Below are positions 1-64,000 of a stretch of DNA of 64,000 nucleotides, one piece after another. Position numbers and translations under genes: made by a program. Below the pieces are notes generated by a model, which searched no databases, was not told the origin of the DNA, and saw nothing but the letters and a program-made list of their open reading frames with translations. Position 1 is the first letter of the stretch, and each line of letters opens with the position of its first letter. Source of the stretch: Leucobacter rhizosphaerae (GTDB taxonomy: Bacteria; Actinomycetota; Actinomycetes; Actinomycetales; Microbacteriaceae); NCBI RefSeq assembly GCF_022919175.1, contig NZ_CP095043.1, positions 3,162,001 through 3,226,000 on the forward strand, given 5' to 3'.

Positions 1-139
1 GGGGTCTACTAAGGGCGGTCAGCACCCAGTGCGCGCCCGCTCCGACCCGCCGAGGCGGGCGAGTCTACCCGATCCGACACCCGTCGGGCAGCGCATTGAC
101 GGGGGGCGGGTGCAGGTCGAGACTGCTGAGTACGGGAGA

Positions 140-1788
140 ATGGTCTCGGAACCCGAGAGGAATGCTGTGCAGGACGCGGAGATGTTCAAGCTTCTGGTCG
201 AAGCGGTCGAGGACTACTCGATCTTCCTGCTGTCCCCCGACGGTGAGGTCAGTAGCTGGAACCGAGGCGCAGAGCGCATCAAGGGCTACGAGGAGACCGA
301 GATTCTCGGCACATGCTTCTCCCACTTCTTCACCGCGGACGATCGCGAGAACGGCATCCCCGAGCAGATCCTCGACGAGGCGCGGCGCCACGGTCGGCAC
401 GAGACCGAGGGCTGGCGGGTGCGGAAGGACGGATCGCACTTCTGGGCGCGGGCGACCCTGAATGCGGTGGAGGATGAGCAGGGGTCGCTCATCGGTTTCG
501 CCAAGATCACCCGAGATGTCACGGCCGCGAGGGAGACTTCGCGGGCGCTGCGCACCGCCGCGCTCACGGATCCGCTGACGGGCATGTGGAACCGGACCGC
601 GTTCCTCGATGAGCTCGATCGCTGGGTCGCGACGGACAAGGTGTTCGCCGCGAGCATCATCGATCTCAACGGCTTCAAGCTGGTCAACGACTCCCTCGGC
701 CACGCCGCCGGCGACACGCTGCTGAAGTCGTTCGCCGAGCACCTGCACGATGCGGCCTCCGGGGGATCATCGCGGCCCGACTGGGCGGCGATGAGTTCGC
801 CGTTGCCGCGCAAACGCATGAGGGCTATGCCTGCGACGACTTCGTGGAATTGCTCGCGGAGGCGGTGCGCAAGCCGGTCATGCTGGGCGACGCGCAGTCG
901 GAGGTCTCCGCGAGTGTCGGCGTCGCCTGCTTCCCCGAGGACGCCACCAATGTGTCAGAACTGCTCGCGCGTGCCGACGCCGCCATGTACGAAGCGAAGG
1001 ACACGCAGTCCGAGCACCCCGTGACCTACCGTGAGGGACTGCTGAAGCGTTCGGCCTCGCGGAGATTCCTCGATCGCGAGATCGCCGGCGCGATCGGCCG
1101 CGGCGAGTTCCAATTGCAGTACCAGGTGCAGACGTCTCTGCGCGACGGGGCGATCGTCGGGCGCGAAGCACTGATCCGGTGGCATCACCCGGTGCTCGGC
1201 ACGCTCTACCCGGGAGAGTTCATCTCGCTCGCCGAGGCGAACGGGAGCATCATCGAGCTCGGTCGATGGGTGCTCGCCCAGGCCTGCTCCGACGCCGCCG
1301 GCTGGCCGGACCGGACGCGAGTCGCGGTCAATATCTCGGCCCTGCAGCTCCGCGATGCGGACTTCGCATCCACCGTTGCAGAGGCGCTGAGGTCGAGCGG
1401 GTTGGATCCCCAGCGGCTCGAACTCGAGATCACGGAAACCACGCTCATCCGCCAGCGCACCGAGGTCGTGGACGTATTCGCGCGGCTGCAGGCGCTGGGA
1501 GTGAAGATCGCGTTGGACGACTTCGGAACCGGGTTCTCCTCACTGGACACCCTGCTCGCCTTTGCGTTCGACCGCATCAAGATCGACCGGTCGGTGCTGC
1601 ACGCCAGTCTGCAGCCCTCGCGCACCCGGAGCGTGCTGCGCGCCATCCTGGCGCTCGGTCACGCGCTGACGACGACGGTGCTCGTCGAGGGGGTGGAGAC
1701 TCAGAACCAACTCGAGCTCCTGCGGGGGGAGGGGTTCGACGAGATCCAGGGATTCTTCGCCGGTCGCCCCGTGCCGAACGCGACATGA
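140..1788 (+). pseudogene. PAS-GGDEF-EAL cyclic-di-GMP protein, frameshifted
   Basis: With one frameshift repaired this would be a 549-residue cytosolic cyclic-di-GMP turnover protein. An N-terminal PAS domain (about residues 10-130, including SSWNRGAERIKGY) is followed by a GGDEF cyclase domain (about 140-300) and a C-terminal EAL phosphodiesterase domain (about 310-549). The frame from 140 runs through LTDPLTGMWNRTAFLDEL, then breaks near the G-run at 761-765. The next frame resumes exactly with RLGGDEFAVAAQ (GGDEF at 784-798). The EAL domain keeps EALIRWHHP, ELEITE and DDFGTGFSSL. Adding one G to the run restores a single frame, so the lesion is either a real one-base deletion or a consensus error in a homopolymer. 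ATG 140 is preferred because the PAS domain begins soon after it; upstream in-frame residues look non-coding. Confidence 0.8.
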
Positions 1789-1819
1789 ATGCGGCCAGCG
1801 GAGCGGAAGGAGACCAGCG

Positions 1820-3334
1820 ATGACCACCGTGCTCGTCACCGGAGCGACCGGCTACGTCGGCGGGCGGCTCGTGCCGCGATTGCTGGACGCCGGGTACGAG
1901 GTCTCCGTGCTCGTGCGGTCCGCCTCGAAGCTCGTGGACGTGCCGTGGGCGGCCGAGGTCTCCATCATCGAGGGGGATCTGCTCGACGCCGACACGGTCT
2001 CGCGCGCCTGCGAGGGGATCGATGTGCTGTACTACCTGGTGCACGCGATGGGATCCCGGGGCGACTTCGAGGCGGCCGAGAGCCGCGCCGCCTGCAACGT
2101 CGCCGGGGCCGCGCAGGCCTGCGGTGTGCAACGAATCGTGTACCTGGGTGGACTCTCCCCGGCGACGCCGAAGCTGTCGCGCCACCTCACCTCGCGGAAG
2201 CGGGTGGGGGAGATCCTGCTCGACTCCGGTGTCCCGACCGTGGCGCTGCAGGCCGGGGTGATCATCGGTTCCGGATCGACGTCGTTCGAGATGATCCGGC
2301 ACCTGACCGAGGTCCTGCCCTACATGCCCGCTCCGAAATGGGTGCGCAACTTCATTCAGCCGATCGCGGTGCGCGACGTGCTCCACTACCTCGTCGCGGC
2401 GGCGGAGCTTCCGTCGTCGGTCAGCAGAGCCTTCGACATCGGCGGGCCCGATGTGCTGCGCTACGGGCAGATGATGAACGGATACGCCGTCGAGGCGGGA
2501 TTGCCCCAGCGGCCCATCGCGGCGCTGCCGGTGTTGACCCCGTGGCTCGCATCGCAGTGGGTGAACCTGGTGACTCCGATCCCGCGTCGCCTGGCGATCC
2601 CGATCATCGCGTCGCTGCAGCACGACTGCGTCATGGCGGATCACGACATCGACGAGGTCATCCCACCGCCCGAAGGCGGGCTGACCGGCTATCGGCAGGC
2701 CGTTCGCCTGGCCCTCGCCAAGATCGACGCGGGCGCGGTGGAGACCACGTGGCAGAACGCCTCCGTGGTCGACGCGCCGAGCGATCCGCTGCCGAGTGAT
2801 CCGGACTGGGCGGGGCGCACGGTCTACACGGACTTCCGCGAGCGGCGCACGAGCGCGGCTCCTGATCGCCTGTGGGCCATCGTCGAGGGCATCGGCGGAG
2901 CGAACGGGTGGTACTCCTTCCCGCTCGCGTGGGCCGCTCGAGGGTGGATGGACAAACTCGTCGGCGGGGTCGGACTGCGACGCGGCCGAAGGCACCCGCA
3001 GCACCTCAACACGGGCGACGCACTCGACTTCTGGCGGGTCGAGCGGCTGGAACGGGGGCGACTGCTCCTGCTCCGAGCGGAGATGAAGGTGCCCGGGCTC
3101 GCCTGGCTCCAGATGGAGGTGCTCCCGGACGGCACCGGGTCCCAGTACCGTCAACGCGCGATCTTCTTCCCGCGGGGACTCGCCGGTCGACTGTACTGGT
3201 TCGCGATCCTCCCGTTCCACGGCGTGATCTTCAACGGCATGGCGAATCGGATCACGGCCGCGGCAGGGCAGCGCACGGTGCCGGCCCGGCCAGACCAGGC
3301 TTCAGGGGCGGCGTCGGACGAGCACGTGAAGTGA
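1820..3334 (+). CDS. SDR family NAD(P)-dependent oxidoreductase with DUF2867 domain
   Basis: This 504-residue protein starts with an extended/atypical SDR Rossmann fold; the nucleotide-binding motif is TGATGYVGG at residues 7-15. The first 310 or so residues resemble NAD(P)H-binding nucleoside-diphosphate-sugar epimerase-like proteins (YLVHAMG, RIVYLGGL). From about residue 335 a DUF2867 domain follows (DRLWAIVEGIGGANGW, then FWRVERLERGRLLLLRAEMKVPG). This two-domain architecture is common in Actinobacteria and its substrate is unknown. It starts 31 bases after the cyclic-di-GMP gene, behind a GGAAGGAGA ribosome binding site, so the two may be cotranscribed. The long antisense reading frame across it has no recognisable motif. 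Confidence 0.85.
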   Translation: MTTVLVTGATGYVGGRLVPRLLDAGYEVSVLVRSASKLVDVPWAAEVSIIEGDLLDADTVSRACEGIDVLYYLVHAMGSRGDFEAAESRAACNVAGAAQACGVQRIVYLGGLSPATPKLSRHLTSRKRVGEILLDSGVPTVALQAGVIIGSGSTSFEMIRHLTEVLPYMPAPKWVRNFIQPIAVRDVLHYLVAAAELPSSVSRAFDIGGPDVLRYGQMMNGYAVEAGLPQRPIAALPVLTPWLASQWVNLVTPIPRRLAIPIIASLQHDCVMADHDIDEVIPPPEGGLTGYRQAVRLALAKIDAGAVETTWQNASVVDAPSDPLPSDPDWAGRTVYTDFRERRTSAAPDRLWAIVEGIGGANGWYSFPLAWAARGWMDKLVGGVGLRRGRRHPQHLNTGDALDFWRVERLERGRLLLLRAEMKVPGLAWLQMEVLPDGTGSQYRQRAIFFPRGLAGRLYWFAILPFHGVIFNGMANRITAAAGQRTVPARPDQASGAASDEHVK

Positions 3335-3386
3335 CCCCATCACGGGGCCCGAGCAGCAATTCCCCTGGTGTGCACGGAGACGCCGG

Positions 3387-3396
3387 ATGATATCAT
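3387..3396. promoter_or_regulatory. 10-bp perfect palindrome upstream of the LRR gene
   Basis: ATGATATCAT is a perfect dyad in the roughly 250-base gap between the SDR/DUF2867 gene and the LRR surface-protein gene. It is AT-rich against a GC-rich background, so it could be an operator or part of a promoter. No regulator is assigned. The rest of the gap (3335-3581) shows no other gene. Confidence 0.2.
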
Positions 3397-3581
3397 TGGA
3401 GGCATCCCCGAGGAAGGGGAAGCTTGCATCAACAGTGTTCACCCGTAGGGGATCATCTCAGGAGCCGGACTCGCGGCACCGCGGGCATGGTCAGGGTGGG
3501 GCCGAGAGGCGGGCATGCTTGACGAGAGGGTGATCTCCGGGGGGAGCGCGAGTCACGAGACACCATTGAAAGAGCGACGTG

Positions 3582-6148
3582 ATGAGCGAACGACCCCGAA
3601 GTGCACGAGTGATACGTTCGGTAGTGGTCGGTCTGGCCACCGCTGTGATCGTGGGGGTGCCATTGCTGGCGCCGTCACCCGGCTTCGCAGAGGATACGCC
3701 GCCACCCTCCGCGGTCGTCGAAGATGGCGCGGCGGCGCAGGACGAAGTTGACGCTCCTCTGACGAACCTCTCCGAGCCCACCCCGACGCGGATCTCGATG
3801 CTGCGGAGGTCCTGGCCGACCCGGTGGTCATCGATCTCGAGCCCGCTCTTGCCAAGGCGGTCAATCGGACGCTCGGGCACCCGGCGACCCAGCCGGTCAC
3901 TGATGCGGATCTCGCGTCACTTGATCGACTGACCATCGCAGATTACTTCGGCGACAGCGTGTCGAGCCTCAGCGGTCTGGAGTACGCCACGAACTTGACG
4001 CACTTCACAGTGCTTCGTCAGGGCGTGAGCGATCTCACTCCGCTCGGAGATCTGCCACTTCTCGCGTCGGTGTACCTGGAGGATATGCCGGTGACGGATA
4101 TTGCTCCGCTCGCCGGCAACACGCTGACTGATCTGAGAGTCATCGGGCTTCCCATCTCGTCGCTCGATCCGATCCGGGACATGACCCAGCTGGAAGGGCT
4201 CACCGCACGGCAGATCCAGGTGGACGACTGGAGTCCGCTGTCGAGCTTGATCAACCTCACGGATCTGAACGTGGAGGGGTCCAGTTTCGCCGACGCCGAG
4301 CTGCTGCGGACCATGTCCCAGCTGGGGTACCTGATGATCTCACACAGCCAGGTCGCCGACATCGCGCCACTGTCGGTGCTGACGGAGTTGCGCTATCTCA
4401 CGATGAGCAGTCTCGCGGCGGAGATTCCCGACCTCGACGCCCTTGCACCGCTCACCGAGCTCACCGGGCTCTACGCGGCCGGCAACGGCACCCGAGACAT
4501 CAGCGGAATCGCCGGAACGACGAAACTGACCGTTCTGGACCTGGGCGACAACCGCATTCAGGACGTCAGCGCGCTGTCGGGGATGACGTCGCTGGGACGG
4601 CTGATTCTCGCGAGCAACGACGTGCGCGAGGTCGACTCGGTGCTCGGCGGCCTCACGCAACTGTATGAGATGCGGCTGCAAGACAACGCCATCGAGAGCG
4701 TGAACTTCCTCGCAGCGCAGGAATACCTCTTCGAGGTGGACATCTCAGGCAATCGGCTGCAAGAGCTTCCCGATCTCGGGTACCGGGAGATCCTGTACGG
4801 ATTCCGGGCCAACGACAACGAACTCACCCGCATGCCGTCGTTCACCGCACCGTCACTGCAAACGCTGGAGCTGAGCGGCAACAACATCACCAGCACCGAC
4901 GGGCTCCCCGAGGCTCCTACCCTGCAGTACCTCGATCTGAGCCTGAACGCGATCGTCAATTTCGATGCGCTCGCCGCGTATCCGAACCTGTATCTGTTGG
5001 ATCTCAGCGACAATCCGACGTCCGATATCGAGGTGCTGCGAAGCCTGACCGGTTTGGGTGATCTGAGCATCGACCGAATGGGCGTCACGGATCTGGGCCC
5101 TGTCGCTGCACTGACTGGCCTCAGCATGTTGCGCGCTGCGGGGAATCAGATCTCCGACCTGACGCCGCTCACGGGCCTCACGGGCCCGTATTCGATCTCG
5201 CTTGACGACAATCAGATCTCGGACCTCTCCGCACTGGCCGGGACCACGACCCTGTACGAAGTGTTCCTCGACAACAACCAGATCACGGACGTGTCCGCAC
5301 TCAGCGGGAACGCATACCTCTCCGTGCTGTCTCTGCGGCAGAACCGGATCGCAGACATCTCACCGCTCGCGTCGATGTCGAACCTCGGCGAACTGTACCT
5401 GGACGGCAATGAGATCACCGATCTCAGTCCGCTCCCCGCATTCGAATACCTGGAGTCGTTCAGCGCGCAGTCGCAGCGAATCCCCGGGAGCACCGTCTTC
5501 GTGCCGGCGGGTGCCGACACGTTCACCACGGAGGACGCCCGCAGCGTGCTGGGTCTCGGAGGGGAGTCGATCTCGCTGCAGCCCTCCGGCGGGGATGGCG
5601 GCATCCTCACCTGGAACGGGCTGACCGCGGCGGACACCTCACTCACTGCTGGATTCGCGAGCGCGGACGGTGCGTTCACCGGGGAGATCGTGTATCCCGT
5701 GGTTCGTGCAGATGTCACCAGCGCCCGCGCGCTCGACGGTCGTGTCGGCGACACGCTCACCCTTCCGCTGACGGTGACCGAGGGGTTCCCGCTCGTCGAT
5801 CTCGCACTCGCCGACGCCCCCGACTGGGTGCGCATCGACACTGATGGGGTGCTCGTCGCACGGCCCGAGACGGCCGGCAGCTGGACGGTCGAGCTTGCGG
5901 CGATCGACACCTGGGGCAACCGGATCGAGGCCTCCGTGCGGATCACCGCGGTCGGCAGTGCCGATCCGGACGCCCCGGGGGGCGGGGGCGGCTCGCAGGA
6001 CACCGGGGCTGGATCGGGGGATGGAGGCCCCCGCGGGGGAATCCTCTCCGAGACCGGCGCGACGGTCACGATCCTCCTGGCCTCCGCAGCCCTGCTGATT
6101 GCGCTCGGTGCCGCTGCCGCCTGGCGCAGACGGCAGCTCACGCGGTAG
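3582..6148 (+). pseudogene. Leucine-rich-repeat surface protein with LSETG sorting signal, frameshifted
   Basis: With one base restored this is an 855-residue secreted, wall-anchored protein of internalin style. The first frame (ATG 3582, or GTG 3579) gives a signal peptide with hydrophobic core SVVVGLATAVIVGVPLLA and a likely cut after PGFA. It then breaks at the C-run 3781-3784. The next frame continues with DADLDAAEVLADP and about 20 LRRs of 21-23 residues with the pattern LxxLxLxxNxIxDxSxLxxL. A beta-sandwich-like region follows (GDTLTLPLTVTEG), then a Gly-rich linker and LSETG (6044-6058), a hydrophobic segment and the basic tail RRRQLTR, which together form a sortase signal. GTG 3824 would be the start of the downstream frame alone, but that product would lack a signal peptide. 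Either a true mutation, phase variation or a sequence error would explain the break. Confidence 0.8.
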
Positions 6149-6244
6149 ACGTCCGATGTCGGCGAAGATCACCGCACCCGCGCTGGACCCGAAGACCTGC
6201 TCGGGCATCGGGTGCTCGGGATCCCGAGTCTCTAGACTGAACAC

Positions 6245-7540
6245 GTGGCAGAAGGGTGTCGTGGGGGTGTTCCGGGCAACCGGGGGCGGCAGAGGGTGCC
6301 CCGCAGCGGTCCAGCGCCGCGCGGACGACGCGCGATCACGGCCGCTGCGGCCGTCGGTCTGCTGCTGTCGCTGCTGACGGCGTGCACGGGAGACGGGGCC
6401 GTGCGGGACTTCGCCGCGGCGTTCGCCGATGACCCGGCAGTCGCCTCGTTGGAGCTCACGAGCCACGACAATCAGCCGTTCACCGGGGGAGTGAGCGGTG
6501 ACGTGGTCGCCGACGACGAGCTGACGGACGAGGAGTTCGCAGCGCTCGTCGCCCGGGTCTCGGACTACACCGCCGCGCATGGCACGACCATGCGCGGTCG
6601 CGTCACCGTGGTCGGTCCCGATGTTTCCCTCCCCGTCTCCGGAGTCACGACCGAGGACGCGACCCGCGTGGCGTTCCTGCTCGCACTGCGCGAGCAGCCC
6701 GGGTTCGTCGCGGGATCCCTCACGGGCGACGATGCGGTGTCCCTGAGCGTGCGAGTGCTCATGGCCGACGACGCCTTTGCGGTGGCGGGTCTGGTGCCCG
6801 CGCTCGCGGATGACGCCGGCGTCGCGGGATCGATGGACGTCACCGCGCGCACCGACGACGACACCACGGTCCTGACCGACCTCTCGGAGGCCCGGCTCAC
6901 GGAAGCTGCTGCCGTCTGGTCCGCGGTGTCGCACGACGTCACGGTGTCCGGCATCCGGGCCGACGACACCGTCACCACGGTCGCGCTGGAGCACGAATCC
7001 GACCTGGCTGCGGCCGAGGCGGCCAGTGCGCAGGTGGGCTCGGTGACGCCCATCCGATTCGAGAGCGACCGGGTGCGGCTCGGCAACGCCGACGGCACGA
7101 TCGCCCGCAGCCTGCTCGGGCTCCTCGATGATCCGACTCGGGAGCTGGTGCGCTTCGTGTGGGAGTCGGAGGGTGCCGTGCAGGTCATGGCCGTCGACGC
7201 GAGTGCGGTCCCGGCGCTGGTGACGCCGGTCGGGTCGTCGGCGTCGCAGGCTGGTGCGCAGTCGGCGCACGTGCGCGCCGAGGGAGGGACCTCCGTCACG
7301 GTCGACCTTCCGCGCCCCGACGAACTCGCGACACTCACCATCGTGCTCGCCCAATTGGTCGCCGCCGACGCGGTCACCTCGATCGCCATCGGTCCGCGCT
7401 CGGCCCGGATCACCGCACCAGACGCCTCCGACGCGGAGGTCGACCGGTTCACCGAGCTGCTCGTCGAATTCGGCGATCCCGGCACGCGGGTCTGCGTCGA
7501 GCGTGACGATCGCGCGTCCTGCACCACGGTCGCGCGCTGA
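6245..7540 (+). CDS. Hypothetical lipoprotein
   Basis: This 431-residue protein has an Arg-rich N-terminus, a hydrophobic stretch (AITAAAAVGLLLSLLTAC, residues 30-47) and a lipobox LLTAC with Cys47 as the predicted lipidated residue. It should therefore be anchored to the outer face of the cytoplasmic membrane. The mature part is acidic, alanine- and threonine-rich and has no family motif I recognise. Weakly similar stretches such as VVAALVRVSDYTAAHG-like helices suggest repeated alpha/beta modules. The GTG start at 6245 follows a TAGACTGAAC stretch and lies 96 bases after the LRR gene. A later start would still leave the lipobox. Function unknown. Confidence 0.75.
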   Translation: MAEGCRGGVPGNRGRQRVPRSGPAPRGRRAITAAAAVGLLLSLLTACTGDGAVRDFAAAFADDPAVASLELTSHDNQPFTGGVSGDVVADDELTDEEFAALVARVSDYTAAHGTTMRGRVTVVGPDVSLPVSGVTTEDATRVAFLLALREQPGFVAGSLTGDDAVSLSVRVLMADDAFAVAGLVPALADDAGVAGSMDVTARTDDDTTVLTDLSEARLTEAAAVWSAVSHDVTVSGIRADDTVTTVALEHESDLAAAEAASAQVGSVTPIRFESDRVRLGNADGTIARSLLGLLDDPTRELVRFVWESEGAVQVMAVDASAVPALVTPVGSSASQAGAQSAHVRAEGGTSVTVDLPRPDELATLTIVLAQLVAADAVTSIAIGPRSARITAPDASDAEVDRFTELLVEFGDPGTRVCVERDDRASCTTVAR

Positions 7541-7560
7541 CGCCCGCGGTCCACGATCTG

Positions 7561-7893
7561 CTACCGCCCAGCCTGCCCCCTCGCCACAGCGCGCGCATCA
7601 GCCGCCGCCTCCGTCATGAGCACGATCCCGCGCGGCGTGCTCGCGCTCTCACGCATCGCCAGGATCCAGTTCTCATTCAGCGGCGGAACCCGGCTTCCGG
7701 CGAACCGGAATTCAAGTGGTACGTTCGGGCTGATCCAGAGCGCCACCGTGCCGGGTCGGTAACGGGTGCCGGTCGAGAGGTTGAGAAAGAATGACTCCCG
7801 TCGTCTGAGTTTCGAGCCCACAACCACCTTCAGATGCGCCAGACAGCGATCGTCGATTTCGTATTCATTTCCGGCATGCGTGATGTACCCCAT
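7561..7893 (-). CDS. DUF7882 family hypothetical protein
   Basis: This small 110-residue protein has the features of the short actinobacterial family DUF7882: an MGYxTxxGxEYEIDDRCLAHLK start, KLRRRESFFL, VALWISPNVPLEFRFAG and a closing segment RGIVLMTE. Family members are common in multiple copies in Microbacteriaceae and have no known role. It is cytosolic by prediction, with no signal peptide or membrane segment. It lies convergent to the lipoprotein gene with only 20 bases between the stops. The ATG at 7893 fits the usual family N-terminus. Confidence 0.8.
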   Translation of the reverse strand: MGYITHAGNEYEIDDRCLAHLKVVVGSKLRRRESFFLNLSTGTRYRPGTVALWISPNVPLEFRFAGSRVPPLNENWILAMRESASTPRGIVLMTEAAADARAVARGQAGR

Positions 7894-8016
7894 ATGCGCA
7901 CCGTGGCATAGAACAGGAAAGAAAGATAGCCCTATTCAGATCTGAAAAATGTGCCTGTTCTCGCGCGTATTCCTGCGGTTTGTACGCTGACGCGTCGTGG
8001 GAGCGCCCCGGGCCGC

Positions 8017-8379
8017 TCAACCGCGAGCCGTCTGAATGCAGTAGCTCCGGATCTCCGCGATGCTCGCGGTCTTCGCGGTGCTTGCGAATCGAAACATGTG
8101 GCTAAAGTCGAGCCGGCCGTCCTGAGATTCCAGGTACCCGTCGCACGCCGCGAGACGACCGTGCGTGAGCACTGAGATGATGACCAATCGATCCGGGCTC
8201 GAAGTCGGGTAGACATCCGCTGGAATGTCGTCGGCGGCTCCGCGGATGCGCCAGCGGGCGTCGTCGGCGAGCCGTTCCGAGCACCTCGCCTCGTCCGCCC
8301 GAGCCCACTGCGTGACGAAGTCAGTCACGATCTGCATCCGAGGGGCATTGCCGCAATCTGTCGGTCGTTCGACTTTCAT
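8017..8379 (-). CDS. NTF2-like / SnoaL-like protein
   Basis: This is a 120-residue cytosolic protein. The pattern IVTDFVTQWARADE, then DDARWRIRG and a closing SHMFRFASTAKTASIAEIRSYC matches the cone-shaped NTF2/SnoaL fold, in which such domains bind small ligands or act as isomerases. No catalytic residues can be assigned. The reading frame is open further upstream, but ATG 8379 is preferred because it has AAAGGA seven bases before it and because the upstream residues look non-coding. The 123-base gap to the DUF7882 gene downstream is AT-richer than its surroundings. Confidence 0.65.
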   Translation of the reverse strand: MKVERPTDCGNAPRMQIVTDFVTQWARADEARCSERLADDARWRIRGAADDIPADVYPTSSPDRLVIISVLTHGRLAACDGYLESQDGRLDFSHMFRFASTAKTASIAEIRSYCIQTARG

Positions 8380-8554
8380 GAGGTTCCTTTCATCGCGGGG
8401 GTATCGGGACGCATCGCGAGACCCGTGTCGCCAGTCTCCCGGGCGACCCTCGAAGGTCGCTGGGATCGCCGCGTCGAGACCCGCGTCGCGGCACGCCTCC
8501 AGCTCGTTTCTCGCGATGCGGCGAGTGCGGACACGATCCGCGTTAGGATGAGAC

Positions 8555-9769
8555 GTGCTCAGCGACCGGACGAGTCGGCCCTCGGTGCGCGAGGTGTTTT
8601 TCGCTTTTGCGAAACTCGGGCTGACGTCGTTCGGTGGTCCGATCGCCCACCTCGGATACTTCCGGGACGAACTCGTCCAGAAGCGCAAGTGGGTCTCCGA
8701 AGGGCGCTATGCGGAGCTGGTGGCCCTCTGTCAGATCCTTCCCGGCCCGGCTTCGAGCCAAGTGGGCTTCGCCCTGGGGCTGCAGCGGGCCGGGTACGCG
8801 GGGGCTCTCGCGGCATGGATCGCGTTCACCCTGCCGTCCGCGATCCTGCTGGTGCTCTTCGCCTGGGGTGCATTCGCGCTCGACGGAGCGCTCGGACACG
8901 GGCTGCTTCTCGGCTTGAAGTCCGTCGCCGTGGCCGTGGTCGCGCACGCCGTGCTGGGGATGGCGCGAACCCTCACTCCGGATGTCCGACGCATGCTGAT
9001 CGGGATCGGCGCGCTCGCGCTCGCGCTGCTCCTCCCGGGAACGGCCGGTCAGGTCTCCGCACTGCTGGCGGGGTTTCTCGCCGGCGCGATCCTCTGTCAC
9101 GGGATGTCCTCGCCGCAGCCGGAATCGTCGTCGTTCGGCGTGTCTCGAAGGGTCGCGGTGGGGGCGCTGGTGGCAGCCGTGACGGTGTTCGTCGGTCTCG
9201 CCGTGCTCGCCTCGGTCACGCAGTCGCTCGGGGCGCAGGTCGCTGCGGCGTTCTTCCGGGCGGGCGGCCTGGTGTTCGGCGGCGGACATGTGCTGTTGCC
9301 GATGCTGCTCGGCGATCAGACGGTCACGACGGGGGTGGCGTCGGATCAGCTCCTCTCGGGCTACGCTGCGGCACAAGCGGTGCCGGGCCCGCTCTTCAGT
9401 TACGCGGCGTTCGTCGGGTTCGAGCTTGCACCAGGCGCCCAGGGCCTCCTCTTGGCTCTCGTGGCCCTGGTCGCCGTCTTTCTTCCCGGCATGCTGGTGC
9501 TGCTGGCGGCGCTCCCGCTGTGGAGTCGCCTCCAGGCGTTCCCCCGCGCGGGGGCTGCACTGCTCGGGGGCAACGCCGCGGTGGTCGGGATCCTCGCCGC
9601 CGCGCTCATCACCCCGATCATCACCTCGTCGATCACGGGGTTCCCGGCACTCGGGATCGCCGCGGGTGCCTTCGTGCTATTGCAGTTCACCCGGTTGCCG
9701 GCGTGGACGGTGGTCGTGCTCGGGGCGATGGCCGGCACCGCGCTCGTCTTCCTCGGCGCCGCTGCGTAG
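8555..9769 (+). CDS. chrA: Chromate efflux transporter (CHR family)
   Basis: This 404-residue membrane protein belongs to the long-chain CHR family, which exports chromate and gives resistance. Each half shows the family signature: FAKLGLTSFGGPIAHLGYF near residue 17, and FFRAGGLVFGGGHVLLPML around residues 232-250. LPGPASSQVGFALG and AVPGPLFSYAAFVG are the matching second elements. About 10 hydrophobic segments are visible. It starts at GTG 8555. No chrB regulator lies beside it. A chromate gene near an arsenic operon fits a metal-resistance neighbourhood, though sulfate-like substrates cannot be excluded. Confidence 0.88.
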   Translation: MLSDRTSRPSVREVFFAFAKLGLTSFGGPIAHLGYFRDELVQKRKWVSEGRYAELVALCQILPGPASSQVGFALGLQRAGYAGALAAWIAFTLPSAILLVLFAWGAFALDGALGHGLLLGLKSVAVAVVAHAVLGMARTLTPDVRRMLIGIGALALALLLPGTAGQVSALLAGFLAGAILCHGMSSPQPESSSFGVSRRVAVGALVAAVTVFVGLAVLASVTQSLGAQVAAAFFRAGGLVFGGGHVLLPMLLGDQTVTTGVASDQLLSGYAAAQAVPGPLFSYAAFVGFELAPGAQGLLLALVALVAVFLPGMLVLLAALPLWSRLQAFPRAGAALLGGNAAVVGILAAALITPIITSSITGFPALGIAAGAFVLLQFTRLPAWTVVVLGAMAGTALVFLGAAA

Positions 9770-9969
9770 CGAGCCTGCTGCGCACTGTGTCAGGATGAGC
9801 GCGGAGGCCCTCCGCGAGCTCACGAGGATGCGTCCGCTCCGCTCGGAATCGGGTACTCGCGACGCGTTCATCGCGGAGCACGCCAGTGCGGCCAGCCAGG
9901 GTCTCGTCACCGCCTTCGTGGTCGATTGCGCCGATTCGACTGACATCTCCTGACGGGGCGACGAACGGG

Positions 9970-10722
9970 CTACGAGACGGCCACCCCGAAGAGGAGCCCG
10001 ATGCCATAGGTCGCGGCCATGGTGGCGCTCCCCATGATCACGTTCCTCGCGATCGCGGGGCCCCGCGGAGCGTCGCCCAGTGCGGCGCTGATCCACCCGG
10101 TTGCGATCAACCCGATGACGACCGCGGCTGCGGCCGCCCACACGCGATGGTCCCCGAACGGCAGCAGGATCATGACCAGCGGGAGCAGCGCTCCGGCGGT
10201 GAACGCGATGAACGACGACAGCGCCGCCGACCACGGACTCGTGAACTCCTCGGGATCGATGCCGAGCTCGACCTCGGCGTGCGCGGCGAGCGCGTCGTGG
10301 GCGGTGAGTTCCTCGGCCACTCGGAGCGCAAGCTCATCGGAGAGCCCGCGCTCGCGGTACAGGCCGGCGAGCTCGTGCAGCTCCTCCTCGGGTGCGTCCG
10401 CGAGTTCGCGCCGCTCCTTCTCGATGAGTGCGTGCTCCGTGTCGCGTTGCGTGCTCACCGAGACGTACTCGCCACCCGCCATGGAGAATGCGCCGGCCAC
10501 CAGCGCGGCGATCCCGGCGGTCGCGATGGCGAGCACGTTGCCCGGTGTGGCGCCGGCGACACCGATCACCACACCCGCAGTGGACACGATGCCGTCATTC
10601 GCCCCCAGGACCCCGGCGCGAAGCCAGTTCAGTTTTCCACCGATGCGCCCCTGGTGCGGTTCGTTCTCGTGTTGCGCAGTGGGGACGCGTGCTGCGTCCG
10701 ATCGCGACTCGTCATTCGTCAT
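9970..10722 (-). CDS. VIT1/CCC1 family transporter
   Basis: This 250-residue integral membrane protein belongs to the vacuolar iron transporter-like family, which moves Fe(II) or Mn(II) in characterised members. The diagnostic N-terminal stretch is WLRAGVLGANDGIVSTAGVV, followed by AGAFSMAGGEYVSVSTQRDTE. A charged helical hairpin rich in Glu (residues about 90-145) corresponds to the metal-binding domain, and three C-terminal membrane helices follow. ATG 10722 is chosen over the upstream in-frame start because it follows AGGGGGT and because the upstream residues are Arg/Pro-rich shadow sequence. It is convergent with chrA. Confidence 0.88.
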   Translation of the reverse strand: MTNDESRSDAARVPTAQHENEPHQGRIGGKLNWLRAGVLGANDGIVSTAGVVIGVAGATPGNVLAIATAGIAALVAGAFSMAGGEYVSVSTQRDTEHALIEKERRELADAPEEELHELAGLYRERGLSDELALRVAEELTAHDALAAHAEVELGIDPEEFTSPWSAALSSFIAFTAGALLPLVMILLPFGDHRVWAAAAAVVIGLIATGWISAALGDAPRGPAIARNVIMGSATMAATYGIGLLFGVAVS

Positions 10723-11402
10723 GCGTACCCCCTGGGCCTTAGCATGGCCCTCCAACGGGGGCGGCGCAAGCTCCCCACGGTGCTCACCAACGGGTGAGCG
10801 ACGCACTACGGTGCCTCGCGGCTGCTGGTACGTAGGCTGGAGGGTTGGGGCATGGAGGTGATAAGAGCCGGGGTACTCTGTGGGCTTGGGGAGATCGTGT
10901 CCAGCCCCGAGCGATCGAGCGTGCTCGTCGAATCAGCTCCGGGGACCAAGAACCATCTCTGCGAGGGCAGCGGGTATGTCGTCTGAATTGCACTCTTCCG
11001 GTATGGCTCAGGCCACGTCGGCGAATGCCACTCCCGCTGCAGGCGCGCCGCGGCGCGGCGAGCCTCCGCGGCGGTACCCGAGGGCCCTGAGATTCGTGAT
11101 CCGCCTCGTGACCAGGGGTCGCAAGAGGCCGGCAGGAAGTGTCGGCGCGCACGTCGCTACTGATGTCCATCACACGACCACGTAACCGCGCTCATTCGTG
11201 TCATCGCGCTGCGCCGCAACCGAGACAATCGATCGGATGGGTCGACTGCACGCGCGGTGGTGTCGTCGCGGGGATGCGGACACGTCGAGGCGGCGGCAAA
11301 CCCCTCGCCTCATCAACATCAACTGACTAGGATCAATCGCACCGAGCGGTGGCCAGGGGAGGCTCGCGGGTCTCGACGTGGCCGGAGAGAATCGACACCC
11401 AC
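10723..11402. other. 680-base gene-poor interval
   Basis: This stretch lies between the VIT gene and the DUF11 surface-protein gene and probably holds both upstream regions. I see a small hairpin at 10782-10799 (GCTCACC, loop AACG, GGTGAGC). The open frames across it are Arg/Pro/Ser-rich without family motifs and are best read as non-coding. A remnant of a lost gene cannot be excluded. Confidence 0.4.
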
Positions 11403-13736
11403 ATGCATCGTGTCTGCGTAGCACCTCACCGGAAGCGGAGCGTCATTCCGATGCTTCTGATGTGCGCGGGGCTGGCGCTGGGGGTATCACTCTCCCCAGC
11501 CGCCGCTCAGGCAGCGGTTGTCGTGCCTCTGGAACCCGTCTATGCGGATACGGTGTACGGCTCAGTGCTCTCCGTGGGCAATGGAAGCATGCGGTGTCCG
11601 ACTGCCACTGACGGGGTGAATCTGCGGGCCGGTACGACGTTTGAATCGTGCGCGCAGGCGCAGGCGGGAACGATCCCTGCCGGTATCCGCACCAACAACA
11701 ACGACCACTCGATGCGCTGGAACGACACGGACGGACGCAGCGATACGTTCAACAACTCGTCCGCGCAGTTCACGATTCCGGCCGGAGCGACCATCACGTA
11801 CGCCATGCTCGAGTGGGCGGGCCACACGGGAGAGTTCAAAACCGCTGGCGGCAACACGTCGTCGATCTCCTCATGCAACATCGTGGGGCAGCAGTATTCG
11901 ACGCTGTTCCCGACGGGACTCCCTCCGGCCCCTGCAGCAGCGACGCCGGAGGCGCAGTCCCCGGGTGTCCAGATCAATGGCGCGGCACCGGTCGAAGTGA
12001 CGCCGCACGTGACGCGCGACAGTGGCCTCGGGTGGCCCAACAACAGCGATCGCATGTACACGGGGTGGTCCGACGTGACGGATCTTCTCGAGAGCTCGGA
12101 GCTTTCCGGACTCACCACGGTGACGGTCTCGAATATCTGGGCACCTGCTGGCGTGAATTGCACCGCTGGATGGGGGCTCACGGTCGTGTGGGCATTTGAC
12201 GCTCCGGTCGAGGGGGTCGCCGAATACCAGAACACGATCAGTATCTACCAGGGGCACATCCGACAGGGTGCGGCCGATCTCCCGTCCACCGCGACCTTCA
12301 GCGGGTTCGAAGCGGCGTCCTCGACCAACAGGATCGGACTCGTGGCCTACGAGGGTGACCGAGGTACCGTGGGCGATCGCTTCTCGATCAACGGGACCGA
12401 TATCCCCGAACCGACGGGTTACGGTGCTGTCAACGACTTCTTCGTCTCCGCAGGGAACATTTCGAGTGATCCCGCATGGGGTGTGAACTTCAGCGTCGAT
12501 GTGAATGACTTCGAAACCGACCTGATCCAGGCGGGTGACACTGAGGCAACCCTGGGGTTCCGGACGAACGGAGACGGCTACTGGTTACAGTCCGTCTGGC
12601 TCGAGGCTCCGATCGCGAGTGTCCGCATCGACAAGACCGCAGACATCGCGGTTGGGAGGCCGGGAGACCCGGTGGTGTGGACCATCACGGTATCGAACCC
12701 GAGCCCGGCTGCGATTCGAGAGGTGATCGTCACCGACCCGCACGAAGCGAGCTGCGAGCGCGAGATCCCGTCGAGCTTCCTGGCATCTGGAAGTTTCACC
12801 TACACCTGTGCGGGAGTGCTCCCGGAGCAGACCGTGACCAACACTGCCACCGTGACCGCGCGGACCGAACTGGGTACCGTGCTCAGCGCCGAAGACAGTG
12901 CCACCGTCGAGGTGATTCATCCGGCGCTGTCGATCACCAAGACCTCGGACACGGCACTCGCCCTGGACGGAGAGACGGTGAACTTCGCGATCACCGTCCA
13001 CAACACGGGCGATGTCGACCTGAGCGAGGTGCGCGTCGAGGATCAGAAGGTGCCGGACTGCTCAGCGGACATCGGAGTGCTCGCCGCCGGGGCACAACAC
13101 GCGCTCCGGTGCTCCGCGGTTGCGCCGATCGCCGGAGGAGAGAATTCGGCCACCGCCATCGGAACCGACCCGCTCGGGAACACGCTCGAAGAGGCGGACA
13201 CGGCTCGAATGATCGCCGCGCGCCCCTCGCTCGCCGTCGACAAGTCCGTCTCCGACCAGGACATTCGCGTGGGGGAGACTGCCACGTTCGCGATCGCTGT
13301 CACGAATGACGGCAATGTGCGCCTCGATCAGGTGGTGCTCCAGGATCTCGACCTCGCCGAGTGCTCGCAGCAGATCGGCACGCTGCTGCCAGGGGAGACG
13401 CGCACCGTCAGCTGCTCCTGGACCGCAGACCGGGCGGAGAGGTTCGTCAACACCGCGAGTGCCAGTGGCATCGCGATGCGATGCACCGGCGCGGAGGCGC
13501 CTGGAACGTGCGCGGAGGAGTTGGGGATCGAGCCGCTCGTCCGGGTCGACGATGCCACGGTGGTGGTATCGACGGGCTTGGTGGGGACCCCGGAGCGTTC
13601 ACCGGGCGATGATGAGCAGCGTCTGAGTGCCACCGGTGGGCAGGGCGGAGGTGTCGGCATCGCGTTCGGGCTCGCCTGCATGGCAGCTGGTGCGTTCCTG
13701 CTGCGCAAACAGGTGATGTACCAGCATCGCCAGTAG
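11403..13736 (+). CDS. DUF11 repeat surface protein with LSATG sorting signal
   Basis: This secreted protein has about 777 residues. The signal peptide (core MLLMCAGLALGVSLSPAAA) is followed by an N-terminal beta-rich domain (about residues 45-410, with YAMLEWAGHTGEF and YQNTISIYQGHI). Three DUF11-type immunoglobulin-like repeats of about 100 residues come next, starting RIDKTADIAVGRPGD, LSITKTSDTALALDGE and LAVDKSVSDQDIRVGE. Each repeat has a pair of cysteines. The C-terminus is LSATG (13623-13637), a hydrophobic segment and RKQVMYQHRQ, a sortase-type anchor. The start could also be GTG 11349; ATG 11403 gives a normal signal peptide. It is probably an adhesin or wall component. No sortase gene is in the window. 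Confidence 0.8.
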   Translation: MHRVCVAPHRKRSVIPMLLMCAGLALGVSLSPAAAQAAVVVPLEPVYADTVYGSVLSVGNGSMRCPTATDGVNLRAGTTFESCAQAQAGTIPAGIRTNNNDHSMRWNDTDGRSDTFNNSSAQFTIPAGATITYAMLEWAGHTGEFKTAGGNTSSISSCNIVGQQYSTLFPTGLPPAPAAATPEAQSPGVQINGAAPVEVTPHVTRDSGLGWPNNSDRMYTGWSDVTDLLESSELSGLTTVTVSNIWAPAGVNCTAGWGLTVVWAFDAPVEGVAEYQNTISIYQGHIRQGAADLPSTATFSGFEAASSTNRIGLVAYEGDRGTVGDRFSINGTDIPEPTGYGAVNDFFVSAGNISSDPAWGVNFSVDVNDFETDLIQAGDTEATLGFRTNGDGYWLQSVWLEAPIASVRIDKTADIAVGRPGDPVVWTITVSNPSPAAIREVIVTDPHEASCEREIPSSFLASGSFTYTCAGVLPEQTVTNTATVTARTELGTVLSAEDSATVEVIHPALSITKTSDTALALDGETVNFAITVHNTGDVDLSEVRVEDQKVPDCSADIGVLAAGAQHALRCSAVAPIAGGENSATAIGTDPLGNTLEEADTARMIAARPSLAVDKSVSDQDIRVGETATFAIAVTNDGNVRLDQVVLQDLDLAECSQQIGTLLPGETRTVSCSWTADRAERFVNTASASGIAMRCTGAEAPGTCAEELGIEPLVRVDDATVVVSTGLVGTPERSPGDDEQRLSATGGQGGGVGIAFGLACMAAGAFLLRKQVMYQHRQ

Positions 13737-13757
13737 GCGACGCGGTGTGGCAGCGCC

Positions 13758-14159
13758 TCAGGCGAGCTCCGCGACGAGCCGCTCGACGCGGAGCTTGATG
13801 TCGTCCCGGATCCGCCGCACGGTGTCGATGCCGTGCCCTGCGGGGTCGTCGAGCGTCCAGTCTTCGTAACGTTTGCCGGGGAAGATCGGGCACGTGTCGC
13901 CGCACCCCATCGTGATGACGACGTCGGCGGCGTGCACGGCCTCGGTCGTGAGGACCTTGGGGTGCTCGGAGGCGATGTCGATGCCGTCTTCGAGCATGGC
14001 TTCGACGGCGGTCGGGTTGATCTGGTCGGCGGGCATCGATCCTGCGGAGTACACGTCGATCTTGGCACCAGCGAGCTGCCGCAGGTAGCCGGCAGCCATC
14101 TGTGAGCGGCCGGCGTTGTGCACGCATACGAAGAGCACGGACGGGTGGGGTTCAGTCAT
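13758..14159 (-). CDS. arsC: Arsenate reductase, low-molecular-weight phosphatase fold
   Basis: This 133-residue cytosolic protein has the LMW-PTP loop as VCVHNAGRSQMA near residues 11-22, with nucleophilic Cys and Arg, and the family stretch ADVVITMGCGDTCPIFPGKRYEDW. These reductases convert arsenate to arsenite, using thioredoxin or mycothiol in Actinobacteria. It is the last gene of a three-gene minus-strand run: acr3, the arsR-arsC fusion, then this gene, 23 bases after the fusion gene. Having a second ArsC unit beside a fused one suggests either different thiol partners or duplication. Confidence 0.9.
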   Translation of the reverse strand: MTEPHPSVLFVCVHNAGRSQMAAGYLRQLAGAKIDVYSAGSMPADQINPTAVEAMLEDGIDIASEHPKVLTTEAVHAADVVITMGCGDTCPIFPGKRYEDWTLDDPAGHGIDTVRRIRDDIKLRVERLVAELA

Positions 14160-14182
14160 GAGCGGGTGTCCTGTTCGCGGTG

Positions 14183-15184
14183 TCAGCGGGAGGGGAGGGT
14201 GTCGAGGAGGGTGCGGACGCGGGCAGCGATGTCGTCGCGGATCGCCGCGACACCCTCCGCGGATGCAAGAGCCGGGTCGCCCACGACCCAGTCCTCGTAG
14301 CGGACGCCCGGGATGATGGGGCAGACGTCGCCGCAGCCCATCGTGATGACCACGTCGGCGGCGCGCACGGCGTCGTCGGTGAGTGGTTTCGGGAACGTGT
14401 CGAGCGCGTCAGACTCACCTGCGATCTCGGTGAGGAGCGAGCGAACGTGCGGGTGGATGTCCGTTGCGGGAGTCGATCCGGCCGACCGGGCGATCACGGT
14501 GCCGTTCGACATGTGGTTCACCAGGGCCGCCGCGAGCTGCGAGCGCCCCGCGTTTGCAACGCACACGAACAGCACCTGCGGGGTGCCGGTCGTGCGATCC
14601 CGGGTGAGATCCTGGAGGCGCTGCCTGGCGAATCGTTCCGTCAGGGGGATCATGTGCTGGGTGAGCTTCGCGGACTTCACGAGCCCTGCGTACGACTCCC
14701 GGACGATCGCGATGACGAGATCCCGATTCAGGTCTGTGAGTTCGTCTGCGAGCTCATCCGCGAGCCTCGTCACCCGCGCATCCATGGTGCGCAGCGCTTC
14801 CGCTCGCGAGGCTTCATCCTCTGCGCGTTCGATCACGGCTGACGGGGCAAACGCGTCGAGCAGCGCGGTGACGGCCCCCCGACGGGACTGGATGATGCGG
14901 TACCAGACCCAGGTCCCGCGGCGTTCCGACGTCAGGATCCCCGTGTCTTTCAGGACCTTCAGGTGGTGAGAGACGGTGGGTTGGGTGACGTCGGCGAGTT
15001 CCGCGAGGTCGCACACGCACGACTCGCCGCGAGGGTCGGTCGCGATGGCGGAGAGCATGCGGAGGCGGAGGGGGTCGGCGAGCGCTTTCAAGGTGCCCGC
15101 GACGGCCGCGGCGGACTCCGCACCGATCGCGTGTGTGGGGGACGGCGTGCACACTGTTTCGGGTGCGGGAATCGTGGGGGTCAT
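14183..15184 (-). CDS. ArsR-type repressor fused to arsenate reductase
   Basis: This 333-residue protein joins three parts. Residues about 15-110 are an ArsR/SmtB winged helix with the metalloid site SCVCDLAELA and the recognition helix TQPTVSHHLKVLKDTG. Residues about 120-200 form an all-helical segment like the three-helix bundle found before some actinobacterial ArsC domains. Residues about 203-333 are an LMW-PTP arsenate reductase with VCVANAGRSQLAAAL and VITMGCGDVCPIIPGVRYEDW. ATG 15184 overlaps the acr3 stop by four bases (ATGA), so translation is coupled. A repressor that carries its own reductase could sense arsenite made in place, which is an inference. Confidence 0.88.
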   Translation of the reverse strand: MTPTIPAPETVCTPSPTHAIGAESAAAVAGTLKALADPLRLRMLSAIATDPRGESCVCDLAELADVTQPTVSHHLKVLKDTGILTSERRGTWVWYRIIQSRRGAVTALLDAFAPSAVIERAEDEASRAEALRTMDARVTRLADELADELTDLNRDLVIAIVRESYAGLVKSAKLTQHMIPLTERFARQRLQDLTRDRTTGTPQVLFVCVANAGRSQLAAALVNHMSNGTVIARSAGSTPATDIHPHVRSLLTEIAGESDALDTFPKPLTDDAVRAADVVITMGCGDVCPIIPGVRYEDWVVGDPALASAEGVAAIRDDIAARVRTLLDTLPSR

Positions 15185-16293
15185 GGTGTCCTCGTATCTG
15201 CAGCGATCGTCTCTGCGGCGAAGGGGTCGATGTTGAACCAGGCGCGGGCCACCCGCAGCGAGACGTAGACGAGTCCGACGAGCACGGGAACTTCGATGAG
15301 GGGGCCGACGACACCGGCGAGCGCTTGTCCGCTCGTGGCGCCGAACGTGCCGATGGCGACGGCGATGGCGAGCTCGAAGTTGTTGCCAGCCGCGGTGAAC
15401 GCGAGCGCCGTGGACCTCGCGTAGCCGAGCCCCAGCGCCCGTCCCAGGAAGATGCCTGCGAACCACATGAGGGCGAAATACACGAGCAGCGGCAGCGCGA
15501 TGCGCGCGACGTCCCAGGGGTTCTCGATGATCGCGTCACCCTGCAAGGCGAACAGCAGCACGATGGTGAAGAGCAGACCGTAGAGCGCCCACGGTCCGAT
15601 CACGGGCAGGAACTGCTTCTCGTACCAGTCTCTGCCGCGGCGGCGCTCTCCGATCCAACGCGACGCGAACCCTGCGAGCAGGGGAACACCGAGGAACACG
15701 AGCACGTTGAGCGCGATCTGCCAGACCGACACCTCAAGTCCTTGGGCGTCGAGGCCGAGCCAGCCGGGCAGGATCGTGAGGTAGAACCACCCCAGGAGGG
15801 AGAACGCCACGACCTGGAACACGGAGTTGATGGCCACGAGGACCGCGGTCGCTTCACGGTCACCGCACGCAAGGTCGTTCCAGATGACGACCATCGCGAT
15901 GCAGCGCGCGAGACCGACGATGATCAGCCCGGTCCGGTATTCCGGCAGGTCAGGCAAGAAGATCCAGGCCAGAGCGAACATCACTGCGGGTCCGACGACC
16001 CAGTTCAGCAGCAACGATGACACGAGGAGCCGCCTGTCTCCCGTGACTGCTGCGATCCTGTCGTACCGTACTTTCGCGAGCACGGGGTACATCATGACGA
16101 GGAGCCCGATCCCGATCGGCACCGAGATCCCGCCGACCTCCATGCCGGCAAGCAGGTCAGAGAGCGCCGGCACGAATCGGCCGAGCAGGATACCCACCAC
16201 CATCGCAAGCCCGATCCACAACGGCAACCACTTGTCGAGCGTGGACAGCCGCTGGGGTTTCATGCGCGCCGGTGCCGCTCCTGCAGATGCCAC
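15181..16293 (-). CDS. acr3: Arsenite efflux transporter, Acr3 family
   Basis: This 370-residue membrane protein has about 10 helices and belongs to the BASS/Acr3 group that exports arsenite. The Acr3 signature is clear: GLARCIAMVVIWNDLACGD around residue 130, with the conserved Cys, and AFTAAGNNFELAIAVAIG near the C-terminal third. It is the first gene of the arsenic operon and overlaps the arsR-arsC fusion by four bases. Start GTG 16293 gives MASAGAAPARM; an internal ATG at 16263 gives a product ten residues shorter and is also possible. A dyad 87 bases upstream is a likely ArsR operator. Confidence 0.92.
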   Translation of the reverse strand: MASAGAAPARMKPQRLSTLDKWLPLWIGLAMVVGILLGRFVPALSDLLAGMEVGGISVPIGIGLLVMMYPVLAKVRYDRIAAVTGDRRLLVSSLLLNWVVGPAVMFALAWIFLPDLPEYRTGLIIVGLARCIAMVVIWNDLACGDREATAVLVAINSVFQVVAFSLLGWFYLTILPGWLGLDAQGLEVSVWQIALNVLVFLGVPLLAGFASRWIGERRRGRDWYEKQFLPVIGPWALYGLLFTIVLLFALQGDAIIENPWDVARIALPLLVYFALMWFAGIFLGRALGLGYARSTALAFTAAGNNFELAIAVAIGTFGATSGQALAGVVGPLIEVPVLVGLVYVSLRVARAWFNIDPFAAETIAADTRTP

Positions 16294-16379
16294 GAAAAAC
16301 CGTCCCTCATGCTCAACTCGCGCGTGCGAGCGCCGTGTGTCGATCCCGAAGCCGTCGCACTCCGAGGCCGCGTATCTTG

Positions 16380-16397
16380 TATTGAAACATTTCTATA
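16380..16397. promoter_or_regulatory. Candidate ArsR operator (imperfect 18-bp dyad)
   Basis: TATTGAAACATTTCTATA reads TAT-x-GAAA-xx-TTTC-x-ATA, with 14 of 18 positions paired. It lies in the 301-base gap between divergent acr3 and the lipase gene and is much more AT-rich than its surroundings. A further TATTGAA copy sits at 16396-16402. ArsR proteins bind AT-rich dyads that overlap promoters, so this is the natural operator candidate. The rest of the gap shows no gene. Confidence 0.45.
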
Positions 16398-16594
16398 TTG
16401 AAGCTTGTGGTGTCGATACGCAAGTGAATAGTGGGTGTCCTCGTGCGTGCGGCTCAGTACGCGATACGAGCATGATTGGTCGACCCGGTTTCGGGAGAAT
16501 TGGTGTGGTCACGAGAGGGGCGGGACGCGATACATTTGCGACGGGCCGCGAACGACCGTGATGTGGCGTTCAATTGTGGGGAATTGGAGCACTC

Positions 16595-17908
16595 ATGTCA
16601 GGCGATGACGCGCGCAAGACCACCGAGACGGCAGCGGCCGTGCGGCCGAGGAGACGTCGGGGGGTCGTGGCGTTGACCGTCGTCGGTGCGCTCGTCGTGG
16701 CTGCCGTCGCCGGGTGGGGTGTTTGGGCGCTGGTGTCCGCAAACGTGGAGTCGGCTTCGGTCCGTGCGTTCCAGGAAGATCTGCAGGACTTCTACGCGTC
16801 ACCGGATGCGCCCGCCGCACCCGGTGAGCTGATCCGCGCGGAAGAGATCACCGACCTCGAGGTTCCCGGCGGCACCGCGTATCGCATGATGTACGGGACT
16901 CAGGCCCCTGACGGCAGCGCGACCGTGTCGTCGGGGATGCTCATCGTCCCAGATGGCGACGCGCCGGCGGAGGGCCGACCGGTGCTGGCCTGGGCGCACG
17001 GCACCCTCGGGTTCGGCAATGACTGCACGCCGTCCCGCACCTACCATCCGACGCTGCACGGTCTGGATTTCGGGTCGTGGCTCGGCGTCGCCATGCAGCG
17101 CGGATGGGTCGTCTCGGCGACCGACTACGCGGGGGTGGGGACCGACGGTGACCCCTACTACTTGATCGCGCAGAGTGAAGCTCAGGACGTCATCAATTCC
17201 GTGCGTGCCGCCCAGAACTTCCCGGATGCGCATGCGGGGAGCCGGTATGCGACGTTCGGTCACTCGCAGGGTGGCCACGCGTCGCTCGCCGCCGGGATGT
17301 ACGCGGACTACGCGCCCGAGCTCGAGCTCGTCGCCGTGTCGGGAGCGGCGCCGGCAGCCGAGCTGGGGGCGCTCTTCGCCCAGCAGTACGACAAGCCCGT
17401 GGCGTGGGGTGACGGCCCCAGTGTCGCGGCGTCATGGCCGTTGGTGCACACGGACCTCACGCTCGATGGGGTGCTGAGCGCGTCGGCGCAGCGGGACTAC
17501 AGTGAACTTGCCCACGGTTGCCTGCTCCAGGAGGTCGATCAACTCCTCGTGAAAAAGACGTTCGACGAGCAGTTCTTCCAGAAGGATCCGCTCTCCGATC
17601 CGGCATGGGCGTCTGCGGTCTCACGGGAGCAGATCGATCCGGCCCGAATCGAGGCGCCGATCTTCGTGGTGCAGAGTCTGACCGACAACGTGGTGCTGCC
17701 GAACACCACCGCGCTGCTCGCGGAGTCGGCCTGCGAGCTCCCCGCTCCCGGCATTGCAGTGTCATGGCTCGACATGGTCACCCACGAGGACACCGCGGTC
17801 ATGGGGGGCATGCTCGCTGTCGATTGGCTCCAGGACCGCTTCGACGGCGTGCCCGTCGCCCCGACGTGCGACCAGGTGCTGCCGCTGAAACCGGCGGAGC
17901 GGCCGTAG
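16595..17908 (+). CDS. Secretory lipase family protein
   Basis: This 437-residue protein has an N-terminal signal-anchor (VVALTVVGALVVAAVAGWGV) and an alpha/beta hydrolase domain of the fungal-type secretory lipase family. The nucleophile elbow is FGHSQGGHAS around residue 220. The oxyanion region is AWAHGTLGFGNDC and a likely acid/His part is VVQSLTDNVVLP then VTHEDTAV. It should hydrolyse esters or triglycerides outside the cytoplasmic membrane. ATG 16595 has TTGGAG before it; an in-frame start seven codons upstream is less likely. A longer paralogue lies at 61145-63085. It is divergent from the arsenic operon and has no clear functional link to it. Confidence 0.82.
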   Translation: MSGDDARKTTETAAAVRPRRRRGVVALTVVGALVVAAVAGWGVWALVSANVESASVRAFQEDLQDFYASPDAPAAPGELIRAEEITDLEVPGGTAYRMMYGTQAPDGSATVSSGMLIVPDGDAPAEGRPVLAWAHGTLGFGNDCTPSRTYHPTLHGLDFGSWLGVAMQRGWVVSATDYAGVGTDGDPYYLIAQSEAQDVINSVRAAQNFPDAHAGSRYATFGHSQGGHASLAAGMYADYAPELELVAVSGAAPAAELGALFAQQYDKPVAWGDGPSVAASWPLVHTDLTLDGVLSASAQRDYSELAHGCLLQEVDQLLVKKTFDEQFFQKDPLSDPAWASAVSREQIDPARIEAPIFVVQSLTDNVVLPNTTALLAESACELPAPGIAVSWLDMVTHEDTAVMGGMLAVDWLQDRFDGVPVAPTCDQVLPLKPAERP

Positions 17909-18002
17909 GTTCTGTCGCGCGGGGCGGGCGGGCGTGCGCACGGTGGCCTCGCCGTCCTCCACTGGTCGAGTCGATCGCTCGAGCTGCGCGAAGCCTGCGG
18001 TG

Positions 18003-20006
<2,004 letters not shown>

Positions 20007-20314
20007 CCGGAGGGCTCCACGTGCTGAGCTTCACTGCACGCCACAGCGCACTCTCTCCGGCCACACGCGGCGATCTCGAGCAAGCCGCCGACGGGTTTCA
20101 GGAACTCCTGCCGGGTGGGGCGTGGTCGAGGACGCCGGATGCTGGTCAGTGATGAGTGCTGGGGAGGGAAAAAGCAGCGATGCACGTGGCATATCGACAT
20201 GGGCTCGCTAGCGGACCCCTGGTGGGGGAGTGGCCCCCCCCAGGTCTCGCGGTCTTCGCATCACGCGTGGCCTTCGGAAGAACCGAGCGCTGCTCATGTC
20301 ACAATCGGAACAAC
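20007..20314. other. Intergenic interval with a G/C-run hairpin
   Basis: Between the persulfide dioxygenase and PAP2 genes I see no convincing gene. At 20218-20244 a stem (CCTGGTGGGGG against CCCCCCCCAGG, one mismatch, five-base loop) could end transcription or fold the leader of the next gene. It has no T-tract. The open frame covering this stretch is read as upstream extension of the PAP2 frame. Confidence 0.35.
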
Positions 20315-21235
20315 ATGCAAAGAAACATCCGCGCGTTCAGTTCCCGCAGCGACGCAACGGCCGCAACGACTTCGACGGTAGCGACTTCGGCATCCCCGAT
20401 CACCCCTCGGCGATGGTGGGCGCTGTTGATCTGCGCCACCATCGCAGGTGCCGGAGTGTACCTGCTCGCCGTGCAAACCGCGGTCGGGCAAGCCTTCGAG
20501 AACACCGCGTTGCGGGGTGCTGATCAGGTCGGGGCGAGCGCGATGGACCAGGCGAACATCGCTCTCGGGCACATCACGGTGTGGAGCCTGGGCATCGCGA
20601 CCCTCGTGGTCGGTGCGATCGGGCTTCTCCGGAGACAACCCGCGCTCGCCCTCGCAGCCGTTGCGGTCATCGTGGGCGGTCAGGTCGTCACGCAGAGCCT
20701 CAAACGCTACATCCTCCCCAGGCCCGAACTCGTTCCAGTGAGTGGCAGCTTCACGGAGAACTCCTTTCCCTCCGGGCATACGACCATCGCGATGACCGTC
20801 ATGGTCGCCATCTTTCTCGTCGTCCCGTATCGTGTCCGTGGTCTCGCGATGATGCTCACGATGGGGTGGGCAGCCGGCATCGGCGCGTACACGATCACCG
20901 CGAAGTGGCATCGCCTCTCCGACACGGTCGGCGCAGACCTCGTTGCCCTCGCCCTGGGCTGCGCAGCGGCTGTTGTCCTGCACCATCTCGGGAAATTGAA
21001 ACGAGTTGAGGACCGACCCAAGGCACGCCTCGTTGTGGTGGTCGTGATGACGCTTCTGACGATTTCGGCACTGGTGCTCGGTACGATCCTCGCCTCTGCC
21101 GCAGCGACGTATTCCCTCCACGATCCGGTGATCGAGTGGGATGTGTATCTCTCAGCGCACGCGTTTTCGCTTTCGGCATCCTGGGGAGTCGCGCTGATCT
21201 TCTGGTGGAGCTGGCGAGGGATCGAGGTCGGTTGA
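20315..21235 (+). CDS. PAP2 family phosphatase
   Basis: This 306-residue membrane protein carries the three PAP2 signature motifs: KRYILPRP (KxxxxxxRP), FPSGHTTIAM (PSGH) and WHRLSDTVGADLVA (HRxxxD). About six or seven hydrophobic helices are visible, and the active site faces the outside in known members. Such enzymes dephosphorylate undecaprenyl pyrophosphate or phosphatidic acid. ATG 20315 is preferred because the upstream in-frame residues are non-coding in character. A second membrane part of about 80 residues after the catalytic domain is longer than usual. Its link to the sulfur operon upstream is unclear. Confidence 0.83.
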   Translation: MQRNIRAFSSRSDATAATTSTVATSASPITPRRWWALLICATIAGAGVYLLAVQTAVGQAFENTALRGADQVGASAMDQANIALGHITVWSLGIATLVVGAIGLLRRQPALALAAVAVIVGGQVVTQSLKRYILPRPELVPVSGSFTENSFPSGHTTIAMTVMVAIFLVVPYRVRGLAMMLTMGWAAGIGAYTITAKWHRLSDTVGADLVALALGCAAAVVLHHLGKLKRVEDRPKARLVVVVVMTLLTISALVLGTILASAAATYSLHDPVIEWDVYLSAHAFSLSASWGVALIFWWSWRGIEVG

Positions 21236-21530
21236 GATACTCACGAGCTGAACCGAGCCTTGGGCTGGTGAAGGCCAGCATTCCCGGTACTCGGTGAACA
21301 AGGTGTGGTCGAACGGATCGTGGAGCGCCATTCCGAAGCCGGAGACTGCAGCGTGAACTCACCGTTCACATCATGGCCGGCTCAGTGGGGTGCGTAGAAG
21401 CTGCGGGTGATAGCGCGACGCGATCGAAGCGGTGATTTCCGAGCCCGGTGCATCCGTCCGACGCCCTCGCGATCGTGAACCGGACCGCGGGAGTTGGCAC
21501 GGGCATCAGGCGAGGTGTGTCGGGCGGGGC

Positions 21531-22292
21531 CTAACCGCAGGTTCCCTGCGCCTGCTGCGCGGGATCCGAGAGGATGCCCGGAGCGAGGCTCGCGCGGATC
21601 GTCGCGGATCCGGTGCTCGAGAGGGAGATGTCGGTCAGCGTGACGCCCGCGGGCAGCTGATCCCGCACGCACACCGTCTGGGGCTGCAGCACCGGATCCA
21701 GCAGCGAGCCCGTCGCGGCCGAGATCTGCTCCGCCGTGAAGTCGAAGCCCGCGGCCTTCACCCCGAGGGGCTCGATCTCCACGGCGCCGTCCACCACCGT
21801 GATCCCGATCGACGCCGAGAGCTGCACCTCCTGGCCGAACATCTCGATCGATCGCCCGACGACGAGCGCGCCGTCGCGCACCTCGCCGGTCTGCGCGACC
21901 CCCGAGGTCACGAGGTCGACCACCGCGCCGAGCTGATCCTTCGGCACGACGAGTTCGACGGTGCCGTCGGAGATCTCCCCCGAGGTCGGGTCGAACGGCA
22001 CCGCGGCAGCGTGCAGCGAGGCATCCGTCTCCACCCCCTCGAGCAGCGGGACGTTCGGCACGGCGATCGTCACGTCGCCCACCTCGCCGCGCACCGCGCT
22101 GAACAGCGCCGATCCACCGAGCGAGACATCGACCGGGTGATCGTCGGTCATGTTGAGCTGGCTGCGGACGGCCCCCGCGATCACCCCAGGGATGATGAGC
22201 CGCAGGGCCACCTCGGCCGCTCCTGCGAGCAGCCCGAGCGCCACCACGACGCCGAGGATCCGAAGCCACCAGCGCGGTCTGCGTTCGCTCAT
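21531..22292 (-). CDS. DUF2993 / LmeA-like protein
   Basis: This 253-residue protein has one N-terminal membrane anchor (WLRILGVVVALGLLAGAAEVAL) and an outer domain of the DUF2993 family. In mycobacteria the relative LmeA binds phosphoinositides and helps lipomannan elongation. The repeated pattern of hydrophobic beta strands (DVSLGGSALFSAVRGEVGDV, VEIEPLGVKAAGFDF) fits a BPI-like lipid-binding fold. It lies just downstream of argS on the same strand, 19 bases after its stop, so the two are probably cotranscribed. Confidence 0.85.
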   Translation of the reverse strand: MSERRPRWWLRILGVVVALGLLAGAAEVALRLIIPGVIAGAVRSQLNMTDDHPVDVSLGGSALFSAVRGEVGDVTIAVPNVPLLEGVETDASLHAAAVPFDPTSGEISDGTVELVVPKDQLGAVVDLVTSGVAQTGEVRDGALVVGRSIEMFGQEVQLSASIGITVVDGAVEIEPLGVKAAGFDFTAEQISAATGSLLDPVLQPQTVCVRDQLPAGVTLTDISLSSTGSATIRASLAPGILSDPAQQAQGTCG

Positions 22293-22311
22293 CCGAGTCT
22301 CCGCCGGTCCG

Positions 22312-24000
22312 TTAGATCCGCTCGGGCGCCGAGACGCCGAGCAGGTCCAGGCCGTTGCGCAGCACCTGGCCCGCGGCGTCGTTGAGCCACAGGCGCGTGC
22401 GGTGCAGATCCTCGACCGTAGCGTCGCCGAGCGGGATCACCCGGCACTGGTCGTACCAGCGGTGGTACGACGCGGCGAGCTCCTCGAGGTAGCGCGCGAT
22501 GCGGTGCGGCTCGCGCAGCTCGGCCGCGCTCGCGACGACGCCCGGGTACTGCTGGAGACGGCCGAGCAGATCGGTCTCGGTCTCGTGCGTCAGCAGCTCG
22601 GGGGCGAAGGCGGACCGGTCGATCCCGGCGGCCGCAGCATTGCGGTCGACCGCGCAGGTGCGGGCGTGGGCGTACTGCACGTAGAACACGGGGTTGTCGT
22701 TCGAACGGCTGCGGACCTGCTCGCCGTCGAGCGCGAGCGGCGAATCGGCCGGGTAGCGGGCGAGCCAGTAGCGCAGCGCGTCGCTGCCGAGCCACTCGAG
22801 CAGGTCGTCGAGCTCGATGATGTTGCCCGCGCGCTTCGACAACCGCGCGCCGTTCAGGTTCACGAGCTGGCCGATGAGCACCGTGATGTCGGTCTCGGTG
22901 TTGTCGCCCGCTGCGCCCGCGATCGCCGTGAGTCGCCCGATATAGCCGTGGTGGTCCGCGCCGAGCAGGTAGATCTTCTCGCCGAAGCCGCGATCCTTCT
23001 TCGACAGGTAGTACGCCGCGTCGGCCGCGAAGTAGGTGTAAATGCCGTTGCCGCGGGTGAACACCCGATCCTTGTCGTCGCCGAAGTCGGTCGTGCGCAC
23101 CCAGATCGCGTCGTCCTCCTCGTAGACGTGACCCTGCTCGCGGAGGCGGTCGATCGCGGCCGCGATGGGGCTCGCCCCGCCGTCTGGGGCGGGCGTATGC
23201 AGCGTGCGCTCCGAGAAGTAGACGTCGAAGTGCACGTTGAAGCGCTCGAGCGAGTCCTTGATCTCGGCGAGCTGCAGTGCGTAGCCGAGCTCCTGCGCCT
23301 GCTCCAGCGCGGCGGCGCGATCCTCGGCGGCGATCTCGGGCAGGTTCGGGATCTGCTCCCGGATCTGCCGTCCGAGCTCCTGGACGTAGGCGCCGGGGTA
23401 CGCATCCTCCGGCGCGGGCTCCCCGAGCGCCGCGGCCAGCACGGAACGACCGAACTTCTCCATCTGCGCGCCGGCGTCGTTGATGTAGTACTCGCTCGTC
23501 ACGTCGGCACCCGCTGCGCGGAGCACTCGGGCCGTGGAATCGCCGAGCGCCGCCCAGCGCGTGTGTCCCATGTGGAGCGGTCCCGTGGGGTTCGCGGAGA
23601 CGAACTCGAGGTTGATGTGCTGGCCCGCGAGCGTGTCGCTGCGGCCGTACTGCTCACCCGCCTCGACGATGCGCCGGGCCGTCTCGCCGGCGCTGGCCGC
23701 GTCGAGCGTGATGTTGATGAAGCCGGGACCGGCGACCTCCGCCTTCGCGACGCCGTCGATCTCTGCGACACGCGCGGCGATCTCGGTCGCGAGCTCGCGC
23801 GGGTTGACGCCGAGGCGCTTCGCGAACTTCATCGCCGCGTTCGACGCCCAGTCGCCGTGCTCCCGGTTGCGGGGTCGCTCCACCGCGGTGTCCTGCTCGG
23901 AGACGGTGAGGTCTCGAGCCCCTTCGCCGTCGCGTGCGGCGATGAGGTCGGTGAGGATCCGGGCGAGTGCGAGGGCAAGTTCTTGAGGTGTCACAATCAC
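22312..24000 (-). CDS. argS: Arginyl-tRNA synthetase
   Basis: This 562-residue class I synthetase charges tRNA-Arg. The HIGH element is NPTGPLHMGHTRWAALGD around residue 140 and the KMSKS-like loop is GARLSKRAGN around residue 390. An N-terminal Add-1 domain (residues 1-115) precedes the catalytic core, and a C-terminal helical anticodon-binding domain ends the protein. Length is normal for the family. GTG 24000 is used; GTG 23994 is two codons later and also fits. It is divergent from a tRNA-Arg gene only about 40 bases away, so their promoters share that short gap. Confidence 0.96.
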   Translation of the reverse strand: MIVTPQELALALARILTDLIAARDGEGARDLTVSEQDTAVERPRNREHGDWASNAAMKFAKRLGVNPRELATEIAARVAEIDGVAKAEVAGPGFINITLDAASAGETARRIVEAGEQYGRSDTLAGQHINLEFVSANPTGPLHMGHTRWAALGDSTARVLRAAGADVTSEYYINDAGAQMEKFGRSVLAAALGEPAPEDAYPGAYVQELGRQIREQIPNLPEIAAEDRAAALEQAQELGYALQLAEIKDSLERFNVHFDVYFSERTLHTPAPDGGASPIAAAIDRLREQGHVYEEDDAIWVRTTDFGDDKDRVFTRGNGIYTYFAADAAYYLSKKDRGFGEKIYLLGADHHGYIGRLTAIAGAAGDNTETDITVLIGQLVNLNGARLSKRAGNIIELDDLLEWLGSDALRYWLARYPADSPLALDGEQVRSRSNDNPVFYVQYAHARTCAVDRNAAAAGIDRSAFAPELLTHETETDLLGRLQQYPGVVASAAELREPHRIARYLEELAASYHRWYDQCRVIPLGDATVEDLHRTRLWLNDAAGQVLRNGLDLLGVSAPERI

Positions 24001-24040
24001 CCAGTCTACTTGCGCTAGGCTGGTCGAGTTGCAATTGCTC

Positions 24041-24113
24041 GCCTCCGTAGCTCAGGGGATAGAGCGCCGGTTTCCGGTACCGTAGGTCGGGGGTTCGATT
24101 CCCTCCGGGGGCA
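24041..24113 (+). tRNA. tRNA-Arg (anticodon CCG)
   Basis: A 73-base cloverleaf can be folded by eye. The acceptor stem GCCTCCG pairs with CGGGGGC (one G-T pair). The D arm is GCTCAGGGGATAGAGC. The anticodon loop is TTCCGGT with CCG at positions 34-36, reading CGG codons. The T arm is GGGGGTTCGATTCCCTC, and the discriminator base is A. One C-T mismatch is at the top of the anticodon stem. It sits next to argS, its own synthetase. No integrase or duplicated att site was seen. Confidence 0.93.
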
Positions 24114-24219
24114 CTGCGACACCAGCTCCCATCGCTTCGGCGGTGGGAGCTTTTCCGTGCGACCAGAAGTCGCTTCAGCGCGCCATGCCAGCTGCGACCC
24201 CCGCCCGACCCCCTGGCGC

Positions 24220-25656
24220 CTACCGTCCGATGGCCCGCAGGGCGATCCACGCGGTCGCGCGGTCGTCGGCGTGCTCCATCGAGAGCCCGGTGAGCTCCTC
24301 GACCCGGCCGATCCGCGACCGCAGCGTCTGCCGATGGATCCCGAGCCGGGCCGCACTGCTGCGATGCCCGCCGTGCTCCGAGAGAAACACTCGCAGCGTG
24401 CGGGTGAGCTCGCCGTGCGCGCCGTCGGCGTCGCGGAGCGGGTCGAGCACGCCCGACAGCTGCTCGCGCGGGATCCCGGCGAGGCCGCTCATGACGAGTT
24501 CGATGCTCGGGAGGCGAGCGTAGTGCAGGATCCGCTGCCCGTCCTCCAGTGCCGTGTCGAGGGCCTGCCGGGCTTGGGTGGCGCTCGGGCCGAGACGCTC
24601 GGTGGGGGCGGGATCGCCGATCCCGAGCGCGACGTGACTGCCGCCCACGGGGGTGAACGACTCGACGCGCGCCGCGAGCTCGTCGACGAGATCGGTGCGG
24701 AGGAAGCCCCGCACGCGGCCGGGATCCGCGGTGAAGACGTGCTCTGCGCCCAGCTCGTCGAACCACCGGCGCAGCACGCGCTCCAGGTCGATCGTGCGGG
24801 TGCGGGCGCCGAACGCGAACCCCGTGAGGTGCGTCTCGTGCACGCCCCACCGTCGCAGCAGATCCCGCGCGGGGTCGCCGCCGGCGAGGAGCACGTCGAA
24901 GAGGGCCTCGCGCCCCAGGTGCTCGGTGCGCGACGGGTCGTGGGTGCGCAGGAGCAAGTCGAAGAGCGCCGCGGCCTGAGTCGCCAGGTCGCGGGAGCGG
25001 CTGGTCGAGCCCGAGCGGGTGGCGACCACGAGTGAGCCAGCGAGATCCCGATCCGAGCCCACCTGGTGCACCTGCAGCCCGACGTGGCGCACGCGCACCG
25101 GGCGGCCGAGGGCCACGGCCGTGGCGTCGGAGATGTGCAGCCGCCCGGCGCCCGCGCTCGCGATGAGCTGGCCCTGCGCGTCGAGCAGCACGGCCCAGCC
25201 GTCGATGCGGTGCGCGAGTTCGGCGATCACGGCGGTCACGCCACCGCGCCGGGCGACCTGGGTGAGGAGGTTCATCCCGGCGGCCACGAGGCGGTCCGAG
25301 GCAGCCCGATCCTCGGCGATGAGGGTGCGCAGGATCGCGTGCAGGGCGGCGCCGTCGGGCTCCGCGCCAAGGATCGCGGACATCCCGTGCCGCGCGAGGA
25401 GGGCGCGCAGTGCGGGGGAATCCTCGTCGCTCACGAACACGGCTCTGATCAGGGGATCCTCGGTGTCTCCCGCGGCGGCGAGTCGGCGCTGCAGCGTCTC
25501 GACCGGGCCGGTCACGAGGGTCACGAAGTCCGGGTTGCCGACCACGACGAACGCGTCGATCTCGGTGACGACGTCGACGAGCGAGCGGTCCGTGATCCCG
25601 ATCGGCAGGCACTCGCCGCCGACCGCGCGGACGATGGATCCCAGGTCGTGCGACAT
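24220..25656 (-). CDS. PucR family transcriptional regulator
   Basis: This 478-residue regulator has an N-terminal sensor half (about residues 1-270) and a C-terminal PucR helix-turn-helix: LRVFLSEHGGHRSSAARLGIHRQTLRSRI is the region, with AARLGIHRQTLRSRIGRVEE as its core. A GGDEF-like fold typical of PucR/CdaR proteins lies between (about 285-400). ATG 25656 is chosen because the frame continues upstream only as antisense to the dehydrogenase gene. It is divergent from an alcohol dehydrogenase and an APC permease, and PucR-type proteins usually activate adjacent amine or purine catabolism genes, so it probably controls them. Confidence 0.87.
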   Translation of the reverse strand: MSHDLGSIVRAVGGECLPIGITDRSLVDVVTEIDAFVVVGNPDFVTLVTGPVETLQRRLAAAGDTEDPLIRAVFVSDEDSPALRALLARHGMSAILGAEPDGAALHAILRTLIAEDRAASDRLVAAGMNLLTQVARRGGVTAVIAELAHRIDGWAVLLDAQGQLIASAGAGRLHISDATAVALGRPVRVRHVGLQVHQVGSDRDLAGSLVVATRSGSTSRSRDLATQAAALFDLLLRTHDPSRTEHLGREALFDVLLAGGDPARDLLRRWGVHETHLTGFAFGARTRTIDLERVLRRWFDELGAEHVFTADPGRVRGFLRTDLVDELAARVESFTPVGGSHVALGIGDPAPTERLGPSATQARQALDTALEDGQRILHYARLPSIELVMSGLAGIPREQLSGVLDPLRDADGAHGELTRTLRVFLSEHGGHRSSAARLGIHRQTLRSRIGRVEELTGLSMEHADDRATAWIALRAIGR

Positions 25657-25763
25657 GCCAGGAGTGTACCAAGTGGCGAAGGCTTCATGGGGTGCGCGAC
25701 CTCTGGTGCAGTGACAGGGCCGCTCCAGGCTCCGTACCATCTCCACAGTCGCCTGTGTGATCC

Positions 25764-25784
25764 GGGTGGGCCGAACTCCCACCC
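25764..25784 (+). promoter_or_regulatory. Hairpin in the upstream region of the alcohol dehydrogenase gene
   Basis: GGGTGGG and CCCACCC form a perfect 7-bp dyad around a 7-base loop, 50 bases before the dehydrogenase start. It lies in the PucR-dehydrogenase divergent gap and could be an operator or a leader hairpin. Confidence 0.3.
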
Positions 25785-25833
25785 GCACAGCACCGGGAGG
25801 CACCCAGCCCGTCGAGCAACGAAGGAGTTCCCC

Positions 25834-26931
25834 ATGAAAGCCGTGGTGTTCCGCAATCCCGAAACCCGCGCCGAGGTCGCAGACGTCACTCTCGCCGCGC
25901 CGAAGGCGGGCGAGGTCCGCGTCAAGATCGCCGCGGCCGGCGTCTGCCACTCCGACCTGCACGTGAAGCGCGGCGAGTGGGTCGCCCCCGCGCCGATGGT
26001 CATGGGCCACGAGGGCTCCGGGGTCGTCACCGAGCTCGGCGAGGGTGTCACGTCGCTCGCCGTCGGCGACCACGTCGTGCTGAGCTGGGTGCCGCCGTGC
26101 GGCGAGTGCCGCTACTGCCTGCAGGGCCACGAGGCCCGCTGCCAGAAGGTCGCCACGGTCGTCGCGCCGCAGGGCGTGCTCTTCGACGGCACCTCGCGCC
26201 TGAGCCTCGACGAGGAGCCGCTGCATCACTACCTCGGGGTGTCCTCCTTCGCCGAGGAGACGATCGTGCCGGCGTCGGGAGCCATCAAGGTGCGCGACGA
26301 CGCCCCGCTCGACGTCATCGCCGTGGTCGGCTGCGCCGTCGCCACCGGGGTCGGCGCCGTGCTGAACACCGCCGCCGTCGAGCCCGGCGCGACCGTCGCC
26401 GTGATCGGCTGCGGTGGCGTGGGCCTCAACGTGGTGCAGGGCGCCAAGCTCGCCGGCGCGGAGCGGATCATCGCGATCGACATCGTCCCGGAGAAGACCG
26501 CGATGGCGCTGCAGTTCGGCGCCACCGACCGCATCGACGCCTCGGCGCGCGACGCCGTCGAGCAGCTGTTCGAGCTCATCCCCGACGGGGTCGACTACGC
26601 GTTCGACGCCATCGGTCGCACCTCCACGACCGAGCAGTCGATCCAGATGCTCGGCCTCGGCGGTGCCGCCGTGATCGTCGGTCTGCCCCCGACCGGGGCG
26701 AGGGCCTCCTTCGAGCCGCTCGTGCTCGCCGAGGCGGATCAGCGGATCCTCGGCTCGAACTACGGCTCGGTGCGGCCCTCGATCGACATCCCCGCGCTCG
26801 TCGATCGCTACATGGACGGACAGCTCATGCTGGATCCGCTCATCTCGGGCCGCCGCCCGCTCGACGAGGCCGCCGAGGCGCTCGACGACCTCGAGGCCGG
26901 CGGAGTGCTCCGTACGCTGCTGATCCCGTAG
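25834..26931 (+). CDS. Zinc-dependent alcohol dehydrogenase
   Basis: This 365-residue medium-chain dehydrogenase/reductase oxidises alcohols with NAD(P). The catalytic zinc ligands are in GVCHSDLH (residue about 37) and MGHEGSG. The structural zinc cluster is PPCGECRYCLQGHEARC with four cysteines. The Rossmann motif is VIGCGGVGLNVVQGAKLAGA followed by IAIDIVPEK. The family is close to class III/formaldehyde-type enzymes, but the exact substrate is open. ATG 25834 has AAGGAG seven bases upstream. It pairs with the APC permease and divergent PucR regulator, which suggests uptake and oxidation of an amine or amino alcohol. Confidence 0.9.
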   Translation: MKAVVFRNPETRAEVADVTLAAPKAGEVRVKIAAAGVCHSDLHVKRGEWVAPAPMVMGHEGSGVVTELGEGVTSLAVGDHVVLSWVPPCGECRYCLQGHEARCQKVATVVAPQGVLFDGTSRLSLDEEPLHHYLGVSSFAEETIVPASGAIKVRDDAPLDVIAVVGCAVATGVGAVLNTAAVEPGATVAVIGCGGVGLNVVQGAKLAGAERIIAIDIVPEKTAMALQFGATDRIDASARDAVEQLFELIPDGVDYAFDAIGRTSTTEQSIQMLGLGGAAVIVGLPPTGARASFEPLVLAEADQRILGSNYGSVRPSIDIPALVDRYMDGQLMLDPLISGRRPLDEAAEALDDLEAGGVLRTLLIP

Positions 26932-27045
26932 CCCGGAGCGCATCGACCGCAGCGCTGTTCCTGCGCCGCACCCCCCTGACTGCCGGGGGCGGCCCACCCC
27001 GTCCCCGGCACCCCACCCCACACCCATCCTCACAGGAGAGACGTT

Positions 27046-28470
27046 ATGACCCAGACCACCGAACGAAAGGCCGACGCCGGCCTCCGCGAAGGGGTGATGT
27101 CCGGCCCCGAACTCGCGGCCCAGGCCATCGCCAGCATCGCGCCGAGCGCCGTCATCGCGTTCACCGCCGCCTCGATCTTCCTCGGAGCCGGCAACGGCAC
27201 CATGTTCGCGTTCCTGCTCGCCACCATCGTCATCCTGTGCGTCGGCTACATCGTCTCGATGTTCGCCCGCCAGCACGCATCGGCCGGTTCGCTCTACACC
27301 TACGTCTCGAAGGGACTCGGCCCGACCGGCGCATTCGCCGCCGGCGTCGCTCTGCTCATCGGCTCCTGGGGCATCGCGGCCGGATCGCTCGGCGGTGCAG
27401 TCTCCTACGCGTCCGATCTGCTGCAGATCTTCGGGATCCCCGCGACCGGCACGGTCTGGCTGATCGTGCTCACGGTCGTCATCGGCGGTCTCGCGACGTT
27501 CTTCACCATTCGTGGGATCCGGATCTCGGCTCGCGTCTCCCTGGTGCTCGAGCTCGTCTCCGTCTTCATCATCGTGGTCCTCCTCGTCGCCGCGCTCATC
27601 TGGCTCGGGCCGGACGCCTGGGACCCCGCGCAGTTCTCCTTCGAGGGCGTACCGTTCCAGGGCGTCGCCGCGGGCATGGTGCTCGGTATCCTCGGCTTCG
27701 TCGGCTTCTCCTCAGCCGATGCGCTCGGCCGCGAGGCGCGGAACCCGCACACCGCGATCCCGCGCGCGATCATGTGGAGCGCCGTCGTGGTGGGTGTGCT
27801 CTACGTCTTCGCCGCCTACACGCAGATCGCCGTGCTCGGCGACGAGCTCGGCGAGGTCGCGAGCCCGCTCCAGGCGATCAACGAGCGCATCGGCATGCCG
27901 GGCTGGTTCGCGCCCGTGCTGGTCTTCGGCGTCGCCGCCTCGTTCTTCGCCGTGGTCGTCGCGCCGCTCAACGTGGTCGGTCGCATCATCTACGTGATGG
28001 GCAAGGAGGGCGTCGTGCCCGAGCGCTTCGGCCGCACGCACGAGACCCACCTGACGCCGCACCGCGTGCTGCTCATCGCCGGACCCGCCGCGATCCTGCT
28101 CGACGTGATCCTGCTCCTCGCGGGCACCCACCCGATGGACATCGTGGTGTGGGTCGACACCTACGCGACCTACGGCTACATGGTGGCCTACGCGCTCGTC
28201 GCGATCGCCGGGGTCATCTACACCCGCAAGCACGCCATGCCGAACACCCTGATCTGGATCGCCGCGGTCGTCGCGGTCGTCGCGATGGCCTACGTGTTCT
28301 TCGCGAACGTGTGGCCCGTCCCGGCGTTCCCGATCAACATCCTCCCGTACCTCTTCGTGGCCACGATGCTGCTCGCGTTCCTGCGGTTCTGGTGGATCAA
28401 GGCGAACCGCCCCGAGGTGCTGAAGAACATCGGCAACACGCACACCGACATGCTCGAGGGTGTGGGCTGA
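27046..28470 (+). CDS. APC family amino acid/amine permease
   Basis: This 474-residue transporter has about 12 membrane helices and the APC superfamily pattern: SGPELAAQAIASIAPSA at the first helix, HASAGSLYTYVSKGLGP, and GFVGFSSADALGREARNPHTAIPRAI in the central loop. Related carriers import amino acids, polyamines or ethanolamine-like amines by proton coupling. It follows the alcohol dehydrogenase by 114 bases and has an AGGAGAG ribosome binding site. A long hairpin lies 34 bases after the stop. Substrate is not determinable from sequence alone. Confidence 0.9.
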   Translation: MTQTTERKADAGLREGVMSGPELAAQAIASIAPSAVIAFTAASIFLGAGNGTMFAFLLATIVILCVGYIVSMFARQHASAGSLYTYVSKGLGPTGAFAAGVALLIGSWGIAAGSLGGAVSYASDLLQIFGIPATGTVWLIVLTVVIGGLATFFTIRGIRISARVSLVLELVSVFIIVVLLVAALIWLGPDAWDPAQFSFEGVPFQGVAAGMVLGILGFVGFSSADALGREARNPHTAIPRAIMWSAVVVGVLYVFAAYTQIAVLGDELGEVASPLQAINERIGMPGWFAPVLVFGVAASFFAVVVAPLNVVGRIIYVMGKEGVVPERFGRTHETHLTPHRVLLIAGPAAILLDVILLLAGTHPMDIVVWVDTYATYGYMVAYALVAIAGVIYTRKHAMPNTLIWIAAVVAVVAMAYVFFANVWPVPAFPINILPYLFVATMLLAFLRFWWIKANRPEVLKNIGNTHTDMLEGVG

Positions 28471-28503
28471 GCCCCGAGCGTCCGCGCGTTGCGCACCGAA
28501 CAC

Positions 28504-28557
28504 CGCGTCCCCGTCCTCCGTCATCCGCGCACTCGCGCGACGGAGGGCGGGGACGCG
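28504..28557 (+). terminator. Long hairpin after the APC permease gene
   Basis: A 19-bp stem (CGCGTCCCCGTCCTCCGTC against GACGGAGGGCGGGGACGCG, one G-T pair) closes a 16-base loop. It lies in the 298-base gap between the permease and lysA genes, where I see no gene. There is no T-tract after it, so it is a terminator candidate of the GC-rich actinobacterial type. Confidence 0.6.
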
Positions 28558-28768
28558 CGGGTCTCCGCGCCGCGCCGTGCACGACTATCCGACCCCGCGG
28601 CACACGCCCGGGGCATGCACCGCACGCTAAGCTAGACGGGTTCGTTCCGAGCCCTGGGCTCCGTGCGCACGGCTTCAGGGGCCAATCCGGGTCCGCTCGC
28701 CACCGGTCCGTCGTCGGCGGATCCCGAGCGCCTGCGAACCCGACCCCCACCCGAGCGAGGAGCGATCG

Positions 28769-30241
28769 ATGACTCACCCCCCGCAGCGCCCCGCGCCAGG
28801 AGCCGCGGTCTCAGGCGGATCCTCGGATCCGAACGCGATCGATCCGCGGGTCTTCCCGCCGAGCGCGCGTCGCGGTCGCCAGTGCGGTGAACTCAAGATC
28901 GGCGACCTCCGCGCGACCGCCCTTACCGAGTCCTTCGGTTCCCCGCTCTACGTGGTCGACGAGGATGCGGCGCGGGCGACCGCCCGGGTGATCCGCGAGG
29001 CGCTGCAGGGCGAAGCCCGCCGCGTCGGCACCGAGGCCACCGTCTACTACGCGAGCAAGGCGTTCCTGTGCGTCGAGGTCGCCCGCTGGATGGCGGAGGA
29101 AGGCCTGGCGATCGACGTGGCGAGCGGCGGGGAACTCGCTGTGGCGCTCGCCGCAGGCGTGGATCCCGCCCGCATCGGGTTCCACGGCAACAACAAATCA
29201 GTGGCCGAGATCGAGCGCGCCGTGCGCGCCGGGGTCGGCACCCTCATCATCGACAGCGAGGTCGAGACCGGCAGGATCGCCGCAGCGGCCAGCGCGGCGG
29301 GCGTCCGTCAGCGGGTCCGCCTCCGGGTCAACAGCGGCGTCCACGCCTCCACCCACGCCTACCTCGCGACCTCCCACGAGGACCAGAAGTTCGGTCAGCC
29401 GCTCGGCGAGGCCGCGCGTCTCGTCGGCGACATCCTCGCCCACGAGACGCTTGAGTTCGTCGGTCTCCACTGCCACATCGGCTCGCAGATCTTCGCCACC
29501 GACGGCTTCCGCGAGTCCGCGCGCCGGCTGCTCAGCGTGTACCGCGAGCTGGGTGAGCTCGCGGGGTCGCCGATCCCGGAGCTCAATCTCGGCGGCGGTT
29601 TTGGCATCGCCTACACGAGCGCCGAGGCCGACGAGGCACCGCAGATCGCCGAGATCGCCCGCGAGCTCGCCGACATCGTCGCGTCGAGCGCCGAGGAGTT
29701 CGGGATCCCGATCCCGAAGCTCGCGTTCGAGCCCGGTCGCGCCGTGATCGGGCAAGCGGGCGTGACGCTCTACACCGTCGGAACGACCAAAACGGTGCAG
29801 CTGGCGGGGTCGGACGCCGCGGAGGATCCCGCGGACCGCGGCTACCCCGAACGCCTCTACGTGAGTGTGGACGGCGGCATGAGCGACAATCCGCGCCCCG
29901 CGCTCTACGGCGCGGACTACCAGGTGCGGATCGCGAACCGCTCGAGCGAGGCCGATCCCGCGCTCGTGCGGGTGGTCGGCAAGCACTGCGAGTCGGGCGA
30001 CATCGTCGTGGATCGGGACGAGCTGCCGGGCGACGTCCGCCCGGGGGACACCCTCGCGGTCGCCGCGACCGGCGCCTACTGCTGGTCGCTCTCGAGCACC
30101 TACAACTACGTCCCCCGGCCACCCGTCGTCGCGATTCGCGGCGGCGTGGCCCGCGTCATCGTGCGCGGGCAGACCGAAGAAGATTTACTCGCACAGAGCG
30201 TCGTCACCGGCGACGCCCGCACGAATGGAGATACGAAGTGA
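28769..30241 (+). CDS. lysA: Diaminopimelate decarboxylase
   Basis: This 490-residue PLP enzyme makes L-lysine from meso-diaminopimelate, the last lysine step. It has the alanine racemase-like barrel with PLP lysine in VYYASKAFLC (residue about 95), HGNNKS, GLHCHIGSQIF and LNLGGGFGIAY. The C-terminal beta domain carries the substrate motif VGKHCESGDIV and AYCWSLSSTYNYVPRP. It starts at ATG 28769 after GAGGAGCG. It overlaps hom by four bases (GTGA), so translation is coupled through hom and thrB, tying lysine and threonine branches together. Confidence 0.95.
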   Translation: MTHPPQRPAPGAAVSGGSSDPNAIDPRVFPPSARRGRQCGELKIGDLRATALTESFGSPLYVVDEDAARATARVIREALQGEARRVGTEATVYYASKAFLCVEVARWMAEEGLAIDVASGGELAVALAAGVDPARIGFHGNNKSVAEIERAVRAGVGTLIIDSEVETGRIAAAASAAGVRQRVRLRVNSGVHASTHAYLATSHEDQKFGQPLGEAARLVGDILAHETLEFVGLHCHIGSQIFATDGFRESARRLLSVYRELGELAGSPIPELNLGGGFGIAYTSAEADEAPQIAEIARELADIVASSAEEFGIPIPKLAFEPGRAVIGQAGVTLYTVGTTKTVQLAGSDAAEDPADRGYPERLYVSVDGGMSDNPRPALYGADYQVRIANRSSEADPALVRVVGKHCESGDIVVDRDELPGDVRPGDTLAVAATGAYCWSLSSTYNYVPRPPVVAIRGGVARVIVRGQTEEDLLAQSVVTGDARTNGDTK

Positions 30242-31548
30242 ACGGATACCGCGATCTTCGCGTGGCGCTGCTGGGCTGCGGCTCGGTCGGCGCCCAGGTG
30301 GCACGGCTCATCCTCGAGCACGGCGATGAGCTGGCAGCGCGCGCCGGAGCGCGGCTGACGCTCGCCGGGATCGCGGTGCGCGCGATCGACGCGCCGCGCG
30401 ACGTCGACCTGCCGCGGGACCTCTTCACGACGGACGCGGAGCGCCTCGTGCAGGGCGCCGACATCGTGATCGAGCTGATGGGAGGCATCGAGCCCGCGAA
30501 GTCGCTCATTCTGCAGGCGCTGCAGGGCGGTGCCGACGTCGTGACCGCGAACAAGGCGCTGATCGCGGCGCACGGGCCGGAGCTCGCAGAGGCCGCCGAG
30601 CAGGTCGGCGCCCAGCTCTCCTACGAGGCTGCCGTGGCGGCCGCGATCCCGATCCTCCGTCCCCTCCGCGAGAGCCTCGCCGGCGACCACATCACCCGTG
30701 TGCTCGGGATCGTGAACGGGTCGACGAACTACATCCTCGACCGCATGGATCGCTTCGGCGACAGCGCGGAGGACGCGGCGCGCCTCGCGAGCGAGCTCGG
30801 GTACCTCGAGGCCGATCCCACCCTCGACGTCGAGGGCTACGACGCGGCGCAGAAGGCGACGATCCTCGCGAGCATCGCCTTTCACACCGAGGTGCCGGTC
30901 GACGCCGTCTACCGCGAGGGCATCACGAAGATCACCGCGGCCCAGATCGATGCCGCGAAGCACGCCGGCTACGTCATCAAGCTGCTCGCGATCGCGGAGC
31001 GGATCACCTCGGCCGACGGTACCGACGGCGTCTCGGCCCGGGTGTACCCGGCGCTGATCGAGCGCGACCACCCGCTCGCGGTGGTCTACGGCGGCAAGAA
31101 CGCCGTGTTCGTCGAGGCCGAGGCCGCCGGCGAGCTCATGTTCTACGGTGCCGGCGCCGGTGGCGCTGAGACGGCCTCGGCGGTGCTGGGCGACCTGGTC
31201 TCCGCGGCGCGGCGCCACGTCGTCGGCGGCCCCGGGATCCCGGGATCGCTGCACGCGGAGCTTCCGATCCTGCCGGTGAGCGAGGTCAGCACGGCGTACC
31301 AGGTGATGCTCGAGGTGCGCGATGAGCCGGGTGTGCTCGCGGGGGTCGCGGGGATCCTCGCCACGCACGGCGTCTCGGCGGCGAGCGTCGAGCAGTCGGT
31401 CGAGCCCGGCGCGACGGGGCGGGCGACGCTCGTCATCGGCACGCACGTCGCCCGCGAGGGCGATCTCGCGGCAATGGTCGAGGCCCTGCGCACGAGCGAC
31501 ACGGTCGTGAGTGTCACGAGCATCCTCCGTCTCGAGGGACAGGCGTGA
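30238..31548 (+). CDS. hom: Homoserine dehydrogenase
   Basis: This 436-residue enzyme reduces aspartate semialdehyde to homoserine. It has an N-terminal Rossmann domain (LLGCGSVGAQVA), the conserved VTANKALIAAHG, the catalytic core GIVNGSTNYILDRM and ELGYLEADPTLDVEGYDAAQK, and a C-terminal ACT domain (MLEVRDEPGVLAGVAGIL) that mediates threonine feedback in relatives. GTG 30238 overlaps the lysA stop and its own stop overlaps the thrB start by four bases. Confidence 0.95.
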   Translation: MNGYRDLRVALLGCGSVGAQVARLILEHGDELAARAGARLTLAGIAVRAIDAPRDVDLPRDLFTTDAERLVQGADIVIELMGGIEPAKSLILQALQGGADVVTANKALIAAHGPELAEAAEQVGAQLSYEAAVAAAIPILRPLRESLAGDHITRVLGIVNGSTNYILDRMDRFGDSAEDAARLASELGYLEADPTLDVEGYDAAQKATILASIAFHTEVPVDAVYREGITKITAAQIDAAKHAGYVIKLLAIAERITSADGTDGVSARVYPALIERDHPLAVVYGGKNAVFVEAEAAGELMFYGAGAGGAETASAVLGDLVSAARRHVVGGPGIPGSLHAELPILPVSEVSTAYQVMLEVRDEPGVLAGVAGILATHGVSAASVEQSVEPGATGRATLVIGTHVAREGDLAAMVEALRTSDTVVSVTSILRLEGQA

Positions 31549-32477
31549 GCGCGGCACGCGCCGTCCGCGTCCGCGTTCCCGCCACGAGCGCCAACCTCGG
31601 CCCGGGGTTCGACACGCTGGGGATCGCGCTCGCCTACGGCGACGAGCTGACCGCCGAGACACGAGAGGCGCCGGGCGCGACGGTCGTCGTCACCGGTGTC
31701 GGCGCGGGGGAGGTGCCCACCGATGAGACGAACCTCGTCGTGCGCTCGGTCGCCCACGTCTTCGAGCGCCTCGGCCGTGAGCTGCCGGGGCTCCACATCA
31801 CGGCGCACAACCGGATCCCGCACGGGCGGGGCATGGGATCGTCGGGCTCGGCGATCGTGTCGGGCGTGATGATCGCCGCGGGGCTGCTGGAGAGCGACCC
31901 GAACGATCCGATCGCGCTCACCGAGGAGCAGTTGCTGGCGTTCGCGACGGATCTCGAGGGGCACCCCGACAACGTCGCTCCGGCGCTGTTCGGCGGGTTG
32001 ACGATCGCCTGGACCACCCCCGACGGGCCGCGGTTCAAGCGGCTCATGGTGCACCGCGGCGTCGCGCCGCTCGTGCTCGTGCCCGGCTTCACGATGTCGA
32101 CCGCGCTGGCGCGGAGCCTCCAGCCGGCGCAGGTGCCGCACGCGGACGCGGTGTTCAACGTGTCGCGCTCCGCACTGCTGATCGCCGCGCTCACCCAGAG
32201 CCCCGAGCTGCTGCTCGAGGCGACGGAGGATCGCCTGCACCAGAACTACCGCGGCGAGGCCATGCCGGCCACGCGCGATCTCATCGGAGACCTGCGCGCG
32301 GCGGGTCACGCGGCAGTGGTGTCGGGGGCAGGGCCCTCGATCCTCGTGCTCTCGAACGGCCCGGCGGAGCGGCTCGCAGCCGCCGACCTCGTCGCCGCTC
32401 GCGGAGACGAATGGCGGGCGTTGCTCCTGGCCGTCGACACCAAGGGTGCTACAGTGGAGGCGATCCCCGCGCACTAG
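31545..32477 (+). CDS. thrB: Homoserine kinase
   Basis: This 310-residue GHMP kinase phosphorylates homoserine in threonine synthesis. Motif 1 is RVPATSANLGPGFDTLG at residues about 9-25, the ATP loop is IPHGRGMGSSGSAIVSG, and motif 3 is AVVSGAGPSILVLS. The GTG start at 31545 overlaps the hom stop by four bases. No thrC is next to it; the next gene is the rho-like gene after a 200-base leader. Confidence 0.95.
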   Translation: MSAARAVRVRVPATSANLGPGFDTLGIALAYGDELTAETREAPGATVVVTGVGAGEVPTDETNLVVRSVAHVFERLGRELPGLHITAHNRIPHGRGMGSSGSAIVSGVMIAAGLLESDPNDPIALTEEQLLAFATDLEGHPDNVAPALFGGLTIAWTTPDGPRFKRLMVHRGVAPLVLVPGFTMSTALARSLQPAQVPHADAVFNVSRSALLIAALTQSPELLLEATEDRLHQNYRGEAMPATRDLIGDLRAAGHAAVVSGAGPSILVLSNGPAERLAAADLVAARGDEWRALLLAVDTKGATVEAIPAH

Positions 32478-32490
32478 CGCGAGTGTTCGA

Positions 32491-32505
32491 GAGGGCCGAG
32501 CCCTC
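32491..32505 (+). promoter_or_regulatory. Small hairpin in the rho-like gene leader
   Basis: GAGGGC and GCCCTC form a 6-bp stem around a CGA loop just after thrB, at the head of the 200-base leader (32478-32677) of the rho-like gene. In E. coli the rho leader is a site of autogenous control. Here it may be a terminator or leader structure. The leader contains no clear leader peptide. Confidence 0.3.
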
Positions 32506-32677
32506 GCGGAGTCGTTCCGGCTCCGTCGCACGCGCCCTTCGAGGTGCATCGCTGCGAAACGTGGATCGTTTTCCTCGCCGGCATGTGACCGGTGATCCCG
32601 ACGCACATCTGTGCACCCCCGCGTGGAGGAGAAGCCGAGTGACTGCTCTCTTCTGGCGGCGTTCTGAAAGGAAGAAC

Positions 32678-34759
32678 GTGGAACTGAACGCGAATGAATC
32701 CACCCCCACCACCGCTGCGGACGCCGCTCCGGTCGCCGAGAAGCCCGTGCGTCGCCGCGCGTCGCGTCGGGTGACCGCTGCGGCCGGCGCTGCGCCGGAG
32801 GTCACCGAGGCAGCGGCTCCGGCTGCTGCCGAGGCACCCGCCGCTGCTGCTTCGGCCCCTGCTGCTGAGGCACCCGCTGCTCCGGCAGCCGAGGAGGCGC
32901 CGAAGAAGCGCGCGACGCGCAGCCGCAAGAAGGCGGCTGAATCGACCGACGCTGCTCCGGCGAGCGATGCCGCCGCTGCGGACGCGCCCGCGGAGGCCGC
33001 CGCTGCTGATGCTCCCGCTGCCGATGCTCCCGCTGCCGAGGCGCCGGCTGCCGAGGCGCCGAAGAAGCGCGCGACACGCAGCCGCAAGAAGGCCGCTGAT
33101 CCCGCAGAGGCTGCTGAGGCCGCGGGCGATGCCGCAACGGCCTCCACGGAAGCACCCGCCTCCACTGAGGTCCCGGCCGCCGACGCCGCCGCGGGCGCGA
33201 CGACCGGCGCTGCGGAGTCCGAGGCCACCGAGACCGCTGCCCCCGCGCGCCGCACCCGCGGCGGCCGCCGAGCGCAGTCCGACGCCGCAGCGGCGCCGGC
33301 CGAAGCCGAGGCCGCCGAGGCCTCCGCTCAGCAGGGCGCCAAGAACGACGGAACCGACGCCGCCGGTGACGGCGCGTCCGACAATGGCCGGTCGCGCAAC
33401 CGCCGCGGTCGCGGCGCGAAGAACGACGCCGAGCAGTCCGAGGGCGAGCAGAACGGCGGCAACGCCGATGAGTCCAAGTCGCGCGGCCAAGGCCAGAACG
33501 GCAACCAGAACCGTGGCCAGGGCCAGGGCCAGAACGGCCCGAAGAACGACGACAACTCGACCCGCTCGAGCCGCACGCGCCAGCGCGATCGCAAGCGTCG
33601 GGGTCAGGGCGACGACTTCGAGCCCGAGATCACCGAGGACGACGTGCTGCTGCCCATCGCGGGCATCCTCGACGTGCTCGACAACTACGCTTTCGTGCGC
33701 ACGAGCGGCTACCTGCCCGGTACCAGCGACGTCTACGTCTCGCTCGGACAGGTGAAGAAGTACGCGCTGCGCCGCGGCGACGCCGTGGTCGGTGCGATCC
33801 GCCAGCCGCGCGAGGGCGAGGGCGGCAGCCGTCAGAAGTACAACGCGATCGTGAAGATCGACTCCGTCAACGGCCGTCAGGTCGATGAGGACGAGACGCG
33901 CGCCGACGAGGCCGAGCTGACGCCGGTCTTCCCGCAGGAGCGCCTTCGCTTCGAAACCTCCGCCGAGCAGCTCGTCGGGCGCGGGATCGATCTGGTCGCC
34001 CCCATCGGCCTCGGCCAGCGCGGCCTCCTCGTGGTGCCGGCGCAGGCCTCGGCGACCGGCCTCCTCACCGAGCTGGCCGCCGCGGTCACCGCGAACAAGC
34101 CCGACGCGCACCTCATGGTGGTGCTGACGGACGCGCGGCCCGAGGTCGTCACCCAGCTCCAGCGCACCGTGCACGGCGAGGTCGTCGCCGCGACGTTCGA
34201 CCGGTCCGCTGAGGATCAGACGACGGTCGCCGAGCTGGCCATCGACCGTGCGCGTCGTCTCGTCGAGCTCGGCCACGACGTCGTCGTGCTGCTCGACTCG
34301 CTCAACCGTCTGGCCCGCGCCTACGCGCAGACCCAGCCGGGTGCCGTGAAGGTCGCCACCGACGTGGTCGACGAGTACGCGATCGCGCAGGTCAAGCGAC
34401 TGCTCGCCGCCGCGCGCAACCTCGAGAACGGCGGATCGCTCACGATCCTCGCGACGACGCAGACCGGCACCGGGGTGCAGGTCGACAAGACCCTGCTGCG
34501 CGAGGTGCGCCAGGTCGCCAACAGCGAGGTCCGCTTCACGAAGACGGCCATCGGGCACACTCCCGCGGTCGACCTCGGTGCCTCGCACACGCTGCAGGCC
34601 GACACGATGCTCGGGGCCGACGAGGCGCGCGTCCTCGCGCAGCTCCAGGTGTCCCTCACCGAAGACGACGCCGTCGAGAGCCTGCGGGCCCGCCTCCGCT
34701 CGTCCTCCTCGAACGCCGCGCTGCTCGCTGAGATCCAGCGCGCCGGAGGCATCTCCTAG
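32678..34759 (+). CDS. rho: Rho-like protein with lost ATPase residues
   Basis: This 693-residue protein sits at the usual rho place between thrB and prfA. Residues 1-320 are disordered: Ala/Pro-rich with two copies of APKKRATRSRKKAA, then Arg/Gly/Asn/Gln-rich. The RNA-binding domain is intact (DVLLPIAGILDVLDNYAFVRTSGYLPG). The ATPase fold aligns without gaps for about 170 residues to E. coli Rho as I recall it, but key residues are gone: the P-loop reads VPAQASAT (K181 is Gln456, K184 is Ala459), E211 is Ala486, the GGVD Q-loop is DVVD, and finger R366 is Leu639. Walker B Asp540 remains. It probably binds RNA without hydrolysing ATP; whether it forms hexamers is unknown. GTG 32678 follows AAAGGAAG; GTG 32639 is an alternative with AGGAG. 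Confidence 0.85.
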   Translation: MELNANESTPTTAADAAPVAEKPVRRRASRRVTAAAGAAPEVTEAAAPAAAEAPAAAASAPAAEAPAAPAAEEAPKKRATRSRKKAAESTDAAPASDAAAADAPAEAAAADAPAADAPAAEAPAAEAPKKRATRSRKKAADPAEAAEAAGDAATASTEAPASTEVPAADAAAGATTGAAESEATETAAPARRTRGGRRAQSDAAAAPAEAEAAEASAQQGAKNDGTDAAGDGASDNGRSRNRRGRGAKNDAEQSEGEQNGGNADESKSRGQGQNGNQNRGQGQGQNGPKNDDNSTRSSRTRQRDRKRRGQGDDFEPEITEDDVLLPIAGILDVLDNYAFVRTSGYLPGTSDVYVSLGQVKKYALRRGDAVVGAIRQPREGEGGSRQKYNAIVKIDSVNGRQVDEDETRADEAELTPVFPQERLRFETSAEQLVGRGIDLVAPIGLGQRGLLVVPAQASATGLLTELAAAVTANKPDAHLMVVLTDARPEVVTQLQRTVHGEVVAATFDRSAEDQTTVAELAIDRARRLVELGHDVVVLLDSLNRLARAYAQTQPGAVKVATDVVDEYAIAQVKRLLAAARNLENGGSLTILATTQTGTGVQVDKTLLREVRQVANSEVRFTKTAIGHTPAVDLGASHTLQADTMLGADEARVLAQLQVSLTEDDAVESLRARLRSSSSNAALLAEIQRAGGIS

Positions 34760-34769
34760 GTTCCGGACC

Positions 34770-34799
34770 GTCGCCCTCGCGCTCAGCCGCGGGGGCGAC
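34770..34799 (+). terminator. Hairpin after the rho-like gene
   Basis: GTCGCCCTCGCG and CGCGGGGGCGAC form a 12-bp stem (one G-T pair) with a 6-base loop, 10 bases after the stop codon. No T-tract follows. It could end or attenuate transcription between the rho-like gene and prfA. Confidence 0.5.
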
Positions 34800-34866
34800 A
34801 CTGGAACTCCATCGGTGAGAGAGTCCGCGCTCCGCTTCGCGGCCGCGGAACGACGAGAGGTCACGA

Positions 34867-35946
34867 ATGTTCGAACAGGTCGAGGGGCTGCTCCGCGAGC
34901 ACGCGCAGCTGCAGGAGGAGCTGGCCGATCCCGCGCTGCACGCCGACGCGGCACGCGCGAAGAAGGTGAATCGCCGCTACGCCGAGCTCAGCAAGATCAA
35001 GGCCGCCTACGAGAGCTGGCAGCAGCACGGGGATGACCTCGAGGCCGCGCGCGAGCTCGCGAAGGAGGACGAGGCGTTCGCCGAGGAGATCCCGAGCCTC
35101 GAGACCGGACTCGCCGAGGCGCAGGAGAAGGTCCGCCGGCTCCTGATCCCGCGCGATCCTGACGACGCCCGCGACGTGATCCTCGAGATCAAGGGCGGTG
35201 AGGGCGGTGCCGAGTCGGCACTGTTCGGCGCCGATCTGCTCCGCATGTACATGTACTACGCGGAGTCCAAGGGCTGGAAGACCGAGATGCTCGAGAAGGA
35301 CGAGAGCGACCTCGGCGGGTACAAGAACGTGCAGATCGCGATCAAGTCGAACGCGACGGATCCCTCGCAGGGCGTGTGGGCGCACCTCAAGTACGAGGGC
35401 GGCGTGCACCGCGTGCAGCGGGTGCCCGTGACCGAGTCGCAGGGGCGCATTCACACCTCCACGACGGGGGTGCTCGTCTACCCGGAGGTCGATGAGCCGG
35501 GCGAGGTCGAGATCAACCAGAACGACCTCAAGATCGACGTGTACCGCTCGAGCGGGCCCGGCGGTCAGTCCGTGAACACGACCGACTCGGCAGTGCGCAT
35601 CACGCACCTGCCGACGGGTATCGTCGTCGCGATGCAGAACGAGAAGAGCCAGCTGCAGAACCGCGAGGCCGGCATGCGCGTGCTGCGGGCCCGCCTGCTC
35701 GCGAAGCAGCAGGAGGAGGTCGCGGCGGAGGCCAGTGCGCACCGCTCGAGCCAGATCCGCACGATGGATCGCTCCGAGCGCATCCGCACCTACAACTTCC
35801 CGGAGAACCGCATCGCGGATCACCGCACCGGGTACAAGGCGTACAACCTCGACGCGGTCATGAACGGCGCGCTCGGGCCCGTGATCGACTCGTGCATTCA
35901 GGCCGACGAGGAGGCCCGCCTCGCCGACCTCGGGTCCGAGTCCTAG
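34867..35946 (+). CDS. prfA: Peptide chain release factor 1
   Basis: This 359-residue release factor reads UAA and UAG. The peptidyl-tRNA hydrolysis motif is [17 protein letters not shown] around residue 228. The codon-recognition tripeptide region is [14 protein letters not shown], with PVT in place of the more common PAT. The length is normal. ATG 34867 is preceded by GAGAGG. It follows the rho-like gene by 107 bases and is in the order usual for Microbacteriaceae. The following 290-base gap is rich in inverted repeats. Confidence 0.95.
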
Positions 35947-35980
35947 GGTCGAACCTTTCCGCCTCTTCCCGCATCGGGGC

Positions 35981-36030
35981 GTGAGCGATTTCTGTTCTGC
36001 TGAGAGCATTCTTGACCCCAAATCGCTCAC
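35981..36030. repeat. 11-bp inverted repeat downstream of prfA
   Basis: GTGAGCGATTT (35981-35991) and AAATCGCTCAC (36020-36030) are perfect inverted copies around a 28-base interior. They lie 35 bases after the prfA stop. It may act as a terminator or a palindromic repeat element. Confidence 0.5.
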
Positions 36031-36069
36031 ACGAGGGGGAGTGGGATCTCTTCTTATCCCTCTTCTGTC

Positions 36070-36125
36070 CGAGTGAACGCACTGGCCCTGTCTCGTCCGT
36101 GACACGGGGCCCGTGCGCTCACTCG
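36070..36125. repeat. Long imperfect hairpin downstream of prfA
   Basis: Arms at 36070-36092 and 36101-36125 pair over about 23 positions with few mismatches around an 8-base loop; the outer parts are CGAGTGAACGCAC and GTGCGCTCACTCG. The stem is strong enough to be a terminator or a repeat element. No T-tract follows. The rest of the prfA-acetyltransferase gap shows no gene. Confidence 0.5.
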
Positions 36126-36236
36126 CGAACGGGAGCCAGGGAGCGAGCGGCCGAGCGAGAGAGCGGCCGAGAGGACCGCCGCCCGCGCGCAGGATTGGTC
36201 TGAACGCCCGCCCCGATCCCGCGCTACGCTGAACGC

Positions 36237-36788
36237 ATGTCAGACTCCGCTGCCCCGCCTGCCGCCCCGCTCGTCGGCCCCCTCGTCACCCTCCGTCCGC
36301 CGCACGAGGGCGACCTCGCCCCGCTCGTCGAGATCCTCTCCGAGCCCGAGGTGTCGCTCTGGTGGGTCGGCTACACGCCGGAGCGGGTCCGCGCCGAGTT
36401 CATCGACGAGCCCGAGATCACCCGCATCATCGAGGTCGAGGGCGTCTGCGCCGGCGCGATGTTCATCCTCCGCGGCGACGACCCCGAGTACCCCACGACC
36501 GTCATCCACCTCTTCCTCGCGACGCGATTCCGCGGCCGCCGGATCGGGGAGGAGGCGCTCGCCCTCACGATCCGTCAGGAGTTCGCCGACGGGATCACGC
36601 GCGTCACCCTCGACCCGAACGCCAACAATGCCGGCGCGATCCGCAGTTATGAGCGCCTGGGCTTCCGCCGGATCGGGATCCTCCGCGACTACCAGGTGCG
36701 CCCCGGCGGCCACCTGGAAGACGCGCTCTTCATGGATCTCACGCGCAGCGACTTCCCCGACGGACCGCCGCTGCCTCCGCGCGACTGA
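36237..36788 (+). CDS. GNAT acetyltransferase, AAC(6')-like
   Basis: This 183-residue cytosolic enzyme transfers an acetyl group from acetyl-CoA. The fold shows GPLVTLRPPHEGD at the N-terminus, the CoA-binding turn FRGRRIGEEALALTI in the middle and VTLDPNANNAGAIRSYERLGF at the C-terminal part. The WWVGYTPERVRAEF stretch and overall pattern resemble aminoglycoside 6'-N-acetyltransferases, but the same layout is used by many enzymes of unknown substrate. A resistance role is not shown. It stands alone between a palindrome-rich gap and an MFS gene. Confidence 0.82.
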   Translation: MSDSAAPPAAPLVGPLVTLRPPHEGDLAPLVEILSEPEVSLWWVGYTPERVRAEFIDEPEITRIIEVEGVCAGAMFILRGDDPEYPTTVIHLFLATRFRGRRIGEEALALTIRQEFADGITRVTLDPNANNAGAIRSYERLGFRRIGILRDYQVRPGGHLEDALFMDLTRSDFPDGPPLPPRD

Positions 36789-36889
36789 GCCGGGGAGCTG
36801 CGAGGCTGCGGGGGTGTCACCCGCGGGCCCAGCAACGCCCCGGAGCACCCCGGCCGAAGCACCCGTAGCGGAGGAGCCAGGGCAGTAGC

Positions 36890-38290
36890 ATGGGCAGTAT
36901 GCGCCGCGTTCGACCCCTCCTCCCGTGGGTCGTCTGGGGTATCGCCGCGCTGGCGTACGCCATCGCGATCATCAACCGGTCCTCGCTCTCGGCGCTCGGC
37001 CCCGCGGCCCAGGAGCACTTCGGCATCGACGCGACGACCCTCGCGGCGTTCCCGGTGATCCAGCTCGTCGTCTACGCGGGGCTGCAGATCCCGGTCGGCA
37101 TGCTGCTCGACCGCTTCGGCGCGACCGTGCTGATCCTCACGGGCGGCGTCCTGATGACCCTCGGCCAGGTCGTGATGGCGACCGTCGCCGACGTTCGACT
37201 CGCGATCCTCGCGCGGGTGCTCGTCGGGGCCGGGGACGCCTGCATCTTCATCAGCGTGATGCGACTGCTGCCCGAGTGGTTCGCGATCCGGCAGCTTCCC
37301 ACCGTGAGCCAGCTCACGGGCCTCATCGGACAGGCGGGGCAGCTCATCTCGGTGGTGCCCCTCGCGCTGGCGGTCGGTACGTTCGGGTGGACGGCCGGGT
37401 TCAACGGGATCGCGGCGACGGCCTTCTTCGTGTCGCTGGTGGCGTTCTTCGTGGTTCGGGATCGCCCCGGGCAGGGCTCCGCGTTCGAGCGCCTGACGGG
37501 CCGCCTCGGGCGTCTGAGCCGCACCGCGCGATCCCTCGCGACACCACCGGCCACCGGGGTCGTCACCGTGGGTCCGCCGGCGACCGAGATGATCGCCGCG
37601 CACCCCATCGAGGGGATGCGGCCCCTGCGGTTCTGGGCGAAGGCGCGGCGACTGCTCAGCCTGCCCGGCGTGCGGCTGTCGTACTGGGTGCACTTCACGT
37701 CGCCCTTCGCGGTGAACGTGTTTTTGCTGCTCTGGGGCATGCCGTTCCTCACGGGCGGGGTGGGGCTCGATCCGTCGGCTGCGCGCGGCCTGCTCACCCT
37801 GACGGTGCTGTCCTCGATGTTCGCGGGGCTCGTGCTCGGGCCGCTCAGCTCGCGCTTCATCGAGCGTCGGGTCTGGATCAACGTGGGGATCACCCTCGCC
37901 ATCGCGCTGACCTGGGTGGCGATCATCGTGTGGCCCGGACCACCCCCGCTGTGGCTCGTGATCGTGCTGCTCGTGGTGATGCCGCTCGGCGGCCCCGCGT
38001 CGATGATCGCGTTCGAGGTCTCGCGCTCGCACACGCCGCGCAGCTTCATCGGCTTCGGCACCGGCCTCATCAACACGGCCGGGTTCACGGCGTCGCTGCT
38101 GACGATCCTGCTGGTCGGTCTGGTGCTGGATCTGCAGGGCGCCGGATCGCCCGAGCACTACTCGCTCGGGGCTTTCAAGGTGGCGTTCGCCGTGCAGATC
38201 CCGTTCTGGGCGCTCGGTCTCACGATGATCTTCATCGAGCAGCGGCGCACGAGGCGCTGGATGGAGCGGCACGGGCGCACGCTCCGCTGA
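36890..38290 (+). CDS. MFS transporter
   Basis: This 466-residue permease has 12 hydrophobic helices and MFS features: IAIINRSSLSALGPAAQEHFG at the first loop, YAGLQIPVGMLLDRFGATV (motif A-like) and RVLVGAGDACIFISVMRLLPEWF. A central cytosolic loop of about 60 residues (185-245) splits the two halves. The pattern is like the nitrate/organic-anion or antiporter branches, and the substrate is unknown. ATG 36890 gives MGSMRRV; an inner ATG at 36899 is possible. It follows the acetyltransferase by about 100 bases. Confidence 0.85.
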   Translation: MGSMRRVRPLLPWVVWGIAALAYAIAIINRSSLSALGPAAQEHFGIDATTLAAFPVIQLVVYAGLQIPVGMLLDRFGATVLILTGGVLMTLGQVVMATVADVRLAILARVLVGAGDACIFISVMRLLPEWFAIRQLPTVSQLTGLIGQAGQLISVVPLALAVGTFGWTAGFNGIAATAFFVSLVAFFVVRDRPGQGSAFERLTGRLGRLSRTARSLATPPATGVVTVGPPATEMIAAHPIEGMRPLRFWAKARRLLSLPGVRLSYWVHFTSPFAVNVFLLLWGMPFLTGGVGLDPSAARGLLTLTVLSSMFAGLVLGPLSSRFIERRVWINVGITLAIALTWVAIIVWPGPPPLWLVIVLLVVMPLGGPASMIAFEVSRSHTPRSFIGFGTGLINTAGFTASLLTILLVGLVLDLQGAGSPEHYSLGAFKVAFAVQIPFWALGLTMIFIEQRRTRRWMERHGRTLR

Positions 38291-38337
38291 GGCACGAGCG
38301 CAGCTGCGGGATCAGCCGCAGCGCCCAGCCGGGCCTG

Positions 38338-38904
38338 CTAGATCACGTAGAAGTCAGCGGCGTCCGGCAGCTCTGCCGGGGCACCGCGGCGCGGGCGGCC
38401 GTGCGCGGGGATGCCGGTGAGGGTCGTCCACGGCGGGGCGGAGTGGACCACCACGGCGTTCGAGCCGACGGCGCAGTCGTGGCCGAGTTCGATGTCGCCG
38501 AGCAGCTTCGCCCCGGCGCCGATGACGACGCGATCCCCGATGGTCGGGTGGCGCTTGCCGCCCTGGTGCCCGGTGCCGCCGAGCGTCACCCCGTGGTAGA
38601 TCAGCACATCGTCGCCGATCTCCGCCGTCTCTCCGATCACCACACCCATGCCGTGGTCGATGAAGAGCCGACGGCCGATGGTCGCTCCGGGGTGGATCTC
38701 GATGCCGGTGGTGAACCGCGTCAGCTGCGAGATCGCTCGGGGGAGGAACCTCAGCCCCCGCTTCCACAGCCGGTGGGAGAGCCGATGCCACCACACCGCG
38801 TGCAGACCGGAGTAGATGAAGAAGACCTCCGCGGATCCGCGCGCCGCGGGATCGTGCGCGCGCGCAGCGGCGATGTCCTCGTGGAGGCGGGAGAAGAGTG
38901 CCAC
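38338..38904 (-). CDS. cysE: Serine O-acetyltransferase
   Basis: This 188-residue short-form enzyme acetylates serine for cysteine synthesis. It has the left-handed beta-helix hexapeptide pattern [21 protein letters not shown], with the catalytic region [23 protein letters not shown] and [13 protein letters not shown] 38904 follows AAGGA. The C-terminus ends in DFYVI, and a terminal Ile is the known docking element for CysK in the cysteine synthase complex. It lies downstream of cysK on the same strand, with a strong hairpin between them. Confidence 0.92.
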
Positions 38905-38943
38905 GGGAGTCCTTCGGGTGGGCGTGCGGGAGGGAACGCAGAG

Positions 38944-38975
38944 CGGGGCCCGCGAGCGTCGACTCGCGGGCCCCG
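38944..38975 (-). terminator. Hairpin between cysK and cysE
   Basis: CGGGGCCCGCGAG and CTCGCGGGCCCCG form a perfect 13-bp stem with a 6-base loop, starting 9 bases after the cysK stop. There is no T-tract. It may lower readthrough into cysE so that CysE is made in smaller amounts than CysK. Confidence 0.6.
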
Positions 38976-38983
38976 TCGTTCGA

Positions 38984-39919
38984 TTAGACCGCGAGGTCCT
39001 CGAAGAGCACGGTGGAGAAGTACCGCTCGCCGAAGTCGGGCACGACCACGACAATCTTCTTGCCGGCGTTCTCGGGGCGCTTCGCGACCTTCACCGCGGC
39101 CCAGACGGCCGAGCCGCCCGAGATGCCCGCGAGGATGCCCTCGTCGGTGCCGAGCGCGCGAGCCTTCGCGATCGAGTCGGCGAGGGTCACGTCGATGACC
39201 TCGTCGTAGATCTCGCGATCGAGGATGTCGGGCACGAAGTTCGCGCCGAGACCCTGGATCTTGTGCGGGCCGGCCTTGCCCTCGGTGAGCAGCGGGGAGT
39301 CGATGGGCTCGACCGCGACGACCCGGATCTCGGGGTTCTGCTCCTTGAGGAAGCCGCCGGCGCCGGTGATGGTGCCGCCGGTGCCGATGCCCGCGACGAA
39401 GATGTCGATCGTGCCGTCGGTGTCGTTCCAGATCTCGGGGCCGGTCGTGGCGCGGTGGATCGCGGGGTTGGCCGGGTTCGCGAACTGCTTCGCCAGCACG
39501 GCTCCGGGAGTGTTCGCGGCGATCTCCTCGGCCTTCGCGACGGCACCCTTCATGCCGAGGGGGCCCTCGGTGAGCACGATCTCGGCGCCGTAGGCGGCGA
39601 GCAGCTTGCGGCGCTCGACGCTCATGGTCTCCGGCATGGTGAGGATCACGCGGTAGCCGCGAGCCGCACCGACGAACGCGAGCGCGATGCCGGTGTTGCC
39701 GCTCGTGCCCTCGACGATCGTGCCGCCTTCCTTCAGCTCGCCCGAGGCCTCCGCCGCGTCGATGATCGCGATGCCGATGCGGTCCTTGACGCTGCCCGCG
39801 GGGTTGTAGAACTCGAGCTTCGCGTAGACCTCGGCCTCGGCGCCGTCGGTGACGCGGTTGAGCCGCACCAGAGGGGTGTTGCCGAATGCCTGCGTGATGT
39901 TCTCGTACGTCCGTGCCAT
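38984..39919 (-). CDS. cysK: Cysteine synthase A
   Basis: This 311-residue PLP enzyme joins O-acetylserine and sulfide to make cysteine. The PLP lysine is in [13 protein letters not shown] (residue about 43), the substrate loop is [13 protein letters not shown], and the phosphate-binding loop is [17 protein letters not shown]. The motif [15 protein letters not shown] is also present. The ATG start giving MARTYENI follows AGGAGGACTTGCACC; the frame is open a few codons further with TTG starts. It pairs with cysE downstream. A TATAGT box on the minus strand about 45 bases upstream is a promoter candidate. Confidence 0.95.
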
Positions 39920-40080
39920 GGTGCAAGTCCTCCTGAAGTGTCGCAACAAAACCTCCTCAAACTATAGCGTGGAGTTATTCGAGGAGTCCGGGAAGGTTAT
40001 GGTCTGCGACGGTCTGTGACAGGGATCGCGGTGCGGGGCTCTGCCCGCGGTGCGCGGCCCGGACTGCCCGCTCCCGCGCG

Positions 40081-40148
40081 TCTGCACAGCGCCCGCGTCT
40101 GCACAGGGCCCGCGTCTGCACAGCGCCCGAGTCTGCACAGCGCGCGCA
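40081..40148. repeat. 17-bp tandem repeat, four copies
   Basis: Copies starting at 40081, 40098, 40115 and 40132 share the unit TCTGCACAGCGCCCGCG with one to a few changes. Equal spacing of 17 bases makes slippage and copy-number change possible. Confidence 0.85.
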
Positions 40149-40189
40149 GCGCTCGCGCGCCCGCCCGCCTGCCTGCCGCGCGCCAGAAA

Positions 40190-40251
40190 CAGAGATCTGC
40201 ACTCACGCAGAGGGATCTGGCGCTCCGGCTCAGCGCGAATGCAGATCTCTG
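40190..40251. repeat. Dispersed inverted repeat, copy 1
   Basis: CAGAGATCTGCA and TGCAGATCTCTG are 12-bp inverted arms around about 38 bases. The same arm sequence occurs in an intergenic palindrome at 53524-53587, so the two are members of one family. Confidence 0.65.
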
Positions 40252-40323
40252 CGGTTATGCGGAGCGCGGGAGCGAACTGCAGCTGCGAGTGCCAGCTGCG
40301 GGGCCCTGTGGCAGAGTGGAGCG

Positions 40324-41370
40324 GTGCACGCCGAGCTGAACGACCCGAACGACCCGAACCACCCGAACGACCTCGCCGACCTGCTCTCGGAGGTCCGCGG
40401 ACGCCTGGGGGAGGCCGGCATCGAGGATCCCGCCGCCGACGCTGAACTGATCGCCGGGCACGTGCTCGGCGTCTCCCGCGGCCGCTTGCAGGCGCTCGCG
40501 ATCATGGGCACCGCCGTCGAACCGGGGCAGGCCGAGGCGATCGGGGATCTCGCGGGGGAGCGCGCGCGCCGGATCCCGCTCCAGCACCTCACGGGCCGAG
40601 CCCCGTTCCGGGGTCTCGAGCTTGCGGTCGGACCTGGCGTGTTCGTGCCGCGGCCCGAGACCGAGTCGGTCGCGCAGTTCGCGATCGACGCGCTGCGCGG
40701 GGTGCCGGATCCCGAGCCGCTCGCCGTGGACCTCTGCACCGGCAGCGGAGCCCTCGCGCTGGCGCTCGCGCACGAGGTACCCACGGCGCGCGTGTGGGCG
40801 GTGGAGAAGAGTCGCGAGGCGCACGCCTGGGCCGCGCGCAACGTCGCCGAGTGGGGCGACGGGCGCGTCGAGCTGATCCTCGGCGACATCGCCGAGTTGG
40901 AAGCTGCTGATGTTGACGCGGAAACCGACGCGGACGCACCCGCACCCGCCGCCGCTGACGCAACGGTTGGCGTAGACGCCACCGCCACCGCACCCGCCGC
41001 ACCCCAGACCCCCCTGACCCGCGCGTTCACCCCGCTCCGCGGGCGGATCCACGTCCTCGTCTCGAACCCCCCGTACGTGCCGAGCGACATGGTGCCGCGC
41101 GATCCCGAGGTGCGAGACCACGATCCCGAGCTGGCCCTCTACGGGGGCGCCGACGGACTCGATCTCGTCCGCGTCATCAGCCGCATCGGTCGGCGACTCG
41201 TCGTGGCGGGCGGCACGCTCGTGCTGGAGCACGCGGAGCTGCAGGGGCGCGCGATCCGGGATCTGCTCGCCGCCGACGGCTGGCGGTCGCCCGCCACCCA
41301 CCCGGATCTCACGGGTCGGGATCGCACGACGACCGCGGTGAACGGGGAGCTGCCGGGCATCGTGCCCTAA
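40324..41370 (+). CDS. prmC: Release factor glutamine methyltransferase
   Basis: This 348-residue enzyme methylates the GGQ glutamine of release factors. It has the N-terminal helical domain, VPRPETESV, the SAM loop VDLCTGSGALALALA and the catalytic motif VSNPPYVPSD. An Ala/Asp/Pro-rich insert of about 45 residues (roughly 193-236) lies between the SAM domain and NPPY and is absent from typical PrmC. The N-terminus has a short NDPNDPNHPND repeat. GTG 40324 is the likely start. The gene is close to prfA, its substrate gene, as in many bacteria. Confidence 0.92.
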   Translation: MHAELNDPNDPNHPNDLADLLSEVRGRLGEAGIEDPAADAELIAGHVLGVSRGRLQALAIMGTAVEPGQAEAIGDLAGERARRIPLQHLTGRAPFRGLELAVGPGVFVPRPETESVAQFAIDALRGVPDPEPLAVDLCTGSGALALALAHEVPTARVWAVEKSREAHAWAARNVAEWGDGRVELILGDIAELEAADVDAETDADAPAPAAADATVGVDATATAPAAPQTPLTRAFTPLRGRIHVLVSNPPYVPSDMVPRDPEVRDHDPELALYGGADGLDLVRVISRIGRRLVVAGGTLVLEHAELQGRAIRDLLAADGWRSPATHPDLTGRDRTTTAVNGELPGIVP

Positions 41371-41381
41371 ACTAGCCAGTT

Positions 41382-42047
41382 ATGGCCGAGGTGTTTGATT
41401 GCTCTGAGAATTCGCAGCTGCTGTCGGGGACCCGCACGGCCCGGCAGGCACTGGGGCGCGGCGAGCTCGTCGTGCTGCCGACGGACACGGTCTACGGGGT
41501 GGCCGCCGACGCGTTCAACCCGGCGGCCGTGCAGAAGCTCCTCGACGCGAAGGGCCGCGGACGCCAGTCGCCGCCGCCCGTGCTGATCCCGAACACGGCG
41601 ACGCTCGGCGCCCTCGCCGCCGAGGTGAACGACTCCATCACCGCGCTGGCCGACGCCTTCTGGCCGGGGGCCCTCACGATCATCACCGTCGCGAATCCCT
41701 CGCTGAGCTGGGACCTCGGGGAGACCGGCGGCACGGTCGCGCTCCGGATCCCGAACCAGCCCCTCGCACTGGAACTGCTGCAGGAGACGGGGCCGCTCGC
41801 GGTCTCCTCCGCGAACAAGACCGGTGAACCGGCGGCCCGCACCGCGGAGGCCGCCCGCGAGATGCTCGGGGACTCCGTGGCCGTGTACCTCGAGGCGGGG
41901 GAGGCCGCGGGCGACGGCGAGGCCTCGACCATCGTCGACGCGACCGCGCTCACGGGTGACGGCGGCGCGCTGCGGATCCTGCGGCAGGGCGCGGTGAGCC
42001 GCGAGGCGATCGCCGCGGTGCTGCCGCAGGTGACGATCGGCGACTGA
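41382..42047 (+). CDS. L-threonylcarbamoyladenylate synthase
   Basis: This 221-residue Sua5/YciO/TsaC-type protein makes threonylcarbamoyl-AMP for the t6A modification of tRNA. It has LVVLPTDTVYGVAADAFN at residues 27-44, the KGRGRQSPPPVLI nucleotide-binding region, and FWPGALTII. SSANKTGEPAART is the C-terminal family signature. It follows prmC by 11 bases and precedes the MraY-like gene by one base, so they form one operon. Confidence 0.93.
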   Translation: MAEVFDCSENSQLLSGTRTARQALGRGELVVLPTDTVYGVAADAFNPAAVQKLLDAKGRGRQSPPPVLIPNTATLGALAAEVNDSITALADAFWPGALTIITVANPSLSWDLGETGGTVALRIPNQPLALELLQETGPLAVSSANKTGEPAARTAEAAREMLGDSVAVYLEAGEAAGDGEASTIVDATALTGDGGALRILRQGAVSREAIAAVLPQVTIGD

Positions 42048-42048
42048 C

Positions 42049-43278
42049 GTGCTGGCGTACCTGGTGGCCTTCGTCGTCGCGGCGGCCGTGACCGCGGTGG
42101 CGTCGTACGCGGTGCTCCGGGTCAGTCGACGGTTCGGGCTCGCGCCCGAGGTGCGCGCCCGCGATGTGCACAGCACCCCGACCCCTCGGCTCGGCGGCAT
42201 CGCGATGCTCATCGGACTGCTCGCCGCGTTCGGGATCGCGAGCACGCAGCGGGCGTTCGAATCGCTCTTCACCGAGGGCACTCAGATCTGGGCGCTGCTC
42301 GGGGCCTGCGCCATCGTGGCCGCGGTCGGGATCCTCGACGATCTGCTCGACCTCGACTGGATGATCAAGCTCGCGGCCCAGCTCGCCGCGACCGGCCTGC
42401 TCGCCTGGAACGGCGTGCAGATCGTGTCCCTGCCGTTCGGAGACACCCTCATCGTGGGATCGCCCGTCGTGAACTTCGTGATCACGGTATTCCTCATGAC
42501 CTTGGTGATGAACGCCGTGAACTTCGTCGACGGCCTGGACGGCCTGGTCGCCGGGGTCGCGATCATCGCGAACTCCCTGTTCTTCATCTACACGCTGCTG
42601 CTCAGCGCCCAGATGGGCCAGGTCGACTCGGTGACGTTCGCGAGCCTCATCGCGGCCGTGGTCGTCGGGATCTGCGCCGGGTTCCTCCCGTTCAACTGGC
42701 ACCGCGCGCGCATGTTCATGGGGGACACGGGAGCGCTCCTCGTCGGCCTCCTCATGGCGACCTCGACCGTGTCGGTGACGGGCCAGCTCAATCCGGCGCT
42801 GCTCGACCAGAAGCTCGTGCTCGCGGCCTACATCCCGATCATCCTCCCCATCGCGGTGCTGGCGCTGCCCCTCGCGGACTTCTCACTCGCCGTGATCCGG
42901 CGCCTCAAGGCGGGTACGAGCCCGTTCACCGCGGATCGCCTCCACCTGCACCACCGCCTGCTCGACATGGGCCACTCGCCCGTGCAGGCCGTGCTCATCT
43001 TCTATCTCGGCACGGCGGTGCTCTCGGTGGCCGTGCTCCTCGTCTTCACCATGCAGAGCTTCACCCTGCCGATCATCGTGCTCGTCGCCGGCGGCGCCGT
43101 GTGCGCCGTGCTGCTGTGCTTCCCGCTGCAGCGGGTGCGTGCTGCTGCCGCCCAGCGGGGCTTGCTACCGTTGACACGACGAGTGCACTCGGACTCCGCC
43201 GTGCGCGCGGCCGATGCCGACTCTCAGACCGCAGCTCGACCGATCCCGGGTCGCGCGAACGAAAGGACTCCCGAGTGA
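42049..43278 (+). CDS. MraY-family phospho-GlcNAc transferase (WecA/TagO-type)
   Basis: This 409-residue membrane enzyme has about 11 helices. It transfers GlcNAc-1-phosphate or a similar sugar to undecaprenyl phosphate, starting a wall polymer. The motifs are HSTPTPRLGGIAM, AVGILDDLLDLDW, NFVDGLDGLVAGVA, FLPFNWHRARMFMGDTGALL and HLHHRLLDMGHSP. It is of the WecA/TagO branch rather than MraY, because it lacks the cell-division-cluster context. GTG 42049 starts right after the Sua5-type gene, and the stop overlaps the next gene by four bases. Confidence 0.9.
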   Translation: MLAYLVAFVVAAAVTAVASYAVLRVSRRFGLAPEVRARDVHSTPTPRLGGIAMLIGLLAAFGIASTQRAFESLFTEGTQIWALLGACAIVAAVGILDDLLDLDWMIKLAAQLAATGLLAWNGVQIVSLPFGDTLIVGSPVVNFVITVFLMTLVMNAVNFVDGLDGLVAGVAIIANSLFFIYTLLLSAQMGQVDSVTFASLIAAVVVGICAGFLPFNWHRARMFMGDTGALLVGLLMATSTVSVTGQLNPALLDQKLVLAAYIPIILPIAVLALPLADFSLAVIRRLKAGTSPFTADRLHLHHRLLDMGHSPVQAVLIFYLGTAVLSVAVLLVFTMQSFTLPIIVLVAGGAVCAVLLCFPLQRVRAAAAQRGLLPLTRRVHSDSAVRAADADSQTAARPIPGRANERTPE

Positions 43279-43760
43279 GTGACCCAGCTCTGCCCGATTC
43301 CCACGCCGCGGGACAGGACGAGCCGGGCCCCGTCCGGATGCCCACGTCGCAGCCCCTCCTGGTGCGCGCGCTGCGCTGGGGGATCATCGCAACCGTCGCA
43401 CTCATCGTGCTGTTCGCGGGGATCGGCTGGCTCGTCTCCGAGAACCGCGGGCTCGCCGGCGGGGTGCTCGGCGCCGCGATCGGGGGAGTGCTGCTCGGGA
43501 TCACCGTGGGGAGCATCGCCTTCGCGAACCGCTACATCGCGAGCCCCTCGTACATCGTCGTGTTCTTCGTGATCGTGCTCGGCGCGTGGCTGCTGAAGTT
43601 CATCGGCTTCATCGTGGCAGCAGTGCTGCTGCGGGATCAGCCGTGGCTGGACCCGACCGTCATGTTCTTCGGGATCATCTCCGGGGTGCTCGTGTCGATC
43701 GTGATCGACGTGCTGGTCATCGCAAAATCGCGCATTCCATATGTATCCGATGCCGCTTAG
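43275..43760 (+). CDS. AtpI-like membrane protein
   Basis: This 161-residue protein has four predicted membrane helices (IIATVALIVLFAGIGWLV, GVLGAAIGGVLLGITVGSI, VVFFVIVLGAWLLKFIGF and FFGIISGVLVSIVIDVLVIA). It sits directly before atpB, the usual place of ATP synthase protein I, which helps assemble the c-ring or transports Mg2+. Sequence similarity to AtpI is weak, so the call rests mainly on size and position. GTG 43275 overlaps the upstream stop by four bases. Confidence 0.75.
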   Translation: MSDPALPDSHAAGQDEPGPVRMPTSQPLLVRALRWGIIATVALIVLFAGIGWLVSENRGLAGGVLGAAIGGVLLGITVGSIAFANRYIASPSYIVVFFVIVLGAWLLKFIGFIVAAVLLRDQPWLDPTVMFFGIISGVLVSIVIDVLVIAKSRIPYVSDAA

Positions 43761-43910
43761 TTCTCGTTTGGGTTTCGCCTGAAGTGAAATCCTTGATAAC
43801 ATTGAAAAGTTCCCTAGCCAGGCCGCGCTATCGCTGTGTGTCTGTGAGCGCCGGGGGCACGACCATCGTTCGACGCTGTGCAGCCGTGCGTTGCACCCCG
43901 AATCAGGAGA

Positions 43911-45019
<1,109 letters not shown>

Positions 45020-45052
45020 TCCACCTCCTCAAGTCTCGAAAGGGAGGCACTG

Positions 45053-45607
45053 ATGCTCAACGCAGTAATCTTTGCCGCTGCTGAGGAAGGCGCGGCTCCG
45101 AACCCGCTGATTCCCGCGTGGTACGACATCATTTGGTCGTCCGTCGCATTCATCATCATCCTCGTTGCCTTCTGGAAGATCTTCCTTCCGAAGCTGCAGG
45201 CGATGCTCGATGCACGTGCTGAAGCCATCGAAGGCAACATCGCCAAGGCAGACGAGGCCCAGGCGAAAGCCGAAGCTGCGCTGCAGGAGTACACCGCGCA
45301 GCTGGCCAGCGCTCGCCAGGAAGCTGGCGAGATCCGCGAGTCCGCTCGCGCCGACGCCACCAAGATCGTGGCGAAGGCCAAGGAGGATGCCACGGCCGAG
45401 CAGGCCCGCATCGCCCACGCCGCCCAGGCGCAGATCGAGGCCGAGCGCCAGAGCGCCGCGGTTTCGCTGCGCAAGGACGTCGGATCCCTCGCCATCGACC
45501 TCGCCTCCGGTGTGGTCGGAGTCACGCTGGCCGACGATCAGAAGGCGTCCGCGCTGGTCGATCGTTTCCTCGCGGATCTCGAAGCGTCCGAGAAGGCGGC
45601 TCAGTAA
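45053..45607 (+). CDS. atpF: F0F1 ATP synthase subunit B
   Basis: This 184-residue stator subunit has one N-terminal membrane helix (WYDIIWSSVAFIIILVAFW) and a long coiled-coil (residues 45-160, rich in Ala, Glu and Lys) that reaches up to F1. The phrase FWKIFLPKLQAMLDARAEAI is family-typical. Its last bases overlap the atpH start by one base. The ribosome binding site is AAAGGGAGG. Confidence 0.95.
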   Translation: MLNAVIFAAAEEGAAPNPLIPAWYDIIWSSVAFIIILVAFWKIFLPKLQAMLDARAEAIEGNIAKADEAQAKAEAALQEYTAQLASARQEAGEIRESARADATKIVAKAKEDATAEQARIAHAAQAQIEAERQSAAVSLRKDVGSLAIDLASGVVGVTLADDQKASALVDRFLADLEASEKAAQ

Positions 45608-46383
45608 TGGGCAGCGCGTCACGTGAAGCACTGGCCCAGGCCCGCACGTCGGTGCATGCCGGGATCGGCCAGAGCGCCGGAACCGAGCTGCTGACCGCGG
45701 TCGGCCAGATCGCCCAGTCTCCAGCCCTCGCTAGCGCCCTCGGGGATCCGTCGGCACCGGTGGAGAGCAAGACCCAGGTGGTCGAGCGTCTCTTCGGCGC
45801 GCTTTCCGCTGGCGCGCGCGGCGTGCTCGTCGCTGCGGTCTCGGGCCGCTGGTCCACCACCGATGAGTTCGTCGAGGGTGTTGAGGAGCTCGGCCTTCGC
45901 GCCGAGGCGCTGACCAACCCCGAGCTCGCCGACGAGCTGCTCGCGGTTGCCGATCTCGTCGATCGCAACCACGAGCTGCAGCTCAGCCTCGGCAGCAAGC
46001 TCATCGGCGCAGAGGGCAAGGTCAGCCTCGTCCAGCAGCTGCTGAACGGCAAGGTCTCGGCCTCCGCCGTCGCCGTCGTCAGCCACCTCGTCGCTCAGCC
46101 GCGCGGCCGTCGTCTCGACGCCTCGCTGCGCCGCGCGGCGCGTGTGGTCGCTGACCAGGAGGGCAGCGAGCTCGCCACGGTCACCGTCGCGGCACCGCTC
46201 TCCTCGGAGCAGCAGACCCGGCTCGCACGTCTGCTTGAGCAGAGCGCAGGTCGACCCGTGAAGGTCACCACCGTGATCGACCCCACCCTCATCGGCGGTG
46301 TGCGCATCCAGCTCGCCGATGACGTCATCGACGGGAGCATCCGGGCGCGCCTGGATGACCTCCGACAGCAGCTCGCAGCATAG
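45607..46383 (+). CDS. atpH: F0F1 ATP synthase subunit delta
   Basis: This 258-residue protein links stator b to the top of F1. It is longer than the roughly 180-residue E. coli protein, as in many Actinobacteria. Family features include the C-terminal [27 protein letters not shown] part, seen here as [20 protein letters not shown]. The start overlaps the atpF stop by one base (TAATG). Confidence 0.93.
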
Positions 46384-46438
46384 GGCACCAACTTTCACCT
46401 CCGGGGGCGGCGCTTCCGGTTCAGACAGAGGAAACGAA

Positions 46439-48067
46439 ATGGCAGAACTCTCCATCAGCCCGGACGAGATCCGGAACGCGCTGAAAGACTTCGCAGCGTC
46501 ATACGAGCCGGCCCAGGCGAACAAGACCGAGGTCGGAACGGTGCTCGACGCCGCTGACGGCATCGCGCACGTCGCCGGTCTCCCGGGCGTTATGGCGAAC
46601 GAGCTCATCCGCTTCGCGGACGGCACGCTCGGACTCGCGCAGAACCTCGAAGAGGACGAGATCGGTGTCGTCGTCCTCGGCGAGTTCACCGATGTGGCCG
46701 AGGGCCAGGAGGTCACCCGCACGGGTGAGGTCCTGTCCGTCCCCGTCGGCGAGGGCTACCTCGGCCGCGTGGTCGACCCCCTGGGCAAGCCGATCGACGG
46801 CCTCGGCGAGATCACGAACCTCGAGGGCCGCCGTGCGCTCGAGCTCCAGGCGCCCGGCGTCATGCAGCGCAAGTCGGTGCACGAGCCGCTGCAGACCGGC
46901 ATCAAGGCCATCGACGCGATGATCCCTGTCGGCCGCGGCCAGCGTCAGCTCATCATCGGTGACCGCCAGACCGGCAAGACGGCGATCGCGATCGACACGA
47001 TCATCAACCAGAAGTCCAACTGGGAGTCCGGCGACGTCACCAAGCAGGTGCGCTGCATCTACGTGGCGATCGGTCAGAAGGGCTCGACCATCGCTTCGGT
47101 GAAGGGCGCACTCGAGGACGCCGGCGCGATGGAGTACACCACCATCGTGGCGTCCCCCGCATCGGATCCCGCGGGCTTCAAGTACCTCGCCCCCTACACC
47201 GGTTCGGCCATCGGTCAGCACTGGATGTACGGCGGCAAGCACGTCCTCATCATCTTCGACGACCTGTCGAAGCAGGCCGAGGCCTACCGCGCCGTGTCGC
47301 TCCTTCTGCGCCGTCCGCCGGGCCGCGAGGCCTACCCGGGTGACGTCTTCTACCTGCACTCGCGTCTCCTCGAGCGGTGCGCGAAGCTCTCCGACGAGCT
47401 GGGCGCCGGTTCGATGACGGGTCTCCCGATCATCGAGACGAAGGCGAACGACGTCTCCGCGTACATCCCGACCAACGTGATCTCGATCACCGACGGCCAG
47501 ATCTTCCTCCAGTCGGATCTGTTCAACGCGAACCAGCGTCCCGCGGTCGACGTGGGCATCTCGGTGTCCCGAGTCGGCGGCGACGCGCAGGTCAAGTCGA
47601 TCAAGAAGGTCTCCGGTACGCTCAAGCTCGAGCTCGCGCAGTACCGCTCGCTCGAGGCCTTCGCGATGTTCGCATCCGACCTCGACGCGACGAGCCGCAA
47701 GCAGCTCGCACGTGGCGCTCGCCTGACCGAGCTCCTCAAGCAGCCGCAGTACACCCCGTACCCGGTTGAAGAGCAGACCGTGTCGATCTGGGCCGGTACC
47801 AAGGGCTTCCTGGACGACGTGCCGGTGGAGGACATCCTCCGCTTCGAGCGCGAGTTCCTGGACTACCTGGCTCGCAACTCCGAGGTGCTCGCCACGCTCC
47901 GCGCGACGAACGTCCTCGATGACGACACCGTCGCCGAGCTCGAGAGCAAGATCGCGACCTTCACGAGCGAGTTCCGCACCTCGGCTGGCCAGAGCCTGGC
48001 CGAGCAGTTCGACGCCATCGACGAGGCCGAGATCCAGCAGGAGCAGCTGGTCGTCACCAAGAAGTAG
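46439..48067 (+). CDS. atpA: F0F1 ATP synthase subunit alpha
   Basis: This 542-residue subunit forms the non-catalytic sites of F1. The P-loop is [13 protein letters not shown] around residue 176. The conserved stretches [17 protein letters not shown]-like [12 protein letters not shown] and [21 protein letters not shown] are all present. ATG 46439 follows AGAGGAAAC. The gene is followed by a perfect GC hairpin before atpG. Confidence 0.96.
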
Positions 48068-48074
48068 CGCGTCT

Positions 48075-48096
48075 GGCGGGGGCCTCGGCCCCCGCC
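48075..48096 (+). terminator. GC hairpin between atpA and atpG
   Basis: GGCGGGGGCC and GGCCCCCGCC are perfect 10-bp arms with a 2-base centre, 8 bases after the atpA stop. It lies inside the operon, so it may set the ratio of alpha to downstream messages by attenuation or RNA protection rather than end transcription fully. Confidence 0.45.
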
Positions 48097-48145
48097 GCAC
48101 CCGCACTCCAGACACCCAGCCAGCCCCAACCGAAACAGGAGAGAC

Positions 48146-49036
48146 ATGGGAGCGCAACTTCGGGTCTACCGGCAGAAGATTCGTTCTGCCCAGACGACCA
48201 AGAAGATCACCCGTGCGATGGAGCTGATCGCGGCATCTCGCATTCAGAAGGCGAAGGCACGCGTCGAGGCCTCAACCCCGTACGCGACCGCGATCACTCG
48301 CGCCGTCTCGGCCGTCGCCACGCACTCAAACACCGATCATCCGCTGCTCACCGAGGCCGAAACGGTCGAGCGGGCGGCCGTGGTGATCTTCACCTCAGAC
48401 CGCGGTCTCGCGGGCGCCTTCAACTCGCAGGTGCTGCGCGAGGCGGAGGAGCTCACCGAGCTGCTCCGCGAAGAGGGCAAGGACGTCGTGTACTACCTGA
48501 TCGGCCGCAAGGCCCAGGGGTACTTCTCGTTCCGCCGCCGGGCTTCCGAGCGCGTCTGGACGGGTGACACCGAGAACCCGACCTTCGAGACGGGAAGCGA
48601 GGTCGCCGAGGCACTGCTCGAGGTGTTCTCCCGCCCCGCCGCCGAGGGTGGCGCGCAGGAGATCCACCTCGTGTACAACCGCCTGATCAGCATGGTCAGC
48701 CAGGTGCCCCAGGTGCACCGACTGCTGCCGCTGCAGATCGTGGAGGGTGTCGCCGAGGCCTCCGACGGCCCCGCCCCGCTGTACGAGTTCGAGCCGGACG
48801 CTGACGCGGTGCTCGATCGTCTGCTTCCCGCCTACATCGAGTCGCGCGTGTTCAACGCGATGCTCGAGTCCGCCGCAGCGAAGCACGCTGCGACGCAGAA
48901 GGCGATGAAGTCGGCGAGCGACAACGCAGACACGCTGATCCGCGACTACACCCGCCTCGCGAACAACGCGCGTCAGGCGGAGATCACCCAGCAGATTTCC
49001 GAGATCGTGGGCGGCGCTGACGCGCTGTCCGGCTAA
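48146..49036 (+). CDS. atpG: F0F1 ATP synthase subunit gamma
   Basis: This 296-residue protein is the central rotor shaft. The N-terminal helix [20 protein letters not shown] and the C-terminal helix [20 protein letters not shown] form the coiled coil inside the alpha-beta ring. The middle part has the Rossmann-like [14 protein letters not shown] 48146 follows AGGAGAG. Length is normal. Confidence 0.95.
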
Positions 49037-50518
<1,482 letters not shown>

Positions 50519-50521
50519 GCC

Positions 50522-50782
50522 ATGGCATCCCTCAACGTGAGCGTCGTCTCGGCCGATCGTGAGGTCTGGAAGGGCACTGCCTCCCAGGTCATCGCGAAGA
50601 CCGTCGAGGGCGAGATCGGCATCCTGGGCGGGCATGAGCCCCTCCTCGCGCTGCTCGCGCAGGGCGAGGTGCGCGTGACGACCGCCAGCGGTGAGAAGGT
50701 GAAGGTCGAAGCCGAGGGTGGATTCCTCTCGGTGGATCACGACACCATCACCATCGTCGCCGGCAAGGCCTCCGTCGCGTAG
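50522..50782 (+). CDS. atpC: F0F1 ATP synthase subunit epsilon
   Basis: This 86-residue protein has only the N-terminal beta-sandwich (SADREVWKGTASQVIAKTVEG, then GILGGHEPLLALLAQGEVRV). The C-terminal helical hairpin that inhibits ATP hydrolysis in E. coli is missing, which is common in Actinobacteria. It closes the ATP synthase operon, and the PfkB kinase gene starts 13 bases later. Confidence 0.93.
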   Translation: MASLNVSVVSADREVWKGTASQVIAKTVEGEIGILGGHEPLLALLAQGEVRVTTASGEKVKVEAEGGFLSVDHDTITIVAGKASVA

Positions 50783-50795
50783 GTCCTCCAACGAC

Positions 50796-51689
50796 ATGCC
50801 GGGCCCGATCGTCGTGCTCGGGAGTGCGAACCTCGACTTCGTGGTTCGCACTCCCGCGCGACCCGGGCCCGGCGAAACTGTGTTCGGCTCCGCCTTCACG
50901 ACGGTGCCCGGTGGCAAGGGATTGAACCAAGCCATCGCGGCTCGTCGCGCCGGCGGGGCCGTGTGCATGTGCGGTGCCGTCGGCATGGACGCCTGGGGCG
51001 AGGTGCTCCGTGACACGCTCAGGGCCGATGGCGTCGATGTGTCGACCCTCGCCACAGTGCCCGGCGACTCCGGTACCGCGCACATCACTGTGCAGGGCTC
51101 TGGCGAGAACTCGATCATCGTGGTTCCGGGGGCGAACGCCAGTGTCACGACCCTCTCGGCACCCGCCGCCGAGCTGATCGCGGGGGCCGCCGCCCTGGTG
51201 ATGCAGTTCGAGTTGCCGCAGTCGGTGCTGCTCGAGGCCGCTGCGCACGCGCGCCGTCACGGCGTGAGGACCGTGCTCACCCCGGCCCCCGTGCTCGACC
51301 CCGTGCCGGGGCTCCTCGATCTCATAGACATCGTGGTGCTCAACGAGCATGAGGTGACCCGGCTCTCGGGCCTCCCCGACATCGAAGACGCGACCCGCGC
51401 GCTGAGCGGATCCCGCACCGTGATCACCACCCTCGGCGCCGACGGCTGCCTGCTCGCGGCGCACGGCGAGATCGTGCGGCGCTTCGCGGCACCGGCGGTC
51501 GCGACCGTCGACTCGACCGGCGCGGGGGACACCTTCGTGGGGGTGTGCGTCGCGCGCCTGGTCGCCGGGGATCCGCTGCCCCGCGCCATCGAGTGGGCCA
51601 CGGTCGGTGCGGGCATCAGCGTGACCCGGGCGGGTGCGACCTCGTCGATGCCCACGTGGGCGGAGATAACCGCCGTCGGTCTCACGTGA
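50796..51689 (+). CDS. PfkB family carbohydrate kinase (ribokinase-like)
   Basis: This 297-residue kinase has the ribokinase layout: GSANLDFVVRTPARPGPGET at the N-terminus, PGGKGLNQAIAARRAGG as the first signature and STGAGDTFVGVCVARLVAG as the second, with the catalytic Asp in GAGD. Ribose is the likely substrate, but other sugars or nucleosides are possible. It begins right after atpC and may be read through from the ATP synthase operon. ATG 50796 is used. Confidence 0.87.
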   Translation: MPGPIVVLGSANLDFVVRTPARPGPGETVFGSAFTTVPGGKGLNQAIAARRAGGAVCMCGAVGMDAWGEVLRDTLRADGVDVSTLATVPGDSGTAHITVQGSGENSIIVVPGANASVTTLSAPAAELIAGAAALVMQFELPQSVLLEAAAHARRHGVRTVLTPAPVLDPVPGLLDLIDIVVLNEHEVTRLSGLPDIEDATRALSGSRTVITTLGADGCLLAAHGEIVRRFAAPAVATVDSTGAGDTFVGVCVARLVAGDPLPRAIEWATVGAGISVTRAGATSSMPTWAEITAVGLT

Positions 51690-51738
51690 GCGTGGACGGC
51701 CTGTCGAGCGCTCCAGCAGCCGATAGCCTGGAGGGATC

Positions 51739-52518
51739 ATGCTGATCATCCTGCCCCCGTCCGAGACCAAGCGCACGGGGGGCTCGCGAGCCGCCCGCGA
51801 CCCGGAGCTCCGGCACCAGGATCCCCTCGGCAGTGCACGGTCGCGGGTGCGCCGTGCACTCGAGGCCGTGAGCCTCGACGAGGACGCGGCCGCGAAGGCG
51901 CTGAAGCTCGGGGTCAAAGCGCGGGGTGAGATCGCGCACAACCGGGTGCTCGACTCTTCCGGGCGGTTGCCGGCCGGCGAGCGCTACTCGGGGGTGCTCT
52001 ACGACGCCCTCGACGTTCCGTCGCTCGCCCCCGGGGCCCGCGCCTGGCTCGATGCGCACGTCGCCGTGCAGTCGGCGCTCTTCGGGCTCATCAGCGTCGC
52101 CGATGCGATCCCCGCGTACCGTCTGTCGGCGAGCTCGCGCCTTCCGGAGCTCGACGGCAGCCTGAAAGCGGTGTGGCGCGACGCGCACGCCGAGGTCGAC
52201 TGGGCTGCGTTCGGCTGGGTGCTCGATCTCCGCTCGAAGGACTACGCCGAGCTCGCGCCCCTTCCCGAGGGCGCCGGTGCCGCGCTCCACGTGGCGCAGC
52301 GGAGTGCGTCGGGGGAGGTGCGCGCCCTGAATCACTTCAACAAGGCCGCCAAGGGCGACCTGGTGCGCCGGCTCGCAGCGTCAGAGGCGCGCATCGAATC
52401 GGAGGCCGACCTCATCGCCTGGGCATCGGAGCATGGACTATCGCTCGGACGACCCGACTCGGACGGGCCGCTGACCCTCGTGACGGAGCTCGGGGTGCCG
52501 GGCCAGGTCGCCCGGTGA
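51739..52518 (+). CDS. yaaA: YaaA family peroxide-stress protein
   Basis: This 259-residue protein matches the YaaA/DUF328 family: LIILPPSETKRTGG at the start, YSGVLYDALDVPSL in the middle and NHFNKAAKGDLVRRLAAS near the C-terminus. E. coli YaaA lowers free iron under peroxide stress and binds DNA. No signal peptide. It stands 49 bases after the PfkB gene and 54 bases before the PP2C phosphatase gene, all on the plus strand. Confidence 0.88.
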   Translation: MLIILPPSETKRTGGSRAARDPELRHQDPLGSARSRVRRALEAVSLDEDAAAKALKLGVKARGEIAHNRVLDSSGRLPAGERYSGVLYDALDVPSLAPGARAWLDAHVAVQSALFGLISVADAIPAYRLSASSRLPELDGSLKAVWRDAHAEVDWAAFGWVLDLRSKDYAELAPLPEGAGAALHVAQRSASGEVRALNHFNKAAKGDLVRRLAASEARIESEADLIAWASEHGLSLGRPDSDGPLTLVTELGVPGQVAR

Positions 52519-52572
52519 CGGAGCACGCGGCGCGGCGCGGTAGGATACTCGGGTGCCTATGCGGAGAATGCA

Positions 52573-53415
52573 GTGACCGCGCGCGGTGAGAACGCCGTGC
52601 GACGTCGCCTGCGCTACCGCGAAAACTGCGAGCTCGAGATCGAGCTGTCGTGGTTCGGGATGACCGACGTCGGACGGCGCCGCGAGACGAACCAGGACAG
52701 CTACGTCACCCTGCCCCCGATCTTCGCCGTCGCCGACGGCATGGGCGGGCACTCCGCGGGTGAGGTGGCCTCGGCCGCGGTGGTCCGCCGGCTCTCAGAA
52801 CTCGGCGGCAGCCGGACCGTCTCCGAGCACGACATCGACGAGGTGCTGAGCGACGCGGTCGAGGACATCGAACTCGACACGGGGGAGACCGAACTCGGCG
52901 CCGGCACGACGGTCACGGGAGTGATCATCGGCACCGAGGCCGACGAGCCGACGTGGAAGGTCTTCAACATCGGCGACTCCCGCGTCTACCAGTACTTCAA
53001 GGGCGCCCTGAGCCAGATCACGGTCGATCACTCGGTGGTGCAGCACCTCATCGACACCGGGGCGATCACGGAGGAAGAGGCCGAGGTTCACCCCCACGCC
53101 AATGTGATCACCCGTGCCGTGGGCTTCAACGAGGCGCCGGTGCCCGACTACACGTCGCTCGCGTTGATTCCGGGCCAGCGGATCCTGATCTGCTCCGACG
53201 GGCTGACGAAGGAGCTCACCGACATCGGGATCCAGCACTTCCTGGCGACCGAGCGGACCGTCGAGGACGCGGCGCGGATGCTCGTGAACCAGGCGCTCGA
53301 GAACGCGGGGCGCGACAACGTGACCGTGGTGGTCATCGACGTGCACTCCGTCGGGGACGTGATCGACACCGGCAGCCTCGAGGCCGCGGGGATCGCGCTC
53401 GACGACATCGCGTAG
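52573..53415 (+). CDS. PP2C family serine/threonine phosphatase
   Basis: This 280-residue cytosolic enzyme removes phosphate from Ser/Thr with two metal ions. The motifs are RRRETNQDSYVT, FAVADGMGGHSAGEVAS, NIGDSRVYQY, LICSDGLTKEL and ENAGRDNVTVVVIDV, which supply the Asp ligands. It is like PstP but without the C-terminal membrane segment and extracellular part. No partner kinase is beside it. Start at GTG 52573; an inner start before FGMTDVGRR would remove 29 residues but leave the domain. Confidence 0.9.
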   Translation: MTARGENAVRRRLRYRENCELEIELSWFGMTDVGRRRETNQDSYVTLPPIFAVADGMGGHSAGEVASAAVVRRLSELGGSRTVSEHDIDEVLSDAVEDIELDTGETELGAGTTVTGVIIGTEADEPTWKVFNIGDSRVYQYFKGALSQITVDHSVVQHLIDTGAITEEEAEVHPHANVITRAVGFNEAPVPDYTSLALIPGQRILICSDGLTKELTDIGIQHFLATERTVEDAARMLVNQALENAGRDNVTVVVIDVHSVGDVIDTGSLEAAGIALDDIA

Positions 53416-53523
53416 CACTCCGGGGGAGGGTGCGGTGTCGCCTGCTGAGGGAGCGCAGCGAGTCGGAACTTTTGTGCGCCAAGAAGCGCTGGGCTCACCG
53501 TGCCGGCGTACACAGACACAAAC

Positions 53524-53587
53524 ACAGAGATCTGCATTCCTGCTGACTCGACGGATCGAATCGCTCAGCAGGAACGCAGATCTCTGT
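53524..53587. repeat. Dispersed inverted repeat, copy 2 (23-bp arms)
   Basis: Arms at 53524-53546 and 53565-53587 pair over 23 bp with one mismatch around 18 bases. The outer arm is ACAGAGATCTGC and the inner part TTCCTGCTGA. The outer arm matches the palindrome at 40190-40251. It lies in the 261-base convergent gap between the PP2C and gabT genes, where it could end transcription from both sides. I see no gene in the gap. Confidence 0.75.
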
Positions 53588-53676
53588 ATCTGAGTGACGG
53601 CGTGGGCGCCGGACTCATGGTGCTGACCGAGCGAGCGCAGCGAGACGACACACGCCGCGCGCGCCCGCGCACCCGG

Positions 53677-55077
53677 CTAGACGCTCGCGGCGAACGCCTC
53701 GTCGAGCACCGACAGCACGTCCGCGATCAGCGCGTCGCTCATCTTCAGCGACGGCAGGAAGCGGATGCCCTGGTTGTAGGCGCCGGTGCCGAGCAGCAGC
53801 ACTCCGCGCTGGGCCGCCGCGTCGATGACGCGGGCCACGAGGTCAGCGTCGGGCTCGAGGGTGCCGGGCTTGAGGATCTCGATCGCGAGCATCGCACCCT
53901 TGCCGCGCACCTCGGCGATGGCCGGGTACTTCGCCTGCAGCGCCGTGAGGCCAGCGGTGAACGTCGCGCCGATGCGCGTCGCCTCGGCGAGCAGGTCGTG
54001 CTCCGCGATCTGCTCGAACACCGCGACCGCCGCGGCGCATGACACCGGGTTGCCGCCGAACGTACCGCCCAGCCCGCCGGGCTGCGACTTGTCCATGATG
54101 TCGGCGCGACCCGTGATACCGGCGAGCGGCAGTCCGCCCGCGATGCCCTTGGCGGAGAGCACGATGTCGGGCACCACGCCGAACTGCTCGATCGAGAAGA
54201 TGGTGCCGGTGCGCGCCATGCCGGCCTGCACCTCGTCCGCGATGAAGACGATGCCGTTGTCGCGGCACCACTCGGCCAGCGCCGGCAGGTAGCCGTCGGC
54301 GGGCACGATGAACCCGCCCTCGCCCTGGATCGGCTCCACGACGAGGCAGGCGAGATCCTCGGCGCCCGCGGTCTTCTCCAGGTACGCGATGGTGCGCGCA
54401 GCGGCCTCGGCGCCGCTCAGCCCGTCGTGCAGCGGGTAGGAGTTCGGCGCCTTGTAGACGTCGCTGGCGCGCGGGCCGTAGCCGAGGGCGTAGGGAGCGG
54501 CCTTGAAGTTCATGGTCGAGGTCAGCATGGTGCGGCCGTGGTAGGCGTGCTCGAGCACGGCCACGCCGGGGCGGCCCGTGAACTTCCGGGCGATCTTGAC
54601 GCCGTTCTCGACCGCCTCGGCGCCCGAGTTCATGAGCAGGGTCTTGTAGCCCTCGGCGCCGGCGATGCTCCGGGCGAGGTGCTCGGCGACCTGCACGTAG
54701 GGCTCGTAGGGCGTCATGGTGAAGAGGGTGTGGGTGACCTTGCCGAGCTGGGCCGTCGCGGCGGCCACGACGGCGTCGTCGGTGTGGCCGATCGTCGTGA
54801 CGCCGATCCCGCCGCAGACGTCGATGATGTGGTTGCCGTCGACGTCGACGATGATCGAGTCGTGCGCGCGGTCGACGTAGACGGGCAGCACGCTGTGGAC
54901 GCCGGGCGGGACGACAGCTCGGCGACGCTCCTGCAGCTCGCGGGAGCGGGGCCCGGGGATCTCGGTGACGAGGCGTCGCTCCTGCGGGATCGCCGCTCCC
55001 TGAGCGGGCGCAGCGGGTGCGGCGGCACCGGAGGCTGCGGAGGGGGCATCGACGGGAGTCAGGGTCGCTTCGCTCAT
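53677..55077 (-). CDS. gabT: 4-aminobutyrate aminotransferase
   Basis: This 466-residue class III PLP aminotransferase moves the amino group of GABA to 2-oxoglutarate. The PLP lysine is in DIVLSAKGIAGGLPLAG (residue about 310), and VFIADEVQAGMARTG holds the PLP-contacting Asp. The N-terminus has an extra 30-residue Ala/Pro-rich stretch. LNSGAEAVENGVKIAR-like residues appear as MNSGAEAVENGVKIA. No gabD or GABA permease is adjacent. Putrescine or ornithine analogues could also be substrates. Confidence 0.9.
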   Translation of the reverse strand: MSEATLTPVDAPSAASGAAAPAAPAQGAAIPQERRLVTEIPGPRSRELQERRRAVVPPGVHSVLPVYVDRAHDSIIVDVDGNHIIDVCGGIGVTTIGHTDDAVVAAATAQLGKVTHTLFTMTPYEPYVQVAEHLARSIAGAEGYKTLLMNSGAEAVENGVKIARKFTGRPGVAVLEHAYHGRTMLTSTMNFKAAPYALGYGPRASDVYKAPNSYPLHDGLSGAEAAARTIAYLEKTAGAEDLACLVVEPIQGEGGFIVPADGYLPALAEWCRDNGIVFIADEVQAGMARTGTIFSIEQFGVVPDIVLSAKGIAGGLPLAGITGRADIMDKSQPGGLGGTFGGNPVSCAAAVAVFEQIAEHDLLAEATRIGATFTAGLTALQAKYPAIAEVRGKGAMLAIEILKPGTLEPDADLVARVIDAAAQRGVLLLGTGAYNQGIRFLPSLKMSDALIADVLSVLDEAFAASV

Positions 55078-55159
55078 GCGTTCGATCCTACTCCCGGGCG
55101 CGGCGCGACGGAATCCGGTGCCCGGCCCGCCTCGGATCGTCTCGCGCTACCCTGGTGGC

Positions 55160-55636
55160 ATGACGGGTGCGCACGAGTATCGGATCGGGATCGAATGGAC
55201 GGGCAACCGCGGCACGGGGACGAGCGGGTACCGCACCTACGGTCGCGAACTCCTGATCCACGCCGACGGCAAGCCGCCGCTCGAGGGATCCGCGGATCCC
55301 ACCTTCCACGGCAACGCCGAGCGCTGGAATCCGGAGGAGCTGCTCGTGGCCGCGCTGTCCCAGTGCCACATGCTGTCGTACCTCCACATGGCGGTGCGGG
55401 CGGGGGTCGTCGTCACCGACTACACCGACGCGGCGACCGGGATCATGCAGCAGGAGGGCCTGGGCGGCGCGTTCACGTCGGTGACGCTTCGGCCCCGGGT
55501 GGTCGTCGCCGAGGCGTCGATGGTGGACGCGGCGCGCGCCGCCCACGCCGACGCGCGGGACGCGTGTTTCATCGCGAACTCGGTGAACTTCCCCGTGCAC
55601 CACGAGCCCGAGATCCTGGTGGCCGCCGACGCGTAG
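55160..55636 (+). CDS. OsmC family peroxiredoxin-like protein
   Basis: This 158-residue protein is in the OsmC/Ohr family, which reduces organic hydroperoxides. Two conserved cysteines are in VAALSQCHMLSYLH and ARDACFIANSVNFPV. The layout (GYRTYGRELLIHADGKPPLEGS, then NPEELLVAALS) is that of the YhfA/OsmC-like branch rather than Ohr. ATG 55160 follows GGTGGC. It is divergent from gabT. Confidence 0.87.
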   Translation: MTGAHEYRIGIEWTGNRGTGTSGYRTYGRELLIHADGKPPLEGSADPTFHGNAERWNPEELLVAALSQCHMLSYLHMAVRAGVVVTDYTDAATGIMQQEGLGGAFTSVTLRPRVVVAEASMVDAARAAHADARDACFIANSVNFPVHHEPEILVAADA

Positions 55637-55692
55637 CGCGCGGAGCGTCATGCGGGCGTGGAGTGTCCGCGGTTCCGAATAGAATGGCACTC

Positions 55693-57282
55693 ATGGCCAC
55701 GCCCTCCTCGTTCTTCCTCACCACGCCGATCTTCTACGTGAACGACGCCCCCCATATCGGGCACGCGTACACGGAGGTCGCCGCGGACGTGCTCGCCCGC
55801 TGGCACCGGCAGGCGGGTGACGACACCTGGTTCCTCACCGGCACCGACGAGCACGGGCAGAAGATCCTGCGCACCGCCACGGCGAACGGCGTCGAGCCGA
55901 AGGAGTGGGCGGATCGCCTCGTCGAGTCGGCGTGGAAGCCGCTGCTCGACACGATCAACATCTCGAACGACGACTTCATCCGCACGACCGACGCGCGCCA
56001 CGAGTCCGGCGTCGCGACGTTCCTCCAGAAGCTCTACGACGACGGTCACGTGTACGCGGGCGAGTTCGAGGCGCTCTACTGCGTCGGCTGCGAGGAGTTC
56101 AAGCCGAAGAGCGAGATCGTCGACGGCACGGGTGAGTTCGAGGGCCAGAAGGTCTGCGCGATCCACTCCAAGCCGCTCGAGCTGCTGCAGGAGAAGAACT
56201 ACTTCTTCAAGATGAGCGCGTTCCAGGACCGCCTGCTTGCCCTGTACGAGTCGCGCCCCGACTTCGTGCAGCCCGCAAGCGCCCGCAACGAGGTCGTCGC
56301 GTTCGTGCAGCAGGGGCTCGAGGACCTCTCGATCTCGCGCACCTCGTTCGACTGGGGCGTCCCGATTCCGTGGGACGACTCGCACGTCACCTACGTCTGG
56401 TTCGACGCGCTGCTCAACTACGTCACGGCGACCGGGTACGGCGTCGACGAGGAGCAGTTCGCGCGCCGTTGGCCGGCGACCCATATCGTGGGCAAGGACA
56501 TCCTGCGCTTCCACGCGGTGATCTGGCCGGCGATGCTCATGGCCGCGGGCCTGGAGGTGCCGGATCACGTCTTCGCGCACGGCTGGCTGCTCGTCGGCGG
56601 CGAGAAGATGTCGAAGTCGAAGCTCACGGGTATCGCGCCCAACGAGATCACCGACACGTTCGGCGCGGACGCGTTCCGTTACTACTTCATGCGTGCCATC
56701 TCCTTCGGGCACGACGGCTCGTTCAGCTGGGAGGATCTCGCCGCGCGCTACCAGGCCGAGCTCGCGAACGGCTTCGGCAACCTCGCGAGCCGCGTGCTCG
56801 CGATGAACGCCAAGTACTTCGATGGCCGGGTGCCCGAGCCGGGCGCGGAGACGTCGTCAGACGCGGCGATTCGCGAGCTCGCGGCGACGGTGGCCGGGCG
56901 TGCCGATGAGCGCATCGAGGCATTCGCGATCCACGAGGCGATCGCCGCGGTCTGGGAGCTCGTCGACGCCCTCAACGGGTACATCACCGAGCAGGAGCCA
57001 TGGGCCCTCGCGAAGGATCCCGCGCAGCGCGAGCGCCTCGCCACGGTGCTCTTCACCGCGACCGAGGGGCTGCGTGCGCTCGCCGTGCTGCTCTCGCCCG
57101 TGATTCCCGAGGCCGCCGCGAAGCTCTGGACCGCGCTCGGGGCCGAAGAGACCCTCGGCGCGCTCACCGCGCAGCCGATCCGCGAGGCGGGCGCCTGGGG
57201 TCGGCTCGCCCCGGGCACCGAGCAGCACCCGATCGACGCGCTCTTCCCGCGTATCGAAACCGGAAGTGCGACGGGTGAGTAG
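55693..57282 (+). CDS. metG: Methionyl-tRNA synthetase
   Basis: This 529-residue class I synthetase charges tRNA-Met. HIGH is VNDAPHIGHAYTEVAADVL and KMSKS is GEKMSKSKLTG. The connective-peptide knob has CVGCEEFKPKSEIVDG and EGQKVCAIHSKP, with three cysteines rather than a full four-cysteine zinc site. It lacks the C-terminal dimerisation domain of the E. coli enzyme. ATG 55693 (MATPSS) is preferred; ATG 55684 would add three residues. The stop overlaps the tatD start. Confidence 0.95.
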   Translation: MATPSSFFLTTPIFYVNDAPHIGHAYTEVAADVLARWHRQAGDDTWFLTGTDEHGQKILRTATANGVEPKEWADRLVESAWKPLLDTINISNDDFIRTTDARHESGVATFLQKLYDDGHVYAGEFEALYCVGCEEFKPKSEIVDGTGEFEGQKVCAIHSKPLELLQEKNYFFKMSAFQDRLLALYESRPDFVQPASARNEVVAFVQQGLEDLSISRTSFDWGVPIPWDDSHVTYVWFDALLNYVTATGYGVDEEQFARRWPATHIVGKDILRFHAVIWPAMLMAAGLEVPDHVFAHGWLLVGGEKMSKSKLTGIAPNEITDTFGADAFRYYFMRAISFGHDGSFSWEDLAARYQAELANGFGNLASRVLAMNAKYFDGRVPEPGAETSSDAAIRELAATVAGRADERIEAFAIHEAIAAVWELVDALNGYITEQEPWALAKDPAQRERLATVLFTATEGLRALAVLLSPVIPEAAAKLWTALGAEETLGALTAQPIREAGAWGRLAPGTEQHPIDALFPRIETGSATGE

Positions 57283-58180
57283 TACACCTCCTCCCGGCGG
57301 ACTCCGGAAGCGCACGCAGACGGAGGGACGTGATCTGACGCGGCCCGCGAGCCCGGAGCCGCTGCCGTTCCCGCTGTACGACAACCACACCCACCTCGAG
57401 TTCGAGGACGGCGTCGACCAGCTCGACCCGTCGGAGTCGCTCGACCGCGCGGTTGCGGTCGGCGTCCGCGGCGTCGTCCAGGTCGGTACCGACCTGGAGA
57501 CGAGTCGGTGGGGCGCGGCCCTCGCGGCCTCGGATCCCCGCGTGCTCGCGGCCGTCGCGCTGCACCCGAACGAGGCCCCGAAACTCTTCGCGCAGGGGCA
57601 GCTCAGCGCCCACCTCTCCGAGATCTCCCGCCTCGCGGCCCAGCCGCGCGTGCGCGCGGTCGGGGAGACCGGTCTCGACTTCTTCCGCACGGGGGAGGAC
57701 GGCCGCGCCGCCCAGATCGAGTCGTTCGAGACCCACATCGAGATCGCTCGGGCGAACCACATCGCCCTCCAGATCCACGATCGCGACGCGCACGACGAGG
57801 TCGTCGCGACGCTGAAGCGCGTCGGAGCCCCCGAGCGCACCGTCTTCCACTGCTTCTCGGGGGACGCCCAGCTCGCGCGGATCTGCAACGACCACGGCTG
57901 GTTCATGTCGTTCTCGGGCACGACCACCTTCAAGAACGCCCCCGCCCTGCGGGAGGCGCTCGCCGTCGCGAAACCCGAACTGGTGCTCGCCGAGACCGAC
58001 TCCCCGTTCCTCACACCAGAGCCGTTCCGCGGCCGACCGAACGCGCCGTACCTGCTGCCGCACACGGTGCGCCGCATGGCGGAGACCGTGGGGGTGCCGC
58101 TCGACGAGTTCTGCGCCCGCATCGCGGCGAACACGGAGCGGGTGTACGGCTCCTGGGACCCGGTGGAGTCCGCGGCGTGA
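57275..58180 (+). CDS. TatD family metal-dependent hydrolase
   Basis: This protein of about 301 residues is a TIM-barrel amidohydrolase like TatD, a 3'-5' DNase. The metal site is DNHTHLEF near the N-terminus, with GETGLDFFRT, LQIHDRDAHDEV, HCFSGD and LAETDSPFLTPEPFRG. GTG 57275 overlaps the metG stop; GTG 57266 is also possible. metG-tatD-rsmA-ispE is a conserved actinobacterial order, and the stop overlaps rsmA by four bases. Confidence 0.92.
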   Translation: MSSTPPPGGLRKRTQTEGRDLTRPASPEPLPFPLYDNHTHLEFEDGVDQLDPSESLDRAVAVGVRGVVQVGTDLETSRWGAALAASDPRVLAAVALHPNEAPKLFAQGQLSAHLSEISRLAAQPRVRAVGETGLDFFRTGEDGRAAQIESFETHIEIARANHIALQIHDRDAHDEVVATLKRVGAPERTVFHCFSGDAQLARICNDHGWFMSFSGTTTFKNAPALREALAVAKPELVLAETDSPFLTPEPFRGRPNAPYLLPHTVRRMAETVGVPLDEFCARIAANTERVYGSWDPVESAA

Positions 58181-59169
58181 CCCACGAGTCCGACGCACCC
58201 ACCACTGGCGCGGGCGACCCGGTCGGGCCGCCGCGGATCGCGCGCGAGAGCGATGCTCCCGAGCCGGAGCGATCCGCGCTGCTGGGTCCGAAGGAGGTGC
58301 GCGAACTCGCCGAGCGACTCGGCGTCTCACCGACGAAGAAGCTCGGGCAGAACTTCGTGATCGACCCCAACACCGTGCGCAAGATCGTGCGGCTCGCGGG
58401 GGTAGACGCCGGTGACCGGGTCATCGAGGTCGGCCCCGGCCTCGGGTCCCTCACCCTCGGCATCACCGAGGCCGGCGCCGACGTGACGGCGGTCGAGATC
58501 GATCATCGCCTCGCCGCGGAGCTGCTGCACACCGCCCGCGCGATGCAGCCGGAGATCTTCGCCGACGAGTCCGCGCCGCGCCTCCGCGTGGTGCGCAGCG
58601 ATGCGCTCGAGGTCACCGAAGCGCACCTGGGCTCCGCGGATCCCGAGGTCCTCGTCGCGAACCTGCCCTACAACGTCTCGGTGCCGATCCTGATGCACCT
58701 CCTCGAACTCATCCCGGCGCTCCGCGGCGGCCTCGTGATGGTGCAGGCCGAGGTCGGACACCGCATCGCGGCCGGCCCCGGGTCGAAAGAGTACGGCTCG
58801 CCGAGCGCGAAGGCGGCCTGGTATGGCGACTGGCGGATCGCGGGAACGGTCAGCCGGCGCATCTTCTGGCCGGTGCCGGGGGTCGACTCCGTGCTCGTCT
58901 CCTACGCCCGTCGCGCGGAACCGCTCGGCGACGAGGGGGAGCGCGCGCTCACCTTCGCACTCGTGAACGCGGCGTTCGCCCACCGGCGGAAGATGCTGCG
59001 CCAGGCGCTGCAGCCCGTGCTCGGCACGCTGGAGCAGACGGTGGCGGCGCTCGAGGCCGCCGGGGTCGCACCCACGGACCGCGCCGAGCAGTTGAGCATC
59101 ACCGACTACCTGGGCATCGCTCGCGCGCACGCGCGGGGCACGTCGGATCCGGCGGCGCTGGTGCGCTAG
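58177..59169 (+). CDS. rsmA: 16S rRNA (adenine1518/1519-N6)-dimethyltransferase
   Basis: This 330-residue KsgA-type enzyme dimethylates two adenines near the 3' end of 16S rRNA. It has [18 protein letters not shown], the SAM loop [19 protein letters not shown] and the catalytic motif [17 protein letters not shown]. About 45 residues of Asp/Pro-rich leader precede the domain. GTG 58177 overlaps the tatD stop. Confidence 0.95.
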
Positions 59170-59179
59170 CGTGGGACTC

Positions 59180-60115
59180 ATGGGGGTACATCAACGACGA
59201 TCGGTCACGGTGCGAGCACCGGGCAAGATCAACGTGTTCTTCAGGGTGGGGGCTCTGCAGGACGACGGTTATCACGAGGTCGCCTCGCTCTACCAGGCGG
59301 TGTCGCTCTTCGAGGAGGTCACCGCGACGGAAGCGGACGGGTTCTCGCTGCGCTTCAGCGGCCCGATCGACTGCAGTGGACTCTCGACCGACGACACGAA
59401 CCTGGCGATGCGGGCGGCGAAGCTGCTGGCCGCGCACACCGGGTTCACGGGCGGCGCCGATCTCACCGTGCTGAAGCGGGTGCCGATCGCGGGCGGCATG
59501 GGCGGCGGCTCGGCGGACGCCGCAGCCACCCTGGTCGCCTGCGACGAGCTGTGGGGCACGGGGGTCGGGCGCTCGGGGCTGCACGCGCTCGCCGCGCGGC
59601 TCGGCGCCGACGTGCCCTTCGCGCTTGAGGGTGGTACCGCGGTCGGCACTGGACGGGGGGACGAGCTCAGCCCCGCCCTCGCCACCGGCGGATTCCACTG
59701 GGTGCTCGCCCTCTCCGACGCGGGACTCAGCACCCCCGTGGTCTATCGCACCCTCGACCAGCACCGCGAGGACCACATCGTGGACCTCGGACCGCAGCCG
59801 GAGCTCGTGAAGGTCGATACGGCCGTGCTGCAGGCGGTGCGGGTCGGCGACGCCGGATCCCTCGCGGAGGCCATGCACAACGACCTCCAGGCGGCGGCCC
59901 TGCGGCTCGCCCCCGAACTCACGCGGCTCCTCGAACTCGGGGAGTCGCGCGGGGCGCTCTCGGGCATCGTCTCCGGATCGGGTCCCACCGTCGCGTTCCT
60001 CGTGGGCAGCGCGCAGGAGGCCGCGGAGCTGCTCGGGGTGCTCACCCGAGCCGGGCACCGCGCGCTCACCGTGACGGGCCCCGTCGCGGGCGCCCGCGTG
60101 CTCGACGCCCGCTGA
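59180..60115 (+). CDS. ispE: 4-diphosphocytidyl-2-C-methyl-D-erythritol kinase
   Basis: This 311-residue GHMP kinase acts in the MEP isoprenoid pathway. It has [14 protein letters not shown] at the N-terminus, [20 protein letters not shown] as the ATP loop, and [15 protein letters not shown] as motif 3. ATG 59180 is preferred over GTG 59171. It lies 10 bases after rsmA in the conserved metG-tatD-rsmA-ispE group. Confidence 0.95.
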
Positions 60116-60222
60116 GGCAGCTCCGCCCAATCTCCGCGCTCGCTGAGACACCGCTGACCGATCCCGCGCGTCGATCCCGCCGCGACGGGAATACCGGCGA
60201 CCACTGCTCGGTTGCAACCACC

Positions 60223-60903
60223 GTGAGTGACACCATCCGCGTTGACATCTGGTCCGACATCGCCTGCCCGTGGTGCTACATCGGCAAGCGTCGCTTCGAG
60301 GCCGGCGTGCAGACGTTCCAAGCGCAGCACCCCGAGGTGCAGTTCGAGGTCGAGAGCCACAGCTACGAGCTCGCCCCGGACACCCCGCTCGATTTCCAGG
60401 GCAGCGAGGTCGACTTCCTGGTGACGCACAAGGGCATGCCGCGCGATCAGGTCGCGCAGATGCTCGGCCAGATGACGGAGATGGCGGCGGCCGAGGGGCT
60501 CACCTTCCACTTCGACCGGGTGCGGCACGCGAACACCGCGCGGGCGCACCGGGTGATCCACCTCGCGAAGGAGCGCGGGCTGCAGCAGGAGCTGCTTCAG
60601 CGCCTGTTCCGCGCGTACTTCGAGGAGGGTCGCGACATGTCGGATCCCGACACGCTCGCCGAGCTCGGTGCCGAGGTCGGGCTCGATCCCGACGAGGTGC
60701 GCCGCTCGCTCGACGACGAGGGGTACGGCGAGGCCGTCGACCGGGACATCACCCGTGCCCGCATGCTGGGCGTGACCGGGGTCCCGTTCTTCCTCATCGA
60801 CGAGAAGTACGGCGTCTCCGGGGCGCAGTCCTCGGACGCGTTCGCCGGTGCTTTCGAGCAGGTCCTCGCGTACTCCCGCGGCGACGCCGTACCGCCCCAG
60901 TAA
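60223..60903 (+). CDS. DsbA family oxidoreductase (FrnE-like)
   Basis: This 226-residue protein has a thioredoxin fold with active site DIACPWCYIGKRRF (CPWC at residues about 15-18) and a helical insert, then MLGVTGVPFFLIDEKYGVSGAQ with the cis-Pro. It lacks a signal peptide, so it acts in the cytosol, like FrnE of Deinococcus, which helps redox stress resistance. The GTG 60223 start is used. It is followed 40 bases later by a tiny CC-rich protein that may be a partner. Confidence 0.88.
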   Translation: MSDTIRVDIWSDIACPWCYIGKRRFEAGVQTFQAQHPEVQFEVESHSYELAPDTPLDFQGSEVDFLVTHKGMPRDQVAQMLGQMTEMAAAEGLTFHFDRVRHANTARAHRVIHLAKERGLQQELLQRLFRAYFEEGRDMSDPDTLAELGAEVGLDPDEVRRSLDDEGYGEAVDRDITRARMLGVTGVPFFLIDEKYGVSGAQSSDAFAGAFEQVLAYSRGDAVPPQ

Positions 60904-60943
60904 CCTCACCTCACCTCACGTCACTGACATCGAAAGGCACCCC

Positions 60944-61135
60944 ATGAGCGAGCGCACCGACACCACTCCCGCCGCAGCCGAGACCACGGCCCCTGCGACC
61001 GGGTTCGTCACCGACCCCGCCGCCGGCCTCGGCTCTGCGGCGGCCTTCGCGAGCGCGGAGAGCCAGGAGATCCTGAACCTGCTGAACGACTCGCAGGGCG
61101 GCTCCTGCTGCGGGGGGAGCTGCTGCAGCGCCTGA
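60944..61135 (+). CDS. 63-residue protein with CC-rich tail
   Basis: This short protein has a Thr/Ala-rich N-terminal part, a helical part SAESQEILNLLNDSQ, and a C-terminal tail GGSCCGGSCCSA with four cysteines in two CC pairs. It is preceded by GAAAGGCACCCC and ATG 60944. It is 40 bases after the DsbA-like gene, so it is probably cotranscribed with it. A metal-binding, redox or peptide-precursor role are all possible. I do not recognise the family; no maturation enzyme other than the DsbA-type protein lies nearby. Confidence 0.65.
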   Translation: MSERTDTTPAAAETTAPATGFVTDPAAGLGSAAAFASAESQEILNLLNDSQGGSCCGGSCCSA

Positions 61136-61144
61136 TCGGCTCCG

Positions 61145-63085
61145 CTACTTCGGCAGGTCGGTGCAGTTCGGGGTCGGCGCAGAGCCGTTCCACCGGTCGA
61201 GCGTCCACGACACGATCTCGGGCGTGAGCGGCGAATCGGCGTCGACGAGCGTGTTGTGGCTGAGACCGGGGAAGGTCCGGTAGTCGATCGGCACGCCGGC
61301 CTCGCAGCGCGCCTCCACCCAGTCGTGCTGGAGCTGCGGCTTCACGAGCGGATCGGCGAGCCCCTGCGCGACCATCACGGGCGCGGGGAATGGGCCCGTC
61401 GGGGTCTGCGCCTTGAGCGTCGTGCCGAACGGGCCGTCGAGCACCTCGTCGGGGAAGACCTGGTTCGGGATCTGCGTGCCGGTCAGGATCGCCGAGAGTG
61501 CGTCCTTGCCGTTGAAGCAGAGCTGCTCGATCCGCTCGACGCCGCCCGCGGAGCCCGGGGTCAACTGAGACTCCAGCTCGAGCTCCGGGAAGATGTCGTT
61601 CCAGGTCGATGCGATGTACGCGGAGACGGTCTTGCCCGGGGCGTCGTTTTTGTCGGCCTCGGCCAGCCCGTAGAGGTCGGCGGCCGGAGCGAACGCAGCG
61701 ATCCCCAGGACGGACAGCTCAGGGGCGTACGACTCGGCGACCTGCCCGGTCCAGAGCGCACCCTGGCCGCCCTGCGAGTGGCCCCACACGACGGTGTCGG
61801 TGGTGGTGGAGATCTCGTCGAACCGCTGCACCGCGCGTGAGGCGTCGAGCACGTTGCGCGCCTCGGCGTCGCCGATCAGGTAGGGGTGGGGGCCGGCCGT
61901 GCCGAGTCCGATGTAGTCCGAGATGACCGCGACCCAGCCGTGTTTCGTCACCATGTCGGCGAGGGCCGTTCCCGCGCCGTCGGCGAAGGGAGTCGCACTC
62001 ATCGACGGGGCGCACTTCGGTTCGACACCCGTGGTGCCGTGGGCGACCGTGAGGAGCGGCAGGGGAGCGGATCCCGCGGCCCCCTCGCTCGGCGCGATGA
62101 CCGTGCCGCTCGAGATCGCGGGGCTGCCGTCGGGGTGCGTGGTCGTGTAGAGGATCTTCCAGGCGCGGGCGCCGGCCGGCACCCCGGTGGTGAGGGGCTC
62201 GCTGCGGATCAGCTGCCCGGGGGAGTCGGGCACCTCGGCGGGCGCCGTGTAGAACGCGCCGGGGGCCGGCAGCGGGACGCCGCCGAGGATCGAGCCGCTG
62301 CCGTAGGCGAGCAGCACGGCGAGCACCAGCGAGACGGCGGCACCGGCCGTGCGCGCCCAGCGGGCGAGACGGCCGCGGTGCGGTGCACGGTCCGCGGGCG
62401 TGTGGTCCGCGGATGCGCGGTCCGTGGGTGCCCCGGTCGATGCGGTGCCGTCGCCGTGGCGGAGCGCGGCGCGGTGACGGCGCCACCGCACGAGCGTCGT
62501 GACCAGCAGCTGCAGCCCGAAGAAGACGAACCAGGCTCCGACGCTCAGGCGGAACACCACGAGCGTGAGCACCGGCCACGAGAAGGTGACGACGCCGACG
62601 ATGATCGTCGCGGCGGCGCCGATGAGGGCGGCGACCCGCTGATCCGCCGACCCGCGGATCGCACGGACCGCGGAGGTGACGCCGTGGACGATCAGTCCCG
62701 CACCGACGAGGAACGCGAGCCAGGGAGCCCCGGCGTCGGGCCAGAGGGCGATGACCGCACCGATCGCCACGCTCGCGGCCGCGACCGCGCCGCGGAGCAG
62801 GGTGCGACGGGTCGCGCGCGGTGCTTCGGCGGCTCCGGGGTCACCGGATCCCGACGCCGAAGCCGATCCGGGTCCCGAGTCCGGTCCCGAGTCCGCCGGA
62901 GCCTCGACATCGACCGGCACCACGAGCGCGGCGATCCCGAGCAGCGCGATCCCGACGCCGGTGATGACCGCGATGGTCTGCACGGGCAGCGCGGCGACGA
63001 TGAGCAGCACGCCGACCGCGAGCGCCGCCAGGCCCACGACGATCGAGAGCGGGGCGCCCCAGCGCGCCCGAGTGTGATGTCGCAC
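61145..63085 (-). CDS. Membrane-anchored secretory-lipase fusion
   Basis: This 646-residue protein has a membrane N-terminal part (residues about 1-260) with seven or so hydrophobic segments that look like DUF308/HdeD-type modules (LSIVVGLAALAVGVLLIVAA, AWFVFFGLQLLVTTLV). The lipase domain follows (about 270-646) with VAHGTTGVEPKC, the elbow VVWGHSQGGQGALWTG, VMVAQGLADPLVKP and PGLSHNTLVD providing the Ser-Asp-His set. It is a longer paralogue of the lipase at 16595-17908. It is convergent with the CC-rich gene with only 9 bases between stops. Confidence 0.82.
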   Translation of the reverse strand: MRHHTRARWGAPLSIVVGLAALAVGVLLIVAALPVQTIAVITGVGIALLGIAALVVPVDVEAPADSGPDSGPGSASASGSGDPGAAEAPRATRRTLLRGAVAAASVAIGAVIALWPDAGAPWLAFLVGAGLIVHGVTSAVRAIRGSADQRVAALIGAAATIIVGVVTFSWPVLTLVVFRLSVGAWFVFFGLQLLVTTLVRWRRHRAALRHGDGTASTGAPTDRASADHTPADRAPHRGRLARWARTAGAAVSLVLAVLLAYGSGSILGGVPLPAPGAFYTAPAEVPDSPGQLIRSEPLTTGVPAGARAWKILYTTTHPDGSPAISSGTVIAPSEGAAGSAPLPLLTVAHGTTGVEPKCAPSMSATPFADGAGTALADMVTKHGWVAVISDYIGLGTAGPHPYLIGDAEARNVLDASRAVQRFDEISTTTDTVVWGHSQGGQGALWTGQVAESYAPELSVLGIAAFAPAADLYGLAEADKNDAPGKTVSAYIASTWNDIFPELELESQLTPGSAGGVERIEQLCFNGKDALSAILTGTQIPNQVFPDEVLDGPFGTTLKAQTPTGPFPAPVMVAQGLADPLVKPQLQHDWVEARCEAGVPIDYRTFPGLSHNTLVDADSPLTPEIVSWTLDRWNGSAPTPNCTDLPK

Positions 63086-63138
63086 GGATGTCCCCCTCGC
63101 AGCCTCGCCTCAGCCTAGCGAGTGGGGGCGCGCCGCGG

Positions 63139-64000
63139 CTACTTCCCGAACAGGCCGTCTCCGTAGGTCGTGAGCACCTTGTAGGCCGCCGCGAACGTCT
63201 TCGGTGGGTCCGCCTTCTCCGCCGCGGTGCCGTACAGCTCGATGAGGAGCCCGATCAGGCCGCGCGCCGGCGGGCTCAGGGGGCGGTCCGGGAACGCGTC
63301 GGCCGGGTGCGGTCCCGCCTCCGGGTTCGGCGGCACGTAGGCGGGGGAGGTCTGCGGCCAGTCGGCGATGTGGCGCGGCACCTTCCGGTTGAACGAGTCG
63401 AACAGCGTCGGAGCGCCGTGGTCGCGGCGCGTGAGCGACTCGATCCCGAACCGCTCAGAGAGGGTCGAGGCGAGCGAGCCGTGGTGCATGCGGTGGGTGA
63501 ACACCGTGCCCCGCTCGACGTGCGCCGACACGAGGACCGCGGGCACCCGGCATCCGAGGCGGTCGAACGTGAAGCCCATCTCGCCGGCACCGCTGTCGTC
63601 GGGCGGCGTCGCGGCGGGCGGGGGCACGTGGTCGTAGGTGCCGCCGTGCTCGTCGAACGTGATGAGCAGCGCCGTGTTGAGGTAATTGGAGCCGTGCTCG
63701 GAGGTCGAGGTGCGGATCGCCGAGTAGATCTCGTGGATCAGCGCGTCGCCCGCGCGCACGTCGGAGACCGCGCCGTTGAACACCTCCTCGCCGTCGATCT
63801 CGCCCTCGCGGACGACGCCGACCGGCGGGTGGAAGTCGTTGTGGTTGAAGATCATGCGCGGCTCGACGAAGGCGTAGTCGGGCAGCGTGCCGTTCTCGAC
63901 GTCCGTGTGGAACTGCGCCATCGTCGCGAAGCGCTCGGTCTTCCAGTACTTCCGGAGCACCGGGGCGTGGATGAACCCGGTGAAGGAGACGAGCTGCATC
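63139..64000 (-). CDS. Phosphoesterase family protein, partial
   Basis: The C-terminal 286 residues of a phospholipase C/acid phosphatase-type protein (PF04185) are present; the N-terminal part lies beyond the window end, and the first visible Met is internal. Typical features include VEPRMIFNHNDFHPP, ALLITFDEHGGTYDHVPPP and RLGCRVPAVLVSAHVERGTVF. Related proteins hydrolyse phospholipids or phosphate esters outside the cell. It is followed by the lipase fusion on the same strand, 53 bases later. Confidence 0.85.
   Translation of the reverse strand, partial: MQLVSFTGFIHAPVLRKYWKTERFATMAQFHTDVENGTLPDYAFVEPRMIFNHNDFHPPVGVVREGEIDGEEVFNGAVSDVRAGDALIHEIYSAIRTSTSEHGSNYLNTALLITFDEHGGTYDHVPPPAATPPDDSGAGEMGFTFDRLGCRVPAVLVSAHVERGTVFTHRMHHGSLASTLSERFGIESLTRRDHGAPTLFDSFNRKVPRHIADWPQTSPAYVPPNPEAGPHPADAFPDRPLSPPARGLIGLLIELYGTAAEKADPPKTFAAAYKVLTTYGDGLFGK

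Follow-up and report, generated by a model that had tools for sequence, protein, structure and literature searches.

Loss of the catalytic residues in the Rho protein of Leucobacter rhizosphaerae

The standard Rho catalytic residues are gone from the Rho protein of Leucobacter rhizosphaerae. It is the only Rho found in this genome, it lacks the motor and it is under selection, and we consider it very probable that the protein is both motor-dead and selected. The gene lies in a stretch of 64,000 nucleotides (the window) and shows the thrB-rho-prfA locus, a feature of Rho; the names of the two neighbors, taken from a preliminary description of this DNA, are presumptive. That description had called the gene a Rho by position and fold, and the locus is confirmed while the fold is predicted. 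The reading frame of 693 intact codons that it reported is open from the GTG to the stop, and the database copy (P0001) is likewise 693 residues long. An in-frame ATG upstream, at 32411, would give a product of 782 residues. The features of the locus are:

31545..32477, plus strand: open reading frame, presumably thrB, the 5' neighbor of rho; relatives are also found next to rho
32678..34759, plus strand: rho without motor residues, with a GTG start, a stop ending at 34759 and 693 codons; TIGR00767 score 373.7 bits, with PF07497 and PF00006 matches
32678..33640, plus strand: low-complexity N-terminal stretch of Rho, rich in Ala, Glu, Arg, Gly and Gln, with the basic motifs KKRATRSRKK and RRGRG
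33659..33883, plus strand: Rho RNA-binding domain (PF07497), primary-site residues retained
33983..34756, plus strand: RecA-fold ATPase domain without catalytic residues (PF00006 match at 33983-34585)
34040..34057, plus strand: degenerate P-loop, AQASAT vs. canonical PKAGKT (K181Q at 34043-34045, K184A at 34052-34054)
34130..34147, plus strand: DARPEV vs. canonical DERPEE (E211A at 34133-34135)
34295..34297, plus strand: Walker B aspartate, retained (D265 in E. coli)
34592..34594, plus strand: arginine finger R366 replaced by Leu
34867..35946, plus strand: open reading frame, presumably prfA, the 3' neighbor of rho; relatives are also found next to rho

The RNA-binding domain matches PF07497 with 85.2 bits (cut-off 27) and its signatures are intact, as the preliminary description had held, and the match to PF00006 scores 47.1 bits. 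The protein passes the equivalog NF006886 (334.6 vs. 315), stays under the curated cut-off of the Rho equivalog TIGR00767 (509.45), and does not reach that of NF041509, the Rho2 short paralog (334.1 vs. 628). Its top match among solved chains is Mycobacterium tuberculosis Rho (7oqh, E 2.2e-116). The window protein is predicted to have a Rho fold, according to an AlphaFold model (pLDDT 85.4, pTM 0.86) whose input alignment included canonical Rho; when Foldseek was run with this model, the 50 matches listed were all Rho, as were the 24 highest VIA rows. The composition of the N-terminal stretch was computed on the last 200 residues ahead of the RNA-binding domain. The Pfam search of the window Rho gave two families only, and PF07498, the N-terminal Rho domain, was not found. 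PF07498 is also absent from the database listings of the Rho proteins inspected from Leucobacter, Klugiella and Lysinibacter (P0055, P0061, P0062 and P0064) and is listed for many other Microbacteriaceae Rho proteins. Since the domain is not listed in these three genera, its loss probably preceded that of the motor.

Residues were called from a phmmer alignment to E. coli Rho (chain 8q3q_a). The alignment runs without gaps from the P-loop, as reported before, up to a two-residue gap at the position of R353, and each substitution named in the preliminary description is borne out. The P-loop APPKAGKT of E. coli is VPAQASAT in the window Rho, with K181Q (Gln456), G183S (Ser458) and K184A (Ala459), and T185 is retained. 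DERPEE has become DARPEV, in which the catalytic Glu is replaced (E211A, Ala486), E215 is changed too, and R212, the arginine valve, is still Arg. The secondary RNA site is altered in the Q-loop, where GGVD is DVVD (Asp562 and Val563 in place of the Gly pair), and in the R-loop, where K326 is Gln. The arginine finger R366 is Leu639, and the Walker B aspartate (Asp265) is retained as Asp540, again as described. We take each role to belong to the single residue number given here. The roles themselves follow PMC4499133. Compared with known Rho (TIGR00767 and PRK09376; E. coli 1pv4 and 6duq; M. tuberculosis 7oqh), the window protein is thus a Rho without K181 and K184, the catalytic Glu, the arginine finger, GGVD and the R-loop Lys. 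Together with its score under the TIGR00767 cut-off, this sets it apart as predicted motorless.

The genome consists of 1 contig of 3,337,834 bases, is 99.62% complete, and yielded one Rho. The second TIGR00767 match in it scores 38.7 bits and is read, from this score, as an F-ATPase subunit. A codon pattern for DERPEE, searched on both strands, finds nothing in this genome. We also tried the pattern as a tally of motor loss across the order and rejected it: it matches in 394 of 396 genomes, a reversed-pattern control also matches often, and it still matches elsewhere in the genomes G284, G353 and G457, all of one genus, although the two Rho genes read from that genus (G284 and G457) lack DERPEE. 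Because of the control and these off-Rho sites, the tally is unfit to count motor loss, and only the empty result for L. rhizosphaerae is used.

Motor loss across Leucobacter

The genus set comprises 54 Leucobacter genomes, of which 52 have a readable Rho, and all 52 were read. The other two are G188 (72% complete), with no Rho match, and G192 (76% complete), with an F-ATPase-level match only; the duplicate rows L001 and L045 were left out. Every Leucobacter genome at least 90% complete has rho. Both K184 and E211 are missing in 38 of the 52 proteins, where K184 is replaced by G (25), A (11) or S (2) and E211 by A (37) or T (1). The position of R353 falls within a gap in all 38, the Walker B Asp is retained in 37 and R366 in 18, and the R212 position holds R in 9, Q in 23, L in 3 and H in 3. 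The remaining 14 proteins have K184 and E211, but K181 is found in 2, K326 in 3 and R366 in 9 of them. GGVD is retained in none of the 52, and YAFVR and RQKYN of the RNA-binding domain in all 52. The RNA-binding domain is also the most conserved segment of the 38 rows (0.94 vs. 0.90 in canonical rows), and the mean top-residue frequency of the P-loop is 0.51 in these rows vs. 0.89 in 30 canonical rows.

The close relatives P0002-P0005, which lie on other contigs and are 87-93% identical to the window Rho, have PAQASAT or PAQASTT as P-loop, one of them with T instead of A at the K184 position, and DARPEV or DALPEV in place of DERPEE. The preliminary description had raised the question of whether all close relatives have the missing residues, and these four are also without them. 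The Rho of L. soli has PRESGKS as P-loop; that of Leucobacter sp. HNU has PPKAGKT and DERPEE, with GVLD for GGVD and His for R366; and the database proteins of Leucobacter sp. M11, Klugiella and Lysinibacter have every canonical Rho motif. Motor loss in Leucobacter is graded and clade-wide. What the preliminary description treated as one odd gene is instead a repeated evolutionary event, genus-wide and with graded intermediates. From the residues present in each protein, the secondary RNA site may have been lost first, followed by Lys181 and then by K184 and the catalytic Glu, with the arginine finger lost in some lines only. Database naming of the E211-less Leucobacter proteins is uneven: P0009 is a 'hypothetical protein', and P0006, P0007 and P0010 are each a 'transcription termination factor Rho'.

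Selection on the two domains

We estimated dN/dS by the Nei-Gojobori method for 21 degenerate pairs (20 within Leucobacter and one within the neighboring genus g51) and 13 canonical pairs. Median values for the ATPase domain, the RNA-binding domain and prfA are 0.077, 0.017 and 0.028 in the degenerate pairs and 0.037, 0.063 and 0.038 in the canonical pairs; in the 17 pairs in which both genes are E211-less, they are 0.077, 0.024 and 0.033. The ATPase-domain value is below 0.25 in 16 of these 17 pairs and reaches 0.50 in one. When no locus is used twice, the ATPase domain exceeds the RNA-binding domain in 17 of 18 degenerate pairs (14 of them E211-less) vs. 1 of 12 canonical pairs. The unpaired tests between groups are suggestive only (p 0.054 for the ATPase domain and 0.087 for the RNA-binding domain). 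Both Rho domains are thus under purifying selection across Leucobacter, and the ATPase domain, at about twice the canonical dN/dS, is relaxed relative to a working Rho yet far from neutral. A dN/dS estimate for this branch had been proposed in the preliminary description, and the outcome of the pairwise comparison, with the graded, genus-wide change, agrees with the view given there that the gene is not a plain pseudogene and encodes an RNA-binding pseudo-ATPase.

Ten of the 52 Leucobacter Rho proteins (L094-L102 and L076) end early, about 34-52 residues short in E. coli numbering, at position 368 (seven proteins), 377 (two) or 386 (one). In the genome G096 (L076), Rho-like sequence continues beyond an in-frame TAG. 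The early ends and this TAG are the strongest signs of decay and look like erosion.

Possible role of a motorless Rho

It is still argued whether Rho terminates transcription mainly by motoring on RNA or by attacking RNA polymerase without the use of ATP. A clade whose only Rho is motorless yet selected, with graded intermediates and with intact relatives for comparison (Klugiella, Lysinibacter and Leucobacter sp. M11), is a natural test of what the two halves of Rho do. We found no report of a motor-dead Rho in Leucobacter or Microbacteriaceae among the best matches of a literature search, taken by title and the start of the abstract; a 2013 phyletic survey of Rho lies outside this set.

The closest laboratory counterparts are two Rho mutants, E. 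coli E211A and M. tuberculosis E386A, in which ATP hydrolysis is abolished (PMC4499133), and 37 of the 38 E211-less Leucobacter rows carry the same Glu-to-Ala change. E. coli E211A still binds ATP, whereas in Leucobacter the P-loop has been lost too, as has the arginine finger in the window protein, and by evolution. M. tuberculosis Rho was once proposed to terminate without motor action; its site is competent, however, and it proved to be an ATP-dependent helicase (PMC4499133), whereas the Leucobacter protein has no such site.

The explanation that we favor overall, at about even confidence, is a Rho that is selected, has no motor and serves as a static clamp, where the clamp step rests on homology. 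Leucobacter Rho would not bind ATP, hydrolyze it or pull along RNA. Its primary sites would still bind C-rich nascent RNA, and its N-terminal half would dock on RNA polymerase with NusA and NusG. The parts for RNA capture and polymerase docking would be retained and the rest dropped, which suggests a static clamp that holds elongation complexes back by slowing, pausing or trapping them; their release would be left to other factors or to RNA polymerase itself. The early, ATP-independent half of the Rho job would thus be retained and the late helicase half dropped. This division is in line with an allosteric model (PMC7819879) that has an open Rho ring even in the inactivated complex and calls on the helicase only at a later step. 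Against a clamp, M. tuberculosis Rho disrupts elongation complexes only when its site is competent (PMC4499133). On balance, that Leucobacter Rho acts on the elongation complex at all is a proposition to which we give slightly less than even weight. The broader proposal is a tentative one that we hold as a minority view: in Leucobacter, and separately in one or more other actinobacterial lineages, Rho may have become a static, ATP-independent factor whose N-terminal half alone traps or pauses RNA polymerase. If true, the two halves of Rho-dependent termination would have come apart in nature. As for what drove motor loss, escape from bicyclomycin is possible, as this antibiotic binds within the Rho ATPase pocket (PMC4499133).

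The protein may instead bind RNA outside transcription and serve as a chaperone or in storage or condensates, with its RecA fold reduced to an oligomer scaffold. A chaperone that took over the locus, as suggested in the preliminary description, would look the same in these data as a static transcription factor. The RNA-binding domain and the low-complexity tail are retained while motor parts are lost, and in M. tuberculosis Rho the first 229 residues, at the N-terminus, are enough for RNA binding (PMC4167861). However, rho is single copy alongside a retained NusG, and the retained N-terminal half is the part that contacts the elongation complex in E. coli; neither point is decisive, and we regard such a role as unlikely.

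Slow decay, in which Rho is dispensable, the motor domain is eroding and the RNA-binding domain persists for a minor reason, would fit the graded series from intact to dead, the early C-terminal ends in 10 of 52 proteins with the one in-frame stop, and the roughly twofold rise in ATPase-domain dN/dS. Rho is dispensable in some bacteria. Against decay, the E211-less pairs stay below 0.25 in the ATPase domain with one exception, their RNA-binding domain has a median of 0.024, and no Leucobacter genome at least 90% complete is without rho; we regard this reading as unlikely, too. A working ATPase with a rebuilt active site, for which the Walker B Asp in 37 of 38 E211-less rows and the predicted fold could speak, is very improbable: besides the P-loop, these proteins have lost the catalytic Glu, R353 and the secondary RNA site, and since no other sequence has become conserved in place of the P-loop, a substitute ATP site does not seem to be established in the 38 rows. 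The preliminary description had suggested an anti-Rho, or a subunit acting on a second Rho to poison or tune it, and a search for a rho with a GPPKAGKT-type P-loop and DERPEE; we reject this scarcely credible reading because no second Rho was found, either here or in the other 51 Rho-bearing genomes of Leucobacter, where the remaining TIGR00767 matches reach at most 39.8 bits. Sequencing or assembly error is ruled out by the same changes in P0002-P0005 on other contigs and by the genus-wide loss of K184 and E211.

Motor changes in other genera and families

We sampled 150 Microbacteriaceae genomes, with Rho read in 52 and scored only in 98; among the latter, the best match stops at a contig end in G062, G101, G146 and G044, G038 has one weak match and G099 none. 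The TIGR00767 cut-off is exceeded in 128 of the 150, and the low scorers that were read include further genera with altered motor residues. Degenerate or shortened Rho proteins are seen in small-genome Microbacteriaceae (0.9-1.8 Mb) and in G018 (2.4 Mb), as rows L070-L073, L075, L077-L081 and L103. On a tree of PrfA and ThrB (41 rows; a short search without bootstraps, with long branches), Leucobacter and the rows L068 and L078, from two neighboring genera, form one clade (SH-aLRT 100), whose sister is canonical Klugiella (SH-aLRT 97). With 'lost' defined as any change among eight motor residues, this label needs at least three state changes on the tree, and the starred branches force at least two; a 106-row FastTree places some short rows oddly. 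If motors were never regained, four to six losses would seem likely.

In another family of the order, two genomes (G284 and G457; L184 and L185) have PPKAGAT and DGRPEE, i.e., K184A and E211G. Ten related database clusters (P0121-P0130), which include one Pseudactinotalea (Cellulomonadaceae) cluster and one 'Actinotalea caeni', have G, S or A at E211 in all ten and A, T or S at K184 in the five that are aligned there. Judging from these residues, Pseudactinotalea and its relatives in the Cellulomonadaceae appear to be an independent loss of Rho motor residues. The TIGR00767 cut-off is exceeded in 390 of 396 genomes of the order, which is not a count of working motors because the G284/G457 group is also over it, and we gave up this score as an indicator of whether the motor works. 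A protein annotated as 'Rho' need not have Rho activity, when one group without K184 and E211 even passes the equivalog cut-off. The single-contig genome G437 (L187), of a family of the order other than the Microbacteriaceae, has a divergent Rho with 399 bits, a PTASGRS P-loop and a shortened Q-loop.

Termination signals and partner genes

Of 48 Leucobacter genomes, 45 gave a NusG match, above the cut-off every time, and its KOW consensus letters are similar in Leucobacter and canonical genomes, with several rows in the wrong frame. Its retention says little because the Rho face of NusG is also used by S10. RNase HI was considered as a compensating gain and set aside as uninformative, as all 22 genomes checked have it (12 from Leucobacter and 10 from other Microbacteriaceae).

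Termination signals were compared in 20 pieces of 20 kb (400 kb) from each of two Leucobacter genomes (G000, L. rhizosphaerae, and G152) and two canonical genomes (G063 and G025), with crude gene calls of 278-300 genes per 400 kb for hairpins and 310-337 for skew. Three sequence tests gave no consistent difference between the two pairs of genomes. The hairpin energy after convergent genes minus that of the shuffle is -2.38 in G000, -6.08 in G152, -5.94 in G063 and -2.38 in G025. U-tract hairpins per 100 kb number 25.0, 42.0, 32.0 and 31.2 in the same order, every value being under its own local shuffle. The C-over-G skew after tandem genes is 0.023 and 0.052 in the canonical genomes vs. -0.005 and 0.004 in Leucobacter; this difference is not specific to gene ends, because the intragenic control differs likewise (0.040 and 0.048 vs. 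0.006 and 0.022). TTTT runs after tandem gene ends are commoner in G152 (L275-L294), at 0.283 of 46 ends vs. 0.044-0.071 in the three other genomes, and this excess might reflect real intrinsic terminators in a lineage with a truncated Rho.
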